NCBI RefSeq assembly: GCF_001428895.1
Contig: NZ_LMJA01000032.1
Span: 123,419-187,418 of the forward strand
Length of the DNA: 64,000 nucleotides
Direction of reading: 5' to 3'
DNA from: Mycobacterium sp. Root265
GTDB taxonomy: Bacteria; Actinomycetota; Actinomycetes; Mycobacteriales; Mycobacteriaceae
Below the pieces are notes generated by a model. It did not search any database and had not been told where the DNA came from. It was given only the letters and a program-made list of their open reading frames with translations. Positions 1-64,000 of the stretch are shown here, piece after piece; the first letter of the stretch is position 1; each line of letters starts with the position of its first letter. The position numbers and the translations under genes are program-made.

Positions 1-540
1 GGCACGGTGCTGGCGCTGGCGACCGGCTTCGGCTTGTTCTTCAACTCGCTGGCCACCAAGAACTCGTCGACGCTGACCAATGTGCTGTTCGGCAATCTGC
101 TGGCCATCACCCACCAGCAGTTGCTGACGTTCACCGCGCTGCTGCTGGTGATCGCCGCGACCGTCGTCATCGTGTACCGCCCCTTGCTGTTCGCCTCGGT
201 GAACGCTCAGGTCGCCGAGGCCAAGGGCGTTCCGGTGCGGGCATTGTCGGTCATTTTCATGGCGCTGCTCGGCCTGTCCGTGACGATGGCCGTGCAGGCC
301 GTCGGCACCTTGCTGCTGTTCGCACTGGTCGTCACCCCGGCCGCGACCGCGATCATGCTGACCGCGCGACCGCTGGCGGCGATGGCGATCTCCACGGTGA
401 TCAGCCTGGTTTCGGTGTGGGCGGGCCTGGCGTTGTCGGCGCTGTTCAACATGCCACCGAGCTTCGTCATCGTCACCATCGCGTGCGCCATCTGGCTCGC
501 GGTGTGGTCGGGTAACCGGATCGGCGCCGTCGTCCGCTAG
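1..540 (+). CDS. Metal-type (ABC-3 family) ABC transporter permease, 3' part only
   Basis: The reading frame is open from the first base, so the N-terminus lies outside the window. About 179 residues remain. They are strongly hydrophobic, with at least four membrane segments and the conserved stretch around residues 65-120 (FASVNAQVAEAKGVP, then VGTLLLFALVVTPAATA) typical of zinc/manganese ABC permeases such as ZnuB. The protein would form the membrane channel of a metal importer together with an ATPase and a binding protein, presumably encoded upstream. The LacI-type gene starts 11 bases after its stop. The exact metal cannot be read from the sequence. Confidence 0.85.
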   Translation, partial: GTVLALATGFGLFFNSLATKNSSTLTNVLFGNLLAITHQQLLTFTALLLVIAATVVIVYRPLLFASVNAQVAEAKGVPVRALSVIFMALLGLSVTMAVQAVGTLLLFALVVTPAATAIMLTARPLAAMAISTVISLVSVWAGLALSALFNMPPSFVIVTIACAIWLAVWSGNRIGAVVR

Positions 541-551
541 CCTCAACAGGC

Positions 552-1652
552 ATGTCCAGAAGTCCGGCGCCGCGGAGGCGCGCGACGCTGGCATCGCTGG
601 CCGCCGAACTCAACGTTTCGCGCACCACCATCTCCAATGCCTACAACCGGCCCGACCAGTTGTCGGCCGATCTGCGCGAGCGGGTGCTCGCCGCGGCAAA
701 GGAATTGGGCTACGCCGGCCCCGACCCGGTCGCGCGGTCGCTCCGTACCCGTAGGGCCGGTGCGGTCGGCCTGATGATCACCGAGCCGCTCAACTATGCG
801 TTCAGCGATCCGGCGGCCCTGGATTTTGTTGCCGGGCTTGCCGAATCGTGTGAGGAGGCCGGGCAGGGTCTGCTGCTGGTGGCGGCCGGCCCCAACCGCA
901 GCGTCGACGACGGTTCGGCGGCGGTGCTCTCCGCGGGCGTCGACGGATTCGTCGTCTATTCGGCCTCCGACGACGACCCTTACCTACCGGTTCTGCTGCA
1001 ACGCCATCTGCCGATCGTCGTCGTCGACCAGCCCGGGGATGTCCCCGGCGCGTCGCGGGTCTGCATCGACGATCGTGCGGCCATGCGTGAACTCGCGGAA
1101 CATGTTGTGGGATTGGGCCATCGCGAGATCGGTGTGCTGACCATGCGGCTCGGTCGGGAATGGCCGCACGAGAGCACCAGACCCATGGTCGCCGATCCGG
1201 AGCGGCTCAACACCCCGCATTTTTTGGTCCAGCGTGAGCGGGTGCACGGGGTGTACGACGCGATGAGCGCGGCCGGACTGGATCCGGCGTCGGTGACCGT
1301 GGTGGAGAGCTACGAACATCTGCCGCAGTCCGGTGGTGCGGCGGCCGAGGTGGCGCTGGCCGCCAACCCGCGCATCACCGCCCTGATGTGCACCGCCGAC
1401 GTGTTGGCGCTCTCGGCGATGGACTATCTACGGGCGCACGGCATCTTCGTGCCTGGGCAGCTGACGGTGACCGGTTTCGACGGGGTGCCCGAGGCACTGG
1501 CCCGCGGCCTGACGACCGTCACCCAGCCCAGCATGGAGAAGGGCCGCCGCGCCGGGGACCTGCTGCACAACCCGCCGCGCTCGGGTCTGCCGGTCGTCGA
1601 GGTGCTCGGCACCGAGGTGGTGCGGGGACGCACCTCCGGCCCACCCGCCTAG
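552..1652 (+). CDS. LacI-family transcriptional regulator
   Basis: A 366-residue DNA-binding regulator. Residues 10-60 form the LacI helix-turn-helix and hinge (ATLASLAAELNVSRTTISNAYNRP), followed by a periplasmic-binding-protein-like effector domain ending in TVTGFDGVPEA and LTTVTQPSMEKG. Length is normal for the family. In M. tuberculosis a LacI-type gene (Rv3575c) also sits next to kstR, so this looks like the conserved edge of the steroid cluster. Its effector is unknown. The stop overlaps the stop of the opposite methyltransferase gene in a shared CTAG. Confidence 0.88.
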   Translation: MSRSPAPRRRATLASLAAELNVSRTTISNAYNRPDQLSADLRERVLAAAKELGYAGPDPVARSLRTRRAGAVGLMITEPLNYAFSDPAALDFVAGLAESCEEAGQGLLLVAAGPNRSVDDGSAAVLSAGVDGFVVYSASDDDPYLPVLLQRHLPIVVVDQPGDVPGASRVCIDDRAAMRELAEHVVGLGHREIGVLTMRLGREWPHESTRPMVADPERLNTPHFLVQRERVHGVYDAMSAAGLDPASVTVVESYEHLPQSGGAAAEVALAANPRITALMCTADVLALSAMDYLRAHGIFVPGQLTVTGFDGVPEALARGLTTVTQPSMEKGRRAGDLLHNPPRSGLPVVEVLGTEVVRGRTSGPPA

Positions 1653-2275
1653 CTCCGGCGTCGCGCCAGCAGCACATCGTCATGGGTGTGCTGCCCGTCC
1701 GGGCCCGCAGGCACCGCGCGCTGCCGCCGGCGGTCCACGGTCACCTCCCAGTCGGTCCCGAACAGGGCGACCACATCGTCGTGCAGAAGGTAGAGCGCCG
1801 GATCGAATCCGTGTGACTTGGCCAGTTCCACGTCGATATCGGCGTGATGCACCACCAGCAGCAGACCGCCGGGCGCGACCGCGGCCAGCAGTGCCCGTTC
1901 GGCATCCCGTCCCGGCGAGTGCAGCAGGGCCGGATAGTGCGCGGTGACGAGATCGAAGCCGCCGTCGGGCAGGTCCAGATCCTCCAGGCGGGACCGGACC
2001 CAGGTCACCGCCACACCCGCCCGGTCGGCCGCCGCGGCGGCTTCATCCAGTGCCACCCGGGAGGCATCGATGGCCGTGACGTCCCAGCCCTGAGTGGCCA
2101 GCCAGACCGCATCGGCGCCCATGCCGCACCCGATGTCGAGTGCCGAACCCGTTGAGCGGCCGGTGATCTCGGACACGACGGCAGGGTTGGGGCGTTGGGC
2201 GGGTAGTCGATCCAGGTAAGCGTGGTAGCGCTCGTCCCATTGGTCGAACAGCATCTGTGCCGGGGTATCGGTCAT
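1649..2275 (-). CDS. Class I SAM-dependent methyltransferase
   Basis: A 208-residue protein carrying the SAM-binding motif I (ALDIGCGMGADAVWLA, about residues 44-59), then an acidic motif II (VTAIDAS) and later VAPGGLLLVVHHAD. The start at 2275 (MTDTPAQML) is preferred over an in-frame ATG at 2311, because the longer version adds only a non-conserved tail. The gene is third in a minus-strand run, kstR-otsB-methyltransferase, 36 bases after otsB, so it is probably co-transcribed. The substrate is not apparent; the fold is used for small molecules such as thiols or toxic metabolites. Confidence 0.8.
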   Translation of the reverse strand: MTDTPAQMLFDQWDERYHAYLDRLPAQRPNPAVVSEITGRSTGSALDIGCGMGADAVWLATQGWDVTAIDASRVALDEAAAAADRAGVAVTWVRSRLEDLDLPDGGFDLVTAHYPALLHSPGRDAERALLAAVAPGGLLLVVHHADIDVELAKSHGFDPALYLLHDDVVALFGTDWEVTVDRRRQRAVPAGPDGQHTHDDVLLARRRS

Positions 2276-2311
2276 GGCTCCAGGATGCGTGGCCGATGGA
2301 CCGAAGAGCAA

Positions 2312-3073
2312 TCAATCTTGCCGATCAGGCAATCGGGCATCGACCAGGAACCGCAGCACCGTCGCCACATCTGCCGGGGTGTCCACCCGGAAACCGGCCA
2401 GTGTCTCACCAGGCCCGATCTTGATGCCGATATCGCCGTCGCGCATCCGCCGAAATGCCTTCTCGTCGGTGACGTCATCGCCGAGGAAGACCACTGCCGT
2501 TGCCGCACAACGGTTCCGCAGGATGTCAACGGCCTCGCCCTTGTCGGTGACGATCACCGCGAACTCGAGCACCGCCTTACCCGCGGTGGTGTGCGCATCC
2601 CAGGACTCGGCCGCCGCGGTGGCCAGCGCGAGCGCGGCCGCACCGTCGGCTTCCGAGGCGTTGCGCACATGCAGCGCCACGCTGGCCAGCTTGGGTTCCA
2701 CCGTCACGCCCGGTCTCCCGGCGGCGATCACGTTGAGCTCGTCGATGATTCGGGTCAGCAGCGCGGTGTCGATCGGGTGGGCGAATCCGGTGTCGAACTC
2801 GGCGCCGTGGCTGCCGACCGCCTGCACCGCATCCGACATCCCGGACAGTTCGCGCAGCACCGACAGCGCCCGCCCGGAGATCAGGGCGACGACGGTGTCG
2901 GGCAGCCCGGCAAGTTCTTCGAGTGCTGCCGCCGCCTCGGGCAGTGGCCGGGCGTCTGCGGGGTTGTTGACGATCGGCGATAACGTGCCGTCGAAATCGG
3001 AGGTGACCAGCAGGCGCGGGGTGGCCGCCGCCTCGGTGAGGGCGCGCTGCAGACCGGCATCAAGCACGGTCAC
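2312..3073 (-). CDS. otsB: Trehalose-6-phosphate phosphatase
   Basis: A 253-residue HAD-superfamily phosphatase. The nucleophile motif DFDGTLSPI (about residues 26-34), SGR in motif II and the acidic GDDVTDEKAF near residue 195 are those of OtsB, which removes phosphate from trehalose-6-phosphate. Its GTG start overlaps the kstR stop by four bases (GTGA), so the two are translationally coupled. Mycobacteria usually carry another OtsB elsewhere, so this may be a paralogue. The coupling to a cholesterol regulator is unusual. Confidence 0.85.
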   Translation of the reverse strand: MTVLDAGLQRALTEAAATPRLLVTSDFDGTLSPIVNNPADARPLPEAAAALEELAGLPDTVVALISGRALSVLRELSGMSDAVQAVGSHGAEFDTGFAHPIDTALLTRIIDELNVIAAGRPGVTVEPKLASVALHVRNASEADGAAALALATAAAESWDAHTTAGKAVLEFAVIVTDKGEAVDILRNRCAATAVVFLGDDVTDEKAFRRMRDGDIGIKIGPGETLAGFRVDTPADVATVLRFLVDARLPDRQD

Positions 3074-3732
3074 ACCTTAGGTTGTTCCCCGTCGCCGATG
3101 AGCAGCCGGACCGCCAGGTCGAGCCGTTTGGCCACGTCGGTGGCCGATGCGCGCCGTGTCAGCCAGGCCAACAGGTTGGACAGCCACACATCGGAGATGA
3201 CGCGCGCGATGTGGAATTGATCCTCGGTGGGCTCGCCTTCGCTCATCGCGCGGGCAAACATGGAGTCCATCAACTTGCCGACGTGATCGACCTCGCCGGC
3301 CGCCGAGGCGTCGGCGAAGACGAAGGCGCGGGTCATGGCCTCGGTGAGCAGCGGGTTGCGCTGCATGGACCGGTTGAGGCGTCCCACCATGATGTTCAGG
3401 CGTTCGTACGGGGTGCCGCCGGTGAGGGTGGCGCGGTCGGTCTTGGCGTCGATACGTTCGAACTCCCGGCCCAGCGCGGACACCAGCAGGTGCACCTTGG
3501 ACGGGAAGTAGCGGTAGAGGGTCCCGACGGCGACATCGGCGCGCTCGGCGACGGCCCGCATCTGGACGGCCTCGTAGCCGCCCTTTGAGGCGATGGCCAG
3601 GGTGGCGTCCAGGATGCGCTTGCGGCGTTCGCGCTGCGCCTCGGAACCGAGCTCGGATTCGGAGAGAACGGCCACGGCCATCACCTGACGGGGTGAGTCA
3701 GAACCCGATCCGGGTTGTGCAGGCGACGACAT
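3070..3732 (-). CDS. kstR: TetR-family repressor of early cholesterol catabolism
   Basis: A 220-residue TetR repressor, almost collinear with M. tuberculosis KstR (ESELGSEAQRERRKRILDAT, helix-turn-helix VAVGTLYRYFPSKVHLL, C-terminus ISDVWLSNLLAWLTRRASA). KstR represses side-chain and ring A/B genes and is released by steroid CoA thioesters. The ATG at 3732 has a GAAGGAG ribosome site 11 bases upstream. An internal ATG at 3681 would give the shorter N-terminus known from M. tuberculosis. A KstR box at 3876-3889 in the shared promoter with fadE34 implies autoregulation. otsB follows with a four-base overlap. Confidence 0.95.
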   Translation of the reverse strand: MSSPAQPGSGSDSPRQVMAVAVLSESELGSEAQRERRKRILDATLAIASKGGYEAVQMRAVAERADVAVGTLYRYFPSKVHLLVSALGREFERIDAKTDRATLTGGTPYERLNIMVGRLNRSMQRNPLLTEAMTRAFVFADASAAGEVDHVGKLMDSMFARAMSEGEPTEDQFHIARVISDVWLSNLLAWLTRRASATDVAKRLDLAVRLLIGDGEQPKV

Positions 3733-3875
3733 GTGGCGGACAACTCCTTCGTGATGCGCTTAAGGGGAAAACGATACGCATGCCGGCTGTTGATCGCTCA
3801 CCTCCCCGCTCCAGATCACAACGGCGCGTCGCGGCCGTGACAGTGGTCGACTTGACGTCCGTGCGCTGGCACTAT

Positions 3876-3889
3876 TAGAACACGTTCTA
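3876..3889. promoter_or_regulatory. KstR operator between kstR and fadE34
   Basis: The 14-mer TAGAACACGTTCTA fits the published KstR consensus TnnAACnnGTTnnA at every fixed position. It lies 42 bases upstream of the fadE34 GTG and about 143 bases upstream of the kstR start, so one box could control both directions. Confidence 0.9.
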
Positions 3890-3931
3890 GTGGGAAGCGG
3901 AGCCTTCTCACCCAATGGCTAGGAGTTGCCG

Positions 3932-6049
3932 GTGTCCGTGTTGTCAGTGCAGACCGACACATCCGATGAGTTCGCGGCCCGTGAACTGGTGCGTAGCTGG
4001 GCCGGGGGCTCCGGAGCGATCGAGGCGACCCGCAATGTGGAGCTCGGGGATCCCGATGCCTGGCGGGCGCCGTACAGCGCTTTCGCTCAACTAGGGGCAT
4101 TCGGTGTGGCGGTCCCCGAAGAGTTCGGCGGGGCGGGCAGCACCGTCGCGGATCTGCTGGCCATGGTCGACGAGGCCGCCGCAGCCCTGGTGCCCGGTCC
4201 GCTGGCCACCACGGCGCTGGCCACCCTGGTGGTCGACGATCCCGCCGTGCTGGAGGCGCTCGCCGGCGGAGAGCGCAGCGCAGGTATCGCGTTCGCCTCC
4301 GGCATCTCCTTCGACGCGGGCACCGCGACGGGCACCGCGGCGTTCGTCCTGGGTGCGGACCCGGCCGGTGTTTTCGTGCTGCCCGCCTCGGACAGTTGGT
4401 TGCTGGTCGACGGCACCGCCGACGGTGTCACGGTCGAGCCCCTGGAGGCCACCGACTTCTCCCGGCCGCTGGCGCGCGTGGTGCTCACCGGCGCCCCCGC
4501 CCAGGTGCTCGGCGCCTCCGCCCAGCGGGTCACCGATCTGATCGCCACCGTGCTGGCGGCCGAGACGGCGGGGCTGGCCCGCTGGCTGCTGGACACCGCC
4601 AACGAGTACGCCAAGGTGCGCGAGCAGTTCGGTAAGCCGATCGGCAGCTTCCAGGCCGTCAAGCACATGTGCGCGGAGATGCTGTTGCGCAGTCAGCAGG
4701 CCGCGGTCGCAGCCGCCGACGCCGCATCGGCCGCCGCCGGAGATGATGCCGAACAGCTGTCGATCGCCGCCGCGGTCGCCGCGTCCATCGGCATCGATGC
4801 CGCCAAGAAGAACGCCAGGGACTGCATTCAGGTGCTCGGCGGTATCGGCATCACCTGGGAGCATGACGCGCATCTCTACATGCGGCGGGCCTACGCGGTC
4901 GCGCAGTTCCTCGGCGGGCAGTCCCGGTGGCTGCGCCGCACCGTCGAACTGACCCGTGCCGGTATCCGCAGGCAGCTGCATGTGGACGTGGCCGATGCGG
5001 ACGCCATCCGCCCCGAAATCGCGGCTGCCGCAGCGAAGATCGCCGAGCTGCCCGAGGACGAGCGCCAGCGGGCGCTGGCCGAGTCGGGGCTGCTGGCGCC
5101 GCACTGGCCCAAGCCCTACGGCCGGGACGCGACGCCCGCCGAGCAACTCGTCATCGACGAGGAACTGAACGCGGCGGGCGTGGCGCGCCCGGACATCTCG
5201 ATCGGCTGGTGGGCCGCGCCGACCATCCTGTCGGCGGGCAGCCCCGAACTGATCGACCGGTTCATCCCGGGCACCCTCACCGGGGACGTGTACTGGTGCC
5301 AGCTGTTCTCCGAGCCGGGCGCCGGTTCGGACCTTGCCGCCCTGCGCACGAAAGCCGTTCGTACCGAGGGTGGTTGGCTGTTGACGGGGCAGAAGGTGTG
5401 GACCTCGAATGCGCACCGCGCGAACTGGGGCATCTGCCTGGCGCGCACCAATCCCGATGTGCCGAAACACAAGGGCATCACCTATTTCCTTGTCGAGATG
5501 AACTCGCCCGGTATCGATATCCGGCCGCTGCGCGAGATCACCGGCGAGGCCCTGTTCAACGAGGTGTTCTTCGACGACCTGTTCGTGCCCGACGATCTGG
5601 TGGTCGGCGAGGTCGACGGCGGATGGCCGCTGGCGCGCACGACGCTGGCCAATGAGCGCGTCGCGATCGCCACCGGCGGCGCCCTCGACAAGGGGATGGA
5701 GCACCTGCTCGAGGTGATCGGGGACCGCGAGCTGGACGGCGCGGAGGCCGACCGGCTGGGGACGTTGATCATTGCGGCACAGGTGGGTTCGCTGCTGGAC
5801 CAGCTGATCGCGCGGTTGGCGGTCGGCGGCAACGATCCCGGTGCGCCGTCGAGTGTGCGCAAGCTGATCGGGGTGCGCTATCGCCAGGGTCTGGCCGAGA
5901 CGGTGATGGACTTCCTGGATGGCGCGGGCATCGTGGATTCCCCGGACGTGCGTTACTTCCTGAACACCCGTTGCCTGTCCATCGCCGGTGGCACCGAGCA
6001 GATCCTGCTCACGCTGGCGGGGGAGCGGCTGCTGGGACTGCCGCGCTGA
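3932..6049 (+). CDS. fadE34: Acyl-CoA dehydrogenase FadE34 (ChsE3-like), fused double-domain
   Basis: A 705-residue protein made of two acyl-CoA dehydrogenase halves. The first (to about residue 345) carries QFGKPIGSFQAVKHM and VLGGIGITWEHDAHL; the second carries FSEPGAGSDLA near residue 455 and ends with GGTEQI and GERLLGLPR. This is the fused layout of M. tuberculosis FadE34, which is reported to oxidise steroid CoA thioesters with a short side chain. The GTG at 3932 is chosen because AGGAG lies 6 bases upstream; a TTG at 3926 is also in frame. A KstR box lies just upstream. The 3' end overlaps the convergent tetR gene by 41 bases. Confidence 0.92.
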   Translation: MSVLSVQTDTSDEFAARELVRSWAGGSGAIEATRNVELGDPDAWRAPYSAFAQLGAFGVAVPEEFGGAGSTVADLLAMVDEAAAALVPGPLATTALATLVVDDPAVLEALAGGERSAGIAFASGISFDAGTATGTAAFVLGADPAGVFVLPASDSWLLVDGTADGVTVEPLEATDFSRPLARVVLTGAPAQVLGASAQRVTDLIATVLAAETAGLARWLLDTANEYAKVREQFGKPIGSFQAVKHMCAEMLLRSQQAAVAAADAASAAAGDDAEQLSIAAAVAASIGIDAAKKNARDCIQVLGGIGITWEHDAHLYMRRAYAVAQFLGGQSRWLRRTVELTRAGIRRQLHVDVADADAIRPEIAAAAAKIAELPEDERQRALAESGLLAPHWPKPYGRDATPAEQLVIDEELNAAGVARPDISIGWWAAPTILSAGSPELIDRFIPGTLTGDVYWCQLFSEPGAGSDLAALRTKAVRTEGGWLLTGQKVWTSNAHRANWGICLARTNPDVPKHKGITYFLVEMNSPGIDIRPLREITGEALFNEVFFDDLFVPDDLVVGEVDGGWPLARTTLANERVAIATGGALDKGMEHLLEVIGDRELDGAEADRLGTLIIAAQVGSLLDQLIARLAVGGNDPGAPSSVRKLIGVRYRQGLAETVMDFLDGAGIVDSPDVRYFLNTRCLSIAGGTEQILLTLAGERLLGLPR

Positions 6050-6647
6050 GATAACTGGTCAGCAGCCGGACCACCTCGTCTTCGAGCTGCCCGGTGTCCA
6101 CCGGCGCCCCGATGAGCCGGTGCACCAACGATTCGACGGTGGCGATGGTCAGCCGGGCCGCGAAGTCCGGGTCGGTGACCCGGACCTCGGGGTGGTGGCG
6201 CAGCAGTTCGGTGACGCCGGCGACACCGCGGGCCTCGGTGTCGTGCAACCGGTTCAGCAGCGCCGCCGAGCGGGGCGCCTCCTCGAAGAGGACCCGGTGC
6301 AGCGAGGGGTCGTCGCGGTGATTGTCGATGGCGGCGCGCACGAACAGTCGCACCAGATCCTCGAGCGCCGCGGGCAGGCCGTCGCGCAGCCGCTCGGTCA
6401 GTAGCGTGGTGCCGGCGTCGATGTGCGCTTCACTGAGCGCGGCGAGGATGGCGTCCTTGTTCGGAAAGTACTGATACAGAGAGCCGATGGACACGTCGGC
6501 CGCGGCGGCGATGCGGTTCGTGGTGCCCGCGGCGTAGCCGTGCTCGCTGAAGACGCGGGCAGCCGCATCCAGGATGTCGCGACGGGTCTGAGCCGAGCGC
6601 TGCTGGCGGGGCTGCTTGCGGGCACGGAACCGGTCGGTGGGTGCCAT
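6009..6647 (-). CDS. TetR-family transcriptional regulator
   Basis: A 212-residue regulator with a basic N-terminus (RKQPRQQRSAQTRRDILDAA), a TetR helix-turn-helix (TNRIAAAADVSIGSLYQYFPNKDAIL, about residues 45-70) and an alpha-helical ligand domain ending in an Ala/Pro tail. The ATG at 6647 is favoured over an upstream in-frame ATG at 6740 because family similarity starts there. It follows the secreted-protein gene by 14 bases and so probably belongs to the kshB transcript. Its last 41 bases overlap fadE34. Ligand and targets are unknown. Confidence 0.85.
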   Translation of the reverse strand: MAPTDRFRARKQPRQQRSAQTRRDILDAAARVFSEHGYAAGTTNRIAAAADVSIGSLYQYFPNKDAILAALSEAHIDAGTTLLTERLRDGLPAALEDLVRLFVRAAIDNHRDDPSLHRVLFEEAPRSAALLNRLHDTEARGVAGVTELLRHHPEVRVTDPDFAARLTIATVESLVHRLIGAPVDTGQLEDEVVRLLTSYLSAAVPAAAPPPA

Positions 6648-6661
6648 GTCACCAGCGTAGG

Positions 6662-7255
6662 TCAGCTGAAAGTGGTCTGCGCGCACGCCGCCGGGGTGGT
6701 GAAGTTCACCCCGGAGTAGACGACCTGAACGTTCGAACACACGATGAAACCGGCTTCGGTCGTGGGTTTGCCGGTGGCCCAGTCGGTTTGCACGGCGGTA
6801 CCGTCGGTGCGGAAACGCTCGAGCGGTCCACCGCCGAAGTAGGTGACCGAGATCTCGTTACCGCTGACGGCCTTGAAGGACCGGGAGAGGACGTTGTTGA
6901 TGTTGGCGCCCTTGCTTTCCGGCGGTGCGCCCGACGGTGCGCTGTAGCTGACTTCCTGGAAGACACTGCGATCGGTGCTGCGCACGGTGATGGTCTGCCG
7001 CGCCCAGAACTCGCCCGGGAAGCCGATCGGCCCTTCCGGGGTCAGCAGGTTGATCTGGGTGTTGAAGAAGCACCGCCCCTGCGCCTGCACGCAGTCGGCG
7101 GTGGCGTGCACTTCGAGCGTGCCGCCCGGCGCCGGTATCGACGACATCCCGGAGTTCGTCGCGGCCCCGGCGACGGCCGGACCCGTCAACGCGGCGGTGG
7201 CACACACGGCCGCGGCCGTCAGACCCGTCGCCACGCGCCCAAGAATCCTCTTCAC
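6662..7255 (-). CDS. Small secreted protein of the kshB operon (Rv3572 position)
   Basis: A 197-residue protein with a clear signal peptide (basic MKRILGR start, hydrophobic core, cleavage region near AVAGAATNS at about residues 28-34). The mature part has Cys pairs (ADCVQAQGRCFF; IVCSN and PAACAQ) that could form disulfides outside the membrane. The GTG at 7255 has a strong GGGAGGAA ribosome site 5 bases upstream. M. tuberculosis has a secreted hypothetical protein, Rv3572, in the same place after kshB, so this is probably its counterpart. No enzymatic motif was recognised; a role in steroid use is inferred only from position. Confidence 0.8.
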   Translation of the reverse strand: MKRILGRVATGLTAAAVCATAALTGPAVAGAATNSGMSSIPAPGGTLEVHATADCVQAQGRCFFNTQINLLTPEGPIGFPGEFWARQTITVRSTDRSVFQEVSYSAPSGAPPESKGANINNVLSRSFKAVSGNEISVTYFGGGPLERFRTDGTAVQTDWATGKPTTEAGFIVCSNVQVVYSGVNFTTPAACAQTTFS

Positions 7256-7294
7256 GGCAGTTCCTCCCGGTCCGGGCGAATGTTAGCCCGAGCG

Positions 7295-8350
7295 CTATTC
7301 GTCGTAGGTGACTTCCACCGAATCCGACGTGGGCAGCGCCTGGCACGCCAGGATCAGCCCTTCGTCGAGATCCGACGGTTCGAGCACGTCATTGATCTCC
7401 ATGTCCACATCGCCCTTGCGCATCAGCACCGCGCAGGCCCCGCAGTGTCCCTCGCGGCAGGAGAACGGGGCGTCCAGTCCCTTGTTGAGCAGGACGTCGA
7501 GCAGCTTTGCCTTGCGCGGCCACTCGATCTCGTGGGTGGTGCCGTCGAGTTCGACGACGGCCTGCGCCGGCCCGCGGTCGTCGTCCTCGTCGATCTCGAT
7601 GACCACCTCGGCGAACGGGTCCGAGTCCAGCGATTTGAAGACCTCGATGTGGATGTGCTTCGCGTCGACGGTCTTCAATGCGGCCTCGGCGGCCGCCATG
7701 AACGGGCCGGGCCCGCAGATGAATGCCTCGTGCGCGGCGAACGGCCGCAGCAGGGTGGCCAGCGCGTCGGTGCTGGGCAGGCCCTGCACGGTTTCCAGCC
7801 AGTGGATGACCGTCAACCGGTCCGGGTGTGCCGCCGCCAACTCACGCAATGCGGCGGAGAAGATCACCGAGTTCTCGTCGCGGTTGGCGTAGACCAGCAC
7901 GATCTTCCCGCTGCCCTCGGCGAGTGCGGATTTGCAGATCGCCATCATCGGCGTGATGCCGCTGCCGGCGGCCAGCAGCAACAGATCAGTGTGCAGGTTC
8001 TTCGGCACGAACGTGCCCGACGGAGCCAGCACGTGCATTCGCATCCCGGCGTGGGCGTTGTCGCACAACCAGTTCGACGCGTAGCCGTCGGCGGTCCGTT
8101 TGACGGTGACCGTGAGATGCTCATCGACCGCCGGCGCGCTCGACAACGAGTAGCAGCGGGCCACCGACCCGGTCTTCTCGCTGGGCACCCGCAGGGTCAG
8201 GAACTGACCGGGTGAGTAGCGAAGCCGGTCCGCGGGAATGTCACTCCCGTCCGGAATCGAGAACACCAGCGAGCGGGCGTCGGCGGTCTCCTCGACGACC
8301 TCGGTCACCTGTAGTTCCAGCACATGGCTGCCGAGCGGCTCATCCGTCAC
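7295..8350 (-). CDS. kshB: 3-ketosteroid 9-alpha-hydroxylase, ferredoxin reductase component
   Basis: A 351-residue reductase that passes electrons from NAD(P)H to the oxygenase KshA, which opens ring B by 9-alpha-hydroxylation. It has an FAD domain (RCYSLSSAP), an NAD domain (LAAGSGITPMMAI, ICGPGPFM) and a C-terminal plant-type 2Fe-2S domain (FSCREGHCGAC and a final Cys in LACQ). The sequence follows M. tuberculosis KshB closely from EPLG to SVEVTYDE. The GTG at 8350 is chosen because it matches that N-terminus; an in-frame ATG at 8440 would run through the KstR box. No kshA is in this window. Confidence 0.95.
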   Translation of the reverse strand: MTDEPLGSHVLELQVTEVVEETADARSLVFSIPDGSDIPADRLRYSPGQFLTLRVPSEKTGSVARCYSLSSAPAVDEHLTVTVKRTADGYASNWLCDNAHAGMRMHVLAPSGTFVPKNLHTDLLLLAAGSGITPMMAICKSALAEGSGKIVLVYANRDENSVIFSAALRELAAAHPDRLTVIHWLETVQGLPSTDALATLLRPFAAHEAFICGPGPFMAAAEAALKTVDAKHIHIEVFKSLDSDPFAEVVIEIDEDDDRGPAQAVVELDGTTHEIEWPRKAKLLDVLLNKGLDAPFSCREGHCGACAVLMRKGDVDMEINDVLEPSDLDEGLILACQALPTSDSVEVTYDE

Positions 8351-8376
8351 AGCCCTGCCCTCATTTCCCTCATAAC

Positions 8377-8390
8377 TAGAACATGTTACA
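8377..8390. promoter_or_regulatory. KstR operator on the kshB side
   Basis: TAGAACATGTTACA fits TnnAACnnGTTnnA at all fixed positions. It lies 26 bases upstream of the kshB GTG start. Confidence 0.88.
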
Positions 8391-8444
8391 AAACAGAACA
8401 TGCGCAGGTCCAGCCGATGATTCGGCACGCTACTCGACACAAAT

Positions 8445-8458
8445 CGTAACGTGTTCTA
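8445..8458. promoter_or_regulatory. KstR operator on the hsaA side
   Basis: CGTAACGTGTTCTA matches the KstR consensus except for C instead of T at the first position. It lies 41 bases upstream of the hsaA start and overlaps a TAATCT (8457-8462) that could be the -10 element. Confidence 0.8.
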
Positions 8459-8499
8459 ATCTTTGTCCAGTGCTTGATCTCGATCCGGGAGGCAATTCA

Positions 8500-11471
<2,972 letters not shown>

Positions 11472-11473
11472 TC

Positions 11474-12040
11474 ATGAGTTCTGCGACCATCGATCCGCGT
11501 ACCTTCCGGCATGTGCTCGGCCAGTTCTGCACCGGTGTCACCGTGATCACCACGGTCCATGACGGGGTGCCGATCGGTTTCGCCTGTCAGTCCTTCGCCG
11601 CGCTGTCGCTGGATCCGCCGCTGGTGCTGTTCTGCCCCACCAAGCAGTCGCGGGCCTGGCAGGCCATCGAGTCCAGCGGCAAGTTCTGCGTCAACATGCT
11701 GCACGAGAACCAGCAGCACGTCTCGGCACAGTTCGGATCCAAGGCGCCGGACAAGTTCGCCGGGATCGACTGGAGCCCTTCGGAACTCGGATCGCCGGTG
11801 ATCGACGGCAGCCTGGCCCACATCGACTGCACGGTGGCCTCGGTGCACGACGGCGGTGATCACTTCGTCGTGTTCGGCGCGGTGCAGTCGATGTCGGAGC
11901 CGCCCGCTCTCAAGCCGCGCCCGTTGCTGTTCTACCGCGGCGAGTACACCGGTATCGAACCGGACAAGAACACCCCGGCCCAGTGGCGCGACGATCTGGA
12001 TGCCTTCCTCACCGCGACCACATCGGACACCTGGCTCTGA
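11474..12040 (+). CDS. hsaB: 3-HSA hydroxylase, flavin reductase component
   Basis: A 188-residue flavin reductase domain protein that supplies reduced flavin to HsaA. The family motifs FRHVLGQFCTGVTVITT, ACQSFAALSLDPPLVLFCP and GDHFVVFGAVQ are present and the protein follows M. tuberculosis HsaB end to end (final SDTWL). The start at 11474 (MSSATIDPRTF) matches that N-terminus; an upstream in-frame GTG lies inside hsaC. It is the last gene of hsaADCB. The arylamine N-acetyltransferase gene that follows hsaB in M. tuberculosis is not here. Confidence 0.95.
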   Translation: MSSATIDPRTFRHVLGQFCTGVTVITTVHDGVPIGFACQSFAALSLDPPLVLFCPTKQSRAWQAIESSGKFCVNMLHENQQHVSAQFGSKAPDKFAGIDWSPSELGSPVIDGSLAHIDCTVASVHDGGDHFVVFGAVQSMSEPPALKPRPLLFYRGEYTGIEPDKNTPAQWRDDLDAFLTATTSDTWL

Positions 12041-12045
12041 GGCTG

Positions 12046-13032
12046 CTAGTCCCCGGTGCGCTGTATCCGGACGTCCAGTTCCACCTGGGCCGGGCAGTCT
12101 CCGGTGTAGTCCTGGAACGACTTCCCGGTCAGCGTGGCGATCGGGTTCTGCGGACCCTGCGGCAGCGGTAGTTCATCGCGGGATGACTGGCGTACCTTGC
12201 CGATTCCATCGGTGCACTGCGCATCACCCTCTGGGAAGCTCGCGGTGAAGCGGCGGTCGCCGTACTGCATCACGAACAGGTTGTTGGTGTCGATCGTCGA
12301 CATCAACGTCACGCAACGGTCCCCGGTGCGCAGGCAGTGGGTGGTGGCGCGGTAGTCGTGCGGCGGGAACACCTCGCCGGTGGCCGGGTAGGTCTGGGTG
12401 TAGGTGTAGGTGCCCCACAGGGCCGCGCCGGGGGAGGCCCGCAGCGGCGGCTCCTCCGCAGGGTCCGCCGCCTGGGTACCGGTGCCGGTTCCGCTGGTGG
12501 GCGACAGGTTGACGGCACGCTTGCTGGCGCACAGGGCCGGTGCGGTGGCCCAGGTGTACTCACCGGACATCGATCCGTCGAGGCGGGGCCGCAGCGAGAT
12601 GACAGTCCATCCGGTGACATCGACCTCGGCATCGCCGACCTTGCACTTGTCGGGCGCCTCGCGCACGGTCAACCAGTCTCCGTCGATGTAGTCGAACACC
12701 ATGGAGAGCGACGGCGGTCCGGACGGGTTCTTCGGATCGACCACCGCCACCGTCGCAACACATTCGGTGCCGCGGCAGGTCGAGCGGGCCACCCAGGTCT
12801 CGGTGCGGGCCGTGCCGGCCACCGGCTTACCGTCCGGGGTGGCGGTCGGGCCGATGTCCACCTTGAAGCTGCCTTGCAGCGCCGGCCCGGCGTTCGTCTC
12901 CGTCGCCTCGTCGGTGGAGCGGACGGTGAACAGGCACGCCGCGAAACCGCCGAGGATGACCGCGATCAGCGCGACCGCCGCCAGCAGTTTGACGAGTGTG
13001 TGTTTGGTGTCTTTATTCAGCCCGAGTGCCAT
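12046..13032 (-). CDS. Membrane-anchored hypothetical protein
   Basis: A 328-residue protein with a short cytoplasmic start, one transmembrane segment at about residues 13-35 (LVKLLAAVALIAVILGGFAA) and a long outside part. That part seems to hold two similar halves, each with a pattern like GTYTYTQTY or GEYTWATAP and several Cys (STCRGTECVA; HCLRTGDRCV; DCPAQVEL), separated by a Gly/Thr-rich linker. Such extracellular pairs suggest a disulfide-stabilised envelope protein. No known function was recognised. The start overlaps the end of the upstream hydrolase gene by 20 bases, so the two are likely co-transcribed. It is convergent with hsaB. Confidence 0.65.
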   Translation of the reverse strand: MALGLNKDTKHTLVKLLAAVALIAVILGGFAACLFTVRSTDEATETNAGPALQGSFKVDIGPTATPDGKPVAGTARTETWVARSTCRGTECVATVAVVDPKNPSGPPSLSMVFDYIDGDWLTVREAPDKCKVGDAEVDVTGWTVISLRPRLDGSMSGEYTWATAPALCASKRAVNLSPTSGTGTGTQAADPAEEPPLRASPGAALWGTYTYTQTYPATGEVFPPHDYRATTHCLRTGDRCVTLMSTIDTNNLFVMQYGDRRFTASFPEGDAQCTDGIGKVRQSSRDELPLPQGPQNPIATLTGKSFQDYTGDCPAQVELDVRIQRTGD

Positions 13033-13816
13033 CGCGAACAGAATGCCATCCCAGAGTCGCTGCGATGAAGGCAATGACGGTCGTGGCGACATCTCGATGC
13101 ACTGTTTCGTTGAGGATGTCGTGTTTGGCGCCGGGGAACTCGGCGATCTGCAGGGCCTCGATCTGTTCGGCGTAGGCCCGCACCGGCCCGACGGGCGCGA
13201 TGGGATCGCCGGTGCCGTGTACCGCCAGGGTCGGGACCGTCAGCGTCGGAAGCTCGGCACCGAACCGATCCCAGGCGGCGGACAGTGCGCGCGCCAGCGG
13301 CGCGCTGTCCGCCTCGACGAATGCCAGCGGGTCGTTCTCCAGCGCGTCGAGGTAGAACGGGTCACCGGACAGCCAGGCCGGATCGAGATCCAGTGCGGTG
13401 TCGACGTCCAGCAGATCGGCCACCGGCGCCAGCGGAGCTCCGGAGATGATGCCCGCGCGGTAGCGCGCCGGCTGCTCCACCAACCGCAGCGCGGTGACGA
13501 CAGATCCGAACGAATGGCCCGCCGCGATCAACGGCAGTTCCGGACGCTCCCGCTCGACGATGACGGTGAGCGCCTCGGCCAGCGCCGAGCTGTCCGCCAG
13601 GGTGCCGAAATCCCCACGGGGACCTGGGCTCAGCCCGTGCCCCAGCTGGTCGACGGCCCACAGGTCGATACCCGCGGCGTTGAGCGCGAACCCGTAGCGG
13701 TGGTACACGCCGGTGTGTTCGCCGAAGCCGTGCAGGAACACGACGGCGGCGCGGGGTTCGGCGGCCGCCCAGTGCCGGTAGTACGCGCGGGCGGTGTCGG
13801 TCTCCAGGAAGGGCAT
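13013..13816 (-). CDS. Alpha/beta hydrolase, monoacylglycerol-lipase-like
   Basis: A 267-residue serine hydrolase of the S33/lysophospholipase type. Motifs are FLHGFGEHTGVY near residue 28, VDQLGHGLSPGPRG, the nucleophile GHSFGS at about residue 101, an acidic residue in VHGTGDPIAP and His in AKHDILNE. It probably cleaves lipid esters; the preferred substrate is unknown. The start at 13816 (MPFLETDTARAYYRHW) is taken because similarity begins there. It is the first gene of a minus-strand pair and lies 13 bases from the LysR gene stop. Confidence 0.82.
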   Translation of the reverse strand: MPFLETDTARAYYRHWAAAEPRAAVVFLHGFGEHTGVYHRYGFALNAAGIDLWAVDQLGHGLSPGPRGDFGTLADSSALAEALTVIVERERPELPLIAAGHSFGSVVTALRLVEQPARYRAGIISGAPLAPVADLLDVDTALDLDPAWLSGDPFYLDALENDPLAFVEADSAPLARALSAAWDRFGAELPTLTVPTLAVHGTGDPIAPVGPVRAYAEQIEALQIAEFPGAKHDILNETVHRDVATTVIAFIAATLGWHSVRDGTRAE

Positions 13817-13829
13817 GGCCTCACGATAT

Positions 13830-14732
13830 TCAGCTCGGGCCGCCGAGCAGAGCATTACGCTCAGCGATCATGCGATCCCGGATCGCGTCGATGATCGCCG
13901 CCACCTCGGGTCGGCGCAGCGTCTCGGCGCGGGTCACCAGCCAGTAGGCCAGCTGCACCGAGACGGCGTCGGGCAGCACCCGGACCAGATCGTCGTGCGG
14001 GTCGGCCAGAAAGCACGGCAGCAGTCCCAGGCCGGCGGCGGCGCGCGTCGCCTCGACGTGGACGAAGACATTGGTCGAGGAGACCGACTGCCGCATGCTC
14101 GGGGCGAAACTCGTGGCAAGGTCCAGTTCATCGACCTGCAGCATGGACTCGATGAAGTAGACCAGCGGATGGTCGGCGAGGGCGCCGACCTCGCCGGGGG
14201 TGCCGTGCTCGGCCAGGTACCTCCGGGAGCCGTACAGGGCCAGGCAGTAGTCGCCCAGCCGGATCGCCTGTGCCCGGTGCACGGTGGGCTCGCCGACCAC
14301 GACCTCGATATCGACGCTGGAGCGCTGCTGGCTGGCACGCCGGGTGGCGGCGATGATCTCCACCGATACCCCGGGATGGCGGCGCTGGACCGCGGCGGCT
14401 GCCGGGGCGGCGATGTAGGCACTGAAACCGTCGGTCGCCGAGAGCCGCACCACCCCTTCGAGGTCGCGCTGCTCCCCGGACGGCGTGCCCAGCGACTGCA
14501 CCGCGGCTTCGACGGCCTCTGCGGCGGCCAGCACCTCGCGACCCCGATCGGTCAGCTCCCACACCGCACCCACCCGGGTCAGCACCCGGGCGCCGATGGT
14601 CTGTTCCAATGCGGCGATGCGCCGCGAGACGGTGGTGTGGTTGAGCCCGAGGGTTTCGGCGGCGAGAACGTAGCGTCCGGTGCGCCCGACCGCCAGCAGG
14701 ATCAGCAAATCGTCGGCACTCGGCAGGCCCAT
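13830..14732 (-). CDS. LysR-family transcriptional regulator
   Basis: A 300-residue LysR regulator. The winged helix-turn-helix lies at residues 5-62 (LLAVGRTGRYVLAAETLGLNHTTVSRRIAALEQ) and is followed by a substrate-binding domain. The ATG at 14732 is used because upstream in-frame starts lie inside the operator region. It is divergent from the MHS transporter gene, and the 74-base gap holds TGCAG/CTGCA inverted repeats with T-N11-A geometry. This makes control of the transporter and the following dehydrogenase likely. The inducer, by context, could be 3-hydroxybutyrate or a related acid. Confidence 0.86.
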   Translation of the reverse strand: MGLPSADDLLILLAVGRTGRYVLAAETLGLNHTTVSRRIAALEQTIGARVLTRVGAVWELTDRGREVLAAAEAVEAAVQSLGTPSGEQRDLEGVVRLSATDGFSAYIAAPAAAAVQRRHPGVSVEIIAATRRASQQRSSVDIEVVVGEPTVHRAQAIRLGDYCLALYGSRRYLAEHGTPGEVGALADHPLVYFIESMLQVDELDLATSFAPSMRQSVSSTNVFVHVEATRAAAGLGLLPCFLADPHDDLVRVLPDAVSVQLAYWLVTRAETLRRPEVAAIIDAIRDRMIAERNALLGGPS

Positions 14733-14743
14733 ATCTGCATTTT

Positions 14744-14760
14744 TGCAGAGATGTACTGCA
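14744..14760. promoter_or_regulatory. Candidate LysR operator
   Basis: TGCAG and CTGCA arms are separated by 7 bases (overall T-N11-A type core), and an overlapping CTGCA-TTTT-TGCAG repeat covers 14735-14748. Both lie between the divergent LysR and MHS transporter starts, the usual place for a LysR box. Confidence 0.5.
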
Positions 14761-14806
14761 GATCTGACCATTGTGTCGATCTTGACGTGCATGAATACTC
14801 ACTCAT

Positions 14807-16162
14807 ATGTGTGCTGCCGATCACAATTCCACTCAGACCACCACCGGTCTGAAACGCGTCGTCACCGCATCCATGGCCGGCACGGTCGTGGAGTGGTACG
14901 AGTTCTTTCTGTACGGCACCGCGGCGACGCTGGTGTTCAGCAAGGTGTTCTTCGCCGAGACGACCAGTGAGCTCAACGCGATCTTCCTGGCCTTCGCCAC
15001 CTATGCGGTCGGGTTCGTGGCGCGCCCGCTCGGCGGCATCGTGTTCGGTCACTACGGAGACAAGTACGGTCGCAAGAAGCTCCTGCAGTTCTCCCTGCTG
15101 CTCGTCGGCGCCGCCACCTTCCTGATGGGCTGCCTGCCGACCTTCGGACAGATCGGTTACTGGGCGCCGGGTCTGCTGGTGGCGCTGCGCTTCATCCAGG
15201 GCTTCGCCGTCGGCGGTGAATGGGGTGGCGCGATCCTGCTGGTCGCCGAGCACAGCCCGAACAACCGCCGCGGGTTCTGGGCCAGCTGGCCGCAGGCCGG
15301 TGTCCCGGTGGGCAACATGCTGGCCACCGTCGTGCTGCTGGTGCTCACCGCGACCCTGTCGGAATCAGCCTTCCTGTCCTGGGGATGGCGGGTGGCGTTC
15401 TGGCTGTCCGCGGTCGTCGTGCTGATCGGCTACTACATCCGCACCAAGGTCACCGACGCACCCATTTTCGTTGCGGCACAACAGGAAGCCGAGCAGATCA
15501 AGGCCACCTCGTTCAGTGTCAAGGAGGTGCTCCTGCGTTACCCGCGCGGTGTGTTCACCGCGATGGGCCTGCGATTCGGCGAGAACATCATGTACTACCT
15601 GGTGGTCACCTTCTCCATCACCTATCTGAAGGTCTCAGTGGGCGCGGACACCAGTTCCATCCTGTGGTACCTGCTGGTCGCACACGCGGTGCACTTCGCC
15701 GTTGTGCCGGTGGTGGGCCACCTGGCCGACCGGTTCGGCCGGCGTCCGGTCTACATGGTGGGTGCGGTGCTGGGCGGCACCTGGGGCTTCTTCGCCTTCC
15801 CGATGATGAACAGCGGCAACTATGTGGTCATCACCGCCGCGATCACGCTCGGCCTGATGATCCACGCCTTCATGTACGCACCGCAACCGGCCATCATGGC
15901 CGAGATGTTCCCGACCCGGATGCGCTACTCCGGTGTGTCCCTCGGTTATCAGGTGACCTCCATCGTGGCCGGCTCGCTCGCACCGCTGATCGCGGTGAAG
16001 TTGCTCGACATCTACGGCTCGCCCGTGCCGATCTCGATCTACCTGGCCATCGCGTGCGCCATCACCCTGGTCGCGGTGCTCTTCACCCGGGAGACCAACG
16101 GCATCGACCTGCGGACTCTGGACGACGCGGATGCGCGGGAGATCGCCGAGGCGCGTGCATGA
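14807..16162 (+). CDS. MHS-family (metabolite:H+ symporter) MFS transporter
   Basis: A 451-residue, roughly 12-helix carrier. MHS/ShiA-type signatures are MAGTVVEWYEFFLYGTAA at the N-terminus, GGIVFGHYGDKYGRKK in the first cytoplasmic loop, FIQGFAVGGEWGGA, and a repeated loop HLADRFGRRPVYM. These carriers import organic acids with protons. The next gene, an SDR dehydrogenase, overlaps by four bases (ATGA), so the substrate is likely that enzyme's substrate, probably 3-hydroxybutyrate. No strong ribosome site precedes the ATG. It is divergent from the LysR gene. Confidence 0.85.
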   Translation: MCAADHNSTQTTTGLKRVVTASMAGTVVEWYEFFLYGTAATLVFSKVFFAETTSELNAIFLAFATYAVGFVARPLGGIVFGHYGDKYGRKKLLQFSLLLVGAATFLMGCLPTFGQIGYWAPGLLVALRFIQGFAVGGEWGGAILLVAEHSPNNRRGFWASWPQAGVPVGNMLATVVLLVLTATLSESAFLSWGWRVAFWLSAVVVLIGYYIRTKVTDAPIFVAAQQEAEQIKATSFSVKEVLLRYPRGVFTAMGLRFGENIMYYLVVTFSITYLKVSVGADTSSILWYLLVAHAVHFAVVPVVGHLADRFGRRPVYMVGAVLGGTWGFFAFPMMNSGNYVVITAAITLGLMIHAFMYAPQPAIMAEMFPTRMRYSGVSLGYQVTSIVAGSLAPLIAVKLLDIYGSPVPISIYLAIACAITLVAVLFTRETNGIDLRTLDDADAREIAEARA

Positions 16163-16905
16163 GTGAGCTCTCCGGCAAGACCGCACTGGTCACCGGTGGG
16201 GCCAGCGGTATCGGCGCGGCGTGTGCCCGCGAACTCGCGGGCCGGGGTGCGACCGTGACGGTGGCAGACGTCGACGAGGAGGCCGCCGGCGCGCTGGCCG
16301 ACGAGATCGGTGGAACCGCCTGGGCGGTCGACCTTCTCGACGTGATAGCACTGCAGGATGTGCGCCTGGATGTGGACATCCTGATCAACAACGCCGGCGT
16401 GCAGACGGTCGCGGAGATCACCGAGTTCGACCCGGCGCGGTTCCGCTCGATGCTGGCCCTGATGGTGGAGGCGCCGTTCCTGCTCATCCGCGCCGCGCTC
16501 CCGCACATGTACGCGGAGGGTTTCGGCCGCATCATCAATATGTCCTCGGTGCACGGATTGCGGGCCTCTGAATACAAGGTCGCCTACGTGACGGCCAAGC
16601 ACGCGCTGGAGGGGCTGTCCAAGGTCACCGCGCTCGAAGGCGGGCCGCGCGGGGTGACCAGCAACTGCGTCAACCCCGGCTATGTGCGAACGGCACTGGT
16701 GGACAAGCAGATCGCCGATCAGGCGAGCACGCACGGTATCGACGAGCAACAGGTGGTCGAGCAGATCCTGTTGAAGGAGAGCGCCATCAAGCAGCTGGTG
16801 GAACCCCAGGAGGTCGCCTCGCTGGTGGGCTGGCTGGCCTCCGCGCAGGCGCGCATGGTGACCGGTGCGTCATACAGCATGGACGGCGGTTGGAGCGCAC
16901 GCTAG
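16159..16905 (+). CDS. SDR oxidoreductase, probable 3-hydroxybutyrate dehydrogenase
   Basis: A 248-residue classical short-chain dehydrogenase with the nucleotide motif TGGASGIGAACA, NNAGV, Ser in NMSSVHG, and Tyr-x-x-x-Lys in AYVTAKHA. The C-terminal lid region resembles bacterial 3-hydroxybutyrate dehydrogenases (NPGYVRTALVDKQIADQA, then MDGGWSAR). It would oxidise 3-hydroxybutyrate to acetoacetate, which the nearby ScoAB pair could activate. It starts inside the transporter stop (ATGA) and its stop overlaps that of the IclR gene in CTAG. Substrate assignment rests on motif and context. Confidence 0.78.
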   Translation: MSELSGKTALVTGGASGIGAACARELAGRGATVTVADVDEEAAGALADEIGGTAWAVDLLDVIALQDVRLDVDILINNAGVQTVAEITEFDPARFRSMLALMVEAPFLLIRAALPHMYAEGFGRIINMSSVHGLRASEYKVAYVTAKHALEGLSKVTALEGGPRGVTSNCVNPGYVRTALVDKQIADQASTHGIDEQQVVEQILLKESAIKQLVEPQEVASLVGWLASAQARMVTGASYSMDGGWSAR

Positions 16906-17666
16906 GCGCCCCTCTTGAGGCGCAAGGTCAACTCGTGCGCGGTGCGCAGCAGGGTCTCGCCGAGCTGCGCGGTGCGTTCGCCGGCCATCCGGGCCTGCAC
17001 TCCGGTCAGGCTCAGCGCCCACTGCGGTTGGCCGAGTGCGTCGAAGACGGCGGCCCCGATACCCCAGCTGCCCTCGACCAGCAGGCCCGGGTTCAGCGAA
17101 TAGCCATCGATCCGGGTCTGCCGGATCCGCTCCTCGATGACCGTGCGCGAATGCGCGGCGCCCCATTCCTTTTCGAGGGCGGCGCGGTGCAGATATTCCT
17201 GAGTCTCGCCGTCCGGGAGATGGGCGAGCACGACCAGACCCGCCGAGGCGATGCCGAGCGGAAACCGGCTACCCGGGTAGAGCACATGCGACCGCAATGG
17301 GAAGCTGCCCTCGATCGCGGACACACACACCGTCTCCCAGCCGCGTCTGGCGGACAGGAAGGCGCTCTCTCCGGTGTCGTCGGCGAGGGCGCGCAGCAGA
17401 TCGTCGGCCACCGGTGCGGCGTCGTAGCGGCTGGTCGACACCGAGCCGAGCAGATAGATCTCCGGACCCAGGAACCACAGCCCGGTGCCGGCTTCCCGGT
17501 CGATCAGACCTTGCTCGGCGAGTGCGGTGAGCATGCGGTGCGTGGTGGCCCGCGGGATGTCGGTGGCGCGGGCGACGGCCGTCGTCGTGACGCCGCCGCG
17601 TTCCCGCCCGACGGCGCGCAGGATCGCGGCGACCCGGGTGATCACCGGTGTACCGAGCTCGGTCAT
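16902..17666 (-). CDS. IclR-family transcriptional regulator
   Basis: A 254-residue IclR regulator with an N-terminal winged helix (VTTTAVARATDIPRATTHRMLTALAE, residues 26-52) and a C-terminal effector domain (FPLGIASAGLVVLAHLP; DGYSLNPGLLVEGSWGIGAAVFDA). It is divergent from scoAB. Two 19-bp inverted repeats of the same 7-5-7 design lie at 17679 and 17800, one near each start, consistent with control of itself and scoAB. The likely effector is a small acid or CoA ester from ketone-body catabolism. Confidence 0.88.
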   Translation of the reverse strand: MTELGTPVITRVAAILRAVGRERGGVTTTAVARATDIPRATTHRMLTALAEQGLIDREAGTGLWFLGPEIYLLGSVSTSRYDAAPVADDLLRALADDTGESAFLSARRGWETVCVSAIEGSFPLRSHVLYPGSRFPLGIASAGLVVLAHLPDGETQEYLHRAALEKEWGAAHSRTVIEERIRQTRIDGYSLNPGLLVEGSWGIGAAVFDALGQPQWALSLTGVQARMAGERTAQLGETLLRTAHELTLRLKRGA

Positions 17667-17678
17667 GGTCCGACAATA

Positions 17679-17697
17679 GCGTTCACTGAGTGGACGC
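17679..17697. promoter_or_regulatory. Candidate IclR operator, iclR-proximal
   Basis: Arms GCGTTCA and TGGACGC (one mismatch to a perfect inverted repeat) are separated by 5 bases, 12 bases upstream of the iclR start. The design repeats at 17800-17818. Confidence 0.55.
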
Positions 17698-17799
17698 CGA
17701 TAGCCCTGACCGTCCCGTCGAGCGAGCAGTTCGTAGTCGAATCACGGCAAACCTTGTGGCAGGAGGCGGCAAGATGATGTTCTGGTGGCGGCCGAAGAC

Positions 17800-17818
17800 G
17801 CGTTCGGTGAGCGAACGC
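17800..17818. promoter_or_regulatory. Candidate IclR operator, scoA-proximal
   Basis: A perfect 7-5-7 inverted repeat, GCGTTCG-N5-CGAACGC, lies 23 bases upstream of the scoA ATG. It shares the GCGTTC core and spacing with the element at 17679-17697. Confidence 0.6.
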
Positions 17819-17841
17819 CTACAACAGGAAGTTGCGTACTG

Positions 17842-18609
17842 ATGTCCAGTAAGCAGGTCAAGGACGTCCATGAGGCGATCGCCGGGATCGCGAGCGGATC
17901 GTCGCTCGCCGTGGGTGGTTTCGGGTTGTGCGGGATACCCGATGCCCTCATCGAGGCGCTGGCCGAGTCGGGCGTGGACAACCTCGAGGTCTACTCCAAC
18001 AACTGCGGTGTCGACGGCGTGGGCCTCGGGGTGCTGCTCGGGCTCGGCCGGATCCGGCGGGTCACCGCGTCCTATGTCGGGGAGAACAAGGAGTTCGCCC
18101 GGCAGTACCTGTCCGGCGAACTCGAGGTGGAACTGACCCCGCAAGGCACCCTCGCCGAACGCCTCCGCGCCGGCGGCGCCGGTATCCCCGCGTTCTATAC
18201 GCCCGCCGGAGTGGGCACGCCGGTGGCCGATGGTGGTCTGCCGTGGCGCTACGCCGCCGATGGTTCCGTCGCGGTGGCCTCACCGCCGAAGGAGACGCGC
18301 GAATTCGACGGCCGCCGGTATGTCCTGGAAACCGGCATCCGGACCGATTTCGCATTGGTGCATGCCGCAGTGGGGGATACCCAGGGCAACCTGGTCTTCG
18401 ACAAGACCGCGATGAACTTCAATCCGCTGGCCGGGATGGCCGGCCGGGTGACGATCGCCCAGGTGGAACGGCTCGTCGCACCGGGCGAACTCGACCCGGA
18501 GGGCATTCACCTGCCGGGGGTCTTCGTCCAGCACATCGTCGAGACCGGACCGCAGGACGTCCGGATCGAGAAACGCACCGTCCGCGACGAGGCAGGAGTG
18601 AACGCATGA
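17842..18609 (+). CDS. scoA: 3-oxoacid (acetoacetate) CoA-transferase, subunit A
   Basis: A 255-residue family I CoA-transferase alpha subunit. The CoA-binding glycine motif appears as [17 protein letters not shown] (about residues 23-39), with later [16 protein letters not shown] typical of succinyl-CoA:3-ketoacid transferases. With ScoB it moves CoA from succinyl-CoA to acetoacetate. The ATG at 17842 matches the usual N-terminus; an earlier in-frame ATG at 17785 would run through the palindrome. scoB starts within the scoA stop (ATGA). The upstream palindromes suggest IclR control. Confidence 0.92.
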
Positions 18610-19262
18610 CCGAGCCACAGACCGTCAAGGGATGGACCCGGCCGCAGATGGCGGCACGGGTCGCCAGTGAATTGCGCGACGGGGAATACGTCAACCTCGG
18701 GATCGGCCTGCCGACCCTGGTGCCGGGTTTCCTGGACCCGTCCGTCCGGGTCACCCTGCACTCGGAGAACGGCATTCTGGGCACTGGCCCGTATCCCCTT
18801 GAGGCTGAGGTGGATTCGAATCTCATCAATGCCGGCAAGGAAACGGTGACTGTCCTGCCCGGTGCGGCATTCTTCGATTCGGCGTTGTCATTCGGGATGA
18901 TCCGCGGCGGGCACATCGATGTCGCCGTGCTCGGCGGGATGGAAGTGTCGCGGTTCGGCGATCTGGCCAACTGGATGGTGCCCGGCAAGATGGTCAAGGG
19001 CATGGGCGGGGCCATGGACCTGGTCCACGGCGCGGCGCGGGTGATCGTCCTGATGGAACACACCGACCGGCAGGGTAATCCGAAGATCCTCTCGGAATGC
19101 ACCCTGCCGCTGACCGGCGAGCGGGTCGTGCACCGCATCGTCACCGATCTTGCGGTCATCGATATCCCCGGCGACGGCGAATTGGTGCTCGTCGAGACCG
19201 CGCCGGGCGTCACTGTCGACGACGTCCGCGCCGCGACGGGTGCGCCACTCACGCAGCGTTGA
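18606..19262 (+). CDS. scoB: 3-oxoacid (acetoacetate) CoA-transferase, subunit B
   Basis: A 218-residue beta subunit of the same transferase. The catalytic glutamate lies in the family motif [13 protein letters not shown] (about residues 50-62), followed by [43 protein letters not shown], which spans about residues 98-140 and is very typical of ScoB. It is coupled to scoA by a four-base overlap. The 3' end overlaps the convergent DUF222/HNH gene by 14 bases. Confidence 0.93.
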
Positions 19263-20526
19263 ACCTGACCAGGTCCACGCTCAACCCGCACTCGATGACG
19301 CTGACCGTCCTGATCGGCGGCCCCGGCAGCGGCGGGGCGGTCGATCGGTAGACGGCCCCGGTGGGAGTGGTGAACTCGGCTGTATGCGCACCGTCGACCT
19401 CCTCGGTGCGCACCGACCAGCCCGGCGCCTCCTTGGCGTAGTTGCCGGCCTCGCACAGCCCGAGCCCGTTCAGTGCGCTCGTCGGGCCGTGCCTACGTCG
19501 GGGAACCGCATGGTCGTGGTGCCGAATCGGTGCATCGCAGTACGGAGTTCGGCATGTTCGGTCGCGAAGCTCCAACAATGTAGACAGGCCCTTCGGGAAC
19601 AGCTGCGCCCGCGACTCCATCGCCACCAGCTGGCCGGACTGCGGGTGCCGGTACAACCGCCGGAGTGTCGATTTCAGTTCCGGGTCGGCCGCGCCGCCGG
19701 TGAGAGTGCGTGCGAAACCGGCCGGAATAGGACCGTAATCGGCCAACCAGGCGGGCGACTCATCGTCGCCGGCCAGGGTCGTATCGGCCATCACCAAGTT
19801 CAGTGTCATCGGTACGGGTTGTTCTGCAGGGCGGCCGGTGGTCCGTTCGACGAGGGTGTCGGCCATGGTCTGCCCGCGCGAGCGGTCGTCGAAGGTGGTG
19901 TCGGCGGCGCGCTTCAACGCGGCATACACCGCGACACCCTGGGCGACGGGCAGCAGCGCCGTCACATAGGCCATCGTGTCCGGTGCGGGGCGGATCGTCA
20001 CGCAGCGGTCCTTGGCGGCTTTGGCGGACCGTGCGACCACCGCCTCGACGTCCAGCCTTGTGACGATGGCCTTGGCCTCGGCCGCCACCCGCTTGTCGCC
20101 CCAGCCCTCCAGCCGGGAAGGATCGGCACAGAGTTCGGCATCGAGCTGGCGGCGGTGATCGACACTCAGGCAGGCGGATTCGCGCACGATCAGGGTTGCC
20201 CGCCATTCCGAGAGGTGTCCGCGTTCCAGCGCGGCGAGGGTATGTGGCATCTCGTGGACCAACGCGCGGGCCATCCCGAGATGGGTGCCGCCGCGTACCG
20301 GCGCCTCATGGCGGGCCAACGCGACTTCGGCGGCCAGACCGCGCCCGCGTTTCGCCGCGGGCACTCCGGCGACAGCCTCGGCGGCGCGCCGCTTGGCTGA
20401 CCACAACGCGGTGGCCCGGGCCTGCGCCGCCGCGGCCGCCGACTTGAGTCGCTCGAAACGCTCGATATCGGCCCGGAGCTCCGCCTCACCGGCACCGGGA
20501 TCGATATCGAACATACTTTCGAACAT
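19249..20526 (-). CDS. DUF222 / HNH-endonuclease (13E12-type) protein
   Basis: A 425-residue protein of the family known as REP13E12 proteins in mycobacteria. The N-terminal DUF222 region holds long helices rich in Ala and Arg. The C-terminal HNH domain shows the zinc Cys pair in [21 protein letters not shown] and the Asn in [11 protein letters not shown]. Such genes occur in multiple diverging copies in actinobacteria and often mark variable regions. The cellular role is not established. The start at 20526 is one of three close in-frame ATGs (20556, 20538, 20526). It overlaps scoB by 14 bases. Confidence 0.88.
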
Positions 20527-20612
20527 GTAATTGATCATAGCTGCCACCACCGACACGCGATTGCGGCTAGCGGTAAAGACACCGGGCCCGCTCCGGGTGC
20601 AGAGTGGTGACC

Positions 20613-21440
20613 ATGAGCATCCTCACCACCGCCGACGGCACCGACATTTTCTACAAGGACTGGGGTACCGGTCAGCCGATCGTGTTCAGCCACGGCTGGC
20701 CGCTGTCCTCGGACGACTGGGACAACCAGATGCTGTTCTTCCTGAGCCAGGGCTACCGGGTGATCGCCCACGACCGCCGCGGGCACGGCCGCTCCACCCA
20801 GACTCCGGGCGGGCACGACCTCGACCACTACGCCGACGATCTCGCGGCCCTGGTCGAGCACCTCGACCTGCACGAGGCCATCCACGTCGGGCATTCCACC
20901 GGCGGCGGAGAGGTGGTGCGCTTCCTGGCCCGCCACGGCGAGAGCCGCGCCGCGAAGGCCGCCATCATCAGTGCGGTGCCCCCGCTGATGGTGCAGACGG
21001 AGGCGAACCCGGAGGGCCTGCCCAAGAGCGTGTTCGACGATCTGCAGGCGCAGCTGGCGGCCAACCGTTCGGCGTTCTACCGGGCGCTGCCCGCCGGCCC
21101 GTTCTACAACTACGACAAGCCCGGCGTGGAGTCGTCCGAGGCCGTCATCGCCAACTGGTGGCGTCAGGGCATGATGGGTGACGCGCTGTCCCACTACGAC
21201 GGGATCGTCGCGTTCTCGCAGACCGATTTCACCGAAGACCTGAAGAAGATCACCGTGCCGACGCTGGTGATGCACAGCCGTGACGACCAGATCGTCCCCT
21301 ATGTGGCCGCCGGCCCGAAATCTGCTGCGCTACTGCAGAACGGGACGTTGAAGACATACGGCGACAACTTCCCGCACGGCATGCCCACCACACATGCCGA
21401 TGTCATCAACGCCGATCTGCTGGCGTTCCTGAAGTCCTGA
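20613..21440 (+). CDS. Alpha/beta hydrolase, non-haem haloperoxidase/perhydrolase type
   Basis: A 275-residue hydrolase with FSHGWPLSSDDWDNQM near residue 27, AHDRRGHGRSTQ, the nucleophile Ser in GHSTGGGEVVRFLARHG, Asp in SRDDQIVPY and His in NFPHGMPTTH. These motifs are those of cofactor-free chloroperoxidase-like esterases that can form peracids. The ATG at 20613 is preferred over a GTG at 20604. It is divergent from the DUF222 gene and overlaps the 3' end of the aminotransferase gene by 35 bases. Natural substrate unknown. Confidence 0.85.
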   Translation: MSILTTADGTDIFYKDWGTGQPIVFSHGWPLSSDDWDNQMLFFLSQGYRVIAHDRRGHGRSTQTPGGHDLDHYADDLAALVEHLDLHEAIHVGHSTGGGEVVRFLARHGESRAAKAAIISAVPPLMVQTEANPEGLPKSVFDDLQAQLAANRSAFYRALPAGPFYNYDKPGVESSEAVIANWWRQGMMGDALSHYDGIVAFSQTDFTEDLKKITVPTLVMHSRDDQIVPYVAAGPKSAALLQNGTLKTYGDNFPHGMPTTHADVINADLLAFLKS

Positions 21441-22602
21441 GCCACGGACCCATACGCTTCAGTGCCGTGGTGATATCGGAGGGCGCGCCGGCGAAGGACA
21501 ACCGGACGAACGAACCCCCGTTCACGGTGTCGAAATCGATACCCGGCGCGATGGCAACACCGGTGTCGGCCAACAGCTTTGCGCAGAAATCCAGGGAGTC
21601 GGTGGAGTAGCGGGAGATGTCGGCGTAGACGTAGAACGCGCCGTCGGCCGGGGCCAGACGGTCCAGCCCGATATCGGCCAGACCGTTGAGCAGCAGCCCC
21701 CGGTTGACGGTGTATTCGCCGACCAGCGCGTCCGCCTCGGCCAGCGACGCCGGGTCGAACGCCGCCACCGCCGCCAGCTGCGGGAGCGTCGGAGGGCAGA
21801 TGGAGAAGTTGCCGGTCAGCCGGTCCACCGCGCGGCGCAGCGGCTCCGGCACGAGCAGCCATCCCAGCCGCCAACCCGTCATGGCGAAGTACTTCGAGAA
21901 ACTGTTCACCACAATGGGATTGCGGGAGGTCTCCCATGCGCAGCTGGTCGCCGGTGCCCCCGGGTACACCAGGCCGTGGTAGAGCTCGTCGCTGACCAAC
22001 TGCACGTCGCGGTCATCGCACCAGTTCACGATGGCGGCCAGATCGGCGGGTGGGATGACGGTGCCCGTCGGGTTCGCCGGGCTGGCGATGATCAGCCCCT
22101 TGACCGGTGGATCCAGCGCCTCGAGCATCTGCACGGTCGGCTGGAAGCGAGTGTCCGGCCCGCACGGCACCTCGACCGGCTCGCACCCGAGGGCGGACAG
22201 GATGTTGCGGTAACAGGGGTAGCCGGGGCTCGTCACGGCGACCCGGTCGCCGACGTCGAAGCAGGACAGGAAGGCCAGCAGGAAACCTCCGGTGGACCCG
22301 GTGGTGATGACCACCGCGTCGGGATCGACCGCGATGCCGTGCCGGTCCAGATAGGACACCGCGATCGCCTCGCGCAGCTGCGGAATGCCCAGCGCCACCG
22401 TGTAACCGAGGTTGTGATGCTCCAGAGCATCGGCGGCGGCGGCCCGCACCGGCGCCGGTGCCTTCGCGCTGGGCTGGCCCGCGGACAGATTCACCAGATC
22501 ACCGTGGCTGCGCTGGCGTTCGGCGGCGGCCAGCCACACGTCCATCACATAGAACGGTGGAATTCCCGCGCGCAGCGCGACGCGGCCGGTGTTTGCGGTC
22601 AT
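21406..22602 (-). CDS. Class I/II PLP-dependent aminotransferase (AspB position of the KstR2 regulon)
   Basis: A 398-residue fold-type I aminotransferase. Motifs are ASPANPTGTVIPP, SDELYHGLVY and the PLP lysine in NSFSKYFAMTGWRLGW (about residue 236). In M. tuberculosis the corresponding gene (Rv3565, aspB) ends the fadE31-32-33 operon. Here it keeps the same strand and order but is separated from fadE33 by an isochorismatase-like gene on the other strand. Its substrate and its part in steroid use are unknown. Confidence 0.85.
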   Translation of the reverse strand: MTANTGRVALRAGIPPFYVMDVWLAAAERQRSHGDLVNLSAGQPSAKAPAPVRAAAADALEHHNLGYTVALGIPQLREAIAVSYLDRHGIAVDPDAVVITTGSTGGFLLAFLSCFDVGDRVAVTSPGYPCYRNILSALGCEPVEVPCGPDTRFQPTVQMLEALDPPVKGLIIASPANPTGTVIPPADLAAIVNWCDDRDVQLVSDELYHGLVYPGAPATSCAWETSRNPIVVNSFSKYFAMTGWRLGWLLVPEPLRRAVDRLTGNFSICPPTLPQLAAVAAFDPASLAEADALVGEYTVNRGLLLNGLADIGLDRLAPADGAFYVYADISRYSTDSLDFCAKLLADTGVAIAPGIDFDTVNGGSFVRLSFAGAPSDITTALKRMGPWLRTSGTPADRR

Positions 22603-22628
22603 CGGTTCCAGGCTAGTCTGCGAGCATC

Positions 22629-23180
22629 ATGAGCACCCTCAAGAACCGGCCGAACGGTGCCCTGCTCGTCATCGATGTGCAGAACGACGTCGTCGCCGAG
22701 GCGGTCAGGCGCGACGAGGTGGTCGCCGCCGTCGGCCGACTGGTCGAACGCGCCCGATCCGAGAATGTCCCGGTCATATGGGTGCAGCACTCCGACGACG
22801 AGCTTCAGCGGGGCAGCGACGGCTGGCACATCGTCGAGGAGCTGACGCGAGCCGATGCCGAACCGCTGGTCGAGAAGAACCACGGTGACGCGTTCGAGGG
22901 CACCACGCTGGAGGGTGTGCTCGACAGCCTGGGCGTCGGCCGGCTCGTGGTGACGGGTGCCTCCAGCGATCAGTGCATCCGCTCCACCATCCACGGTGCA
23001 TTCGCCCGCGGGTACGACGTCACGCTCGTCGGCGACGCGCACACCACCAGTGACTTGACCCAGTGGGGCGCACCACCGCCCGAACAGGTGATCGCGCACA
23101 CCAACCTGTACTGGTCGTATCAGACCGCGCCGGGCAAGACCGCCGCCGTCGAGGCCGCCGACGCCGTACGGCTGGCTTAG
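22629..23180 (+). CDS. Isochorismatase-family cysteine hydrolase
   Basis: A 183-residue hydrolase of the isochorismatase/nicotinamidase fold. Probable triad residues are Asp in LLVIDVQNDV (residue 16), Lys in VEKNHGDAFEG and Cys in TGASSDQCIRSTIHGAF near residue 117. Substrate could be a small amide or carbamate and cannot be told from sequence. It lies between fadE33 and the aminotransferase on the opposite strand, its stop overlapping the fadE33 stop by four bases. M. tuberculosis lacks a gene at this place, so it looks like an insertion. Confidence 0.82.
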   Translation: MSTLKNRPNGALLVIDVQNDVVAEAVRRDEVVAAVGRLVERARSENVPVIWVQHSDDELQRGSDGWHIVEELTRADAEPLVEKNHGDAFEGTTLEGVLDSLGVGRLVVTGASSDQCIRSTIHGAFARGYDVTLVGDAHTTSDLTQWGAPPPEQVIAHTNLYWSYQTAPGKTAAVEAADAVRLA

Positions 23181-24112
23181 AAGACCTCGGCTTCGAGCCG
23201 CCGCAGGTGCTCCCGCGGCGGCCCCAGCAACTGCGCGCTGCCATGGGCGCGCTTGAAATACAGCTGGATGTCGTGCTCCCAGGTGATGGCGATCCCGCCG
23301 TGCATCTGGACGGCTTCACCGACGACGGCGGTCAGCGCCTCGCTGGCGAAGACCCGTGCCAGCGACGCCGATGCCGGTGAGGGTTCGGCGATCGCGTCAT
23401 AGACCACGGCGCGTGCGGTCTGTACGGCGACGTACAGATCGGCCATCCGGTGCTTGAGCGCCTGGAAACTGCCGATCGGGCGGCCGAACTGCACCCGGTC
23501 CTTGGTGTAGGCCACGGTGAGGTCCAGGGCGCGCGCCGCCGCCCCGATCTGCTCGGCGGCCAGCAGCAGCGCGGCGGTGTCGGCCAGCCCGGGATCGCTG
23601 CCCAGCGGCGTCGTCTCACCGGCGGTCACCGATGACAGCCGCCGGGTCAGGTCCATCGTGGACTTGGCGTGCGCGGTGGAGGTGTTCCAGCGGGTCAGAT
23701 TCGTACCGTCCGCGGCAATCACCACATCGGCGATATCACCATTGATGACGTATTCGGGATCGAAGACCACCGTCCCGATCGAGACGCCCTCGGCCAGACC
23801 CTCCAGCGGCTCGTGGTCCTCGGCGCTCAGCAGCGCCAACTCGGCCAGCGTGGTGCCCAGCAGCGGGGTGGGCACCAGCGCCTTGCCGAGTTCCTCCAGC
23901 ACCACCGCGGCATCGGCGAGTTCGCCGCCGGCGCCACCGAGATCTTCGGGCACCACAAGTGCTGCGGCGCCGACCTGTTCGCACAGCAGCTTCCACAGCG
24001 CCTCGTCGTAGCCGCGCTCGGATTCCATCGCGCGCCGCACGGCCTCGGGGTTGGCGTGCTTGTCGACCAGGGCGGCGACGGTGGAGCGGAGCAGTTCGCG
24101 TTCTTCACTCAT
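23177..24112 (-). CDS. fadE33: Acyl-CoA dehydrogenase-like subunit FadE33
   Basis: A 311-residue, shortened acyl-CoA dehydrogenase chain with RVQFGRPIGSFQALKHRMADL and MHGGIAITWEHDIQLYFKRA near the C-terminus. Mycobacterial steroid ACADs of this size pair with a full-length partner to form heterotetramers; FadE31 has been reported to pair with FadE32 and FadE33. Order and strand match M. tuberculosis fadE31-fadE32-fadE33. It starts 2 bases after fadE32. A role in late C/D-ring beta-oxidation is inferred from the regulon. Confidence 0.9.
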   Translation of the reverse strand: MSEERELLRSTVAALVDKHANPEAVRRAMESERGYDEALWKLLCEQVGAAALVVPEDLGGAGGELADAAVVLEELGKALVPTPLLGTTLAELALLSAEDHEPLEGLAEGVSIGTVVFDPEYVINGDIADVVIAADGTNLTRWNTSTAHAKSTMDLTRRLSSVTAGETTPLGSDPGLADTAALLLAAEQIGAAARALDLTVAYTKDRVQFGRPIGSFQALKHRMADLYVAVQTARAVVYDAIAEPSPASASLARVFASEALTAVVGEAVQMHGGIAITWEHDIQLYFKRAHGSAQLLGPPREHLRRLEAEVF

Positions 24113-24114
24113 GG

Positions 24115-25068
24115 TCAGAGGGCCTCCAGCAGTCGGCGGCGGTGCAGGGTGGGGTCGCCCCAGGCCGAGCGCAGCGCCTGTACCCGCAGCAGCAGCAGGG
24201 ACAGGTCGTGCTCCTGGGTGAACCCGATGGCGCCGTGGGTCTGCAATGACGAACGGGCGGACAGCAGTGCGGCGTCGGCCGCGGCGACCTTGGCCGCGCT
24301 GACATCGCGGGCGGTATCGGCGGACCCGTCGGCCAGCGAGAGTGCCGCCCCGTACACCAGCGGGCGTGCCAGCTCGAGGGCGATGTGCACGTCGGCCAGC
24401 TTGTGTTTGATCGACTGGTAGGAGCCGATGACGCGGCCGAACTGGGTGCGCTGCTTGGCGTAGGCCACCGACTGGTCGAGCATGGCCTGCCCGGCGCCGA
24501 TCAGCTGCGCCGCGGTGGCCAGCACGCCGAACTCGTAGGCGCGCGCGGTGTCGGCGGCCTGGGCGGCTCCGGAAGCGCTGACCTCGAACAGCTTTCGCGC
24601 CGGGTCCACCGAGTCGTGGGCCGCACCGGCGGTGGCGTCGCTGACCTGGCCGTCTCCGGCGAGCAGCACCAGATCGGCGAAATCGGCGTTGACGGCGTAC
24701 GGCACCTGCGGGGGCAGTGCGACGGTCGCGATCGACTCGCCCGCGGCCAGAGCCGCGGTCCGCTCGTCATCGTTCAGCAGCAGCGGCGCGACGACGATCG
24801 ATTCGGTGACCGGCCCGGGCACCGCCCAGTAGCCGAGACGTTCCAGCGCGACCACGGCATCGACCGGGTGCGCATCGATACCGTCGAACTTCTCGGCCAC
24901 CAGCAGTGCGGTGACGCCGAGTTCGGACAGCTGGTTCCAGACCTTGCGGCCGGGTGCGGTGTCACCGTCAGCCCAGGCGCGGACCGCGGCGGGCACGTTT
25001 GCCGCACCGAGCGCGGCGTCGATACTGGACGCGAAATCGCGCTGCTGTTCGTCGATCTCGAAGTTCAC
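24115..25068 (-). CDS. fadE32: Acyl-CoA dehydrogenase-like subunit FadE32
   Basis: A 317-residue ACAD-like chain with RTQFGRVIGSYQSIKHKLADVHIA and SLQTHGAIGFTQEHDLSLLLLR. The GTG start at 25068 overlaps the fadE31 stop (GTGA); a longer in-frame frame starting at 25194 lies wholly inside fadE31 and is not used. Like FadE33 it is a shortened subunit expected to work in a complex with FadE31. It is the third gene of the KstR2-controlled fadD3 operon. Confidence 0.9.
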   Translation of the reverse strand: MNFEIDEQQRDFASSIDAALGAANVPAAVRAWADGDTAPGRKVWNQLSELGVTALLVAEKFDGIDAHPVDAVVALERLGYWAVPGPVTESIVVAPLLLNDDERTAALAAGESIATVALPPQVPYAVNADFADLVLLAGDGQVSDATAGAAHDSVDPARKLFEVSASGAAQAADTARAYEFGVLATAAQLIGAGQAMLDQSVAYAKQRTQFGRVIGSYQSIKHKLADVHIALELARPLVYGAALSLADGSADTARDVSAAKVAAADAALLSARSSLQTHGAIGFTQEHDLSLLLLRVQALRSAWGDPTLHRRRLLEAL

Positions 25069-26210
25069 TTGGGCTTCCCCCCAGAAATTTCCCGCGGCAG
25101 ACCGAGTAGGCGCTCGGCGATGATATTGCGCTGGATCTCGTTGGTACCGGCATAGATCGGGCCGCCCAGGGCGAAGAGCAGGCCCTCGGTCCACTCGTCG
25201 ACGATCTCGCCATCGGCGCCCTGCAGGTCCAGGGCGGTCTGGTGCAGCGCGACGTCCAGGTCGGACCAGAACACCTTGGTCACCGAGGACTCGGCCCCGA
25301 GCTCACCGCCACCGGCGAGCCGGGTGACGGTGCCGAAGGTGTGCAGCCGGTAGGCCTGAGCCTTGATCCAGGCATCGGCCACCCGGTCGGTGAACACCGG
25401 GTCCGGGTTGGATTTCCACAGTGCGACAAGCCGTTCGGCAGGTGCCAGAAAACGGGCCGGGCTGCGCAGCGACATGCCGCGCTCATTGCTCGACGTGCTC
25501 ATCGCCGCGCGCCAGCCGTCGTTGACCTCACCGATGACGTCCTCGTCCGGGACGAACACGTCATCGAGGAACACCTCACCGAAACCGGTGTCGCCACCGA
25601 GTTGGGCGATGGGGCGGACGGTGATGCCGTCGGCCTTGAGGTCGAACATGAAATAGGTGAGGCCCTTGTGCCGCTGGGCCTGCGGGTCGGAGCGGAACAG
25701 CCCGAAACCGCGTTCCCCGAATGGGGCCCGCGAGCTCCAGATCTTCTGCCCGTTGAGCTTCCAGCCGCCCTCGACCCTGGTGGCTGTGGAGCGCAGCGAG
25801 GCCAGGTCACTGCCGGACTCCGGTTCCGACCAGGCCTGCGCCCAGATCTCCTCGCCACTGGCCATCTTCGGCAACACCCGGTCCAACTGTTCCTTGGTGC
25901 CGTGCGCGAACAACGTCGGCGCCAGCATGGAGGTGCCGTTGGCGCTGGCCCGTCCGGGCGCGCCGGCGCGGAAGTACTCCTCCTCGAAGGCCACCCACTG
26001 CAGCAGGGTGGCGTCGCGGCCGCCGTATTCCTTGGGCCATGCGATTACCGACAGGCCGGCGTCGAAGAGCACCTTGTCCCAGCGGCGGTGCTGCTCGAAG
26101 CCCTCACGGGTGTCGTAGGACTCGGTCGGGAAGGACTCCCGGTTGGCCGCCAGGAACTCCCGGACCTCGGCCCGGAACTCCTCGGTGCCCTCGTCGAAAT
26201 TCAGGTCCAC
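25065..26210 (-). CDS. fadE31: Acyl-CoA dehydrogenase FadE31
   Basis: A 381-residue acyl-CoA dehydrogenase, closely collinear with M. tuberculosis FadE31 (GFEQHRRWDKVLFDAGLSVI; AQAWSEPESGSDLASLRSTA; MSTSSNERGMSLRSPARFL; IYAGTNEIQRNIIAERLLGL). It carries the FAD- and CoA-binding motifs of the family and is the likely partner for FadE32 and FadE33. The GTG at 26210 is chosen because it gives the conserved DLNFDEG start and lies 1 base after the fadD3 stop. Confidence 0.93.
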   Translation of the reverse strand: MDLNFDEGTEEFRAEVREFLAANRESFPTESYDTREGFEQHRRWDKVLFDAGLSVIAWPKEYGGRDATLLQWVAFEEEYFRAGAPGRASANGTSMLAPTLFAHGTKEQLDRVLPKMASGEEIWAQAWSEPESGSDLASLRSTATRVEGGWKLNGQKIWSSRAPFGERGFGLFRSDPQAQRHKGLTYFMFDLKADGITVRPIAQLGGDTGFGEVFLDDVFVPDEDVIGEVNDGWRAAMSTSSNERGMSLRSPARFLAPAERLVALWKSNPDPVFTDRVADAWIKAQAYRLHTFGTVTRLAGGGELGAESSVTKVFWSDLDVALHQTALDLQGADGEIVDEWTEGLLFALGGPIYAGTNEIQRNIIAERLLGLPREISGGKPK

Positions 26211-26211
26211 C

Positions 26212-27741
26212 TCAGGCCTTTCCGTCGATCTCACGGAGCGTTGGTTTGACCACTTTGCCTCCTGGGTTTCGCGGCAGAACATCGAGGAACGCCACCGAAC
26301 GCGGCACCTTGAAGTTCGCCAGATGTTCACGCGTATAGGCGATCACCGCCGCCTCGTCGAGTTGTGCGCCGGCCTTGACCACGACGAAGGCCTTGCCGAC
26401 CTCACCGAGGCGCTGATCGGGAACCCCGATCACCGCCGCCTCGGCCACCCCGTCGAGGCGGGCCAGCACCTGCTCGATTTCGGCCGGGTACACGTTGAAC
26501 CCGCCGCAGATGTACATGTCCTTCAACCGGTCGGTGATGGTGAGATTGCCCGCCGCGTCCAAGGTGCCGATATCGCCGGTGTGCAGCCAGCCGTCGGCGT
26601 CGATGGCCGCGGCGGTCGCCTCCGCGTCGTCGAGATAACCGAGCATGACGTTGGGGCCGCGTAACAGCACCTCACCCGAGTCGTCCAGGCGCAGTTCGAA
26701 ATCGGCGATCGGACGACCGCAGGTGGTGGCCACCGTGGTGGCGTCGTCGTCGGCGCTGCACATGGTGCCGAAGCCGGCAGCCTCGGTCAGGCCGTAGGCG
26801 GTCAGCACGATGTCGATGTCCAGTTCGGACTGCATCCGCTCGATCAGCACCACCGGCACCACCGCGGCGCCCGTGACCGCGAACCGCAGCGAGGTCAGAT
26901 CGTGGTCGCCGCGGCGCGGATGGTCCAGCAGGGTCTGGTAGATGGTGGGCGGTCCGGGCAGCACCGTGATCTGGTGTTCGGCAACGGCTTTCATTGCCTG
27001 CTCGGGATCGAAGGTGAGTAGCGGGTAGAGCGTGGCCCCGGTCTGCAGGCAGGCCAGGATGCCGGCCTTGTACCCGAAATTGTGGAAGAACGGGTTGATG
27101 CACAGGTAGCGGTCGGCGCTGGTGATCTGCCCGCACGCCGCCCAGGCCGCCGAGGCGTCCAGCGACTGCCGGTGCGCACAGCGCACGCCCTTGCTGCGCC
27201 CGGTGGTGCCGGAGGTGAACAGGATGTCGGACACGTCGTCGGGGGAGACCGCGGCGGAGCGCGCGTCGACCTCGGTCAGGTCGGTGCCGCGGGCCACGAA
27301 GGAGTCCCAGGTTCCGTCGTCCGCGTCGATCGGCACCCGCACGATGTCACGCAGCGCCGGCAAGGCGGCGCGATCGAGTTGGGTGGTGCGGTCGGCCCCG
27401 AGGAACTCGCCGGCCGCGATCAGCAGGGGTGCCTCGGTGCGCGCCAGGATGTCGGTGGCCTCGCTGGCGGTGTAGCGCGTGTTCAGCGGGACGACGATGG
27501 CGCCGGCGTAGTGGGTGGCCAACGCGGCGACCACCCAGTGCCAGGTATTGGGAGACCAGATCGCAACCCGGTCGCCGACGGCGACGCCCAGGTCGATCAT
27601 GGCCGCCGCGGCCCGTCGCACCTCGTCGCGCAACTGACCGTAGGTGAGCCGTTTATCCCCCGTGACCAGGGCATCATGCTCGGACAGCTGTACGGCAATC
27701 CGGTCCAGCACCGCTGGAACGGTCCGCGTTGCGCTCGTCAT
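26212..27741 (-). CDS. fadD3: HIP-CoA ligase
   Basis: A 509-residue adenylate-forming acyl-CoA ligase. The P-loop ILFTSGTTGRSKG (about residue 170), YGLTEAAGFG, TGD in LHTGDIGTLD, DRLKDMYICGGFNVYPAEIE and the C-terminal catalytic Lys in GGKVVKPTLREI are all present. In M. tuberculosis FadD3 joins CoA to HIP, the propionate left after ring A/B loss, and starts C/D-ring catabolism. It heads the operon with fadE31-32-33, and the KstR2 box at 27759 lies 17 bases upstream. A GAGGAG ribosome site precedes the ATG. Confidence 0.94.
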   Translation of the reverse strand: MTSATRTVPAVLDRIAVQLSEHDALVTGDKRLTYGQLRDEVRRAAAAMIDLGVAVGDRVAIWSPNTWHWVVAALATHYAGAIVVPLNTRYTASEATDILARTEAPLLIAAGEFLGADRTTQLDRAALPALRDIVRVPIDADDGTWDSFVARGTDLTEVDARSAAVSPDDVSDILFTSGTTGRSKGVRCAHRQSLDASAAWAACGQITSADRYLCINPFFHNFGYKAGILACLQTGATLYPLLTFDPEQAMKAVAEHQITVLPGPPTIYQTLLDHPRRGDHDLTSLRFAVTGAAVVPVVLIERMQSELDIDIVLTAYGLTEAAGFGTMCSADDDATTVATTCGRPIADFELRLDDSGEVLLRGPNVMLGYLDDAEATAAAIDADGWLHTGDIGTLDAAGNLTITDRLKDMYICGGFNVYPAEIEQVLARLDGVAEAAVIGVPDQRLGEVGKAFVVVKAGAQLDEAAVIAYTREHLANFKVPRSVAFLDVLPRNPGGKVVKPTLREIDGKA

Positions 27742-27758
27742 TGACGCTCCTCTAACAA

Positions 27759-27772
27759 AGCAAGTGCTTGGT
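27759..27772. promoter_or_regulatory. KstR2 operator between fadD3 and fadE30
   Basis: AGCAAGTGCTTGGT fits the KstR2 consensus AnCAAGnnCTTGnT fully. It sits in the 47-base gap between divergent fadD3 and fadE30 and would govern both. Confidence 0.92.
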
Positions 27773-27776
27773 AGGT

Positions 27777-27782
27777 TAGCCT
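27777..27782 (+). promoter_or_regulatory. Candidate -10 element of a leaderless fadE30 promoter
   Basis: TAGCCT lies 4 bases after the KstR2 box and exactly 6 bases before the GTG start of fadE30. No ribosome site separates them, so transcription would begin at or next to the start codon. Confidence 0.5.
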
Positions 27783-27788
27783 ACAAGG

Positions 27789-28937
27789 GTGATAGAGGTC
27801 GAGGACTTCCGGGCCGAGGTCCGGCAATGGCTCGCCGATAATCTGGTCGGCGAATATGCAGCGCTCAAGGGCCTCGGCGGCCCGGGGCGGGAGCACGAGG
27901 CATTCGAAGAACGGCGCGCGTGGAACCAGCATCTGGCCGCGGCCGGACTGACCTGCCTGGGCTGGCCCGAGGAGCACGGGGGTCGCGGTCTGACGGTCGC
28001 GCACCGGGTGGCGTTCTACGAGGAATACGCCAAGGCCGACGCCCCCGACAAGGTCAATCATTTCGGTGAGGAACTGCTCGGTCCGACGCTCATCGCGTAC
28101 GGCACCCCGGAACAGCAGCAGCGCTTCCTGCCCAAGATTCTCGACGTCACCGAACTCTGGAGCCAGGGCTACTCCGAACCCGGCGCCGGCAGCGACCTCG
28201 CCAACGTCTCCACCTCGGCCGAACTGGTCGGCGACGAGTGGGTGATCAACGGCCAGAAGGTGTGGACCTCGCTGGCGCACTGGGCGCAGTGGTGCTTCGT
28301 GGTGGCCCGCACCGAAAAGGGCTCCAAGCGGCACGCCGGACTGTCCTACCTGCTGGTGCCGCTGGATCAGCCGGGTGTGCAGATCCGTCCGATCATCCAG
28401 CTGACCGGTGACTCCGAGTTCAACGAGGTGTTCTTCGACGATGCCCGCACCGAGGCTTCTCTGGTGGTCGGGGAACCGGGCGACGGCTGGCGGGTGGCGA
28501 TGGGCACGCTGACCTTCGAGCGCGGCGTGTCCACGCTCGGTCAGCAGATCCAGTACGCGCGTGAGCATTCCAATCTGGTGGAACTGGCCAAGCGCACCGG
28601 CGCGGCCGACGATCCGCTGATCCGGGAGCGGCTCACCCGGTCCTGGACGGGTCTGAAGGCCATGCGGTCCTATTCGCTGGCGACCATGGATGTGGAGCAA
28701 CCCGGCCAGGACAACGTCTCGAAACTGTTGTGGGCCAACTGGCATCGCCAACTCGGCGAGATCGCCATGGACGTGCAGGGCACCGCCGGACTGACGCTTG
28801 AGGGCGGCGAGTTCGACGAGTGGCAGCGGCTCTTCTTGTTCTCCCGCTCGGACACCATCTACGGCGGCTCCAACGAGATCCAGCGCAACATCATCGCCGA
28901 GCGGGTGCTCGGCCTACCGAGGGAAGCCAAAGGATGA
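27789..28937 (+). CDS. fadE30: Acyl-CoA dehydrogenase FadE30
   Basis: A 382-residue acyl-CoA dehydrogenase (GWPEEHGGRGLTVAHRVAFYEE; GYSEPGAGSDLANVSTSAE; IYGGSNEIQRNIIAERVLGL). In M. tuberculosis FadE30 dehydrogenates the propionyl side chain of the HIP-CoA series, the first beta-oxidation step after FadD3. The GTG at 27789 follows the KstR2 box by 16 bases and has no ribosome site, which fits a leaderless message. The SDR gene downstream overlaps by four bases. Confidence 0.92.
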   Translation: MIEVEDFRAEVRQWLADNLVGEYAALKGLGGPGREHEAFEERRAWNQHLAAAGLTCLGWPEEHGGRGLTVAHRVAFYEEYAKADAPDKVNHFGEELLGPTLIAYGTPEQQQRFLPKILDVTELWSQGYSEPGAGSDLANVSTSAELVGDEWVINGQKVWTSLAHWAQWCFVVARTEKGSKRHAGLSYLLVPLDQPGVQIRPIIQLTGDSEFNEVFFDDARTEASLVVGEPGDGWRVAMGTLTFERGVSTLGQQIQYAREHSNLVELAKRTGAADDPLIRERLTRSWTGLKAMRSYSLATMDVEQPGQDNVSKLLWANWHRQLGEIAMDVQGTAGLTLEGGEFDEWQRLFLFSRSDTIYGGSNEIQRNIIAERVLGLPREAKG

Positions 28938-29725
28938 CAGACCTCTCCGCAGTCCCCACCGAGATCGACGGACACGGACTTCTGAAGGACAAGGTGGTCC
29001 TGGTGACCGCCGCTGCCGGCACCGGCATCGGGTCGACCACCGCACGACGTGCCCTGCTCGAGGGTGCCGATGTGGTGGTCTCCGACTTCCACGAACGCCG
29101 CCTGAACGAGACCCGCGAGGAACTCGCCGCGCTCGGCCTGGGCCGCGTCGAATCGGTGGTCTGCGATGTCACCTCCACCGAGGCCGTCGACAATCTCATC
29201 TCCCAGACGGTGGCCGTCGCGGGACGTTTGGATGTACTGGTCAACAATGCCGGCCTGGGCGGGCAGACACCGGTGATCGACATGACCGACGACGAATGGG
29301 ACCGCGTCCTGAACGTCACGCTGACCTCGGTCATGCGCGCCACCCGCGCCGCACTGCGCTACTTCCGGGACGCCCCCCACGGCGGCGTCATCGTCAACAA
29401 CGCCAGCGTGCTGGGCTGGCGCGCGCAGCACTCCCAGTCGCACTACGCCGCCGCAAAGGCCGGCGTTATGGCGCTGACCCGTTGCAGTGCAATCGAAGCC
29501 GTCGAGTTCGGGGTCCGCATCAATGCGGTGTCCCCGAGCATCGCCCGGCACAAGTTCCTGGAGAAGACCTCGTCCTCGGAACTGCTGGACCGGCTCGCCG
29601 GTGACGAGGCCTTCGGCCGGGCCGCCGAGCCGTGGGAGGTGGCAGCCACCATTGCCTTCCTGGCCAGCGACTACTCCAGCTACCTCACCGGTGAAGTGAT
29701 CTCGGTGTCCAGCCAGCGAGCGTAG
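28934..29725 (+). CDS. SDR oxidoreductase of the KstR2 regulon (Rv3559c position)
   Basis: A 263-residue short-chain dehydrogenase with a variant nucleotide motif (VTAAAGTGIGSTTA, about residues 23-36), NNAGLGG, Ser in NNASVLGW and YAAAKAG (Tyr-x-x-x-Lys). The position after fadE30 equals that of Rv3559c in M. tuberculosis, an assigned KstR2-regulon gene of unproven reaction. It probably oxidises a hydroxyacyl-CoA or reduces a keto group of a C/D-ring intermediate. The ATGA overlap with fadE30 suggests translational coupling. Confidence 0.87.
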   Translation: MTDLSAVPTEIDGHGLLKDKVVLVTAAAGTGIGSTTARRALLEGADVVVSDFHERRLNETREELAALGLGRVESVVCDVTSTEAVDNLISQTVAVAGRLDVLVNNAGLGGQTPVIDMTDDEWDRVLNVTLTSVMRATRAALRYFRDAPHGGVIVNNASVLGWRAQHSQSHYAAAKAGVMALTRCSAIEAVEFGVRINAVSPSIARHKFLEKTSSSELLDRLAGDEAFGRAAEPWEVAATIAFLASDYSSYLTGEVISVSSQRA

Positions 29726-29790
29726 TTTCTCCACAGAACCTTCACAAACGCTGCCCGAAAGCACCACAGCCTGGCCCTACAGTCGACGGT

Positions 29791-30456
29791 GTGAAGCGAA
29801 TCCTGGTGGTCGACGACGAGCCGACCATTCTGGCCGCGGTGGCCGACCGGCTGCGCGCCGAGTCGTTCACGGTGGACACCGCGGTCGACGGGCCATCCGC
29901 CGTCGCCGCTGCGGCGGCCACCGCTCCGGATCTGGTGGTCCTCGATGTCATGCTGCCGGGGTTCGACGGTCTGGAGGTCTGCCGCCGGATCCAGGCCGAA
30001 CGGGCCGTCCCGGTACTGATGCTGACGGCCCGCACCGATGAGACCGACATGCTCATCGGCCTGGGTGTCGGCGCCGACGACTACCTGACCAAACCGTTCA
30101 GCATGCGGGAGTTGGTGGCCCGGGTGCAGGTGCTGCTGCGCCGGGTGGAACGTGCCGGCGGGCAGCAGCCGCTCGCGGTCGGTCCGTACCGGATCGACCT
30201 GCAGGAGCGCCGGGTTCATGACGGAGATCGGGAGATCTACCTGACCCGAACGGAATTCGATCTGCTGGTCTTCCTGGCCGGGCGTCCCCGCGCTGCGGTC
30301 GACCGCGAGACGCTCCTCCAGCATGTGTGGGGCTGGGCGGCCGAGGTGGAGAGCCGCACGGTCGACAGTCACGTGAAAGCGCTGCGGCGCAAGCTGGGTC
30401 CGGATCTGATCCGCACCGTGCACGGGGTGGGTTACGCCCTGGAGATGCCTCGGTGA
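29791..30456 (+). CDS. OmpR-family two-component response regulator
   Basis: A 221-residue response regulator. The receiver domain has the acidic pair in LVVDDEP, the phospho-acceptor Asp52 in VVLDVMLPGFDG, Thr in LMLTART and Lys in DDYLTKPF. The C-terminal winged helix (LTRTEFDLLVFLAG to RTVHGVGYALEMP) is OmpR/PhoB type. A GTG start follows a short AT-richer leader with CCTACAGT near 29774-29781. It overlaps its kinase gene by four bases (GTGA). The pair is absent at this place in M. tuberculosis. Confidence 0.92.
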   Translation: MKRILVVDDEPTILAAVADRLRAESFTVDTAVDGPSAVAAAAATAPDLVVLDVMLPGFDGLEVCRRIQAERAVPVLMLTARTDETDMLIGLGVGADDYLTKPFSMRELVARVQVLLRRVERAGGQQPLAVGPYRIDLQERRVHDGDREIYLTRTEFDLLVFLAGRPRAAVDRETLLQHVWGWAAEVESRTVDSHVKALRRKLGPDLIRTVHGVGYALEMPR

Positions 30457-31445
30457 CCGCTCGGGACTGGTGGGACAAGCTGCCCCGCCCATTGGATCCG
30501 CTGGCCTCCTTCAAGGTCAAGACCACCCTGCTGGTCGGTAGCGCGATCACGTTGGCGGCGTTCACCTTCTGGATCGGCGCCAGCTGGCAGTTCCGCTGGG
30601 CACTGCTGGCAGCCCTGACGACCTCGGTGCTGTTCGTGCAGTTCCTCGCACACGGGATGACTTCTCCACTGCGGCAGATGACCGCCGCGGCGCGCGCGAT
30701 GGCACGCGGCGACTACAGCATCCGGGTGCGCGCCACCTCACGTGACGAGGTCGGTCAGCTCGCGGCGGCGTTCAACCAGATGGCCGCGGATCTCGGTGCC
30801 GCCGACGAGTATCGGCGCGGCCTGATCGGCAATGTCTCCCATGAGCTGCGCACCCCGATCACCGCTCTGCAGGCGGTGCTGGAGAACATCGTCGACGGTG
30901 TTGCCGAGCCCGACCCGGACACGTTGCGCGCGGCGCTCAAGCAGACCGAGCGGCTGGGGGAGCTGGTGACCGACCTGCTAGACCTGTCCCGCGTCGAGGG
31001 CGGTGCGATCTCCCTGCAGCTCAACAGCTTCGGCGTCGAGGAATTCCTGCGCGACGCCGTCGCGCACACCGCGGTCGAGGTCATCGTCGACCCGCCAGAC
31101 CTGACCGCGGTGGCCGACCCGGCGCGGCTGCGTCAGGTGGTGGTGAACCTGGTGGACAACGCCATCCGGCACAGCCCGCCCGGCGGACGGGTGTCGGTAT
31201 ACGCCCGGGCCGTTTCGGGGCTGCAACTGGAAATTCGCGATGAGGGCCCGGGCATCCCGGCAGAGGAGCGGGAGCGGGTGTTCCAGCGGTTCACCCGCGG
31301 CGACACCTCCGATGGCGGCACCGGCCTGGGTCTTGCCATCGCCCGCTGGGCTGTCGAATTACACGGCGGCACAATCGAAGTACTGGACGCAGCCGATGGT
31401 TGCCGAATCCGGGTGACCATCCCGGACCTGGAGGAACTCTCATGA
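30453..31445 (+). CDS. Sensor histidine kinase with almost no extracellular domain
   Basis: A 330-residue kinase. Two membrane segments (about residues 28-46 and 50-70) are separated by only about five residues (SWQFR), followed by a HAMP domain (SPLRQMTAAARAMARGDYSIRV), the phospho-acceptor His at about residue 130 in NVSHELRTP, and ATPase boxes N (NLVDNAIRHSPPGG), G1 (DEGPGIP) and G2 (GGTGLGLAIARW). The tiny loop suggests sensing within the membrane or through a partner, perhaps the DUF4153 protein encoded next with a four-base overlap. Confidence 0.9.
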   Translation: MTARDWWDKLPRPLDPLASFKVKTTLLVGSAITLAAFTFWIGASWQFRWALLAALTTSVLFVQFLAHGMTSPLRQMTAAARAMARGDYSIRVRATSRDEVGQLAAAFNQMAADLGAADEYRRGLIGNVSHELRTPITALQAVLENIVDGVAEPDPDTLRAALKQTERLGELVTDLLDLSRVEGGAISLQLNSFGVEEFLRDAVAHTAVEVIVDPPDLTAVADPARLRQVVVNLVDNAIRHSPPGGRVSVYARAVSGLQLEIRDEGPGIPAEERERVFQRFTRGDTSDGGTGLGLAIARWAVELHGGTIEVLDAADGCRIRVTIPDLEELS

Positions 31446-32965
31446 CGATGATGGCCCCGGGCGCCTACCCGATGATGCCGCCACCGCCGTTGATCGGCCC
31501 GGCACTGCCCCGCCACGGTGAGCCGGGATTCTCGGTCTTCTCCCGCCGGGTCTGGCCGCTGAACCCGCTGGCGGCCGCGCCGCTGCCCTTCGTCCTGATC
31601 GCAGTGGCCGTCGGGCTCGTGGGCACCGCGTTGTGGCGGCCGATGGAACACAGCATCGGGTACGTCGTGGTGGGTGCGCTGGTGTTCGGCGCCGTGTACG
31701 GGACGGCTGGGCGGCGGCCGGGCAGGTTCGAAGCGCTCGGCATCGTCATGACCCTGGCGCTGCTGGCGGTCCCGGCAGTGCTGGCCGCGCCGTGGGTGAA
31801 CGCGTTGTGCATCGCGGCTGCCTGGCTGATCGGCTGGCACACGCTGGCCGGCGGGCGCACCTGGACCGCGGTGCTCGCCGGAGCGTTCGTGGCGTGGGCG
31901 CTGCCCGCCCGTGCCATCGGCTGGGTGCAGCGCGCGGCGCCACGCCGCGTTCAGGTACCCCAGCTCGGGCGCATCGCGCTGGTCACCGCGATCACCTGCG
32001 CTCTGGTGTGGGTATTCGGCGGGTTGTTCGCCGGAGCCGACCCGGCGTTCGACAAGCTGGTGCAGAACCTGATCCCGTCGTTCGATACCGAGGACATCGT
32101 CTCGCGCACGGTCGTATTCTTCGTGGTGCTGGCGTTCGTACTGGGCGGTGGATATCTGGTGCGCTTTCCGCCGAAGCTCGACGCGCTGGCACCCGGGCCG
32201 CGCAGTCCGATGCCGCGCTGGGAATGGGCGGTGCCGCTGGCCGTGCTCGACGGGTTGTTCCTGGCCTTCGTCGCCGTGCAGGCCACGGTCCTGTTCGGTG
32301 GGCGCGCCCACGTGCTGGCCACCGAGGGGCTGACCTACGCGGAGTACGCGCGGCAGGGCTTCTGGCAGCTGCTGTGGGTGTCGGCGCTGACCGTGCTGGT
32401 GATCGGTGTGGTGATCCGGGTGGCCTCGCGAGCGACTGGAACGGACCGCCGGACGCTGCGCATCCTGGTCGGAACCCTATGCGCCACATCGATTGTGGTG
32501 GTCGTCTCGGCGATCCACCGGATGTGGGTGTACCAGGACGCGTACGGGTTCAGCACCGAGCGGCTGATGGTCATCACCATCGAGCTGTGGCTGGGGACGG
32601 TGTTCGTGCTGATCGCCGTGGCGGGCGCGCGGATGTCCTCATCCTGGTTGCCGCGGGCGGTCCTGGTGGCCGGGGTGGTGGCCCTGCTGGGACTGGCCGC
32701 GCTGAATCCCGAACGGCTCATCGCCGACCGCAACATCGACCGGTTCGAGCGCACGGGCCAACTCGATGCGACCTATCTGTCCGGGCTGTCCTCCGATATC
32801 GATCCCGCCCTGCACCGCCTGCCCGAGTCGGTGCGCCAGTGCGTCACCGGTGAGTCGCCGGCCGGGACACCCTGGTATCTGTTCAACCTGTCCGGGTCCC
32901 GCGCGGACCGGATCTACACCTCGGCCCGTCCGGAGATCTGCGTGCCGTACTGGCCGGGTTACTGA
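31442..32965 (+). CDS. DUF4153-like polytopic membrane protein
   Basis: A 507-residue protein with a Pro/Met-rich cytoplasmic start (MMPPPPLIGPALP) and about ten to twelve hydrophobic segments, then a soluble tail of roughly 75 residues (DRFERTGQLDATYLSGLSSD to the C-terminus) with paired Cys. The middle resembles the DUF4153/DUF4173 families, whose function is unknown. It is coupled to the kinase gene by ATGA and could be its sensor partner or a target. The kstR2 promoter starts right after its stop. Confidence 0.72.
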   Translation: MTMMAPGAYPMMPPPPLIGPALPRHGEPGFSVFSRRVWPLNPLAAAPLPFVLIAVAVGLVGTALWRPMEHSIGYVVVGALVFGAVYGTAGRRPGRFEALGIVMTLALLAVPAVLAAPWVNALCIAAAWLIGWHTLAGGRTWTAVLAGAFVAWALPARAIGWVQRAAPRRVQVPQLGRIALVTAITCALVWVFGGLFAGADPAFDKLVQNLIPSFDTEDIVSRTVVFFVVLAFVLGGGYLVRFPPKLDALAPGPRSPMPRWEWAVPLAVLDGLFLAFVAVQATVLFGGRAHVLATEGLTYAEYARQGFWQLLWVSALTVLVIGVVIRVASRATGTDRRTLRILVGTLCATSIVVVVSAIHRMWVYQDAYGFSTERLMVITIELWLGTVFVLIAVAGARMSSSWLPRAVLVAGVVALLGLAALNPERLIADRNIDRFERTGQLDATYLSGLSSDIDPALHRLPESVRQCVTGESPAGTPWYLFNLSGSRADRIYTSARPEICVPYWPGY

Positions 32966-32988
32966 CGTCACCCCGTTACCGCTTACCT

Positions 32989-33002
32989 AGCAAGCGCTTG
33001 GT
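32989..33002. promoter_or_regulatory. KstR2 operator upstream of kstR2
   Basis: AGCAAGCGCTTGGT fits AnCAAGnnCTTGnT fully and starts 24 bases after the stop of the upstream gene. It implies autoregulation of kstR2 and control of fadA6. Confidence 0.92.
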
Positions 33003-33005
33003 TGA

Positions 33006-33011
33006 TACGCT
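33006..33011 (+). promoter_or_regulatory. Candidate -10 element of a leaderless kstR2 promoter
   Basis: TACGCT lies 3 bases after the KstR2 box and exactly 6 bases before the ATG at 33018, the same geometry as at fadE30 and ipdF. Confidence 0.55.
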
Positions 33012-33017
33012 GTGGAG

Positions 33018-33620
33018 ATGACACAGCCGGCCAGCCGCCGTGACGAGCTCCTCACGCTCGCCGCGACGATGTTCGCCGAGCGTGGCCTCAAGTCCACCAC
33101 GGTCCGCGATATCGCGGACTCGGCGGGCATTCTGTCGGGCAGCCTCTATCACCACTTCAAGTCCAAAGAGCAGATGGTCGAAGAGGTCCTCAAGGACTTC
33201 CTGGACTGGCTGTTCGAGCGCTACCAGGAGATCGTCGCCGGCGAGTCCACCCCGCTGGACCGGGTGAAGGGCCTGTTCATGGCGTCCTTCGAGGCGATCG
33301 AGCACCGTCACGCACAGGTGGTCATCTACCAGGACGAGGCCAAGCGGCTCTCCGCGCTTCCGCAGTTCGCGTTCGTCGACGACCGCAACCGCGAGCAGCG
33401 CAAGATGTGGGTGGACCTGCTGCACGAGGGCATCGCGGACGGCTCGTTCCGGCCCGACCTCGATGTCGACCTGGTCTATCGCTTCATCCGTGACACCACC
33501 TGGGTGTCGGTCCGGTGGTACCAGCCGGGCGGGCCCCTCACGGCCGAGGAAGTCGGCCGCCAATATCTCGCCATCGTGCTCGGTGGCATAACCCAAACCG
33601 ATCAGAAGGAGACACCCTGA
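33018..33620 (+). CDS. kstR2: TetR-family repressor of late (C/D-ring) cholesterol catabolism
   Basis: A 200-residue TetR regulator very similar to M. tuberculosis KstR2 (AERGLKSTTVRDIADSAGILSGSLYHHF; MASFEAIEHRHAQVVIYQDEA; RDTTWVSVRWYQPGGPLTAEEVG). KstR2 represses the HIP genes and is released by HIP-CoA. The ATG at 33018 is preferred over a GTG at 33012, because it gives the same 6-base spacing to a TACGCT hexamer as the other KstR2 promoters. The stop shares one base with the fadA6 start (TGATG). Confidence 0.94.
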   Translation: MTQPASRRDELLTLAATMFAERGLKSTTVRDIADSAGILSGSLYHHFKSKEQMVEEVLKDFLDWLFERYQEIVAGESTPLDRVKGLFMASFEAIEHRHAQVVIYQDEAKRLSALPQFAFVDDRNREQRKMWVDLLHEGIADGSFRPDLDVDLVYRFIRDTTWVSVRWYQPGGPLTAEEVGRQYLAIVLGGITQTDQKETP

Positions 33621-34768
33621 TGGCTGAGGCGTACGTCATTGATGCCGTTCGTACCGCGGTCGGCAAGCGCAACGGCTCGCTGAGCGGTCTGCATCCGGTC
33701 GATCTCGGTGCCGCCGCCTGGCGTGGACTGTTCGAGCGCACCGATCTGGACCCGGGTGCGGTCGACGATGTCATCGCCGGCTGCGTGGACGCCATCGGCG
33801 GGCAGGCAGGCAACATCGCCCGGCTGTCGTGGCTGGCCGCCGGCTTCCCCGAAGAGGTTCCCGGTGTCACCGTGGACCGCCAGTGCGGCTCCAGCCAGCA
33901 GGCCATCTCCTTCGGCGCGCAGGCGATCATGTCCGGCACCGCCGATGTGATCGTCGCCGGCGGCATGCAGAACATGAGCCAGATCCCGATCAGCTCGGCG
34001 ATGATCGTCGGCGAGCAGTTCGGCTTCACCTCGCCGACCAATGAGTCCAAGAGCTGGCTGCACCGCTACGGCGATCAGGAGATCTCCCAGTTCCGTGGGT
34101 CGGAGATGATCGCCGAGAAGTGGAACCTGTCCCGCGAGGACATGGAGCAGTTCGCGCTGACCAGCCACCAGCGCGCCCAGGAAGCGATCCGGGCCGGCTA
34201 CTTCGAGAACGAGATCATCCCGGTGGACGGATTCACCATCGACGAGGGGCCGCGGGAGACCACGCTGGAGAAGATGGCCGGGCTCAAGACCCTGGTCGAG
34301 GGCGGACGACTGACCGCCGCGATGGCCAGCCAGATCTCCGACGGCGCCAGTGCCGTACTGCTCGCCTCCGAGGGCGCCGTCAAGACCCACGGTCTCACGC
34401 CGCGCGCCCGCATCCACCACATCAGCGCCCGTGGCGCCGACCCGGTGTACATGCTGACCGGTCCCATTCCGGCCACCCATTACGCGCTGGAGAAGACCGG
34501 CCTGTCGATCAGCGATATCGACACCGTCGAGATCAACGAGGCTTTCGCCCCGGTGGTGCAGGCCTGGCTCAAGGAGACCGGCGCCGACCCGGCAAAGGTC
34601 AACCCCAGCGGCGGCGCCATCGCCCTGGGGCATCCGCTGGGCGCGACCGGTGCAAAGCTGTTCGCCACCATGCTGAACACGTTGGAGCGCACCGGCGGTC
34701 GCTACGGGCTGCAGACCATGTGTGAGGGTGGCGGAACCGCCAACGTCACCATCATCGAGCGGCTCTGA
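33620..34768 (+). CDS. fadA6: Thiolase of C/D-ring catabolism
   Basis: A 382-residue thiolase. The acyl-accepting Cys89 is in VDRQCGSSQQAI, the His in GGAIALGHPLGATG and the second Cys in TMCEGGGTANV. FadA6 in M. tuberculosis carries out thiolytic cleavage of the acyclic product left after ring C opening. The AAGGAG ribosome site lies inside the end of kstR2, so the genes are coupled. The 3' end overlaps the convergent xanthine dehydrogenase gene by 17 bases. In M. tuberculosis ipdC and fdxB are close by; here a 12-kb purine island intervenes. Confidence 0.93.
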   Translation: MAEAYVIDAVRTAVGKRNGSLSGLHPVDLGAAAWRGLFERTDLDPGAVDDVIAGCVDAIGGQAGNIARLSWLAAGFPEEVPGVTVDRQCGSSQQAISFGAQAIMSGTADVIVAGGMQNMSQIPISSAMIVGEQFGFTSPTNESKSWLHRYGDQEISQFRGSEMIAEKWNLSREDMEQFALTSHQRAQEAIRAGYFENEIIPVDGFTIDEGPRETTLEKMAGLKTLVEGGRLTAAMASQISDGASAVLLASEGAVKTHGLTPRARIHHISARGADPVYMLTGPIPATHYALEKTGLSISDIDTVEINEAFAPVVQAWLKETGADPAKVNPSGGAIALGHPLGATGAKLFATMLNTLERTGGRYGLQTMCEGGGTANVTIIERL

Positions 34769-37451
34769 TCGCACGCCACACCCGGGCCGGCGTCATCGGC
34801 AGCTGATATACCCGCGCCCCGCACGCCCGGGCGATGGCATTCGCCAAGGCGGGGGCGACCGGGTTGTACGGTGATTCGCTCATCGACTTGGCCCCCAGCG
34901 GGCCCAGCTCGTCGTAGGTGTCGGCGAAATACACCTCCGTCACCGGAACATCCGCCAGTTGCGGCACGTGGTAGTTGCGCAGCGTCTGGGTGGTGACCGT
35001 CCCGTCGGCGCCGATCTGCATCTCCTCGAACAGTGCCGACCCGATCGCCTGCGCGACACCGCCCTCGACCTGACCGCGGCACTGCTGCGGGTTCATCACC
35101 ACACCGGCGTCGGCGGCCTGAACCGACTGCAGGATCGACACCTCGCCGGTCTCCGGGTTCACCGCGACCCGGAAGGCGTGCACGTTGAAGGCCACCGAAC
35201 GCGGTGTGCCGTCATGCTTTCCGCGGCCGGTGATCGGCACCGGCAGCGACCCGAAGTCCACCAACTGCTCGCCGCACTGCACCCCGTTGCGGTCCAGTCG
35301 GCACAGTGCCGGGGAGACCCCGGTCAGCTCGGCGGCGGCGGCCTCCAGTGCGTGGCGCAGCTCACGAGCGGCGAGTTGAGTCGCCCGACCGGCGACCACC
35401 GTGCCCGCCGAACCGAAGGCGCCGGTGTCGTAACCGGTTGTAGCCGTATCCGATTGGCGGATCGCGATCCGCTCGGCGACGGTGTTGAGCTCATGGGCGG
35501 CCAGCTGGGTGTGCACCGTGGTGGTCCCGTTGCCGAACTCCGTGGTGCCCACGTCCAACAGGTAGCTGCCCTCGGCATCGACCGATACCGCCGCCTCGGC
35601 GAAATGCCCGCGTGGGGGAATCGTGGCGATCATGGCCACCGCCATTCCCTCGCCGACCCGCCATCCCGCCGGCGCCGCGACCCCGTTGCCCGCGCGCAGG
35701 GCGCCCTCGGCCAGGTCGAGGCACTGGTCCAGCCCGTAGCTGCCGAAGGTCAGATCATCGTCGAGCACATGGGAATCCACGAACCTGTCGCCAGGCACGA
35801 TGACATTTCGCCGCCGGAACTCGAAGGGGTCGACGCCGAGCCGGTCGGCGAGCTGGTCCATGGCGGACTCGATGGCGAACATGACCTGGCCGAGCCCGTA
35901 CCCGCGGAACGCGCCCGAGGGCAGGTTGTTGGTGTAGACGGACCGGGCGTCAACGCGCTTGTTCGGGCTGCGGTACACCGCAACGGATTCACCGCAGCCA
36001 TGGAACATGACCCCCGGGCTGTGGTTGCCGTAGGCCCCGGCGTCGACGAGGACGTCGATGGCCAGCGCGGTGAGCGCCCCGCCGCCGTCGGCGGCCACGG
36101 TGACATCGACGCGGAACGGGTGCCGGCAGGGCGCCACGGTGAACTGGTCGCTGCGGTGGAACTCGTAGCGCACCGGCGCTCCCAGGCGCAGCACCGCCAG
36201 GGCGACCAGGTCCTCGGTGAGCATTTCCTGTTTGCCGCCGAACCCGCCGCCGAGCCGTTTGGTGAACACCTGTACCTCGTCGGCACCGAGACCGAAGATG
36301 TGGCACAACTCGTTTCGGACCAGGAAGGGCACCTGCGTGCTGGTGCGGATCACCAGCTTGCCGGAGCCGTCGCGCCATCCGGTGCAGCCGTGCGTCTCGA
36401 GGTGGACGTGCTGTACCCGTTGAGTCAGCCAGCGTCCGCGCACCACGGCTCCGCCGGAGGCCTCGGCGGCAGCGATCCCGGCCGCGACATCGCCCACCTC
36501 GCCGTGCAGTTCGGCCACCAGATTGCGGTGCGGATCGGCGATGCGCGAGCCGGACCGCTTGTCGGCGTGCAGCAGCGGCGCACCCGTGCGGCCCGCGGCG
36601 TCGGGATCGAACACCGCGGGCAGTTCCTCGTAGTCGACAAGAATTGCCCGGCAGGCATTTTCGGCGATGTCGTAGCGTTCGGCCACCACCGCCGCGACGC
36701 GCTGGCCGACGAACCGCACGGTGTCGTCCAGGATGGCGGTGTCATCGGGGTCGTCGTCGCGCAGCTCGTGACGGGCCGTGGAGAACAGCACCGGCGGGCT
36801 GTCCCGGTGGGTCAGGACCAGCCGCACCCCCGGCATGGCCTCGGCCGCCGAGGTGTCGAGCGACCGGATGCGTGCGTGGGCCAGCGGGCTCGCCAGCACG
36901 GCCATGTGCAACAGCCCCGCGGGCGCGTCGTCCATGGTGTATTCCTCGGTGCCGGTGACCACGCGCACGCCCGCCGGGGCGCCGATGGACCGGCCCGCAT
37001 CGTGGATATCGGACTTGTCGATGTTGACCACCCCGGACAGCGCGTCGGTGATCGCCCGGTAGCCGGTACATCGGCACAGGTTGCCCTTGAGCTGTTCGGG
37101 CAGATCCGACATCTGCTCCGGGGTCAATGTGGTTGCGGTGGTGACCATCCCGGCGGTGCAGAAGCCGCACTGGAATCCGGCGGCCTCCACGAAGCGGCGT
37201 TGCACAGGGTGCAGGTCGTCGGGAGTGCCCAGGCCGGCCACCGTCGTCACCGTCCGTCCCCCGGCCCGGAAGGCCGGGAACACGCAGGAATGCACCGCGG
37301 CGCCGTCGACGAGTACCGAGCACGCCCCGCAGTCGCCGGCGTCGCAGCCCTTCTTGACCTCGAAGTGACCGTGTTCGCGCAGGAAGGTGCGCAGACACTG
37401 GCCGGGACGCGGGTCCGCGTCACAGTCGGAGCCGTTCACCGAGAGCTTCAT
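34752..37451 (-). CDS. Xanthine dehydrogenase, fused iron-sulfur and molybdenum subunit
   Basis: An 899-residue fusion. Residues 1-145 are the two 2Fe-2S domains (GCDAGDCGACSV with a following Cys, then FQCGFCTAGMV and NLCRCTGY). The remainder is the molybdopterin-binding subunit, with QRVQHVHLETHGC, KRLGGGFGGKQEM, FRGYGLGQVMFAIE and the terminal EYPYN-like segment SESPYNPVAPALANAI. It oxidises hypoxanthine and xanthine to urate with the FAD subunit encoded just upstream (ATGA overlap). In many bacteria the iron-sulfur part is fused to the FAD subunit or separate, so this arrangement is less usual. No xdhC maturation gene is seen. Confidence 0.88.
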   Translation of the reverse strand: MKLSVNGSDCDADPRPGQCLRTFLREHGHFEVKKGCDAGDCGACSVLVDGAAVHSCVFPAFRAGGRTVTTVAGLGTPDDLHPVQRRFVEAAGFQCGFCTAGMVTTATTLTPEQMSDLPEQLKGNLCRCTGYRAITDALSGVVNIDKSDIHDAGRSIGAPAGVRVVTGTEEYTMDDAPAGLLHMAVLASPLAHARIRSLDTSAAEAMPGVRLVLTHRDSPPVLFSTARHELRDDDPDDTAILDDTVRFVGQRVAAVVAERYDIAENACRAILVDYEELPAVFDPDAAGRTGAPLLHADKRSGSRIADPHRNLVAELHGEVGDVAAGIAAAEASGGAVVRGRWLTQRVQHVHLETHGCTGWRDGSGKLVIRTSTQVPFLVRNELCHIFGLGADEVQVFTKRLGGGFGGKQEMLTEDLVALAVLRLGAPVRYEFHRSDQFTVAPCRHPFRVDVTVAADGGGALTALAIDVLVDAGAYGNHSPGVMFHGCGESVAVYRSPNKRVDARSVYTNNLPSGAFRGYGLGQVMFAIESAMDQLADRLGVDPFEFRRRNVIVPGDRFVDSHVLDDDLTFGSYGLDQCLDLAEGALRAGNGVAAPAGWRVGEGMAVAMIATIPPRGHFAEAAVSVDAEGSYLLDVGTTEFGNGTTTVHTQLAAHELNTVAERIAIRQSDTATTGYDTGAFGSAGTVVAGRATQLAARELRHALEAAAAELTGVSPALCRLDRNGVQCGEQLVDFGSLPVPITGRGKHDGTPRSVAFNVHAFRVAVNPETGEVSILQSVQAADAGVVMNPQQCRGQVEGGVAQAIGSALFEEMQIGADGTVTTQTLRNYHVPQLADVPVTEVYFADTYDELGPLGAKSMSESPYNPVAPALANAIARACGARVYQLPMTPARVWRAIRAAR

Positions 37452-38263
37452 GCCAGCTCGGCCCGGATCTGCTCGGCGAGTGTCAGCGTCACCGCCCGGC
37501 GCCAGTCCGGGTCGCCGTGCGCATCGCGGGTCAGATCCTGATCGGGGATCCCGGCCAACACGGCCCGCAGATCCTCGGACGAAGGCGCGGCCGGGAATCC
37601 GAACACGTAGGGCCGCACCGTGGCCGCCGTCACCGACAGCACGAACCGGCCGTCCTCGTCACGGCGACCGATGATCACCACACCGGATCGGCCGAGCGGG
37701 GACGGGGCAAGCTTGCGGAACGCGGTCCGGGCCCGCAGTGCGACCACCGGGATTTGCACGGCGCGAAGGACGTCACCGGTCTTCAGCACATTGGTGGCTT
37801 CGCCGGTGACGAACTCGGTGACCGGCAGTGTGTACTCGGTGCCGTCGGCCCGCCACACGGTCACCTCGGCGTCCAGTGCCGTACACAGCGAGATCATCGC
37901 ACCGGCCGGGAACGATAGGCAGATGTTGCCGCCGACGGTCGCGGTGCGCCAGATCTTGAACGACGCGAGCAGTGCGGTGCAACACTGCCGGAACAACGGT
38001 GCGGCCGCCCATTCCGGGGGCAACGTCGTTGACAGCGAGGCGACTTCGTCGAGGGTGCAGGTCGCCGCGAGTTCCAGCCCGGCCGGTGTCAGGGTGACCG
38101 ACGGCCATCCCAGCCCGGTGATGTCGACCAGCCGGGTCACCGTCGGCTGCGGTTCGGAGAACAGCCAGGTGCCGCCGGCGAGCACGGCGTCTGCGGGTCC
38201 GAGCGGCCACACCTCGTCGCGGCGGGTGGGGATGTGCACCGCCTCGACGGTGTTGAGGTCCAT
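37448..38263 (-). CDS. Xanthine dehydrogenase FAD-binding subunit
   Basis: A 271-residue protein of the CoxM/XdhB FAD-binding family. The FAD loop appears as DAVLAGGTWLFSEP (about residues 24-37), with TATVGGNICLSFPAGAMISLCTALDAEV near residues 107-134 and the CO-dehydrogenase flavoprotein C-terminal domain after FRKLAPSPLGRSG. It passes electrons from the iron-sulfur centres to NAD+. It is first in a two-gene operon and is divergent from the guanine deaminase gene. Confidence 0.87.
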   Translation of the reverse strand: MDLNTVEAVHIPTRRDEVWPLGPADAVLAGGTWLFSEPQPTVTRLVDITGLGWPSVTLTPAGLELAATCTLDEVASLSTTLPPEWAAAPLFRQCCTALLASFKIWRTATVGGNICLSFPAGAMISLCTALDAEVTVWRADGTEYTLPVTEFVTGEATNVLKTGDVLRAVQIPVVALRARTAFRKLAPSPLGRSGVVIIGRRDEDGRFVLSVTAATVRPYVFGFPAAPSSEDLRAVLAGIPDQDLTRDAHGDPDWRRAVTLTLAEQIRAELA

Positions 38264-38349
38264 CTATCGACCGTAGTCGCCGATCCGGGCGCGTGCAGGC
38301 CGAAGCCGCCGAACTGCACGGCTGCGCAGACGCTGTGACAATTGGGGGT

Positions 38350-39693
38350 ATGCGTGTGTATCGCGGTCACCTGATCCACATCGGCGGTGCGCCCGGACTC
38401 GATGGTGCGCGCGATCATCTGGTGAGTATCCCCGACGGTGCGCTGGCCGTCGATGACGCCGGGACGATCGGCTACAGCGGTGCGTTCCGGGGGCTGCCCG
38501 AGATGACCGCTGAGGTCGTCGACTGCCGTCCGGGCTTTCTGCTACCCGGTTTCATCGACACCCACATCCACTTCCCGCAGACCCACTGTGTGGACTCCTA
38601 CGGTGGCGGACAACTGCTGGACTGGTTGCAGCGCTGCGTTTTTCCGGCGGAAGCGATGCTGGCCGACGCCGGTTACGCCCGCGGCGTGGCCCGGGACTTC
38701 AGCAGCCGGCGCGTCGCCGTCGGAACCACCACGGCACTGGTGTTCGGGTCGGCCTTCCCGGAAGCCCAGGACGCCTTGTTCGAGGAATCGATCGCCGCGG
38801 GGCTGCGCACGATCTCCGGGCGCGGGATCCAGACGGTGGGCCCGCAGGCCGCCGAACCGCTGCTGACCGGCGACGATCAGGCAATCGAACTCACCCGCAA
38901 CGAGATCGAGCGGTGGCACCACCGCGCCGACGAGCTCACCCACGTCGCGGTGGTGCCCCGCTTCGCGCTGTCGGTCACCGAGCAGACACTGCACGCGCTG
39001 GGCGAACTCTACGAAGATGTCCGGACCGACGGTGTCTACTTCCACACTCATCTGTCGGAGAACATCGGCGAGATCGACGCGGTGCGAGCCGGTTACGGTG
39101 TGCAGCACTATCTGGACACCTACGACGGACGCAGCGCGGGCGGTGGGGTGTCGCTGCTGGGCCGGCGCAGTGTGTTCGCGCACGCGGTGCACTGCACGGA
39201 CCATGAACTGGGCCGATTGGCCGAGACCGGCAGCTCGATCGCGCACTGCCCGACCTCACAGCTGTTCCTCGGATCGGGCACCATGCCGTGGCGGCGCACC
39301 ACCGCCAGTGGGGTCACGGTGGCGTTGGGTACCGATGTGTCCGCCGGTGACGAATGGCTGATCCCCCGGGTGCTCAACGACTGCTTCAAGGTGCACATCA
39401 GCGAGCCTGGGGGACAGGCGCTCTCGATCCCGCCCGCCGACCTGCTGTTCACTGCGACCCTGGCCGGGGCGCGGGCACTGGATCTGGAGGATCGGGTAGG
39501 CAACCTGGACGCCGGTAAGGAAGCCGATTTCGTGGTGATCGATCCGCAACGACAGGCGCTGCTGCCCGAGCTGCTGGCGCGGATCGATCCCGAGGACGCC
39601 GACCGCCTGCTGTTCACCCTGCTGATGAGCATGCGTGAGGACGCCATCGACGGTGTCTACGTACGGGGCCGCCGGGTCACAGCGCCGGCGTGA
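38350..39693 (+). CDS. guaD: Guanine deaminase
   Basis: A 447-residue amidohydrolase. Zinc ligands lie in FIDTHIHFPQ (about residue 69), FHTHLSEN, FAHAVHCTDHE and GTDVSAGDEW, with the guanine-deaminase-specific GSGTMPWRR and VHISEPGGQALS nearby. It converts guanine to xanthine, feeding the xanthine dehydrogenase encoded in the opposite direction. The ATG at 38350 gives the usual N-terminus; GTG at 38335 is possible. The stop region overlaps the urate hydroxylase gene by 17 bases. Confidence 0.88.
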   Translation: MRVYRGHLIHIGGAPGLDGARDHLVSIPDGALAVDDAGTIGYSGAFRGLPEMTAEVVDCRPGFLLPGFIDTHIHFPQTHCVDSYGGGQLLDWLQRCVFPAEAMLADAGYARGVARDFSSRRVAVGTTTALVFGSAFPEAQDALFEESIAAGLRTISGRGIQTVGPQAAEPLLTGDDQAIELTRNEIERWHHRADELTHVAVVPRFALSVTEQTLHALGELYEDVRTDGVYFHTHLSENIGEIDAVRAGYGVQHYLDTYDGRSAGGGVSLLGRRSVFAHAVHCTDHELGRLAETGSSIAHCPTSQLFLGSGTMPWRRTTASGVTVALGTDVSAGDEWLIPRVLNDCFKVHISEPGGQALSIPPADLLFTATLAGARALDLEDRVGNLDAGKEADFVVIDPQRQALLPELLARIDPEDADRLLFTLLMSMREDAIDGVYVRGRRVTAPA

Positions 39694-40843
39694 GCGGCCC
39701 GCCGAGAATGTTGCCGACGATCCCACGGATGACGTTGGTGCCGTCCTCTTTTCGCAGCTCGTCGTACCACTGCGCGGTGACCTGCGGATCCTTGGCGTGG
39801 GTGACGTCACAGCGTTTGCGGGCCCGCAGCACCAGTTCGCCGGCCCGTTCGGTGCGGGCGGCCTGATACGCGGCCAGCGCGGCGTGCACATCGCCCGCGT
39901 GATCCTTGAACGCCCACTGCAGTTCGATCGCGTCCTCCATGGCCGAGCAGCCACCCTGCCCGATATCGGGTGTGGTGTTGTGCGCCGCATCGCCGAGCAC
40001 GGCGACCCGGCCCTTGACCCAGGTGTGGAAGGGATCCAGATCCAGGATCTCCACCCGGTTGGTGGTCTGCGGGTCCAGCTTGTCGATGAGGGTCTGCACC
40101 CCGGGAGCCCAGTCCGCGAACTGACCGCGCAACACCTCCCGGGCGGTCCCTCTCTCGTAGGGGGTCCCCTCGGGTTCGACGACGTCGAAGAAGAAGTAGA
40201 AGCGCCCGCCGGCGACCGGCATCACCGAGACACGTTTGCCCTCACCGACATACGTCGTCCATTCGGTGGCAGGCCCGATCCTGTCATCTGTGTCGACCAG
40301 CCCGTTGTAGTTGACGTAGCCCGCGTAACGGCGGGTCACCGGCCCGCCGAGCACATACTCGCGGGTGATCGAACTGGCGCCGTCGGCGCCGATGATCACG
40401 TCGGCGGTCACGGTGGTGCCGTCGGCGAAAGTTGCCGTCGCGGATTCGGGACCGTCGGTGACGCTGATCATCTTCATGCCGAAGTTGATGTCATCCAGGC
40501 CGTAGGCCTGCATCAGCATCGACTGCAGTTCGGCGCGCGCGATGGGGTACGGGCGCTGCCCCACCTCGTCGATCAGCGGCTGCATGGAGAACCGGCACAT
40601 GGTCTCGCCGGTGTGCGCGTCGACATAACTCATGGTCTCGACGATGCCGCCCAGCTGCGCCGTCTCCTCCTGCAGACCAAGGTAATTGAGGCATTTGACG
40701 CCGTTGGACCACACCGAGATGGCGGCGCCGACCGGCTTGTTCTCGGTGACCCGCTCGTAGACCGCGGTCTCGATGCCGATCTGGCGCAGGGCGATGGCGG
40801 CACTCATTCCGCCCATGCCCGCCCCGATGATCACGACCTTCAC
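39677..40843 (-). CDS. hpxO: FAD-dependent urate hydroxylase (HpxO type)
   Basis: A 388-residue flavoprotein monooxygenase with the dinucleotide motif VVIIGAGMGGMSAA, the DG motif IIGADGASS and the second FAD motif VAVLGDAAHNTTPDIGQGG. It aligns by eye with HpxO (YVNYNGLVD; EWTTYVGEGKRVSVMPV). HpxO oxidises urate to 5-hydroxyisourate with NADH, replacing cofactor-free uricase. The next genes upstream encode the enzymes for the next two steps, supporting the call. It is the last gene of the minus-strand permease-OHCU-HIUase-hpxO run. Confidence 0.88.
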   Translation of the reverse strand: MKVVIIGAGMGGMSAAIALRQIGIETAVYERVTENKPVGAAISVWSNGVKCLNYLGLQEETAQLGGIVETMSYVDAHTGETMCRFSMQPLIDEVGQRPYPIARAELQSMLMQAYGLDDINFGMKMISVTDGPESATATFADGTTVTADVIIGADGASSITREYVLGGPVTRRYAGYVNYNGLVDTDDRIGPATEWTTYVGEGKRVSVMPVAGGRFYFFFDVVEPEGTPYERGTAREVLRGQFADWAPGVQTLIDKLDPQTTNRVEILDLDPFHTWVKGRVAVLGDAAHNTTPDIGQGGCSAMEDAIELQWAFKDHAGDVHAALAAYQAARTERAGELVLRARKRCDVTHAKDPQVTAQWYDELRKEDGTNVIRGIVGNILGGPLTPAL

Positions 40844-40845
40844 GT

Positions 40846-41163
40846 TCAGCTCCCTCGGTAGGTGGAGTAGGAGTACGGGGACAGCAACAGTGGCACGTGG
40901 TAGTGACCCGTCAGATCGGTGATCTCGAAGGCGATCACGACCTCCGGGTAGAAACCGTTGATGCCCTCGGCGGCGAAGTAGGCGCCGGTGTCGAAATGCA
41001 GCCGGTACACGCCGGCGGCCAGATCCTCGCCGAGCCCGGCGATGCGGCCGTCGGCATCGGTGAGGCCGTCGGCGACCGTGGTGCCCGCGGCGGTGAGGGT
41101 GACCACGACACCGACGGCGGGCCTGCCGGTGGTGGCGTCGAGGACATGCGTGGAAAGGGTCAT
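40846..41163 (-). CDS. 5-hydroxyisourate hydrolase (transthyretin-like)
   Basis: A 105-residue protein with the family hallmarks: His in LSTHVLD, Arg in GVYRLHFDTG, HYHVPLLLSPYSYSTYRGS at the end, the YRGS tetrapeptide being diagnostic. It opens 5-hydroxyisourate to OHCU. The start at 41163 matches the family N-terminus; an ATG four codons earlier (41175) overlaps the previous stop (ATGA) and is also possible. It lies between the OHCU decarboxylase and urate hydroxylase genes. Confidence 0.93.
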   Translation of the reverse strand: MTLSTHVLDATTGRPAVGVVVTLTAAGTTVADGLTDADGRIAGLGEDLAAGVYRLHFDTGAYFAAEGINGFYPEVVIAFEITDLTGHYHVPLLLSPYSYSTYRGS

Positions 41164-41171
41164 GCTGCCTA

Positions 41172-41678
41172 TCATGTCGGTTCGCTCAGCAGGCGCTCCA
41201 GGCGCAGCCTGTTGATCTTGGCCAGTTCGTTGCGCATCACCCGGCGCTCGGTCTCCGGGTCGTTGTCGAGGCGGTCGGTCAGGATGGCCAGCAGTTCGTC
41301 GGCGGAACGTCCGCTGGCGCACACCAGGTAGACGTAGCCGAACCTGTCCTCGTACTCCCGGTTCTTCTCGGCCAGTGCGGCTTTCACCGCATCGCCGGCG
41401 TCGGCGACCCGGGCCTGCTCGCGGGCCGACGACGGACTGTGCGCCGCCGAGACCGACGCCCCGATACGGGGGTGGCCGTCCAGGGCGGCGTCGATCTCGG
41501 CATCGGGTAGCTCGGCGAGCACCCGGTCGGCCCGGTCGTAGAGCGCCTCGGCGTCCCGGAACGGTGAACCCGCCACCACCCGTCGCGCCCAGATCGTCGA
41601 GGAGCACACCTCGAACAGCAGGTGCATTCGTTGCCGGTCGGACAGCGCGTTGAAATCCTCCAGTCCGATCGCTTTCAC
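41172..41678 (-). CDS. OHCU decarboxylase, stand-alone
   Basis: A 168-residue all-helical enzyme that decarboxylates OHCU to S-allantoin. Expected catalytic elements are present: His69 in DGHPRIG and the Ser-x-x-Glu-Gln-like segment SSAREQ (Glu87, Gln88), followed by NREYEDRFGYVYLVCASG. The GTG start at 41678 overlaps the permease stop (GTGA). A second, altered copy of this domain is fused to that permease, so the locus encodes two versions. Confidence 0.9.
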   Translation of the reverse strand: MKAIGLEDFNALSDRQRMHLLFEVCSSTIWARRVVAGSPFRDAEALYDRADRVLAELPDAEIDAALDGHPRIGASVSAAHSPSSAREQARVADAGDAVKAALAEKNREYEDRFGYVYLVCASGRSADELLAILTDRLDNDPETERRVMRNELAKINRLRLERLLSEPT

Positions 41679-43576
41679 GAGAGTTCGTTGAGCCTGCCGA
41701 ACCGCGCCGCGGCAATGGGATTGGCGTCGGCGACCAGATCGGTGAAGCGGTAGTTTGCGATCTTGGCCACCTCGATCAGCGCGTAGGCCTTCTCGGTCGC
41801 CGCGGAGTTGTCGATCCGCGACCAACCGTTGCGCAGCACCCTATCGAAGCGTTCGGTCTCCCGTGCGCAGATGATCAGCGGGAAACCGAAGTGTTCGCGA
41901 TAGGCGGCGGCCAGCCCGACCACGTCCTGGTGGTCGTCCTCGTCGAGATTGCTCAGCGCCACATGGTCGACCGCCAGCACCTGACCGGTCTCGTCCTCGG
42001 CACCCAGATCGTGGAAGGCGTTGAGCAGTTCCTCCTGCTGCTCGGTGGTGCCGGTCAGCACTGCGTCCTGGAAGGCCTCCCGCAGCGCGGTGGTGTCGGT
42101 GAACGGCCGCTGCTCGTAGGCGCGTTCGGCGGCCCACGTGACGTCCTGCACGACGTGCCCGAAGACCTCGGCGAAACGATCCTTCGTCATCGTGTTGACC
42201 TCGTCGAGGGAGATCGAGCCGCCGCCGGCGACCCGGGGCCCCTTCTTGCCGATGTGGAAGAAGACGATGTTGAGCACGATCGCGGTGATGGCGCCGGTGC
42301 TGATACCGCTGCCGAACAGGATGTCCAGTCCCGCGGGCAGTGCCGAGGAGATGCCCGGGTATGACGTCCCCAGCAGGGCCAGCGCCAGGCTGGTGGTCAC
42401 GATGATGACGTTGCGGTGGTCGGTGAAGTCGACCTTGCCCAGCGTCTGGATACCGACGACGGCGACGGTGGCGAACAGCACCAGCGCCGCGCCTCCGAGC
42501 ACCGGGTTAGGGATGGACGCCACGATGGCGGCCACCTTGGGCAGGAAGCCCAGCACGATCATGATGACGCCGGCCGCGGCGACCACCCAGCGGCTCTTCA
42601 CCCCGGTGAGCCGCACCAGGCCGACGTTCTCGGAGAACGCGGTGTAGGGGAACGAGTTGAAGATGCCGCCGATGGTGGTGGCGACACCGTCGGCGCGCAG
42701 CACGTTGCCGATATCGGAGGGGCGGACCCGCTTGCCGACGATCTCGCCGGTGGCCAGGGTGCTGCCGGTCGACTCCACCGCGATGATCATCATCACGATG
42801 ATCATCGTGATGATCGCGACGACGTCGAACTTGGGCATGCCGAACACGAACGGCGGTGTGAAGCCGAACAGCGAGGCCGCGCCGACCCGGTCGAAGTTCA
42901 TGTCGCCCAATGCGAACGCCACCGCGCACCCCACGATCAGACCCAGCAGCACGGCGATCGTGGACATGAACCCGCGGAAGATCCGCTGGATCGCGACGAT
43001 CACGGCGATGGTGCCCAGCGCGTAGAGCACCCAGCGCAGGTTGGTGGGATCGGGTTCGTGGGTGGCCGGGTTGGTGACCGCGTCCAGCGCGCCGATGGGC
43101 ACCAGACACAGGCCGATGATGGTGATCAGCGTGCCGGTCACCACGGGCGGGAAGAATTTGAGCAGCCGGACGAAGACGGGTGCGATCAGGAAGGTGAAGA
43201 CACCGGCGACGATCACCGCGCCGTACACGTAGAGCAGGCTCGCCGTCCCGCCACCGTGCGCCAGCCCGATCGCGATGATGGGGGCGACGCCCGCGAACGT
43301 CACGCCCTGCAGCAGCGGTAGCCGCACCCCGACGTTCTTGAACCCGACCGCTTGGATGATCGAGGCGACACCGCAGGTGAACAGGTCGGCGGTGATGAGC
43401 ATGACGAGCTCTTCGCCGGACAGCCCCAGAGCGTTGGCGATCAGGATGGGCACCAGCACCGCGCCCGCGTAGAACGCGACGACGTGCTGGAAGCCGTATG
43501 CGGCCAGCTTCGGAAGGGGAAGCACCTCGTCAACGGGGTGCACGCGCTTGCGCTGGCTCTTGGTGGGTGCCGACAT
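41675..43576 (-). CDS. NCS2 uracil/xanthine permease fused to an OHCU-decarboxylase-like domain
   Basis: A 633-residue fusion. Residues 1-450 are an NCS2 purine permease with about 12-14 membrane segments (LQGVTFAGVAPIIAIG; signature ENVGLVRLTG). Residues 466-633 (bases 41678-42181) resemble OHCU decarboxylase (RPFTDTTALREAF; AAAYREHFGFPLIICARE; KIANYRFTDLV). The catalytic AHPDLG is AFHDLG (Phe521-His522) and the Ser-x-x-Glu-Gln motif is missing, so activity is doubtful. Coupling to purine uptake, scaffolding or sensing are possible roles. It heads the operon with the stand-alone decarboxylase. The ATG at 43576 fits the permease start. Confidence 0.9.
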   Translation of the reverse strand: MSAPTKSQRKRVHPVDEVLPLPKLAAYGFQHVVAFYAGAVLVPILIANALGLSGEELVMLITADLFTCGVASIIQAVGFKNVGVRLPLLQGVTFAGVAPIIAIGLAHGGGTASLLYVYGAVIVAGVFTFLIAPVFVRLLKFFPPVVTGTLITIIGLCLVPIGALDAVTNPATHEPDPTNLRWVLYALGTIAVIVAIQRIFRGFMSTIAVLLGLIVGCAVAFALGDMNFDRVGAASLFGFTPPFVFGMPKFDVVAIITMIIVMMIIAVESTGSTLATGEIVGKRVRPSDIGNVLRADGVATTIGGIFNSFPYTAFSENVGLVRLTGVKSRWVVAAAGVIMIVLGFLPKVAAIVASIPNPVLGGAALVLFATVAVVGIQTLGKVDFTDHRNVIIVTTSLALALLGTSYPGISSALPAGLDILFGSGISTGAITAIVLNIVFFHIGKKGPRVAGGGSISLDEVNTMTKDRFAEVFGHVVQDVTWAAERAYEQRPFTDTTALREAFQDAVLTGTTEQQEELLNAFHDLGAEDETGQVLAVDHVALSNLDEDDHQDVVGLAAAYREHFGFPLIICARETERFDRVLRNGWSRIDNSAATEKAYALIEVAKIANYRFTDLVADANPIAAARFGRLNELS

Positions 43577-43652
43577 GGGAACAGGATCGGGCAGCTTCGC
43601 TGTTTTCCGGTGTCCTGCGCGTTTCGGGGATGTTGCCGCTGGAGCCACCTGT

Positions 43653-43669
43653 CATCGATACGGTCGATG
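43653..43669. promoter_or_regulatory. Inverted repeat in the permease/cupin intergenic region
   Basis: CATCGA and TCGATG arms with a 5-base spacer lie in the 149-base gap between the divergent permease and cupin genes. GTCATCG recurs twice just downstream (about 43674 and 43682). It may be an operator for a purine-responsive regulator; none is encoded nearby. Confidence 0.35.
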
Positions 43670-43725
43670 GGAGTCATCGAAAGTCATCGTTGGACGTGAT
43701 CGTGCGGCGCTGGTGTCATGGACAC

Positions 43726-44151
43726 ATGAAGACTTCACTGACACGTTTCGCCGCCGTGGCCGCCCTCGCCGTCGTCACCGGCGCGGCCTGCGCCCTGGAA
43801 TCCGGGGTCGCCCGGGCCGACAACGAACCGACGGCGGGAGTCACCCGCACCGAGTTGCAGCGGTTGCCCGCGCCCGACCCGGCGTTCGAGATCGTGCAGA
43901 CCCGCACCGAGATCCCGGTGGGCGCCCGGTCCGGCCGGCACTCGCACCCGGGCCCGGAGGTGGGCTATATCGTGGCCGGCGACATCGAGTTCCGGTTCGA
44001 CGACCGCCCCACGCAGTACGTGCACACCGGGGATCCGTTCCTCATCCCGGCCGGCGTGATCCACGATGCCGTCAACGTGGGTCAGGTGCGCACACTGATG
44101 TTGTCCACCTACGTCATCCCGGTCGGTCAGCCGTTGGTCGATATGCACTGA
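43726..44151 (+). CDS. Secreted cupin-domain protein
   Basis: A 141-residue protein with a signal peptide (MKTSLTR, hydrophobic core, cleavage near GVARADNEP at about residue 32) and a single cupin barrel. Metal-binding motif 1 is SGRHSHPGPEVGYIVAG and motif 2 is FLIPAGVIHDAVN. It probably acts outside the membrane; secreted single-domain cupins are often of unknown function. An ATG at 43726 just precedes the signal peptide; longer in-frame starts lie in the permease promoter region. It is convergent with the alcohol dehydrogenase gene. Confidence 0.82.
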   Translation: MKTSLTRFAAVAALAVVTGAACALESGVARADNEPTAGVTRTELQRLPAPDPAFEIVQTRTEIPVGARSGRHSHPGPEVGYIVAGDIEFRFDDRPTQYVHTGDPFLIPAGVIHDAVNVGQVRTLMLSTYVIPVGQPLVDMH

Positions 44152-44156
44152 GCCCG

Positions 44157-45269
44157 TCAGTGGTCGTGCAGGATCACCCCGCGGATATTGCGTCCGTCGC
44201 GCATGTCCTGGTACCCCTCGTTGACCTCGGCGAGCTTGTACTCGTGGGTGACGGTCTCGTCGAGCAGCAGCTTGCCCTCCCGGTACAGCGACAGCAGCCG
44301 GGGGATGTCCGCGCGCGGGTTGGCCTCGCCGTAGAGGCTGCCCAGCAACCGCTTCTGGAACAGCGTGAACATCATCAGCCCGAGCGTGGGGGAGTTGTCG
44401 GCCATCGTGGACAGTGCGGTCATGACGACCGCGCCGCCCTTGCGGATGATGTTGGCGGCATCCTCGAGCATCGCGCCCTCCAGCAGCCCGACGGTGAGGA
44501 TGGCCGAATCCGCCATCACCCCGCGGGTCAGCTCGGCGACCAGAGCGGTTGCTTCGGGCAGTGAGGTGGCGAAGTGGGTGGCTCCGAATCGGAAAGCCAA
44601 GTCCCGCTTGGCTTCCACCGGCTCGACGACGATGATCTTCTCGGCGCCGGCCAGTCGGGCGCCCTGTACCGCGCCGCTGCCGATCCCGCCGAGCCCGATG
44701 ACGACGACGGTGTCTCCGGGTGCGACGTCGGCGGTGTTGACCGCCGAACCCCAGCCGGTGGTGACACCGCAGCCCAGCAGGCAGGCCCGTGACAGCGGAA
44801 TGTCGTCATCGATCTTGACGATGGACGCCTCGGGCACGGTGCCGTATTGGGAGAAGGTGCCGACCAGGGCCATCACTCCGATGTTCTGGTCCCGTGCGCG
44901 GCGCCGGTAGGTGCCGTCGAGCTGGGTGCCCGCCATGATCATCGCACCGAGGTCGCAGAGGTTCTGGTGGCCCGTCGAGCAGAACCGGCAACGTCCGCAG
45001 GCCGGCAGGAACGAGGCGACGACGTGATCGCCGGGTGCGAGCCCGACGACGCCGGCCCCGACCTCGCGCACGATCCCGGCACCCTCGTGGCCCCCGATCA
45101 GCGGCAGCGGGGCGGGCAGGTCACCGGTGCGGATGTGTTCGTCGGAGTGGCACAGTCCGGTGGCCTCCCAGGACACCAGCACCTCGCCGTCGCCGGGCGG
45201 ATCGAGATCGATCTCCTCCACGGTCCAGTCGCCGCCGTACTCCCACAGAATCGCCGCGTTGGTCTTCAT
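44157..45269 (-). CDS. Zinc alcohol dehydrogenase, NDMA-dependent type
   Basis: A 370-residue class III-like medium-chain dehydrogenase. It shows the catalytic zinc site (GLCHSDEHIRTG, GGHEGAGIV), the structural zinc Cys cluster (LPACGRCRFCSTGHQNLC) and the Rossmann motif VIGLGGIGSGAVQGARLAGA. Similar actinobacterial enzymes hold NAD tightly and need a redox partner (NDMA in vitro). It oxidises an alcohol, substrate unknown. Neighbours are unrelated in function, a cupin on one side and phospholipase D on the other. Confidence 0.87.
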   Translation of the reverse strand: MKTNAAILWEYGGDWTVEEIDLDPPGDGEVLVSWEATGLCHSDEHIRTGDLPAPLPLIGGHEGAGIVREVGAGVVGLAPGDHVVASFLPACGRCRFCSTGHQNLCDLGAMIMAGTQLDGTYRRRARDQNIGVMALVGTFSQYGTVPEASIVKIDDDIPLSRACLLGCGVTTGWGSAVNTADVAPGDTVVVIGLGGIGSGAVQGARLAGAEKIIVVEPVEAKRDLAFRFGATHFATSLPEATALVAELTRGVMADSAILTVGLLEGAMLEDAANIIRKGGAVVMTALSTMADNSPTLGLMMFTLFQKRLLGSLYGEANPRADIPRLLSLYREGKLLLDETVTHEYKLAEVNEGYQDMRDGRNIRGVILHDH

Positions 45270-45319
45270 CCGGCCGAGTGTAGGAACCGCACAGGTCTAC
45301 CGTGGCCGAATCGCCACGA

Positions 45320-46864
45320 TCACCAGCGGCCCCGGATGCGGTCGCGAAGGTTGCGCCCGTCGGGGTCGTAGATCATCCGGTAGGCGGGGCTCGCCCAGAG
45401 CCGGGTGAACCTGCTGGGTCGCTCCGGTTGATGGGGGCGCAGCCTGCCCGGTGGGCGCGGGCCGCTGCGCCCGGAGGCATGCCAGGCCTCCAGCGCGTCT
45501 GCGGCGGCGGTGATTTCGGCGATCGCGGTGCGCGGGTCGGCGAGTCCGCCGTCCTCGCTGCCGTCCTCGGCGCGATCGAGGTGTTCGCGCAGCAGGCGTA
45601 GCCGTAGGTCGCGCGCGAAGTCGCCGCGTGTGTCCAGGACCGCGCAGGACAACTCGCTGTCGTGGGTCCAGGACCGCCGGTTGAAGTTGTCGCTGCCGAC
45701 GCTGGCCCAGACGTCGTCCACCGTGCAGACCTTTGCGTGCACGTACACCGGTGTCCCGGCATGATTTTCGAGGTCGAACACGTGCACCCGGTCCGGGCTG
45801 ACCCGGCTGCACGCCTGGACGGCTTCATGGCGGCCGATCTGATTCGGCGGCAGCGCGAACCGTCCGTCGACATCGGGGTATCGGGGCACCACCGCCACCA
45901 GATGCAGTTCCGGGTTGTCTTGCAGGGCGCGCGCCAGCAGCTTCGCCACCCGCTTCGACCACAGGTATTGGTCCTCCAGGTAGATCAGTTGGCGGGCCCG
46001 GCCCAGCGCCTTGCTGTAACCCCTGGCGATGCTGCGTTCCCCCAGCGGCGCGAAGTCGTACTCGAAATGCGCGTCGGGATAGGTGCGCAACACCTGCACC
46101 GCGTGCGGTCCGCACGGGGGCGGGTCGGGCGGCTGCTCGGGTAGCTTGCCGGCTTGCAGGTCGGCGCCGCGCAGTTTGTCGCGCAGGTAGGCGATCGGCG
46201 ACAACATGTCCAGCTGCGCGGGATCGTTCCACCGTTCCCGGAACGAGGTGTCCAGCGCGCCGACGACAGGGCCCTGCAACCGCAATTGCACGTCGTGCCA
46301 GGGTGGGTGTTCGCCGTAGTGCTCCGCCATCTGCACGGCTTGGCGGTCGCCACGGTGGGAGGCGTCGTCGCGGCGGGAATGGCACAGGTCGATACCGCCG
46401 GCGAACGCGACATCGCGTTCCGGTGCGCCGGGGTGCCGGATCACCACCAGCTTCTGATGATGGGACCCACCGAAGCGGACGCGTTGGTCGAGCAGCACCT
46501 CGCCGCCCGCCTTCTCGACCGCGTCGCCGAGGTGCTGGTTCTCTTCCTCGCTGTAGGACAGCGCGTCCATGTGCGACCGCCACATGAGTCCCTTGACCAC
46601 CACGCCGCGCTCGGCGGCGCGGCAGAACAGCTCGCCGACCGTCGGGCCCTCGTCGCGCAGCAACTGGTCGGGGTCGCCCCGCCAATCGGTGAAGAACACG
46701 TAGTCACCGGCGCGCAGTGCCTCGACCTCCCTGACCAGGTGGTCGAAATAGGTTGACCCGTGGATCAGCGGTTCGGCCAGGTTGTCCGTGCACCAGTTGG
46801 GCAGCTGCGAATGCGGATTGCCGCGTTCGTGCTCCGTGAGGAACCATCGGGCAAGATCGGGCAT
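45320..46864 (-). CDS. Phospholipase D-family protein
   Basis: A 514-residue protein with two HKD motifs: HHQKLVVIRHPGAPERD near residues 144-160 and VHAKVCTVDDVWASVGSDNFNRRS near residues 365-388, each followed by the conserved Gly/Ser-rich part. These form the active site for phosphodiester hydrolysis or transphosphatidylation. No signal peptide is evident (start MPDLARWFLTE), which suggests a cytoplasmic or unusually exported enzyme. It is 39 bases downstream of the ipdC stop on the same strand and may be read through from that operon. Confidence 0.88.
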   Translation of the reverse strand: MPDLARWFLTEHERGNPHSQLPNWCTDNLAEPLIHGSTYFDHLVREVEALRAGDYVFFTDWRGDPDQLLRDEGPTVGELFCRAAERGVVVKGLMWRSHMDALSYSEEENQHLGDAVEKAGGEVLLDQRVRFGGSHHQKLVVIRHPGAPERDVAFAGGIDLCHSRRDDASHRGDRQAVQMAEHYGEHPPWHDVQLRLQGPVVGALDTSFRERWNDPAQLDMLSPIAYLRDKLRGADLQAGKLPEQPPDPPPCGPHAVQVLRTYPDAHFEYDFAPLGERSIARGYSKALGRARQLIYLEDQYLWSKRVAKLLARALQDNPELHLVAVVPRYPDVDGRFALPPNQIGRHEAVQACSRVSPDRVHVFDLENHAGTPVYVHAKVCTVDDVWASVGSDNFNRRSWTHDSELSCAVLDTRGDFARDLRLRLLREHLDRAEDGSEDGGLADPRTAIAEITAAADALEAWHASGRSGPRPPGRLRPHQPERPSRFTRLWASPAYRMIYDPDGRNLRDRIRGRW

Positions 46865-46903
46865 TGTCGGCGGGTACCCGATAAGCGGGCCTGCCGAACA
46901 ATG

Positions 46904-47977
46904 TCAGTCGGTGATGAAGCCCGATGCCTTGGTCAACTGCTCGATCGCCTCGGCGACGATCTGTGGCACCAACTCCGCGCAGGACGGCAGGTCGTCCAGG
47001 ATGCCGGCGACCTGTCCGGAGGCCAGCACGCCGGCGTCGGTGTTGCCCTCGACCAGGCCGGCCTTGAGCAGCATCGGGGTGTTGGCCGCCATCACGACCT
47101 GCGACCAGGTCAGGTCCTTGCCGTGCCGCATGGCCAGGCCGTCGGTGACCATGGACTTCCAGGTCATCCCGGACAGCTTCTTGAACTTCTGGGCATTGCC
47201 GATCGCCGCCGCGAAACCGCGTACCGGTGAACCGCTCTCCAGCTTCTCCACCAGCCCGGTGCGCAGCACCCGGTGTGGCATGCCGTCGACGCGGGTGGAG
47301 ACGACGGTGCCGTCCAGTGCCGCGTCCAGATAGCGCCGCTTGACGGCGTCCGGGACGGTCGAGTCCGAGGTCAGCAGGAACCGGGTGCCCATCGCGACCC
47401 CGGCCGCCCCGTAGGACAGCGCGGCGGCCAGGCCGCGGCCGTCGAAGAAACCACCCGCGGCGATGACCGGCATACCGGTGTCGGCGACGGCGTCGAGCAC
47501 TGATGGCAGCAGCAGCGTGGTGGCGATCGGGCCGGTGTGGCCGCCGCCCTCACCGCCCTGCACGATCACCGCGTCCGCGCCCCAGCCGGCGACCTTCTTG
47601 GCGTGCTTGGCCAGACCGACCGACGGAATCACCACTACGCCTGCCTCTTTGAGCCTGGCGATGAGGTCGGGCTTGGGTGCTAAGGCGAAGGAGGCAACTT
47701 TGACTCCTTCGCGGATCAGGAGGTCGACGCGGTCGTTCGCATCGCCGGCGTCGGCACGGATATTGATGCCGAACGGTTTGTCGGTGGCCGCCTTGACCTT
47801 GGCGACGGCGGTGGTGAGTTCTTCCAGCGTCATCGTCGCCGAGGCCAGGATGCCCAGGCCGCCCGCGTTGGAGGTGGCCGCGACCAGTCGGGCGCCGGCC
47901 ACCCAGCCCATACCGGTCTGCACGACCGGGTGCTCGATGCCGACCAGTTCGGTCAGCGGGGTCTTGAGTGTGGTCAT
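46904..47977 (-). CDS. ipdC: Flavin-dependent oxidoreductase IpdC (nitronate monooxygenase fold)
   Basis: A 357-residue TIM-barrel FMN protein with VVQTGMGWVAGARLVAATSNAGGLG (residues 17-41), FGINIRAD and the FMN motif VIVQGGEGGGHTG. The fold is that of 2-nitropropane dioxygenase, but order and similarity point to IpdC (Rv3553), which acts on a hydroxyindanone-carboxyl-CoA intermediate before ring D opening. The exact reaction is stated from memory of work in M. tuberculosis and is less certain than the gene identity. It follows ipdB by 2 bases. Confidence 0.9.
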   Translation of the reverse strand: MTTLKTPLTELVGIEHPVVQTGMGWVAGARLVAATSNAGGLGILASATMTLEELTTAVAKVKAATDKPFGINIRADAGDANDRVDLLIREGVKVASFALAPKPDLIARLKEAGVVVIPSVGLAKHAKKVAGWGADAVIVQGGEGGGHTGPIATTLLLPSVLDAVADTGMPVIAAGGFFDGRGLAAALSYGAAGVAMGTRFLLTSDSTVPDAVKRRYLDAALDGTVVSTRVDGMPHRVLRTGLVEKLESGSPVRGFAAAIGNAQKFKKLSGMTWKSMVTDGLAMRHGKDLTWSQVVMAANTPMLLKAGLVEGNTDAGVLASGQVAGILDDLPSCAELVPQIVAEAIEQLTKASGFITD

Positions 47978-47979
47978 GG

Positions 47980-48729
47980 TTAGACCTTGACTTCCTTGTC
48001 GCGCAGTGACTTCGGGTCGATGACCTGGCGCAGCAGCTCCTGCTCCTCACCGGTGGGAACCCGGGTGGTGGCGGCCTCGGACAGGCCGTGCACCTCGAAG
48101 GAGGTGTTCTCGGCGACCTGATCGGCCTCGACACCGGGGTGCAGCGAGACGGCGCGGAACTGGTGGTCGGGGCCGTTGAAATCGAAGACGCCCAGGTTGG
48201 TCACCACTCGGAAGATGTTGGCGAAGCGGAACGCGGGATTGTCCGGATCGACCTTGTCCCAGCCGATCCCGGACACGATATCGACGGAGTCGGTGAACAC
48301 CCGCTTGGAGTGGTTACCCACGAAGTAGCTGGTGGCGTGGTTGATGCTGTTGCCGGGCGCCCCGCGCACACCGAACATCTGCCGGGTGGGGTGCTGGATG
48401 GGCCCGAACGCGGAGAGGTTCTGGTTGCCGAAGCGGTCGATCTGGTTGGCGCCCATCACGACATGACGCTTTCCCCAGGACAGGGTCTCGAAAACCCGGT
48501 TGAACGGCATCCAGCCCTCGATGGCCGCCGGTGCCCCGATGGCCGGGGTGTCGGCGATGATGCGGGCCTCACCGTCGGTCAGCACGATGTCGGGGGAGAA
48601 GGTCAATCGAGCCAGACGGGCCCCGATCTGGACGATGGTGGTCATCGGGGAGACCATGATTTCGCCTGCGTCACGGAACAATTCGGCGCACGCGACGGCG
48701 CACACCTCGGCACGGGTCACCGACATCAC
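47980..48729 (-). CDS. ipdB: COCHEA-CoA hydrolase, beta subunit
   Basis: A 249-residue family I CoA-transferase-like subunit (DAGEIMVSPMTTIVQIGARLARLTFSPD; WGKRHVVMGANQIDRFGNQNLSAFG). With IpdA it forms the enzyme that opens the last steroid ring (ring C) by hydrolysis of COCHEA-CoA. Its start overlaps the ipdA stop by four bases. Order echA20-ipdA-ipdB-ipdC is as in M. tuberculosis. Confidence 0.93.
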   Translation of the reverse strand: MMSVTRAEVCAVACAELFRDAGEIMVSPMTTIVQIGARLARLTFSPDIVLTDGEARIIADTPAIGAPAAIEGWMPFNRVFETLSWGKRHVVMGANQIDRFGNQNLSAFGPIQHPTRQMFGVRGAPGNSINHATSYFVGNHSKRVFTDSVDIVSGIGWDKVDPDNPAFRFANIFRVVTNLGVFDFNGPDHQFRAVSLHPGVEADQVAENTSFEVHGLSEAATTRVPTGEEQELLRQVIDPKSLRDKEVKV

Positions 48730-49604
48730 TTGGCTCCTTCCTTCTGCGCTTCGGCGAACTTGCGCACCGCGGCCTGGTAGTCGGCCTCGCTGCCGGACAG
48801 ATACGTCTTCACGAACTCGGCCCAGGTCTCATCGGATCCCGCCGCCTCGGCGTAGTGCCGCTGGAACTTCTCATCGCGCTTGTAGTCGGGTTCGTTGGTG
48901 GTGAAATGCGCACCGTTGGGCGCCTCCACGACGGTGTCGACCATCATCCGGTTGATCAGCAGCTGCTGCGGCACCACCGAACTCACCAACTCCTCGGTGG
49001 ACACCACCTTCTCCACGGAAAGGAAGCGCTGCTGCGCCGACATCAGGAACAGGTCGTCGAAGTACGGGTCGATCCCGGTGTAGGCCGCATTGCCGCGGGC
49101 ATCGCCGAGGTTCAGGTGCACGAACGCGGCGTCCAGGTTCAGCGCAGGCATGGCGATCAATTCGTCGTCCCCATAGGGCGATTTCACGGTCTTGAGCTCA
49201 TCGCCCCAGAACGTCCGCACATCGCTGCCCAGTCCGGCGCGGATCGGCAGGAACGGCAGCCGTTGCGCGGCGGCCTGCAGCCCGCAGCGCAGCATGCCTT
49301 CGTCCATCTCGCGGGCCTCGATGGCGCCGCTGGTGCGCGCCTTGGCGAACCACGGATCGTAGAACGGCGGCGAGTCCAGGGAGACGAAGCCGTAATAGAC
49401 ACGCTTGACCTTGTCGGCCGAGCACAGCAGGCCCAGATCGGGACCGCCGTAGGTGACCACGGTCAGGTCCTTGACGTCGGTGCGCAGCAGCGCGCGGATG
49501 AAGGCCATCGGCTTGCGCCGCGAGCCCCAGCCGCCGATGCCGATGGTCATGCCGCTCTCGATGGACGAGACGGCCTCGTCCAGAGTTGTTCTCTTGTCTT
49601 TCAT
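48726..49604 (-). CDS. ipdA: COCHEA-CoA hydrolase, alpha subunit
   Basis: A 292-residue CoA-transferase-like alpha subunit with the glycine-rich start IESGMTIGIGGWGSRRKPMAFI (residues 15-36) and AREMDEGMLRCGLQ around residues 97-110, where a Glu is expected to serve catalysis. Together with IpdB it hydrolyses the C ring rather than transferring CoA. It follows echA20 after a 40-base gap and overlaps ipdB (ATGA). KstR2 control is implied by the box at 50431 in front of echA20. Confidence 0.93.
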   Translation of the reverse strand: MKDKRTTLDEAVSSIESGMTIGIGGWGSRRKPMAFIRALLRTDVKDLTVVTYGGPDLGLLCSADKVKRVYYGFVSLDSPPFYDPWFAKARTSGAIEAREMDEGMLRCGLQAAAQRLPFLPIRAGLGSDVRTFWGDELKTVKSPYGDDELIAMPALNLDAAFVHLNLGDARGNAAYTGIDPYFDDLFLMSAQQRFLSVEKVVSTEELVSSVVPQQLLINRMMVDTVVEAPNGAHFTTNEPDYKRDEKFQRHYAEAAGSDETWAEFVKTYLSGSEADYQAAVRKFAEAQKEGAK

Positions 49605-49644
49605 TATTTCCCTGCTCGCTTCGCTCGTGCCCGCCGAATCATTG

Positions 49645-50400
49645 TTACTTTGTTCCCTTGTCGGTTCCTGCGAACGCGTCGCGGTGCTCGTCGGACACCC
49701 CGGCCAGGTTCAGCTCGAACGTAAACCCTTGCTCCATGCGGTATCTCGCGGTGACCGGCTGCACGTCGATGAAGTTCAGCGCTTCCTTGGCGGCACGGAT
49801 CACCCGGGTGTCCTTGCTGGCGATATCACGGGCCACCCGCAGTGCGGACTCGTCGAGATCGGCGCGCGGCACCACCTCGTGCACGGACCCGAAGTGCTGC
49901 AGGGTGTTCGCGTCCACGGTGGCGGCGGTGAAGAACAGTCGGCGCATCAGATGCTGGGGCACCAGCCGCGACAGGTGGGTGGCCGCGCCCAGGGCGCCGC
50001 GTTCGACCTCCGGGAGGCCGAACGTGGCGTCATCGGAGGCGACGATGACATCGGCGTTGCCGACCAGGCCGATACCGCCGCCGACGCAGAATCCGTTGAC
50101 TGCGGCGATCACCGGCACCTCGCACTCGTACACGGCCTTGAAGGCGTGGTAGCAGCCACGGTTGGCGTCGATGAGCGCGGTGAAGCCCTCGGTGTTCTGC
50201 ATCTCCTTGATGTCCACGCCGGCGTTGAAGCCGCGGCCCTCGGCACGCAGGATGACCACGTGGGTGCTGCGGTCGCGGCCCGCGGCGGTGATGGCATCGC
50301 CGAGTTCGAACCAGCCGCGGGACGGGATGGCATTCACGGGTGGGTAGTTCACGGTCACCGAGACGATGCCCGGTTCGACTGTGCTGGTGGTGATCGTCAT
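49645..50400 (-). CDS. echA20: Crotonase-family ring D hydrolase
   Basis: A 251-residue enoyl-CoA hydratase/isomerase-fold protein (RAEGRGFNAGVDIKEM oxyanion region; NGFCVGGGIGLVGNADVIVA; FGLPEVERGALGAATHL). EchA20 in M. tuberculosis opens ring D of HIEC-CoA by a retro-type hydrolysis. The ATG at 50400 has an AAGGAAGTG ribosome site. It heads the minus-strand operon echA20-ipdA-ipdB-ipdC and is divergent from ipdF across a KstR2 box. Confidence 0.93.
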   Translation of the reverse strand: MTITTSTVEPGIVSVTVNYPPVNAIPSRGWFELGDAITAAGRDRSTHVVILRAEGRGFNAGVDIKEMQNTEGFTALIDANRGCYHAFKAVYECEVPVIAAVNGFCVGGGIGLVGNADVIVASDDATFGLPEVERGALGAATHLSRLVPQHLMRRLFFTAATVDANTLQHFGSVHEVVPRADLDESALRVARDIASKDTRVIRAAKEALNFIDVQPVTARYRMEQGFTFELNLAGVSDEHRDAFAGTDKGTK

Positions 50401-50430
50401 GAATCACTTCCTTGAGGGGGTCGCTACCTA

Positions 50431-50444
50431 AGCAAGCACTTGCT
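50431..50444. promoter_or_regulatory. KstR2 operator between echA20 and ipdF
   Basis: AGCAAGCACTTGCT fits AnCAAGnnCTTGnT fully, and its outer bases pair as well. It lies 30 bases from the echA20 start and 15 bases from the ipdF start. Confidence 0.93.
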
Positions 50445-50447
50445 TGG

Positions 50448-50453
50448 TACGCT
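50448..50453 (+). promoter_or_regulatory. Candidate -10 element of a leaderless ipdF promoter
   Basis: TACGCT lies 3 bases after the KstR2 box and exactly 6 bases before the GTG at 50460. It is identical to the kstR2 hexamer and its spacing. Confidence 0.55.
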
Positions 50454-50459
50454 AGCACA

Positions 50460-51233
50460 GTGACCGATGCGGCTGGAATCAATCTGCAACTGGATGGCCG
50501 GGTGGTCCTGGTGACCGGCGGAGTGCGCGGTGTCGGAGCCGGTATCAGCGCTGTCTTCGCTGCTCAGGGCGCCACCGTGGTGACCTGTGCACGCCGCCCG
50601 GTAGAAGGCTCGCCGTACGAATTCCACTCCTGCGACATCCGCGACGACGCGTCGGTGCAGGCCCTCATCGGCGCGATCGTCGAGCAGCACGGGCGCCTGG
50701 ATGTGGTCGTCAACAACGCCGGCGGCTCGCCCTACGTGCTGGCCGCGGATGCGTCGGCCAAGTTCAGCACCAAGATCATCGAACTCAACCTGATCGGTGC
50801 ACTGTCGGTCTCGACGCACGCCAATGCGGTCATGCAGAACCAGGACTCCGGCGGCTCCATCGTCAACATCTCCAGCGTGAGCGGGCACCGGCCGACACCG
50901 GGTACCGCCGCCTACGGCGCCGCCAAGGCCGGCATCGACAACCTCACCTCGACGCTGGCCGTGGAATGGGCGCCCAAGGTCCGGGTCAACTCGGTGGTCG
51001 TCGGCATGGTCGAGACCGAACAGGCCGAGCTGTTCTACGGCGATGCGGACTCGATCGCGGCCATCTCCAGGAACGTGCCGCTGGGCCGGCTGGCCAAACC
51101 CGCCGATATCGGCTGGGCCACAGCGTTTCTGGCATCCGAAGCGGCTTCCTATATCAGCGGTGCGTCGCTGCAGGTGCACGGCGGCGGAGAACCGCCGCAC
51201 TATCTGTCGACCACCACTGCGGATATCAAATAA
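50460..51233 (+). CDS. ipdF: SDR oxidoreductase IpdF
   Basis: A 257-residue short-chain dehydrogenase with a variant nucleotide motif (VTGGVRGVGAGISAVFA, about residues 18-34), NNAGGSPYV, Ser in NISSVSGHRP and YGAAKAG. It corresponds in place to Rv3549c (IpdF), reported to reduce the 5-oxo group of HIP-CoA-type compounds. The GTG at 50460 is used because it matches family length and follows the KstR2 box; it has no ribosome site and is probably leaderless. An upstream frame opening at 50412 would span the operator. Confidence 0.9.
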   Translation: MTDAAGINLQLDGRVVLVTGGVRGVGAGISAVFAAQGATVVTCARRPVEGSPYEFHSCDIRDDASVQALIGAIVEQHGRLDVVVNNAGGSPYVLAADASAKFSTKIIELNLIGALSVSTHANAVMQNQDSGGSIVNISSVSGHRPTPGTAAYGAAKAGIDNLTSTLAVEWAPKVRVNSVVVGMVETEQAELFYGDADSIAAISRNVPLGRLAKPADIGWATAFLASEAASYISGASLQVHGGGEPPHYLSTTTADIK

Positions 51234-51266
51234 CACCGACGTTCAGTAACTAGAAGGAGATCAGCA

Positions 51267-52172
51267 ATGGGTTTGCTCGACGGCCGGGTAGTCATCGTGA
51301 CCGGCGCCGGTGGCGGTATCGGGCGTGAGCATGCGCTCGCCTTCGCCGCTGAGGGCGCACGCGTGGTGGTCAACGACATCGGTGTCGGACTGGACGGTTC
51401 ACCGGCCGGCGGCGGCAGCGCCGCGCAGACCGTCGTCGACGAGATCGTCGCTGCCGGTGGGGAAGCCGTCACCAGCGGTGCCAACGTCGCGGACTGGAGT
51501 CAGGCCGAGGGGCTCATCCAGACCGCCATCGATTCCTTCGGCGGCCTCGACGTTCTGGTCAACAACGCGGGCATCGTCCGGGACCGGATGTTCGTCAACG
51601 CCACCGAAGACGAATTCGACGCCGTCACCGCCGTGCATCTCAAGGGGCATTTCGCCACCATGAAGCACGCCGGTGCCTACTGGCGGGCACAATCCAAGGC
51701 CGGCAACACTGTCGACGCCCGCATCATCAACACCAGCTCGGGCGCCGGACTGCAGGGCAGCGTCGGCCAGGCAACCTACAGCGCCTCCAAGGCCGGCATT
51801 GCCGCGCTGACGCTGGTGGCCGCCGCTGAGATGGGCCGCATCGGCGTCACCGTGAACGCCATCGCCCCGTCGGCCCGCACCCGGATGACCGAGACGGTGT
51901 TCGCCGAGATGATGTCGACGCAGGACTCCGACTTCGATGCGATGGCGCCGGAGAACATTTCCCCGCTCGTCGTCTGGCTGGGCAGCGTCGAGTCCCGCGA
52001 CGTCACCGGCCGCATCTTCGAGATCGAGGGCGGCATCATCCGGGTGGCCGAGGGCTGGGCACGCGGCGGCGAAATCGACAAGGGCGCCAAGTGGGATCCG
52101 GCCGAGCTCGGCCCGGTGGTCACCGACCTGTTGGCGAAGTCCCGCACACCGCTGCCGGTCTTCGGCGCCTAG
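51267..52172 (+). CDS. SDR oxidoreductase of the KstR2 regulon (Rv3548c position)
   Basis: A 301-residue short-chain dehydrogenase of the long, hydroxyacyl-CoA-dehydrogenase-like type. Motifs are VTGAGGGIGREHALAFA, a cofactor loop with VVNDIGVGLDGSPAGGG, NNAGIVRDRMF, NTSSGAGLQGS and YSASKAG. The AGAAGGAG ribosome site is strong. In M. tuberculosis Rv3548c occupies the same place downstream of ipdF. The reaction is unproven; oxidation of a beta-hydroxyacyl-CoA from C/D-ring breakdown is likely. The stop overlaps the ddn stop region by four bases. Confidence 0.88.
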   Translation: MGLLDGRVVIVTGAGGGIGREHALAFAAEGARVVVNDIGVGLDGSPAGGGSAAQTVVDEIVAAGGEAVTSGANVADWSQAEGLIQTAIDSFGGLDVLVNNAGIVRDRMFVNATEDEFDAVTAVHLKGHFATMKHAGAYWRAQSKAGNTVDARIINTSSGAGLQGSVGQATYSASKAGIAALTLVAAAEMGRIGVTVNAIAPSARTRMTETVFAEMMSTQDSDFDAMAPENISPLVVWLGSVESRDVTGRIFEIEGGIIRVAEGWARGGEIDKGAKWDPAELGPVVTDLLAKSRTPLPVFGA

Positions 52173-52612
52173 ACCGGTTCGCAGATCACCAGCGGGATGA
52201 CACGGTCGGCGGCCTCCCGGTATCCCCGGTAGGGCGGGTACATCCGAGTCAGACGCGGCCAGTAGCGGTTTCGCTCCTCGGCCGTGGCGTCTCTGGCGGT
52301 CATGTCCCATTTGTGCGGGCCGTACTGCACCTGCACACGCGGATCCGACGCGATGTTGAGATACCAGGCCGGATCGTGATCACGGCCGCCGAACGAGGCG
52401 GGCAGTACCACCCGGTCGCCGTCGCGCAAGCACAGCGTCGCGGTGACCCGGGGCTGCCCGGTGCGGCGACCGGTGGTGGTGAGCAGCGCCGCCGGCAACC
52501 ACAGCAGGCGCGCGCCGATGCGGCCGTCGGTGTGCTGGTAGGTCCAGACGTGAGCCTTGGCGAAGTACTTCATGGACCAGGCGAGTAGCCCCGAATTCCG
52601 AACGTCGACCAT
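52169..52612 (-). CDS. ddn: Deazaflavin (F420)-dependent nitroreductase family protein, Ddn-like
   Basis: A 147-residue protein that reads along M. tuberculosis Ddn (Rv3547): ALLTTTGRRTGQPRV, GGRDHDPAWYLNIASDPRVQVQ, TARDATAEERNRYWPRL, YPPYRGY and DRVIPLVICEP. Ddn uses reduced F420, activates bicyclic nitroimidazoles and reduces quinones. It lies beside the last steroid gene, as in M. tuberculosis (Rv3548c-Rv3547). The ATG at 52612 fits the Ddn length. Some F420 enzymes of this family lack nitroimidazole activity, so substrate range is untested. Confidence 0.88.
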   Translation of the reverse strand: MVDVRNSGLLAWSMKYFAKAHVWTYQHTDGRIGARLLWLPAALLTTTGRRTGQPRVTATLCLRDGDRVVLPASFGGRDHDPAWYLNIASDPRVQVQYGPHKWDMTARDATAEERNRYWPRLTRMYPPYRGYREAADRVIPLVICEPV

Positions 52613-52653
52613 GCCCCGTCTTTGCCCCGAACCGGGCTGGGGCAAACGCCCGA

Positions 52654-52950
52654 CTACCGCAGATTCAGTATCGCGTAGAGCATTGTCGTGAACACCAGGA
52701 AGCCCGCCGTGCACGCGCGGCGGGCGGTCCGTCGGCGTTCGGCGGGGAACGCCGCGGGCAGCACAACGGCGAACAGCAGTCCGGCGATCAGACCCGCGAC
52801 GGTGCCGAACATCAGCGCGTACCCGTGCGGATCGATCGCCGGGTCCGCCGAGAAGCCGGATCGGGCGACCGAATACATGCACAGCAGCCACAGCAACCCT
52901 GCGGTCGAGCCGAGCAGCCCGGCGACGGCCCGCACGATCGCCGGGGTCAC
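52654..52950 (-). CDS. Small membrane protein
   Basis: A 98-residue protein with three hydrophobic segments, near residues 8-27, 45-67 and 80-95, and a basic AERRRTARRA loop between the second and third. The GTG start overlaps the stop of the lipoprotein gene by four bases (GTGA), so it is the third gene of a coupled set beginning with the EspA-like protein. No family was recognised. It could be an immunity or anchoring partner of that protein. Confidence 0.62.
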   Translation of the reverse strand: MTPAIVRAVAGLLGSTAGLLWLLCMYSVARSGFSADPAIDPHGYALMFGTVAGLIAGLLFAVVLPAAFPAERRRTARRACTAGFLVFTTMLYAILNLR

Positions 52951-53465
52951 TGCTTGGTCGGGTCGGTGGTGCAGATGGTCAGTAATGACCGGCGGTTCTG
53001 CTCGGCAACCTGCTGCGGATCGAGCCAGCCGATTCCCTGAAAGTAGAACGTGTCCGCGGGGTGCTCGGACGACCCGTCGACGACCTCGCTGATCTGCGTC
53101 GGCGTGGACCCTGAACCCTCAGGTGCGGTCACGATGAGGGTCACCTCTTCGGCTGTGCGCCAATCGAATCCGTCGGGCAACGGCTCGGTGACCTGCAGCC
53201 CGTCGTACGGGCCTCCCACCGTCAACTGATCGACCTCGGCGGTTCCGCTGACCGGCGCCAGGGTCAGCCGGCCGGCATCCGGGGTGAACAACACGACCAC
53301 CCGGGACACCTCGCCGCACGGTGTGCCGGTCGAGAGTTCCAGCCGGCCATCGGTGACTCGGGCACCGAAAACCGGTGGCAGCGAAGCGACCTCGGGATCA
53401 TCACCGATGAGTGAACATCCCGAGAGGCTGAAACCCAGTAGCGCGGCCATCAGATGTCTGATCAC
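52947..53465 (-). CDS. Lipoprotein of the EspA-like gene set
   Basis: A 172-residue protein with a lipoprotein signal: VIRHLMAALLGFSLSGC, the lipobox LSGC putting the lipidated Cys at about residue 17. The rest is a soluble domain without known motif. The GTG at 53465 overlaps the stop of the EspA-like gene (GTGA) and an in-frame ATG lies 5 codons later. By position it may be an immunity or surface partner of the HExxH protein; this is inference from context. Confidence 0.72.
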   Translation of the reverse strand: MIRHLMAALLGFSLSGCSLIGDDPEVASLPPVFGARVTDGRLELSTGTPCGEVSRVVVLFTPDAGRLTLAPVSGTAEVDQLTVGGPYDGLQVTEPLPDGFDWRTAEEVTLIVTAPEGSGSTPTQISEVVDGSSEHPADTFYFQGIGWLDPQQVAEQNRRSLLTICTTDPTKQ

Positions 53466-54799
53466 GTGTAACCCCCGTCGCCCAAACCGGCCTCCTTCTC
53501 GATGCCGTCCGAGTCGGTGACGGCGGCCCACAACATGCCGAAGTAGCCCTTGTCCGCCCACTGCCGCGAATGCATCTCCTCGTGGTGCAGCAGCCGGTCG
53601 AGGTCCAGGGAACCCGCACGGGGAGTACCATCGGCGCCCACGTTCCAGGACGTGCCGGACTCGATGATCTGCCGCAACTGCTGGGACGGATTGTTGCCGT
53701 GATCGATGTTCTCCATGAAGATGTCGCCCCAGGCGGTGCCACCCTTCCAACTGAACTGGTCCTGCACCCAGTTGCCGCCCATCCCCATCAGCATGCCGTT
53801 GGGCGTCGTCATCAAAGCCCCGTCGGCGCCGAGGATGAACGGCACATCCTCGTCGTAGGTCCACGAGTTCGCGTTCTGCCGGTCGATGATCCGTTGCACC
53901 TCGTCGGCGTTGTAGGGCTCCGGGGTGAAGTCGGTCGTCGGGTTATCACCGTAATCGGTGCCGGCGTTGAGGATGTAGGTCATCAGCACCGCCTTGCGGG
54001 CGTCCTCTCCCGAGGTGCCCTTCGGAAGCTGGAAGAACGATTTCCCGTCGGGATCCTTCACGCGTTGCATGCCGCCCAGTACCTCGAAGCTGGCCGGCGT
54101 GATGTCGTGACGGCGCGCGATGTCGACGATCGTGTCGGGCGGAACACCCTGGCGCTCCGCGTTTTCCAGCCACTCCCTGTAGTAGCCCGTGGGCTCCTCG
54201 TCGAGGAGCCCCGCTTCGCGTAGTGCCTTCTCGTATTTGTTCTCCGGTTCGGGCTGCTGATCACCGGGCGTATCGCCCGGCCCGTCACCGCCTCCGAATT
54301 TCTGGATGCCCAAGGCCCGGTACTCCTCACCGAGCGCGGCGATGCGGGCGCCGACCGCATTCAGGTCGCTGTTGGACCGGGTCACCGTGTCGATCACCTC
54401 GGCGACACCCTTCTGCACGATCGGCACGAGCATGCGTTCGCCCGCGGCGGTGGGCGGCACCGTCGCGGCCGCATCGGTCACCCAGCGCCGGGTGGCGTCC
54501 AGGCTCTCCCGGCCGGTGCTGACCAGGCGCGCCGACTGGTCGACCTGCTCGCGCAGTCGCCGATCGAGATCGGCAAGGGCACCCAGCACGCGGCCGTGCT
54601 CGGTGTTGACCGCGGCGTAGGCATCGGCCGCGGTCCCGGTCCACTGCCGGCCGGGTGCGGCAGCACCAACCTGTTCCTGGAGCCGGCGCAGGGTGGAACT
54701 GCCGTCGAACGCGGCGCCGTCCTGTGGCGTTCCGGCGCCGAAGGTCGCGCGAGCATTCGACCAGGTCGACATGAACGCGTCGAGCACACCCATGACCAT
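53462..54799 (-). CDS. EspA/EspE-like type VII secretion protein with C-terminal HExxH motif
   Basis: A 445-residue protein. Residues 1-165 resemble EspA: WTGTAADAYAAVNTEHG (W53-x-G55) followed by LADLDRRLREQVDQSARLVSTGRESLD, matching EspA's WLGSAADKYAGKN and LADLDRQL. After a Gly/Pro linker a second domain (PPDTIVDIARRHDITPASF; AVLMTYILNAGTDYGD) leads to HHEEMHSRQW near residues 405-414, an HExxH zinc-protease-like site, and EKEAGLGDGGY at the end. It may be an exported effector or toxin. Two small genes coupled downstream encode a lipoprotein and a membrane protein. No esx or ecc genes are in the window. Confidence 0.78.
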   Translation of the reverse strand: MVMGVLDAFMSTWSNARATFGAGTPQDGAAFDGSSTLRRLQEQVGAAAPGRQWTGTAADAYAAVNTEHGRVLGALADLDRRLREQVDQSARLVSTGRESLDATRRWVTDAAATVPPTAAGERMLVPIVQKGVAEVIDTVTRSNSDLNAVGARIAALGEEYRALGIQKFGGGDGPGDTPGDQQPEPENKYEKALREAGLLDEEPTGYYREWLENAERQGVPPDTIVDIARRHDITPASFEVLGGMQRVKDPDGKSFFQLPKGTSGEDARKAVLMTYILNAGTDYGDNPTTDFTPEPYNADEVQRIIDRQNANSWTYDEDVPFILGADGALMTTPNGMLMGMGGNWVQDQFSWKGGTAWGDIFMENIDHGNNPSQQLRQIIESGTSWNVGADGTPRAGSLDLDRLLHHEEMHSRQWADKGYFGMLWAAVTDSDGIEKEAGLGDGGYT

Positions 54800-54854
54800 C
54801 AGTCTTTCACGGTGCCGTGCCCACCGGATGCAGCGATTTCAGGCCGACACGGTG

Positions 54855-56087
54855 TCAGGCGGCATCCTTCTCGGTGCCGGAGTCGCGGTCGGCGGTCTTG
54901 GTCTCCGGGCGCGCGGCCTGCTTTGGGGCGATCGGAGAAACCTTCCGTTCCGTGCTGAGACCGGGTGTGTCGGAGCTCTTTTCGGCCACTACAACGCTGG
55001 GACGGCCTGGCTTCTTCACCGTGCGGGCGGTCCGTAGTTTCTTGACGGGGGCGGCCACCTCGGGTTGCGGCTCCACGGCCTGCGCTGTGGCGGGCGCCGC
55101 GATGCGGTTCTCTGCGGCCGCCGCCGGCGTGTCGGTGGTCGTGGTGTTCGGCGCGCTCGGCCGGAGCACCTTGGCGACTTCACCGGCGATATCGCGCACC
55201 ACGGCGACCGCGAACTTGATGGGGGCCTGCACGACGGCGCCGACACCGTTGCGGATTGCCGTGGCGATCTGGCCGATGTCGCCGGTGCCGAAGGCCCGCA
55301 CCACGTTGTAGGCCGCGGTCTGCGGTGCCACCACGAGATCGCGCGCGTTGACAAACAGTTTGGTGCCAAGGCCGGCCGGTCCGACCGGCAGACCCGCCCA
55401 GGTTTTCAGCGTCCAGCCCTCCTCGGAGCTGCCCTCCACCACCACAATCCCGGTGTTGTCCAACCGGTGGCGCAGCATCAGCCCCAGGTCCGGGTTGTCG
55501 ACGTTCATCATCGTCCAGAACATGATCGTGGCGGCATGGGAGAACACGACGGGGTTCTGTGCGCCGGAGTCCTCGACGACCTGAAGCGCGGCGTCCATAC
55601 GGGCATCGAAGGCGTTGCCGTCTCCGCCGCCGGGGACCGGCACCGAGCGAGCACCCAGCGTCCACAAGGCGGGGGCGAGCACGTAGCCGATTCCGCCGAT
55701 CCCGGAATCCGACGATCCCTCGAACCAGCCGGCGTTGATCTCCCGGAATCCGGGCAGCACGGTGGGGGTGAGGCCGGTGGCGGCCGCGAACGGCGCGGCG
55801 GTTTCGGTGGTGCGCACCATGTTCGACGCGTAGATCGCGTCATAGTCCACACCGCCGGCGGCCAGCGCTGCCGCCACCGCCGCCGCCTGGGTCTGGCCCA
55901 GCGGCGTCAGATGGGCACCGGGAATCGAGTTGTCGATCGTGTGCGTCGCATTGGCTTCGGACTCGCCGTGCCGCACGAAGGTCACCGTCATCGCGGCCGC
56001 GGGCAGGGCCGTGATGACGAACAGGACGGCGGCGGTCAGCGCCGCGAGCAGGAGTTTCAGTGACCGACTGCGTGACCCCGGGACCAT
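54855..56087 (-). CDS. Secreted histidine-phosphatase family protein with long charged tail
   Basis: A 410-residue protein with a signal peptide or anchor (SRSLKLLLAALTAAVLFVITALPAA, about residues 6-30) and then a phosphoglycerate-mutase-like domain with the catalytic RHG in TFVRHGESEAN and later His in VVFSHAATIMF. The last 125 residues are Thr/Pro/Ala/Lys-rich and look disordered. Export to the cell wall is likely; the substrate is unknown. The ATG at 56087 puts the signal at the N-terminus; a longer frame starting at 56174 is less likely. Confidence 0.83.
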   Translation of the reverse strand: MVPGSRSRSLKLLLAALTAAVLFVITALPAAAMTVTFVRHGESEANATHTIDNSIPGAHLTPLGQTQAAAVAAALAAGGVDYDAIYASNMVRTTETAAPFAAATGLTPTVLPGFREINAGWFEGSSDSGIGGIGYVLAPALWTLGARSVPVPGGGDGNAFDARMDAALQVVEDSGAQNPVVFSHAATIMFWTMMNVDNPDLGLMLRHRLDNTGIVVVEGSSEEGWTLKTWAGLPVGPAGLGTKLFVNARDLVVAPQTAAYNVVRAFGTGDIGQIATAIRNGVGAVVQAPIKFAVAVVRDIAGEVAKVLRPSAPNTTTTDTPAAAAENRIAAPATAQAVEPQPEVAAPVKKLRTARTVKKPGRPSVVVAEKSSDTPGLSTERKVSPIAPKQAARPETKTADRDSGTEKDAA

Positions 56088-56173
56088 CGGATCACAGTAG
56101 CGAGCCAGGCCGTATCGCCGCGTGAAATGGCGGGAAATGCGGCCGAAACGAACGGTGCGCCGATGACACACCA

Positions 56174-56266
56174 CTTAAGGGGTTTTCACCGACGCGAAGG
56201 TGGCGTCCGCGCTGCGAACCTGTTGATACGGAAAGGCCGGTTCTGCCGACGCGATCCGCAGCACAC
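56174..56266 (+). repeat. 93-bp promoter-region repeat, copy A
   Basis: This stretch upstream of the F420-reductase-like gene is matched without gaps by the reverse complement of 59998-60090. By hand count 82 of 93 positions agree. The shared core is GCGAACCTG, 18 bases after GAACC to CCGGTT, and GCAGCACAC at the end. The GAACC and GGTT pair fits an ECF -35/-10 layout. It lies 33 bases before the ATG at 56300. Confidence 0.85.
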
Positions 56267-56299
56267 GTGCCTTCGGCGAGAAATCAGTAGGAGATATCC

Positions 56300-56932
56300 A
56301 TGAGCAACATCAGCATCATCGGTCTGGGCCACATGGCCGGCGCCCTGGCAGGCCGGGCACTGGCGGGCGGCAACACCGTCGAGCTCATCGGCCGCAACCC
56401 GGCCAAGGCGAAGGAACTGGCGAGCAGGCTGGATGGAGCCACTGTCAGGGCGATCGGAGAGCCCCCGGCGGGAGACATCGTCGTGCTCGCCGTGCCGTAC
56501 GCCGGCGCCGCGGTGGCGGTCGGAGAGTTCGGAGATGCGCTGAAGGACAAGGTCCTCATCGACATCACGAACCCCTTCGCTCCCGATCTCACAGGCCTCG
56601 TGACCCCCGACGGCAGTTCCGGTGCCCAGGAGATCGCCAAGGCCGCCCACGCCGGCACGCGCGTCGTTAAGGCGTTCAACACCTTGTTCGCCGAGGTCCT
56701 CGCGACCCGTCCGGACAAGGACCGCCCGCTGAACGTCTTTCTCGCCGGCGACGATGCCCAGGCGAAGGCCGACGTGTCGGCGTTCGCCGAGAGCCTGGGA
56801 CTGCGCCCGTTGGACGCCGGGCCGCTGTCAATGGCGCGGGCGCTGGAGTACGCCGGCCTGTTGGAGATCAGTCTGAAGACGCACGGGCTCGAGCAGATCG
56901 ACTTCGCTCTGGGTATCACCGTCGTGCGCTGA
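56300..56932 (+). CDS. F420-dependent NADP reductase-like (F420_oxidored family) protein
   Basis: A 210-residue NADP-binding protein with the Rossmann start ISIIGLGHMAGALAGRAL, VVLAVPYAGAA, IDITNPF, VVKAFNT and GDDAQAKADV. These are features of the family that includes F420H2:NADP+ oxidoreductase and related imine or ketone reductases, so the exact substrate is open. TAGGAG lies 6 bases before the ATG. The upstream 93-bp element, shared with the NTF2-sigma operon, suggests sigma-factor control. A pirin gene lies convergently downstream. Confidence 0.8.
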   Translation: MSNISIIGLGHMAGALAGRALAGGNTVELIGRNPAKAKELASRLDGATVRAIGEPPAGDIVVLAVPYAGAAVAVGEFGDALKDKVLIDITNPFAPDLTGLVTPDGSSGAQEIAKAAHAGTRVVKAFNTLFAEVLATRPDKDRPLNVFLAGDDAQAKADVSAFAESLGLRPLDAGPLSMARALEYAGLLEISLKTHGLEQIDFALGITVVR

Positions 56933-57051
56933 TCCGAATCGCCATCTGCACCAGGAGGATTTGTTGCAAGCATATGAACACTCGCCATGAGACGACACCA
57001 CGACGGCGTGAGCGATAAATCGAACCCCATGTCGGAGAACAGTCGTGGCGA

Positions 57052-58020
57052 TTATCCGGTGTGGGGTACGTGTTCGGTGGGGATGACGCCGAATCGGCCG
57101 GCCTGGTAGTCCTCGTAGGCTCGAAGGATCTCCTCGCGGGTGTTCATCACGAAGGGCCCGGACTGAACCACTGGTTCTCGGATCGGCCGGCCACCGAGTA
57201 GCAGGACCTCCAAGTTCGGCTCGGCGGCGGGTTGGCTCTGCTGTGCGGCCAGGGTCAGCGCGTTCCCGGCGCCGAACACGCTGAGTTGGCCCTTGTGGAT
57301 CGGCTGTGCTGCCGTACCTGCGGTGCCGGTGCCGGCGAGCACGTAGGCCAGCGCGTTGAAGTCGGCCCGCCATGGCATTTCCAAACGCGCGCCCGGGCTT
57401 ATGGTCGCGTGCACGACCGTGATCGGTGTGTGGGTCGTCCCCGGCCCGGTATGACCGGCGATACCGCCGGCGATGACCCGCAGCAGTCCGCCACCGTCGG
57501 CCGAGGACAGCAGCCGGGCTTGCCGGGCGCGGATATCCTGGTAACGCGGTGTGACGAACTTGCTGGCGCGCGGCAGGTTCACCCACATCTGGACACCGTG
57601 GAACATTCCGCCTGAGACGACCAGATGCTCCGGGGGCTTCTCGATGTGCAGGATTCCGCTGCCCGCGGTCATCCACTGCGTGTCACCATCGGTGATCGTC
57701 CCGCCGCCGCCGTGGGAGTCGGTGTGCTCGAACGTGCCGTCGATGATGTAGGTGACAGTCTCGAAGCCTCGGTGCGGATGCCAGGGGGTTCCCATGGGCT
57801 CGCCTGGTGCCCATTCGATCTCGCCTATCTGGTCCATGTGGATGAATGGGTCCAGGTCGGTGAGCGACACCCCGGCGAATGCCCGTCGCACGGGGAATCC
57901 GTCTCCCTCGAGCCCGACCGGTGCAGTGGTGATAGATCGCACCGGCCGTTGCATGCCGGTGGCGGGATCGGGGACGGCGACCCGGGGCAAAGTGAGCGTA
58001 TCCGCAGTGATGGCTGGCAT
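57052..58020 (-). CDS. Pirin-family protein
   Basis: A 322-residue bicupin. The metal ligands are in HPHRGFETVTYIIDGTFEHTDSHG (about residues 78-101) and GSGILHIEKPP, matching the iron-site His/His/His/Glu pattern of pirins, and a C-terminal pirin domain follows. Some pirins cleave quercetin, others act as redox sensors; this one is not assigned. A CAGGAG ribosome site precedes the ATG. It is convergent with the F420-reductase-like gene across 119 bases, in which nothing else was seen. Confidence 0.9.
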   Translation of the reverse strand: MPAITADTLTLPRVAVPDPATGMQRPVRSITTAPVGLEGDGFPVRRAFAGVSLTDLDPFIHMDQIGEIEWAPGEPMGTPWHPHRGFETVTYIIDGTFEHTDSHGGGGTITDGDTQWMTAGSGILHIEKPPEHLVVSGGMFHGVQMWVNLPRASKFVTPRYQDIRARQARLLSSADGGGLLRVIAGGIAGHTGPGTTHTPITVVHATISPGARLEMPWRADFNALAYVLAGTGTAGTAAQPIHKGQLSVFGAGNALTLAAQQSQPAAEPNLEVLLLGGRPIREPVVQSGPFVMNTREEILRAYEDYQAGRFGVIPTEHVPHTG

Positions 58021-58092
58021 GGCTTGGTCTCCTGTCGGTTGGCAAAAGGTTTGGGATACCGGACCCCGGCGGGGTGGTCGTGCTGTTTTCTG

Positions 58093-58836
58093 TCAGTGGC
58101 TTCGCAGGCGGTCGACGACGAATTCGGCTGCCTCGGCGGCCATGCCGTTGACGGCGTACGCGCTATGGGCGCCACGATCGAGGCCGGTCGATCCGCAGAC
58201 CGGATCCCTTGGGGCGCAGAGGTCGATGGTCCTGTCGTCGAAGGCCGGGCCGATCTCGATGGGAGGAGCGTCATGCCGCAGCAGCCTCAGGATTTCCGGT
58301 GAGGGTTTACCGAACAGGACGACCGCGGTGATGTTCTCGACGACGTCCGGAGGTAGAGCGGTCAGCGCGTACCCGGCAGGAACGGTCTCGCTGGTGACGT
58401 AGCCGCTGACGGCGGCGCCCTGAGAGTAGCCGCCGACGATGATCTCGGTGGAGGGGCAGTTGGCACTGAGATCGAGCAGGCGGTTGCCGGCGTCCAGGAT
58501 GCCTTCGACGGCCCGGTCGAACTGCAAGGATGCCGGATAGTTCACGGCATGGACGCCGACGACGCGGTCGGGTAGGCGTTCGCGCAGTGCTTGGATGAAT
58601 GGCTCACCGACCTTGCCCACGCCCGGGTCCTCGAAGGTACCGCGAGCAAAGACGACCTCGACATCGGCGCAGTCGGCGATCGAGGTCGCTGCGGGCTCCC
58701 CGTTTGCCTGTCCAGGGGTGGCGCCGATGAACAGTGCGGCGATTGCCGCGCCGACGGCCATCGCGTAGAGCGGCAGGCGCAAAACGTTTGTATCTCCCTG
58801 TTGGATAACTAATTTCGAAGGCGAATGCCGTATCAT
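58093..58836 (-). CDS. Secreted cutinase-like serine esterase
   Basis: A 247-residue cutinase-family (Culp-type) hydrolase. An N-terminal signal region (AMAVGAAIAALFIGATPGQANG) precedes the catalytic domain with FARGTFEDPGVGKVG, the nucleophile in VGGYSQGAAV near residue 138, and Asp/His in LCAPRDPVCG and RGAHSAYAVNG. Cys pairs fit the family disulfides. It hydrolyses lipid esters outside the cell. The start is uncertain: ATG at 58836 gives a long leader, whereas TTG at 58782 is preceded by AGGGAG. It follows the sigma-factor gene by 54 bases and may be co-transcribed with it. Confidence 0.86.
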   Translation of the reverse strand: MIRHSPSKLVIQQGDTNVLRLPLYAMAVGAAIAALFIGATPGQANGEPAATSIADCADVEVVFARGTFEDPGVGKVGEPFIQALRERLPDRVVGVHAVNYPASLQFDRAVEGILDAGNRLLDLSANCPSTEIIVGGYSQGAAVSGYVTSETVPAGYALTALPPDVVENITAVVLFGKPSPEILRLLRHDAPPIEIGPAFDDRTIDLCAPRDPVCGSTGLDRGAHSAYAVNGMAAEAAEFVVDRLRSH

Positions 58837-58890
58837 GGCGATTGTGTCCTTTGGTTCGGTGGCGGTGGCCCCTGCCCGTCGATGTTGGAA

Positions 58891-59535
58891 CTACCCCGCT
58901 TGATTGTGAGCGCCCCTGTACCCACGGTCCGCGGCGATGCCGGCCAACAGCACGCGCAGGCGAGAGCGGCCGCGGTGGATTCGTGACATGACAGTCCCCA
59001 GTGGCGTGCCCATGATCGCGCCGATCTCTTTGATGGCAAGGCCCTCGACGTCGGCGTAGTACACCGCCATCCGAAAATCGGCGGGCAAGGCATCCAGTGC
59101 GTTCCTGATGTCGTTGTCGGGTAACAACTCCAATACCTCCACCTCCGCAGAGCGGAGTGCTCTCGGCGAACGGCCGGCGTCGGCAACGAGCTGCCACTCG
59201 AGTGTCGTGTCGACCGACAACTCGGCGGGCCGGCGCATCCGCTTGCGGTAATTATTGATGTGGGCATTGGCTTGGATGCGAAAGAGCCATCCCTTGAGAT
59301 TCGTTCCTTGCTGGAAAGTCCTGAAACCCGCGTACGCCCGCACCAATGTCTCCTGCACCAGATCCTCGGCGTCAGCGCGCTGCCGGGTCAGCCGCATGGC
59401 TCCACCGAAAAGCGTGTCCAAAAGCGGGATCACGTCACGCTCGAAACGCGCTGCCAGTTCGACGTCGCTCTCGGCCGGGATCGGGGCAAGGTAGCTCGTG
59501 ACTTGTAGCGGTGCAGCGCTTTCCAGGTTGGTCAT
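58891..59535 (-). CDS. ECF sigma factor of the SigH type
   Basis: A 214-residue sigma-70 family protein. Region 2 is [21 protein letters not shown], then [25 protein letters not shown], with region 4 from [40 protein letters not shown]. It resembles M. tuberculosis SigH closely, yet no RshA-like Cys/His anti-sigma gene follows. It is preceded by an NTF2-like gene whose stop overlaps its start (ATGA). The 93-bp element upstream of that operon is shared with the F420-reductase-like gene, which hints at autoregulation. Confidence 0.88.
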
Positions 59536-59960
59536 GACAACCTCATAGTGCTCTCGGTCAATGTGAGCACCGGCATTCCACTAGCGGGTGCGAGGCGATT
59601 GTGAAGTGCGACGATGGCTCGCATCGGCCGCAGGTGGATTGACAGCGAGGCGACCTTGCCCGCGGCGTTGACCCCGATCAGGTCGATACCGTCGATCTCC
59701 GTTTCGCCGATCCTGATGTTGGTGACGACCGCGAAATATCCATCTCCGGAGATGATGTGGGTGACCGTGAACTCATCGACGACGTCGAGGATTTCAGACA
59801 CCACCTTCGCGACCTGTTCGCGGCCTACGCAAGGCACAACGTCGATCGGGCTCTCGAGGATCACATATTCGGCGAGTTGAGCTGCTGCGCTTGTGCCATC
59901 GCGTGTTTGCAGAGCCGCCAAGAATGCCGATAGTCCTGCTGGAATCTCATCCACAGGCAT
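59532..59960 (-). CDS. NTF2-like (SnoaL-type) protein
   Basis: A 142-residue protein of the NTF2-like fold ([71 protein letters not shown]). Members act as small ligand-binding or isomerase domains, and some ECF sigma factors carry such a domain fused at their C-terminus as a regulator. Here it is a separate gene translationally coupled to the sigma gene, so a regulatory partnership is plausible. The ATG at 59960 has a GGAGGT ribosome site. The sequence upstream matches the 93-bp repeat. Confidence 0.78.
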
Positions 59961-59997
59961 TGACCTCCGTTGATTTCCAGGGCCTCCCGGGACGTAA

Positions 59998-60090
59998 GTG
60001 TGCTGCTGATCGAGTCGGGAGAACCGGCTTGTCCGTGTCATCAGGTTCGCAGCGAGGACGCCGCCTTCGCGTCGGTGAAGATCCCTTAAG
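59998..60090 (-). repeat. 93-bp promoter-region repeat, copy B
   Basis: The reverse complement of this stretch matches copy A (56174-56266) without gaps in 82 of 93 positions by hand count. It lies 37 bases upstream of the NTF2-like start. The GAACC (60044-60048 on the complement) and GGTT (60022-60025) cores are kept with the same 18-base spacing. The rest of the 248-base gap 59961-60208 shows no gene. Confidence 0.85.
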
Positions 60091-60208
60091 CAAGCACCGG
60101 CGCCCACCGTCGCGGCGGCGTCATCGGTCTTCCTACGAACAGGTAGCGGCGGAACGAACCTCTACCACTGACCGGATCGCGTTGTCCCTCGCGGAGGGGG
60201 ACCACCTA

Positions 60209-60769
60209 TCAGCGCACTCCTTGGAACACGATCTCCAGAACACCGTCGATGTATGCCGGTTCAAGTGGCATCGCATGAACCAGCCGGTACTCGACGACTC
60301 CGTAGAGCAGGTCGCGCAGAGTCTGCCAGTCGGCGTCGGCGCGCATCTCACCGCGCTGCTGCGCCAAGGCGGTGCGGGCGCGGAAATCTTCGATATTGGG
60401 TTCGATGATTCGTTCGAAGAGGGCGCGCAGGAGGCTGGGGTCGGACTGGCCGGCGGCGATCAGACACCGGTAGGCCGGTCCGAAGCCGGTGGTCGTAATC
60501 AACTCCAGGATCGCCGACAGCTGGGTCCGGATGTCGGCGACGAGGTCGCCGGTGTCGGGGAGCACGACGACAGTGCTGAGGCTTTCGGTCGCAGCTTCGA
60601 GTATCACCGCGCCTTTGGATGGCCACCAGCGGTAAATCGTCTGCTTGCTCACGCCGGCCTGCCTGGCGATCGCTTCGATCGAGATTTTGTCGTACCCGAT
60701 CTCGCCGATCATCGACATGGACGCATCGAGGATGGCGCGACGCGATTGCTCATTCCGGTTCGCAGGCAC
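60209..60769 (-). CDS. TetR-family transcriptional regulator
   Basis: A 186-residue TetR regulator with RNEQSRRAILDASMSMIG and the helix-turn-helix ISIEAIARQAGVSKQTIYRWWPSKGAVI (about residues 28-55), then a TetR_C ligand domain. A GTG at 60769 is chosen because it places the basic arm at the N-terminus; an ATG frame start at 60883 lies in the divergent promoter. It is divergent from the LuxR-type gene. A perfect 8-6-8 inverted repeat at 60807 lies 37 bases upstream and is the likely operator. Confidence 0.86.
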   Translation of the reverse strand: MPANRNEQSRRAILDASMSMIGEIGYDKISIEAIARQAGVSKQTIYRWWPSKGAVILEAATESLSTVVVLPDTGDLVADIRTQLSAILELITTTGFGPAYRCLIAAGQSDPSLLRALFERIIEPNIEDFRARTALAQQRGEMRADADWQTLRDLLYGVVEYRLVHAMPLEPAYIDGVLEIVFQGVR

Positions 60770-60806
60770 ATCGCAAACCGTAGACGAGCGGAGGCCGACT
60801 CGGATG

Positions 60807-60828
60807 CAATACGGTGCGGTCCGTATTG
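60807..60828. promoter_or_regulatory. Candidate TetR operator
   Basis: CAATACGG and CCGTATTG arms form a perfect 8-bp inverted repeat with a 6-base spacer, located between the divergent TetR and LuxR-type starts. The size fits a TetR operator. Confidence 0.6.
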
Positions 60829-60987
60829 ACGTAGGGCGGACCGTCTCATATCGTCGCGGTAGCCGGCGTGGCGCTCCGGCCAAGGCTCAGATCACTCTGG
60901 TCGGCACGGATCGGCGCCACTTCAGGAAGGAAGCCAGCCGGTGTGTGTCGAACGGGTCGATTCATATGGACAAACCCTGCTGTGACG

Positions 60988-63789
60988 ATGTTGGAGCAGC
61001 CGCCACTGCGGGGGGAGGACGGACTCACCCGAGCCCAGGCTGAGCAAAAAGGTGGGGGTCTACTGGGGCGACGGGCGGAACGTGAAGCGATCAGCAAACT
61101 TCTGGCCGAGGCGCAGGCGGGGCGCAGCGGGATACTCGTGGTGCGCGGGGAAGCGGGCATCGGAAAGACTGCACTGCTGCAGCATGCCCGCGAAACCGCG
61201 GTCTCCCTGGGGATCCGGGTGGAATCGTCGCTCGGCGTGGAGTCAGAGTCGCAGTTTGCGTTTGCCGGTTTGCACCAACTGTGCGCGCCGCTACTCGGCC
61301 GCACGGAGACGCTGCCAGACCCGCAGCAGACCGCACTCGACGTCGCGTTGGGCCGCCGGACCGGTGCCGCGCCGGACCGGTTCCTGGTCGGGCTGGCCGT
61401 CCTCAACCTCCTCGCAGATGAGGGGCCGATGCTGTGCCTCGTCGACGATGCGCAATGGCTGGACCAGGCGTCCGCGCAGGTTCTTGCGTTCGTGGCGCGG
61501 CGGGTGGCGGCCGAACGGTTGGTGCTGGTATTCGCAGTGCGCGACCCCTGCGAAGGCGGCGGAGACCGGTTCGCCGGGTTGCCCGAGGTACGCCTGGACG
61601 GGGTGGTCGACACCGATGCCCGAGCGCTGCTGACCACGGCCGTTCGCGCACCGCTCGATCGTCGGGTCCGCGACCGCATCATCGCCGAGGCGCGCGGTAA
61701 CCCGTTGGCGCTGCTGGAGCTGCCCGGCGGCGCGCAGTTGGCGGGTGGGTTCGAGCTCCCCGACGTCATGAGCGTGCCGCGCCGCATCGAGGACAACTTT
61801 CAGCGGCGCTCGCGCAGCCTCCCCGCTGAGACACAACTGCTGATGTTGGTGGCTGCCTCCGAGCCGACCGGCGATGCATCTCTGCTGTGGCGCGCCGCCA
61901 ACTGTCTAGGGATCGACCGCGAAGCTGCCGCGCCCGCGGAAAGCGCAGGATTGCTCGAGATCGACACCCGGGTGCGGTTTCGCCATCCGTTGGTGCGCTC
62001 GGCGGTCTACCGTGCGGCCACGGCGCCGGAGCACCGTCGGGCCCACTATGCCCTGGCTGCCGCCACCGACCCGCAGGCCGATCCGGACCGCCGCGCTTGG
62101 CACCGCGCGCAGTCGGTGTTGGGTACCGACGAAGAAGCCGCCGCGGACCTGGAACGCTCGGCCGATCGCGCGTTGGCCCGCGGTGGGTTCGGTGCTGCGG
62201 CAGCGTTTCTTCGGCGCGCAACCGATCTGACGCCAGAGCCCGGGCATCGAGCGAGACGCGCACTGGATGCTGCCAACGCCAAGCACTGTGCCGGTGCGCC
62301 CGAAGTCGCCCTGAAACTGCTGGAGAGCGTGGACGCCGGGCGACTGGACGCGCTGCAACGCGCCCGTCTGGAACTGCTCCGCGCCCAAATCACATTCCAC
62401 CTCACCCAAGGCAGCGAGGTGCCGGGGATGCTGCTGGGCGCCGCTCGGATGTTGGCTCCCCTGGATCCTTCGCTCGCGCGTGAGACCTACCTGCAGGCTT
62501 TCGACGCGGCGACCATCACCGGGAGTTCGGGTCTCGAACCCGGCCTACCCGAGATCGCCGCCGCGGTCAGTGCCGCACCGGTGCCCACTGGGGAGCCAGG
62601 ACCGGCGGATTTACTGCTCGACGGGTTGGTGGCCGTACACATGAATGGATTCGAATCCGGTGTGCCCATCCTCAGGCGGGCCCTGGAGGCGTTCCGCGAG
62701 CACGTGTTCCCGGTCGAGACCGTCCGAGTCGGCGACGCAGGCAACTGGCTGTGGCTGGCCACGCGAACGGCAATAGCACTGTTCGAGGACGAACTGGTCA
62801 TCGTGTTGGCCGACCGCTACGTGGGGCTCGCGCGCGAAGCCGGCGCCCTCGCCACGCTGCCCGCTGCGCTGGTAGTTTCGGCGTGCGCGCGGGTCTACAC
62901 CGGTGAGCTTCATCTCGCCGCCGAGTTGGTGGACGAGGCTGCTGCGATATCACGAGCGACTGGCGCGATGCCTCTGAGCTTCGCGCAAACCTACCTGGAT
63001 GCGTGGCGTGGGGTCGATTCGGAGGACGTCGATCGATGCGACGCCCGTGACGGGAAGGCAACGGAACGCACGCGGGGTATCGAAGCCACGGTGTCCATGT
63101 GTGCGGCGGCGGTGCTCCACAACGGCCGGGGTAACTATCCGGCGGCTCAGAAAGCCGCTTCTCAAGCATGTGACACGTACGAACCGTCGATCAGATGGCA
63201 GGCGCTCCATGAACTCGTCGAGGCGGCCTCCCGCGCCGGCGATCCGGAATCCGCCTCTCGCGCAATGGAAGAATTCAGTGCAAGAGCCCGCGCCAGCGGT
63301 ACCGAGTGGGCACTCGGTGTTGCTGCGCGCTCCCGAGCGCTGACCAGCACCGGACTGGAAGCAGAAGAGCACTACCGCGAGGCGATCGCGCGACTGCAAA
63401 ATTGCCGAATGGGTGCCTTTCTTGCCCGCACCCACCTCGTCTACGGTGAGTGGCTACGCCGTGAAGGGCGACGCCACGACGCACGCGAACAACTCCGCAC
63501 CGCGCACGCGCTCCTGGCTGATATGGGCGCAGAGCCGTTCGCCGCCCGCGCCGCCCGCGAGCTACATGCCACCGGCGAGCATCCACGCAAACGGACCGCC
63601 CAACCGACCGACGCGCTCACCGCCCAAGAGCTGGCCATCGCGCGACTCGTCGCTACCGGAGCTACTTCCCGTGAGGTCGGTGCGCAACTCTTCCTGAGCC
63701 CGCGCACGATCGAAGCCCACCTGCGGAACATTTTCCGGAAACTCGGCATCACCTCCCGTCGACAACTCAAGGAGCTGCACCCGCCGTGA
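60988..63789 (+). CDS. LuxR-type ATPase regulator (LAL/MalT-like)
   Basis: A 933-residue regulator. The N-terminal AAA-type domain has Walker A GEAGIGKT at residues 54-61 and a Walker B-like LCLVDDAQWLD near residue 150. A long middle part holds TPR-like helices, and the last 57 residues form the LuxR helix-turn-helix (LTAQELAIARLVATGATSREV; FLSPRTIEAHLRNIFRKLGI). Such proteins bind ATP and a ligand and activate target genes. The ATG at 60988 places Walker A at the usual distance; an upstream frame start at 60868 would lengthen it by 40 residues. The divergent TetR and its palindrome may control it. Confidence 0.88.
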   Translation: MLEQPPLRGEDGLTRAQAEQKGGGLLGRRAEREAISKLLAEAQAGRSGILVVRGEAGIGKTALLQHARETAVSLGIRVESSLGVESESQFAFAGLHQLCAPLLGRTETLPDPQQTALDVALGRRTGAAPDRFLVGLAVLNLLADEGPMLCLVDDAQWLDQASAQVLAFVARRVAAERLVLVFAVRDPCEGGGDRFAGLPEVRLDGVVDTDARALLTTAVRAPLDRRVRDRIIAEARGNPLALLELPGGAQLAGGFELPDVMSVPRRIEDNFQRRSRSLPAETQLLMLVAASEPTGDASLLWRAANCLGIDREAAAPAESAGLLEIDTRVRFRHPLVRSAVYRAATAPEHRRAHYALAAATDPQADPDRRAWHRAQSVLGTDEEAAADLERSADRALARGGFGAAAAFLRRATDLTPEPGHRARRALDAANAKHCAGAPEVALKLLESVDAGRLDALQRARLELLRAQITFHLTQGSEVPGMLLGAARMLAPLDPSLARETYLQAFDAATITGSSGLEPGLPEIAAAVSAAPVPTGEPGPADLLLDGLVAVHMNGFESGVPILRRALEAFREHVFPVETVRVGDAGNWLWLATRTAIALFEDELVIVLADRYVGLAREAGALATLPAALVVSACARVYTGELHLAAELVDEAAAISRATGAMPLSFAQTYLDAWRGVDSEDVDRCDARDGKATERTRGIEATVSMCAAAVLHNGRGNYPAAQKAASQACDTYEPSIRWQALHELVEAASRAGDPESASRAMEEFSARARASGTEWALGVAARSRALTSTGLEAEEHYREAIARLQNCRMGAFLARTHLVYGEWLRREGRRHDAREQLRTAHALLADMGAEPFAARAARELHATGEHPRKRTAQPTDALTAQELAIARLVATGATSREVGAQLFLSPRTIEAHLRNIFRKLGITSRRQLKELHPP

Positions 63790-63933
63790 CCTGAGGCGGA
63801 CCGAAAAGCTCACTCGCAGAGCCCTTCCGGGAACGGCGGTGCACCGACACTCGATCAGGGCCAAAGAAACACGGCATCGCTGTAACCGCGCCTCGCACGG
63901 GCGATGGATGAGTACTCACGTTGAAGGAGTCCT

Positions 63934-64000
63934 GTGAACCCCATCCAGCCCAGCGCCGAGCCCCCGGGCTGTAGGCGCCGTTTGGCGCGGCCCGGATCGT
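63934..64000 (+). CDS. Possible start of a further gene, cut by the window end
   Basis: A GTG at 63934 follows GAAGGAG (63923-63929) and reads about 22 codons in frame to the window edge (first residues VNPIQPSAEPPG). Nothing recognisable is encoded in this short part. The 144 bases between the LuxR-type stop and this GTG hold no other gene. The call rests only on the ribosome site and open frame. Confidence 0.35.
   Translation, partial: MNPIQPSAEPPGCRRRLARPGS

Follow-up and report, generated by a model that had tools for sequence, protein, structure and literature searches.

The inverted pair of nearly identical sequences that flanks a sigma-factor locus in Mycobacterium sp. Root265 raises the question of whether the sigma factor encoded between the two copies drives them both, or whether they respond to another regulator. 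Within the window, by which we mean the whole 64,000-nucleotide stretch of DNA that was analysed, the 93-bp similarity reported in the preliminary description holds, with positions 56174-56266 and the complement of 59998-60090 matching at 82 of 93 positions without gaps. A repeat search extends the pair to 107 nt at 84% identity (copy A, 56174-56280, forward strand; copy B, 59984-60090, reverse strand). A chance origin of the pair is excluded, because the next-best ungapped match to the 93-mer on either strand of the window reaches only 45/93. Comparison of sequences across relatives suggests that the element is controlled by a neighboring LAL regulator, a large ATP-binding protein of the LuxR family, and not by the sigma factor encoded between the copies.

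The placement of the copies is as first described, with copy A before an F420-dependent NADP oxidoreductase-like gene (56300-56932, forward strand; Pfam F420_oxidored, 1.4e-13; 72 bits against the npdG profile, under its cut-off of 149.8) and copy B before a reverse-strand operon that opens with an NTF2/SnoaL-like gene (59532-59960, ATG at 59960; SnoaL_2, 1.6e-05, 25.9 bits versus a gathering score of 27). The end of this NTF2-like gene overlaps the start codon of a SigH-like ECF sigma factor gene (58891-59535; TIGR02947 SigH_actino, 251.6 bits, cut-off 251.55), and domain scans place a cutinase-family gene (58093-58836) 3' of the sigma gene and a pirin-like gene at 57052-58020, all on the reverse strand. 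On the other side of copy B, a TetR-family regulator gene identified by domain scan (60209-60787, reverse strand; conserved start near 60769 by our own reading) is divergent from the LAL gene (60964-63789, forward strand), the proposed activator of the element. The product of the latter is large (941 amino acids scanned) and carries an N-terminal ATPase domain (AAA_16, 6.4e-19, residues 33-189) and a C-terminal LuxR/GerE helix-turn-helix (GerE, 3.6e-15, residues 884-935), the features of the LAL family. No anti-sigma gene was found among the neighbors scanned.

The preliminary description had raised the concern that the element could be a general repeat scattered through the genome. We dropped this reading, since the genome (6.67 Mb, 30 contigs) contains the element in only two places at E ≤ 0.001. 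A plasmid origin was also rejected, as none of the 39 plasmid records matching 56100-61000 span 80% of that region (38 match at 60-80% identity and one at 80-90%). Among the eight plasmid matches listed, five coincide with annotated genes, either pirin or reductase-like (NAD(P)-binding), and the other three cover DNA for which no feature or annotation is given.

With respect to the anatomy of the element, we compared 18 copies, leaving out 10 of 23 matching genomes, whose partial matches were weak (best E 1e-4 or worse) and did not include the box described here. Numbered from the predicted transcription start, three parts are almost invariant: a 15-nt block at -42 to -28 (269/270 cells conserved), a TAnGnG motif upstream of it at -52 to -47 (T-52, G-49, and G-47 in 18/18 copies, A-51 in 17/18), and a GnnAnnnT motif, while the spacer (155/216 cells) and the upstream flank (183/324) are less conserved. 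The first two parts form a 25-bp box (-52 to -28; 56176-56200 on the forward strand in copy A, 60064-60088 on the reverse strand in copy B), among whose sequences CTTTCACC is a common form. The box stands where a -35 hexamer would be, and no such hexamer was seen in the element. The suggestion that the similarity goes beyond a promoter core and could include an operator holds in outline, the conservation including this operator-like box.

GnnAnnnT looks like a mycobacterial -10 element, with G-14, A-11, and T-7 in all 18 copies and T-15 in 16 of them, giving an upstream TG in 16/18. Together with ANNNT and a purine at the predicted +1 (17/18 copies; C at -1 in 14/18), this is the arrangement of SigA-type extended -10 promoters, although the base preceding ANNNT is G or C in these copies versus the commoner T. 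The predicted extended -10 is TGCGAACCT in both window copies (56213-56221, forward strand; 60043-60051, reverse strand), and the predicted starts are 56228, with a leader to the reductase ATG (56228-56299, forward strand), and 60036, with a leader to the NTF2-like ATG (59961-60036, reverse strand). These starts were placed by means of the -10 and of three leaderless relatives, in which the NTF2-like start codon falls exactly at the predicted +1 (G205, GTG; L048, ATG; G084, GTG); G084 and L048 were found through LAL/TetR orthology, independently of the box search.

The preliminary description had proposed a duplicated ECF promoter through which the sigma factor drives itself and the redox gene. 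Its GAACC and GGTT cores, 18 bases apart, are indeed present in both window copies, and the sigma gene is found at 12 of 14 LAL loci. SigH (TIGR02947) ECF promoters have a GGAAC/GTT pair as their consensus, but across the 18 copies there is no GAAC-type -35 and GTT-type -10 at fixed spacing: GAACC-N18-GGTT occurs in 3/18, a spacing of 16 to 20 in 6/18, and GAACC alone in 9/18. Furthermore, the three leaderless relatives have their start codon 7 nt beyond the position of GAACC, so that a GGTT -10 would sit within the gene. A scan of seven clusters for SigH-type promoters returned seven matches, of which only that in G207 is on the operon strand. Of the six on the opposite strand, four are a single recurring GGAAC..CGTC match, seen in 4/7 clusters; its instance in the window lies within the end of tetR, where coding conservation may explain it.

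The box is also kept in two genomes, G090 and G052, that have no sigma gene at the locus (L134 and L132, respectively). The NTF2-like gene is present in 13 of the 14 loci searched, being missing from L132, and the G052 assembly is 87% complete, with a cutinase gene that is also truncated. A relocated sigma ortholog appears to be absent from both genomes, judging from their best other sigma matches (313 bits in G090, 321 in G052), which score in the off-locus band of other genomes (313 to 324), a band that also takes in the sigma factor at the G084 locus, at only 318 bits. Conservation, the leaderless start codons, and the two genomes whose locus lacks the sigma gene led us to discard the sigma-driven ECF promoter, and direct recognition of the element by the SigH-like sigma factor is improbable. 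What survives of the proposal is a duplicated, promoter-like element by which the reductase gene is linked to the sigma operon.

A 5' leader RNA had also been suggested, and the identity of the window pair does extend into the predicted leader. This leader is, however, absent in three relatives and shortened in G207, a search of 55000-61500 against Rfam gave no hit at E values up to 1, and an alignment of 10 leaders of the 18 copies gave a covariation term of +0.47, with one of nine pairs changed on both sides. We therefore set aside a structured leader RNA or riboswitch as extremely improbable.

We observe LAL orthologs at ≥77% identity in 14 of 296 genus genomes (next match 53%), and the exact box pattern is found in 14/14 of these versus 3/282 others, two of the three having the pattern within an uninterrupted frame. 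With one mismatch allowed, the pattern is present in 79/296 genomes, and the 16-nt core with up to three mismatches occurs 379 times in the Root265 genome versus 90 times in a reversed control, so that specificity is confined to the complete box without mismatches. At the same tolerance the window holds five core matches against 1.03 expected, the three besides the pair having two to three mismatches each. The helix SPRTIEAHLRNIFRKL is common to 13/15 LAL orthologs and to none of the five paralogs examined. G200 has a proline in place of the histidine in this helix and only a remnant of tetR at an intact box, with another TetR homolog (70%) elsewhere in the genome; with the helix changed and tetR reduced to a remnant, G200 may be losing the entire switch.

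From the co-occurrence we infer that the LAL regulator binds the box and activates the promoter. Owing to cis linkage and the relatedness of the genomes, co-occurrence by itself would look the same for LAL and for any factor inherited with the cluster, and since the tie between LAL and box consists of correlation and cis linkage, the box might belong to another, unlinked activator that co-opted the cluster. The 14/14 versus 3/282 distribution speaks against this, as does the own genome, where further sites would be expected for an unlinked regulator but no third exact core was found, and where TAnGnG is in place at none of the 18 near core matches listed (one to two mismatches, by eye). We regard an unlinked activator as rather unlikely.

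TetR is equally well conserved and its gene lies directly upstream of copy B, so the box could instead be a second operator of this neighbor. In TetR's own promoter, however, lies a conserved palindrome, CAATACGG-N6-CCGTATTG (60807-60828, between TetR and LAL), whose sequence is quite unlike that of the box and which has perfect 8-bp arms in the window and is conserved over the 13 rows aligned. The box scores no higher for palindromy than shuffled versions of it (1091 of 2000 equal or exceed it), unlike a typical TetR site, and four homologs of TetR, none with a close LAL (L052-L055, drawn from the first 20 of 80 loci), have neither a box at ≤3 mismatches nor a LAL match above 45% identity in the 16 to 21 kb fetched. 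The palindrome was preferred as candidate TetR operator, and it is very improbable that the box serves as one.

Extra box copies near the same LAL precede different genes, the reductase-like gene here and an isochorismatase-like gene in G028 (Pfam match) and G084 (41% identical to its G028 counterpart). No box at ≤4 mismatches was found at the 11 reductase homologs of other genomes (fetched loci of about 3.6 kb).

Taken as sequence observations, the inverted pair, the modular conservation, the co-occurrence with LAL, and the persistence of the box without the sigma gene are established. We consider it reasonably probable that the element is a LAL-activated promoter read with the housekeeping sigma factor, duplicated in a way that brought the F420-reductase-like gene under the same control. 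Each copy would then be a single activator-dependent promoter, at which RNA polymerase with the housekeeping sigma reads the extended -10 (TGn[G/C]AnnnT) and starts at 56228 or 60036, and the 25-bp box would be the binding site of the regulator, most likely the LAL encoded next door. Bound at the palindrome in the promoter that the two regulators share, TetR would repress LAL and its own gene; upon its release the LAL level would rise and LAL would occupy the box over the -35 position, switching on the NTF2-like, SigH-like, cutinase, and pirin genes from copy B as well as, in Root265, the reductase-like gene from copy A. The sigma factor would thus be an output of the switch, a target rather than a driver.

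More tentatively, a TetR-gated LAL may control the ECF sigma factor by transcription and not through a zinc anti-sigma factor, with the NTF2-like protein as a possible sigma partner and the 25-bp box as a portable promoter cassette copied before different enzymes (F420-reductase-like, isochorismatase-like) depending on the species. If this portable-cassette reading is true, the same switch gains new outputs in different species. The locus places a SigH-like sigma factor under what would be a dedicated switch, and offers a precisely defined candidate box, a predicted start backed by leaderless relatives, a reporter-ready prediction, and natural gene losses in relatives that separate the sigma gene from the box. 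It is a solid but ordinary regulatory module, with no new principle.

PMC3282765 describes the LAL regulators as a family that has been poorly studied. Among the literature matches listed, we recognised none on this cluster and none that names a mycobacterial LAL binding site, and the 14-nt box core as a literal string was not found in the literature search.

In relation to known systems, the operon shares a SigH-like sigma factor with SigH (TIGR02947) ECF systems and differs from them in three ways: the GGAAC/GTT pair is not conserved, the neighbors scanned include no anti-sigma gene, and an NTF2-like gene lies before the sigma gene. MalT is likewise a large LAL-type ATPase activator with sites near the promoter, binding in our case being predicted, but its target genes are others and the box sequence is not known to be related to the MalT box. 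MalT sites are direct-repeat decamers according to PMC6099782. For M. smegmatis, PMC6448022 reports that 79% of promoters carry ANNNT at -13 to -6, that there is no SigA -35 consensus, that +1 is G/A with C more abundant at -1, and that 24% of transcripts are leaderless; the element agrees in its ANNNT at -11 to -7, purine +1, C at -1, and leaderless variants, and differs in a -35 region filled by a fixed 25-bp box. TpdR of Rhodococcus jostii TMP1, described in PMC6099782, is an actinobacterial LAL activator with an N-terminal ATPase and a C-terminal LuxR helix-turn-helix; the site proposed for it consists of a 15-nt direct repeat (TnnAAnnGCGGAnTC), spaced by 13 nt, one repeat of which overlaps the -35 region. 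The predicted LAL site here also lies at the -35 region, but as a single 25-bp box before other targets, and with a TetR gene divergent from that of the LAL.

The promoter duplication in the window is real and well delimited. Copy A (56174-56266, + strand) and the complement of copy B (59998-60090) are identical at 82 of 93 positions without gaps, exactly as counted by hand in the preliminary description; a repeat search extends the inverted pair to 107 nt at 84%, and the next-best match to the 93-mer anywhere in the window reaches 45 positions. The blastn check of the genome proposed there was run, with copies A and B being the only two places matched in the own genome. Copy A faces an F420-reductase-like gene (56300-56932, +), and copy B faces an operon on the minus strand (NTF2-like/SigH-like/cutinase/pirin). 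Upstream of copy B lies a TetR gene (60209-60787) on the strand of that operon, with a large ATPase LuxR-type (LAL) regulator (60964-63789, +; AAA_16 and GerE domains) divergent from it. The variants CTTAAGG and GGTTCT, common to both window copies and absent from the other aligned copies, suggest a copy event within the window's lineage, a reading tempered by the 51-nt promoter part, where copy A shows 90% identity both to copy B and to the copy before an isochorismatase-like gene in the genome G028.

A 141-base query against 298 genus genomes matched 23, and on inspection the element is present in 13 of these (G000, G014, G028, G052, G090, G142, G185, G200, G205, G207, G218, G225, and G229); the remaining 10, with short weak matches, were left out. 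A 14th genome with the element, G084, was found via its LAL ortholog and has two copies, and the locus L048 (Mycobacterium sp. 236(2023)) was found via TetR. The alignment thus comprises 18 promoter copies, 17 from 14 genomes (two each in G000, G028, and G084) plus L048, and the box and −10 are alignable without gaps across all of them. The box consists of TAnGnG at −52 to −47 (T−52, G−49, and G−47 each 18/18, A−51 17/18) and the 15-nt block TCACCGACGCGAAGG at −42 to −28 (269 of 270 cells conserved). After a variable spacer (majority base in 155 of 216 cells) follows an extended −10, TGnnAnnnT, with G−14, A−11, and T−7 in 18/18 copies and T−15 in 16/18. It agrees with the SigA-type mycobacterial −10 described in PMC6448022, but G or C precedes ANNNT. 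The predicted +1 (56228 in copy A, 60036 in copy B) is a purine in 17/18 copies, with C at −1 in 14/18. Three relatives have a start codon exactly at this position (GTG in G205 and G084, ATG in L048) that opens the reading frame of the conserved NTF2-like N terminus, and so appear leaderless, using the identical start site (L140 near 9926-9970, L048 near 10611-10660, and L131 near 9118-9162). A 5′ leader RNA, offered earlier as an option, finds no support: the leader is absent in the leaderless relatives, there is no Rfam match within 55000-61500, and the RNAalifold consensus of 10 leaders has an energy of −4.55 kcal/mol and a covariation term of +0.47.

The preliminary description read the element as a duplicated ECF promoter through which the sigma factor drives itself and a redox gene. 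This sigma-driven reading is not supported, as the GAACC-N18-GGTT pair occurs in 3/18 copies and GAACC itself in 9/18, so that all 18 copies keep no more of the pair than the A of the −10 and the T after it, and as the box persists where the sigma gene is missing from the locus. Of the 14 genomes, 12 have an ortholog of the SigH-like gene (58891-59535, −) at this locus. In G090, all that is left of it is a short stretch similar to its first codons, located before the cutinase gene (L134 around 11973-12040), and G052 (assembly 87% complete) has neither NTF2-like nor sigma gene left at the locus, the box standing before a truncated cutinase gene; both keep the box and −10. The best other sigma matches in these two genomes score 313 and 321 bits, the off-locus SigH-class band in other genomes being 313-324 bits, and we infer that neither holds a relocated ortholog, only cautiously because the locus gene of G084 itself scores 318 bits, inside that band.

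At 58891-59960 in the window, the sigma start overlaps the NTF2/SnoaL-like gene, with the cutinase gene next; no anti-sigma family was found among the scanned neighbours of sigma, and the NTF2-like protein may be a partner of the SigH-like factor. G225 has, away from the cluster (C1:2014463-2015089), another sigma copy that is very close (400 bits), and no second box match was found in that genome. A GGAAC..CGTC match around 60221-60247 (+ strand, antisense to the tetR end) recurs in 4/7 clusters, which, though ECF-promoter-like in look, is probably coding conservation.

On sequence grounds, we lean toward LAL as the regulator that drives the element. Of 296 genus genomes, 14 encode a close LAL ortholog (77-100% identity), with a drop to 53% for the next match, and the exact 22-nt box pattern is found in 14/14 of these genomes versus 3/282 others (Fisher's test, 2e-21, counting related genomes as independent). 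Among the three, the match sits in an uninterrupted frame in G281 and G220, and in G026 none of the three frames read is uninterrupted. With one mismatch permitted, the pattern occurs in 79/296 genomes. The 16-nt core matches the own genome exactly at two places, with one mismatch at two more, and at ≤3 mismatches at 379 places versus 90 for the reversed control; therefore, the short core by itself is not specific. TAnGnG was seen by eye in position in 0/18 near matches of the core among the own-genome matches listed. The helix SPRTIEAHLRNIFRKL, which we take to be the LAL recognition helix, is common to 13/15 LAL orthologs, with one change in G084 and a proline in place of histidine in G200; five paralogs differ. 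The NTF2-like operon is not the only unit with a box copy ahead of it: in the window a copy precedes the F420-reductase-like gene, in G028 an isochorismatase-like gene (Pfam, 4.4e-22), and in G084 another isochorismatase-like gene, with 41% identity to the G028 one. Reductase homologs (61-71% identity) were found in 14 other genomes among 198 searched, and the box at ≤4 mismatches is absent from the 11 homolog loci fetched; we infer that the enzyme gene was brought under box control.

The region separating the TetR and LAL genes contains a conserved palindrome (60807-60828; in the window, CAATACGG-N6-CCGTATTG), whose arms are kept over 13 rows (CAATACG 13/13, CCGTATTG 12/13) and which is a candidate TetR operator in this divergent promoter. 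A further conserved stretch, ACGATACGAGACGG, stands beside it in many rows. In G200 (L139 4900-5560), tetR is a remnant and one palindrome arm is damaged; with the proline in the LAL helix, the whole switch may be decaying there, which is not a clean TetR loss because another TetR homolog (70%) remains elsewhere in the genome. Fetched loci of TetR homologs at 57-70% (two from Solirubrobacter, M. canariasense, and Pseudonocardia) contain no box and no LAL match above 45% identity. The Solirubrobacter TetR (L052, L053) is 70% identical to the mycobacterial one, which suggests horizontal transfer without LAL.

In the mechanism that we propose, TetR would hold down the LAL/TetR intergenic promoters and its release would raise the LAL level. 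LAL would then bind at −52 to −28, in place of a −35, and recruit RNA polymerase with the housekeeping sigma to the extended −10, switching on the box genes, the sigma gene among them, so that sigma would be an output. The nearest described analogue that we found is TpdR of Rhodococcus, an LAL-type system described in PMC6099782.
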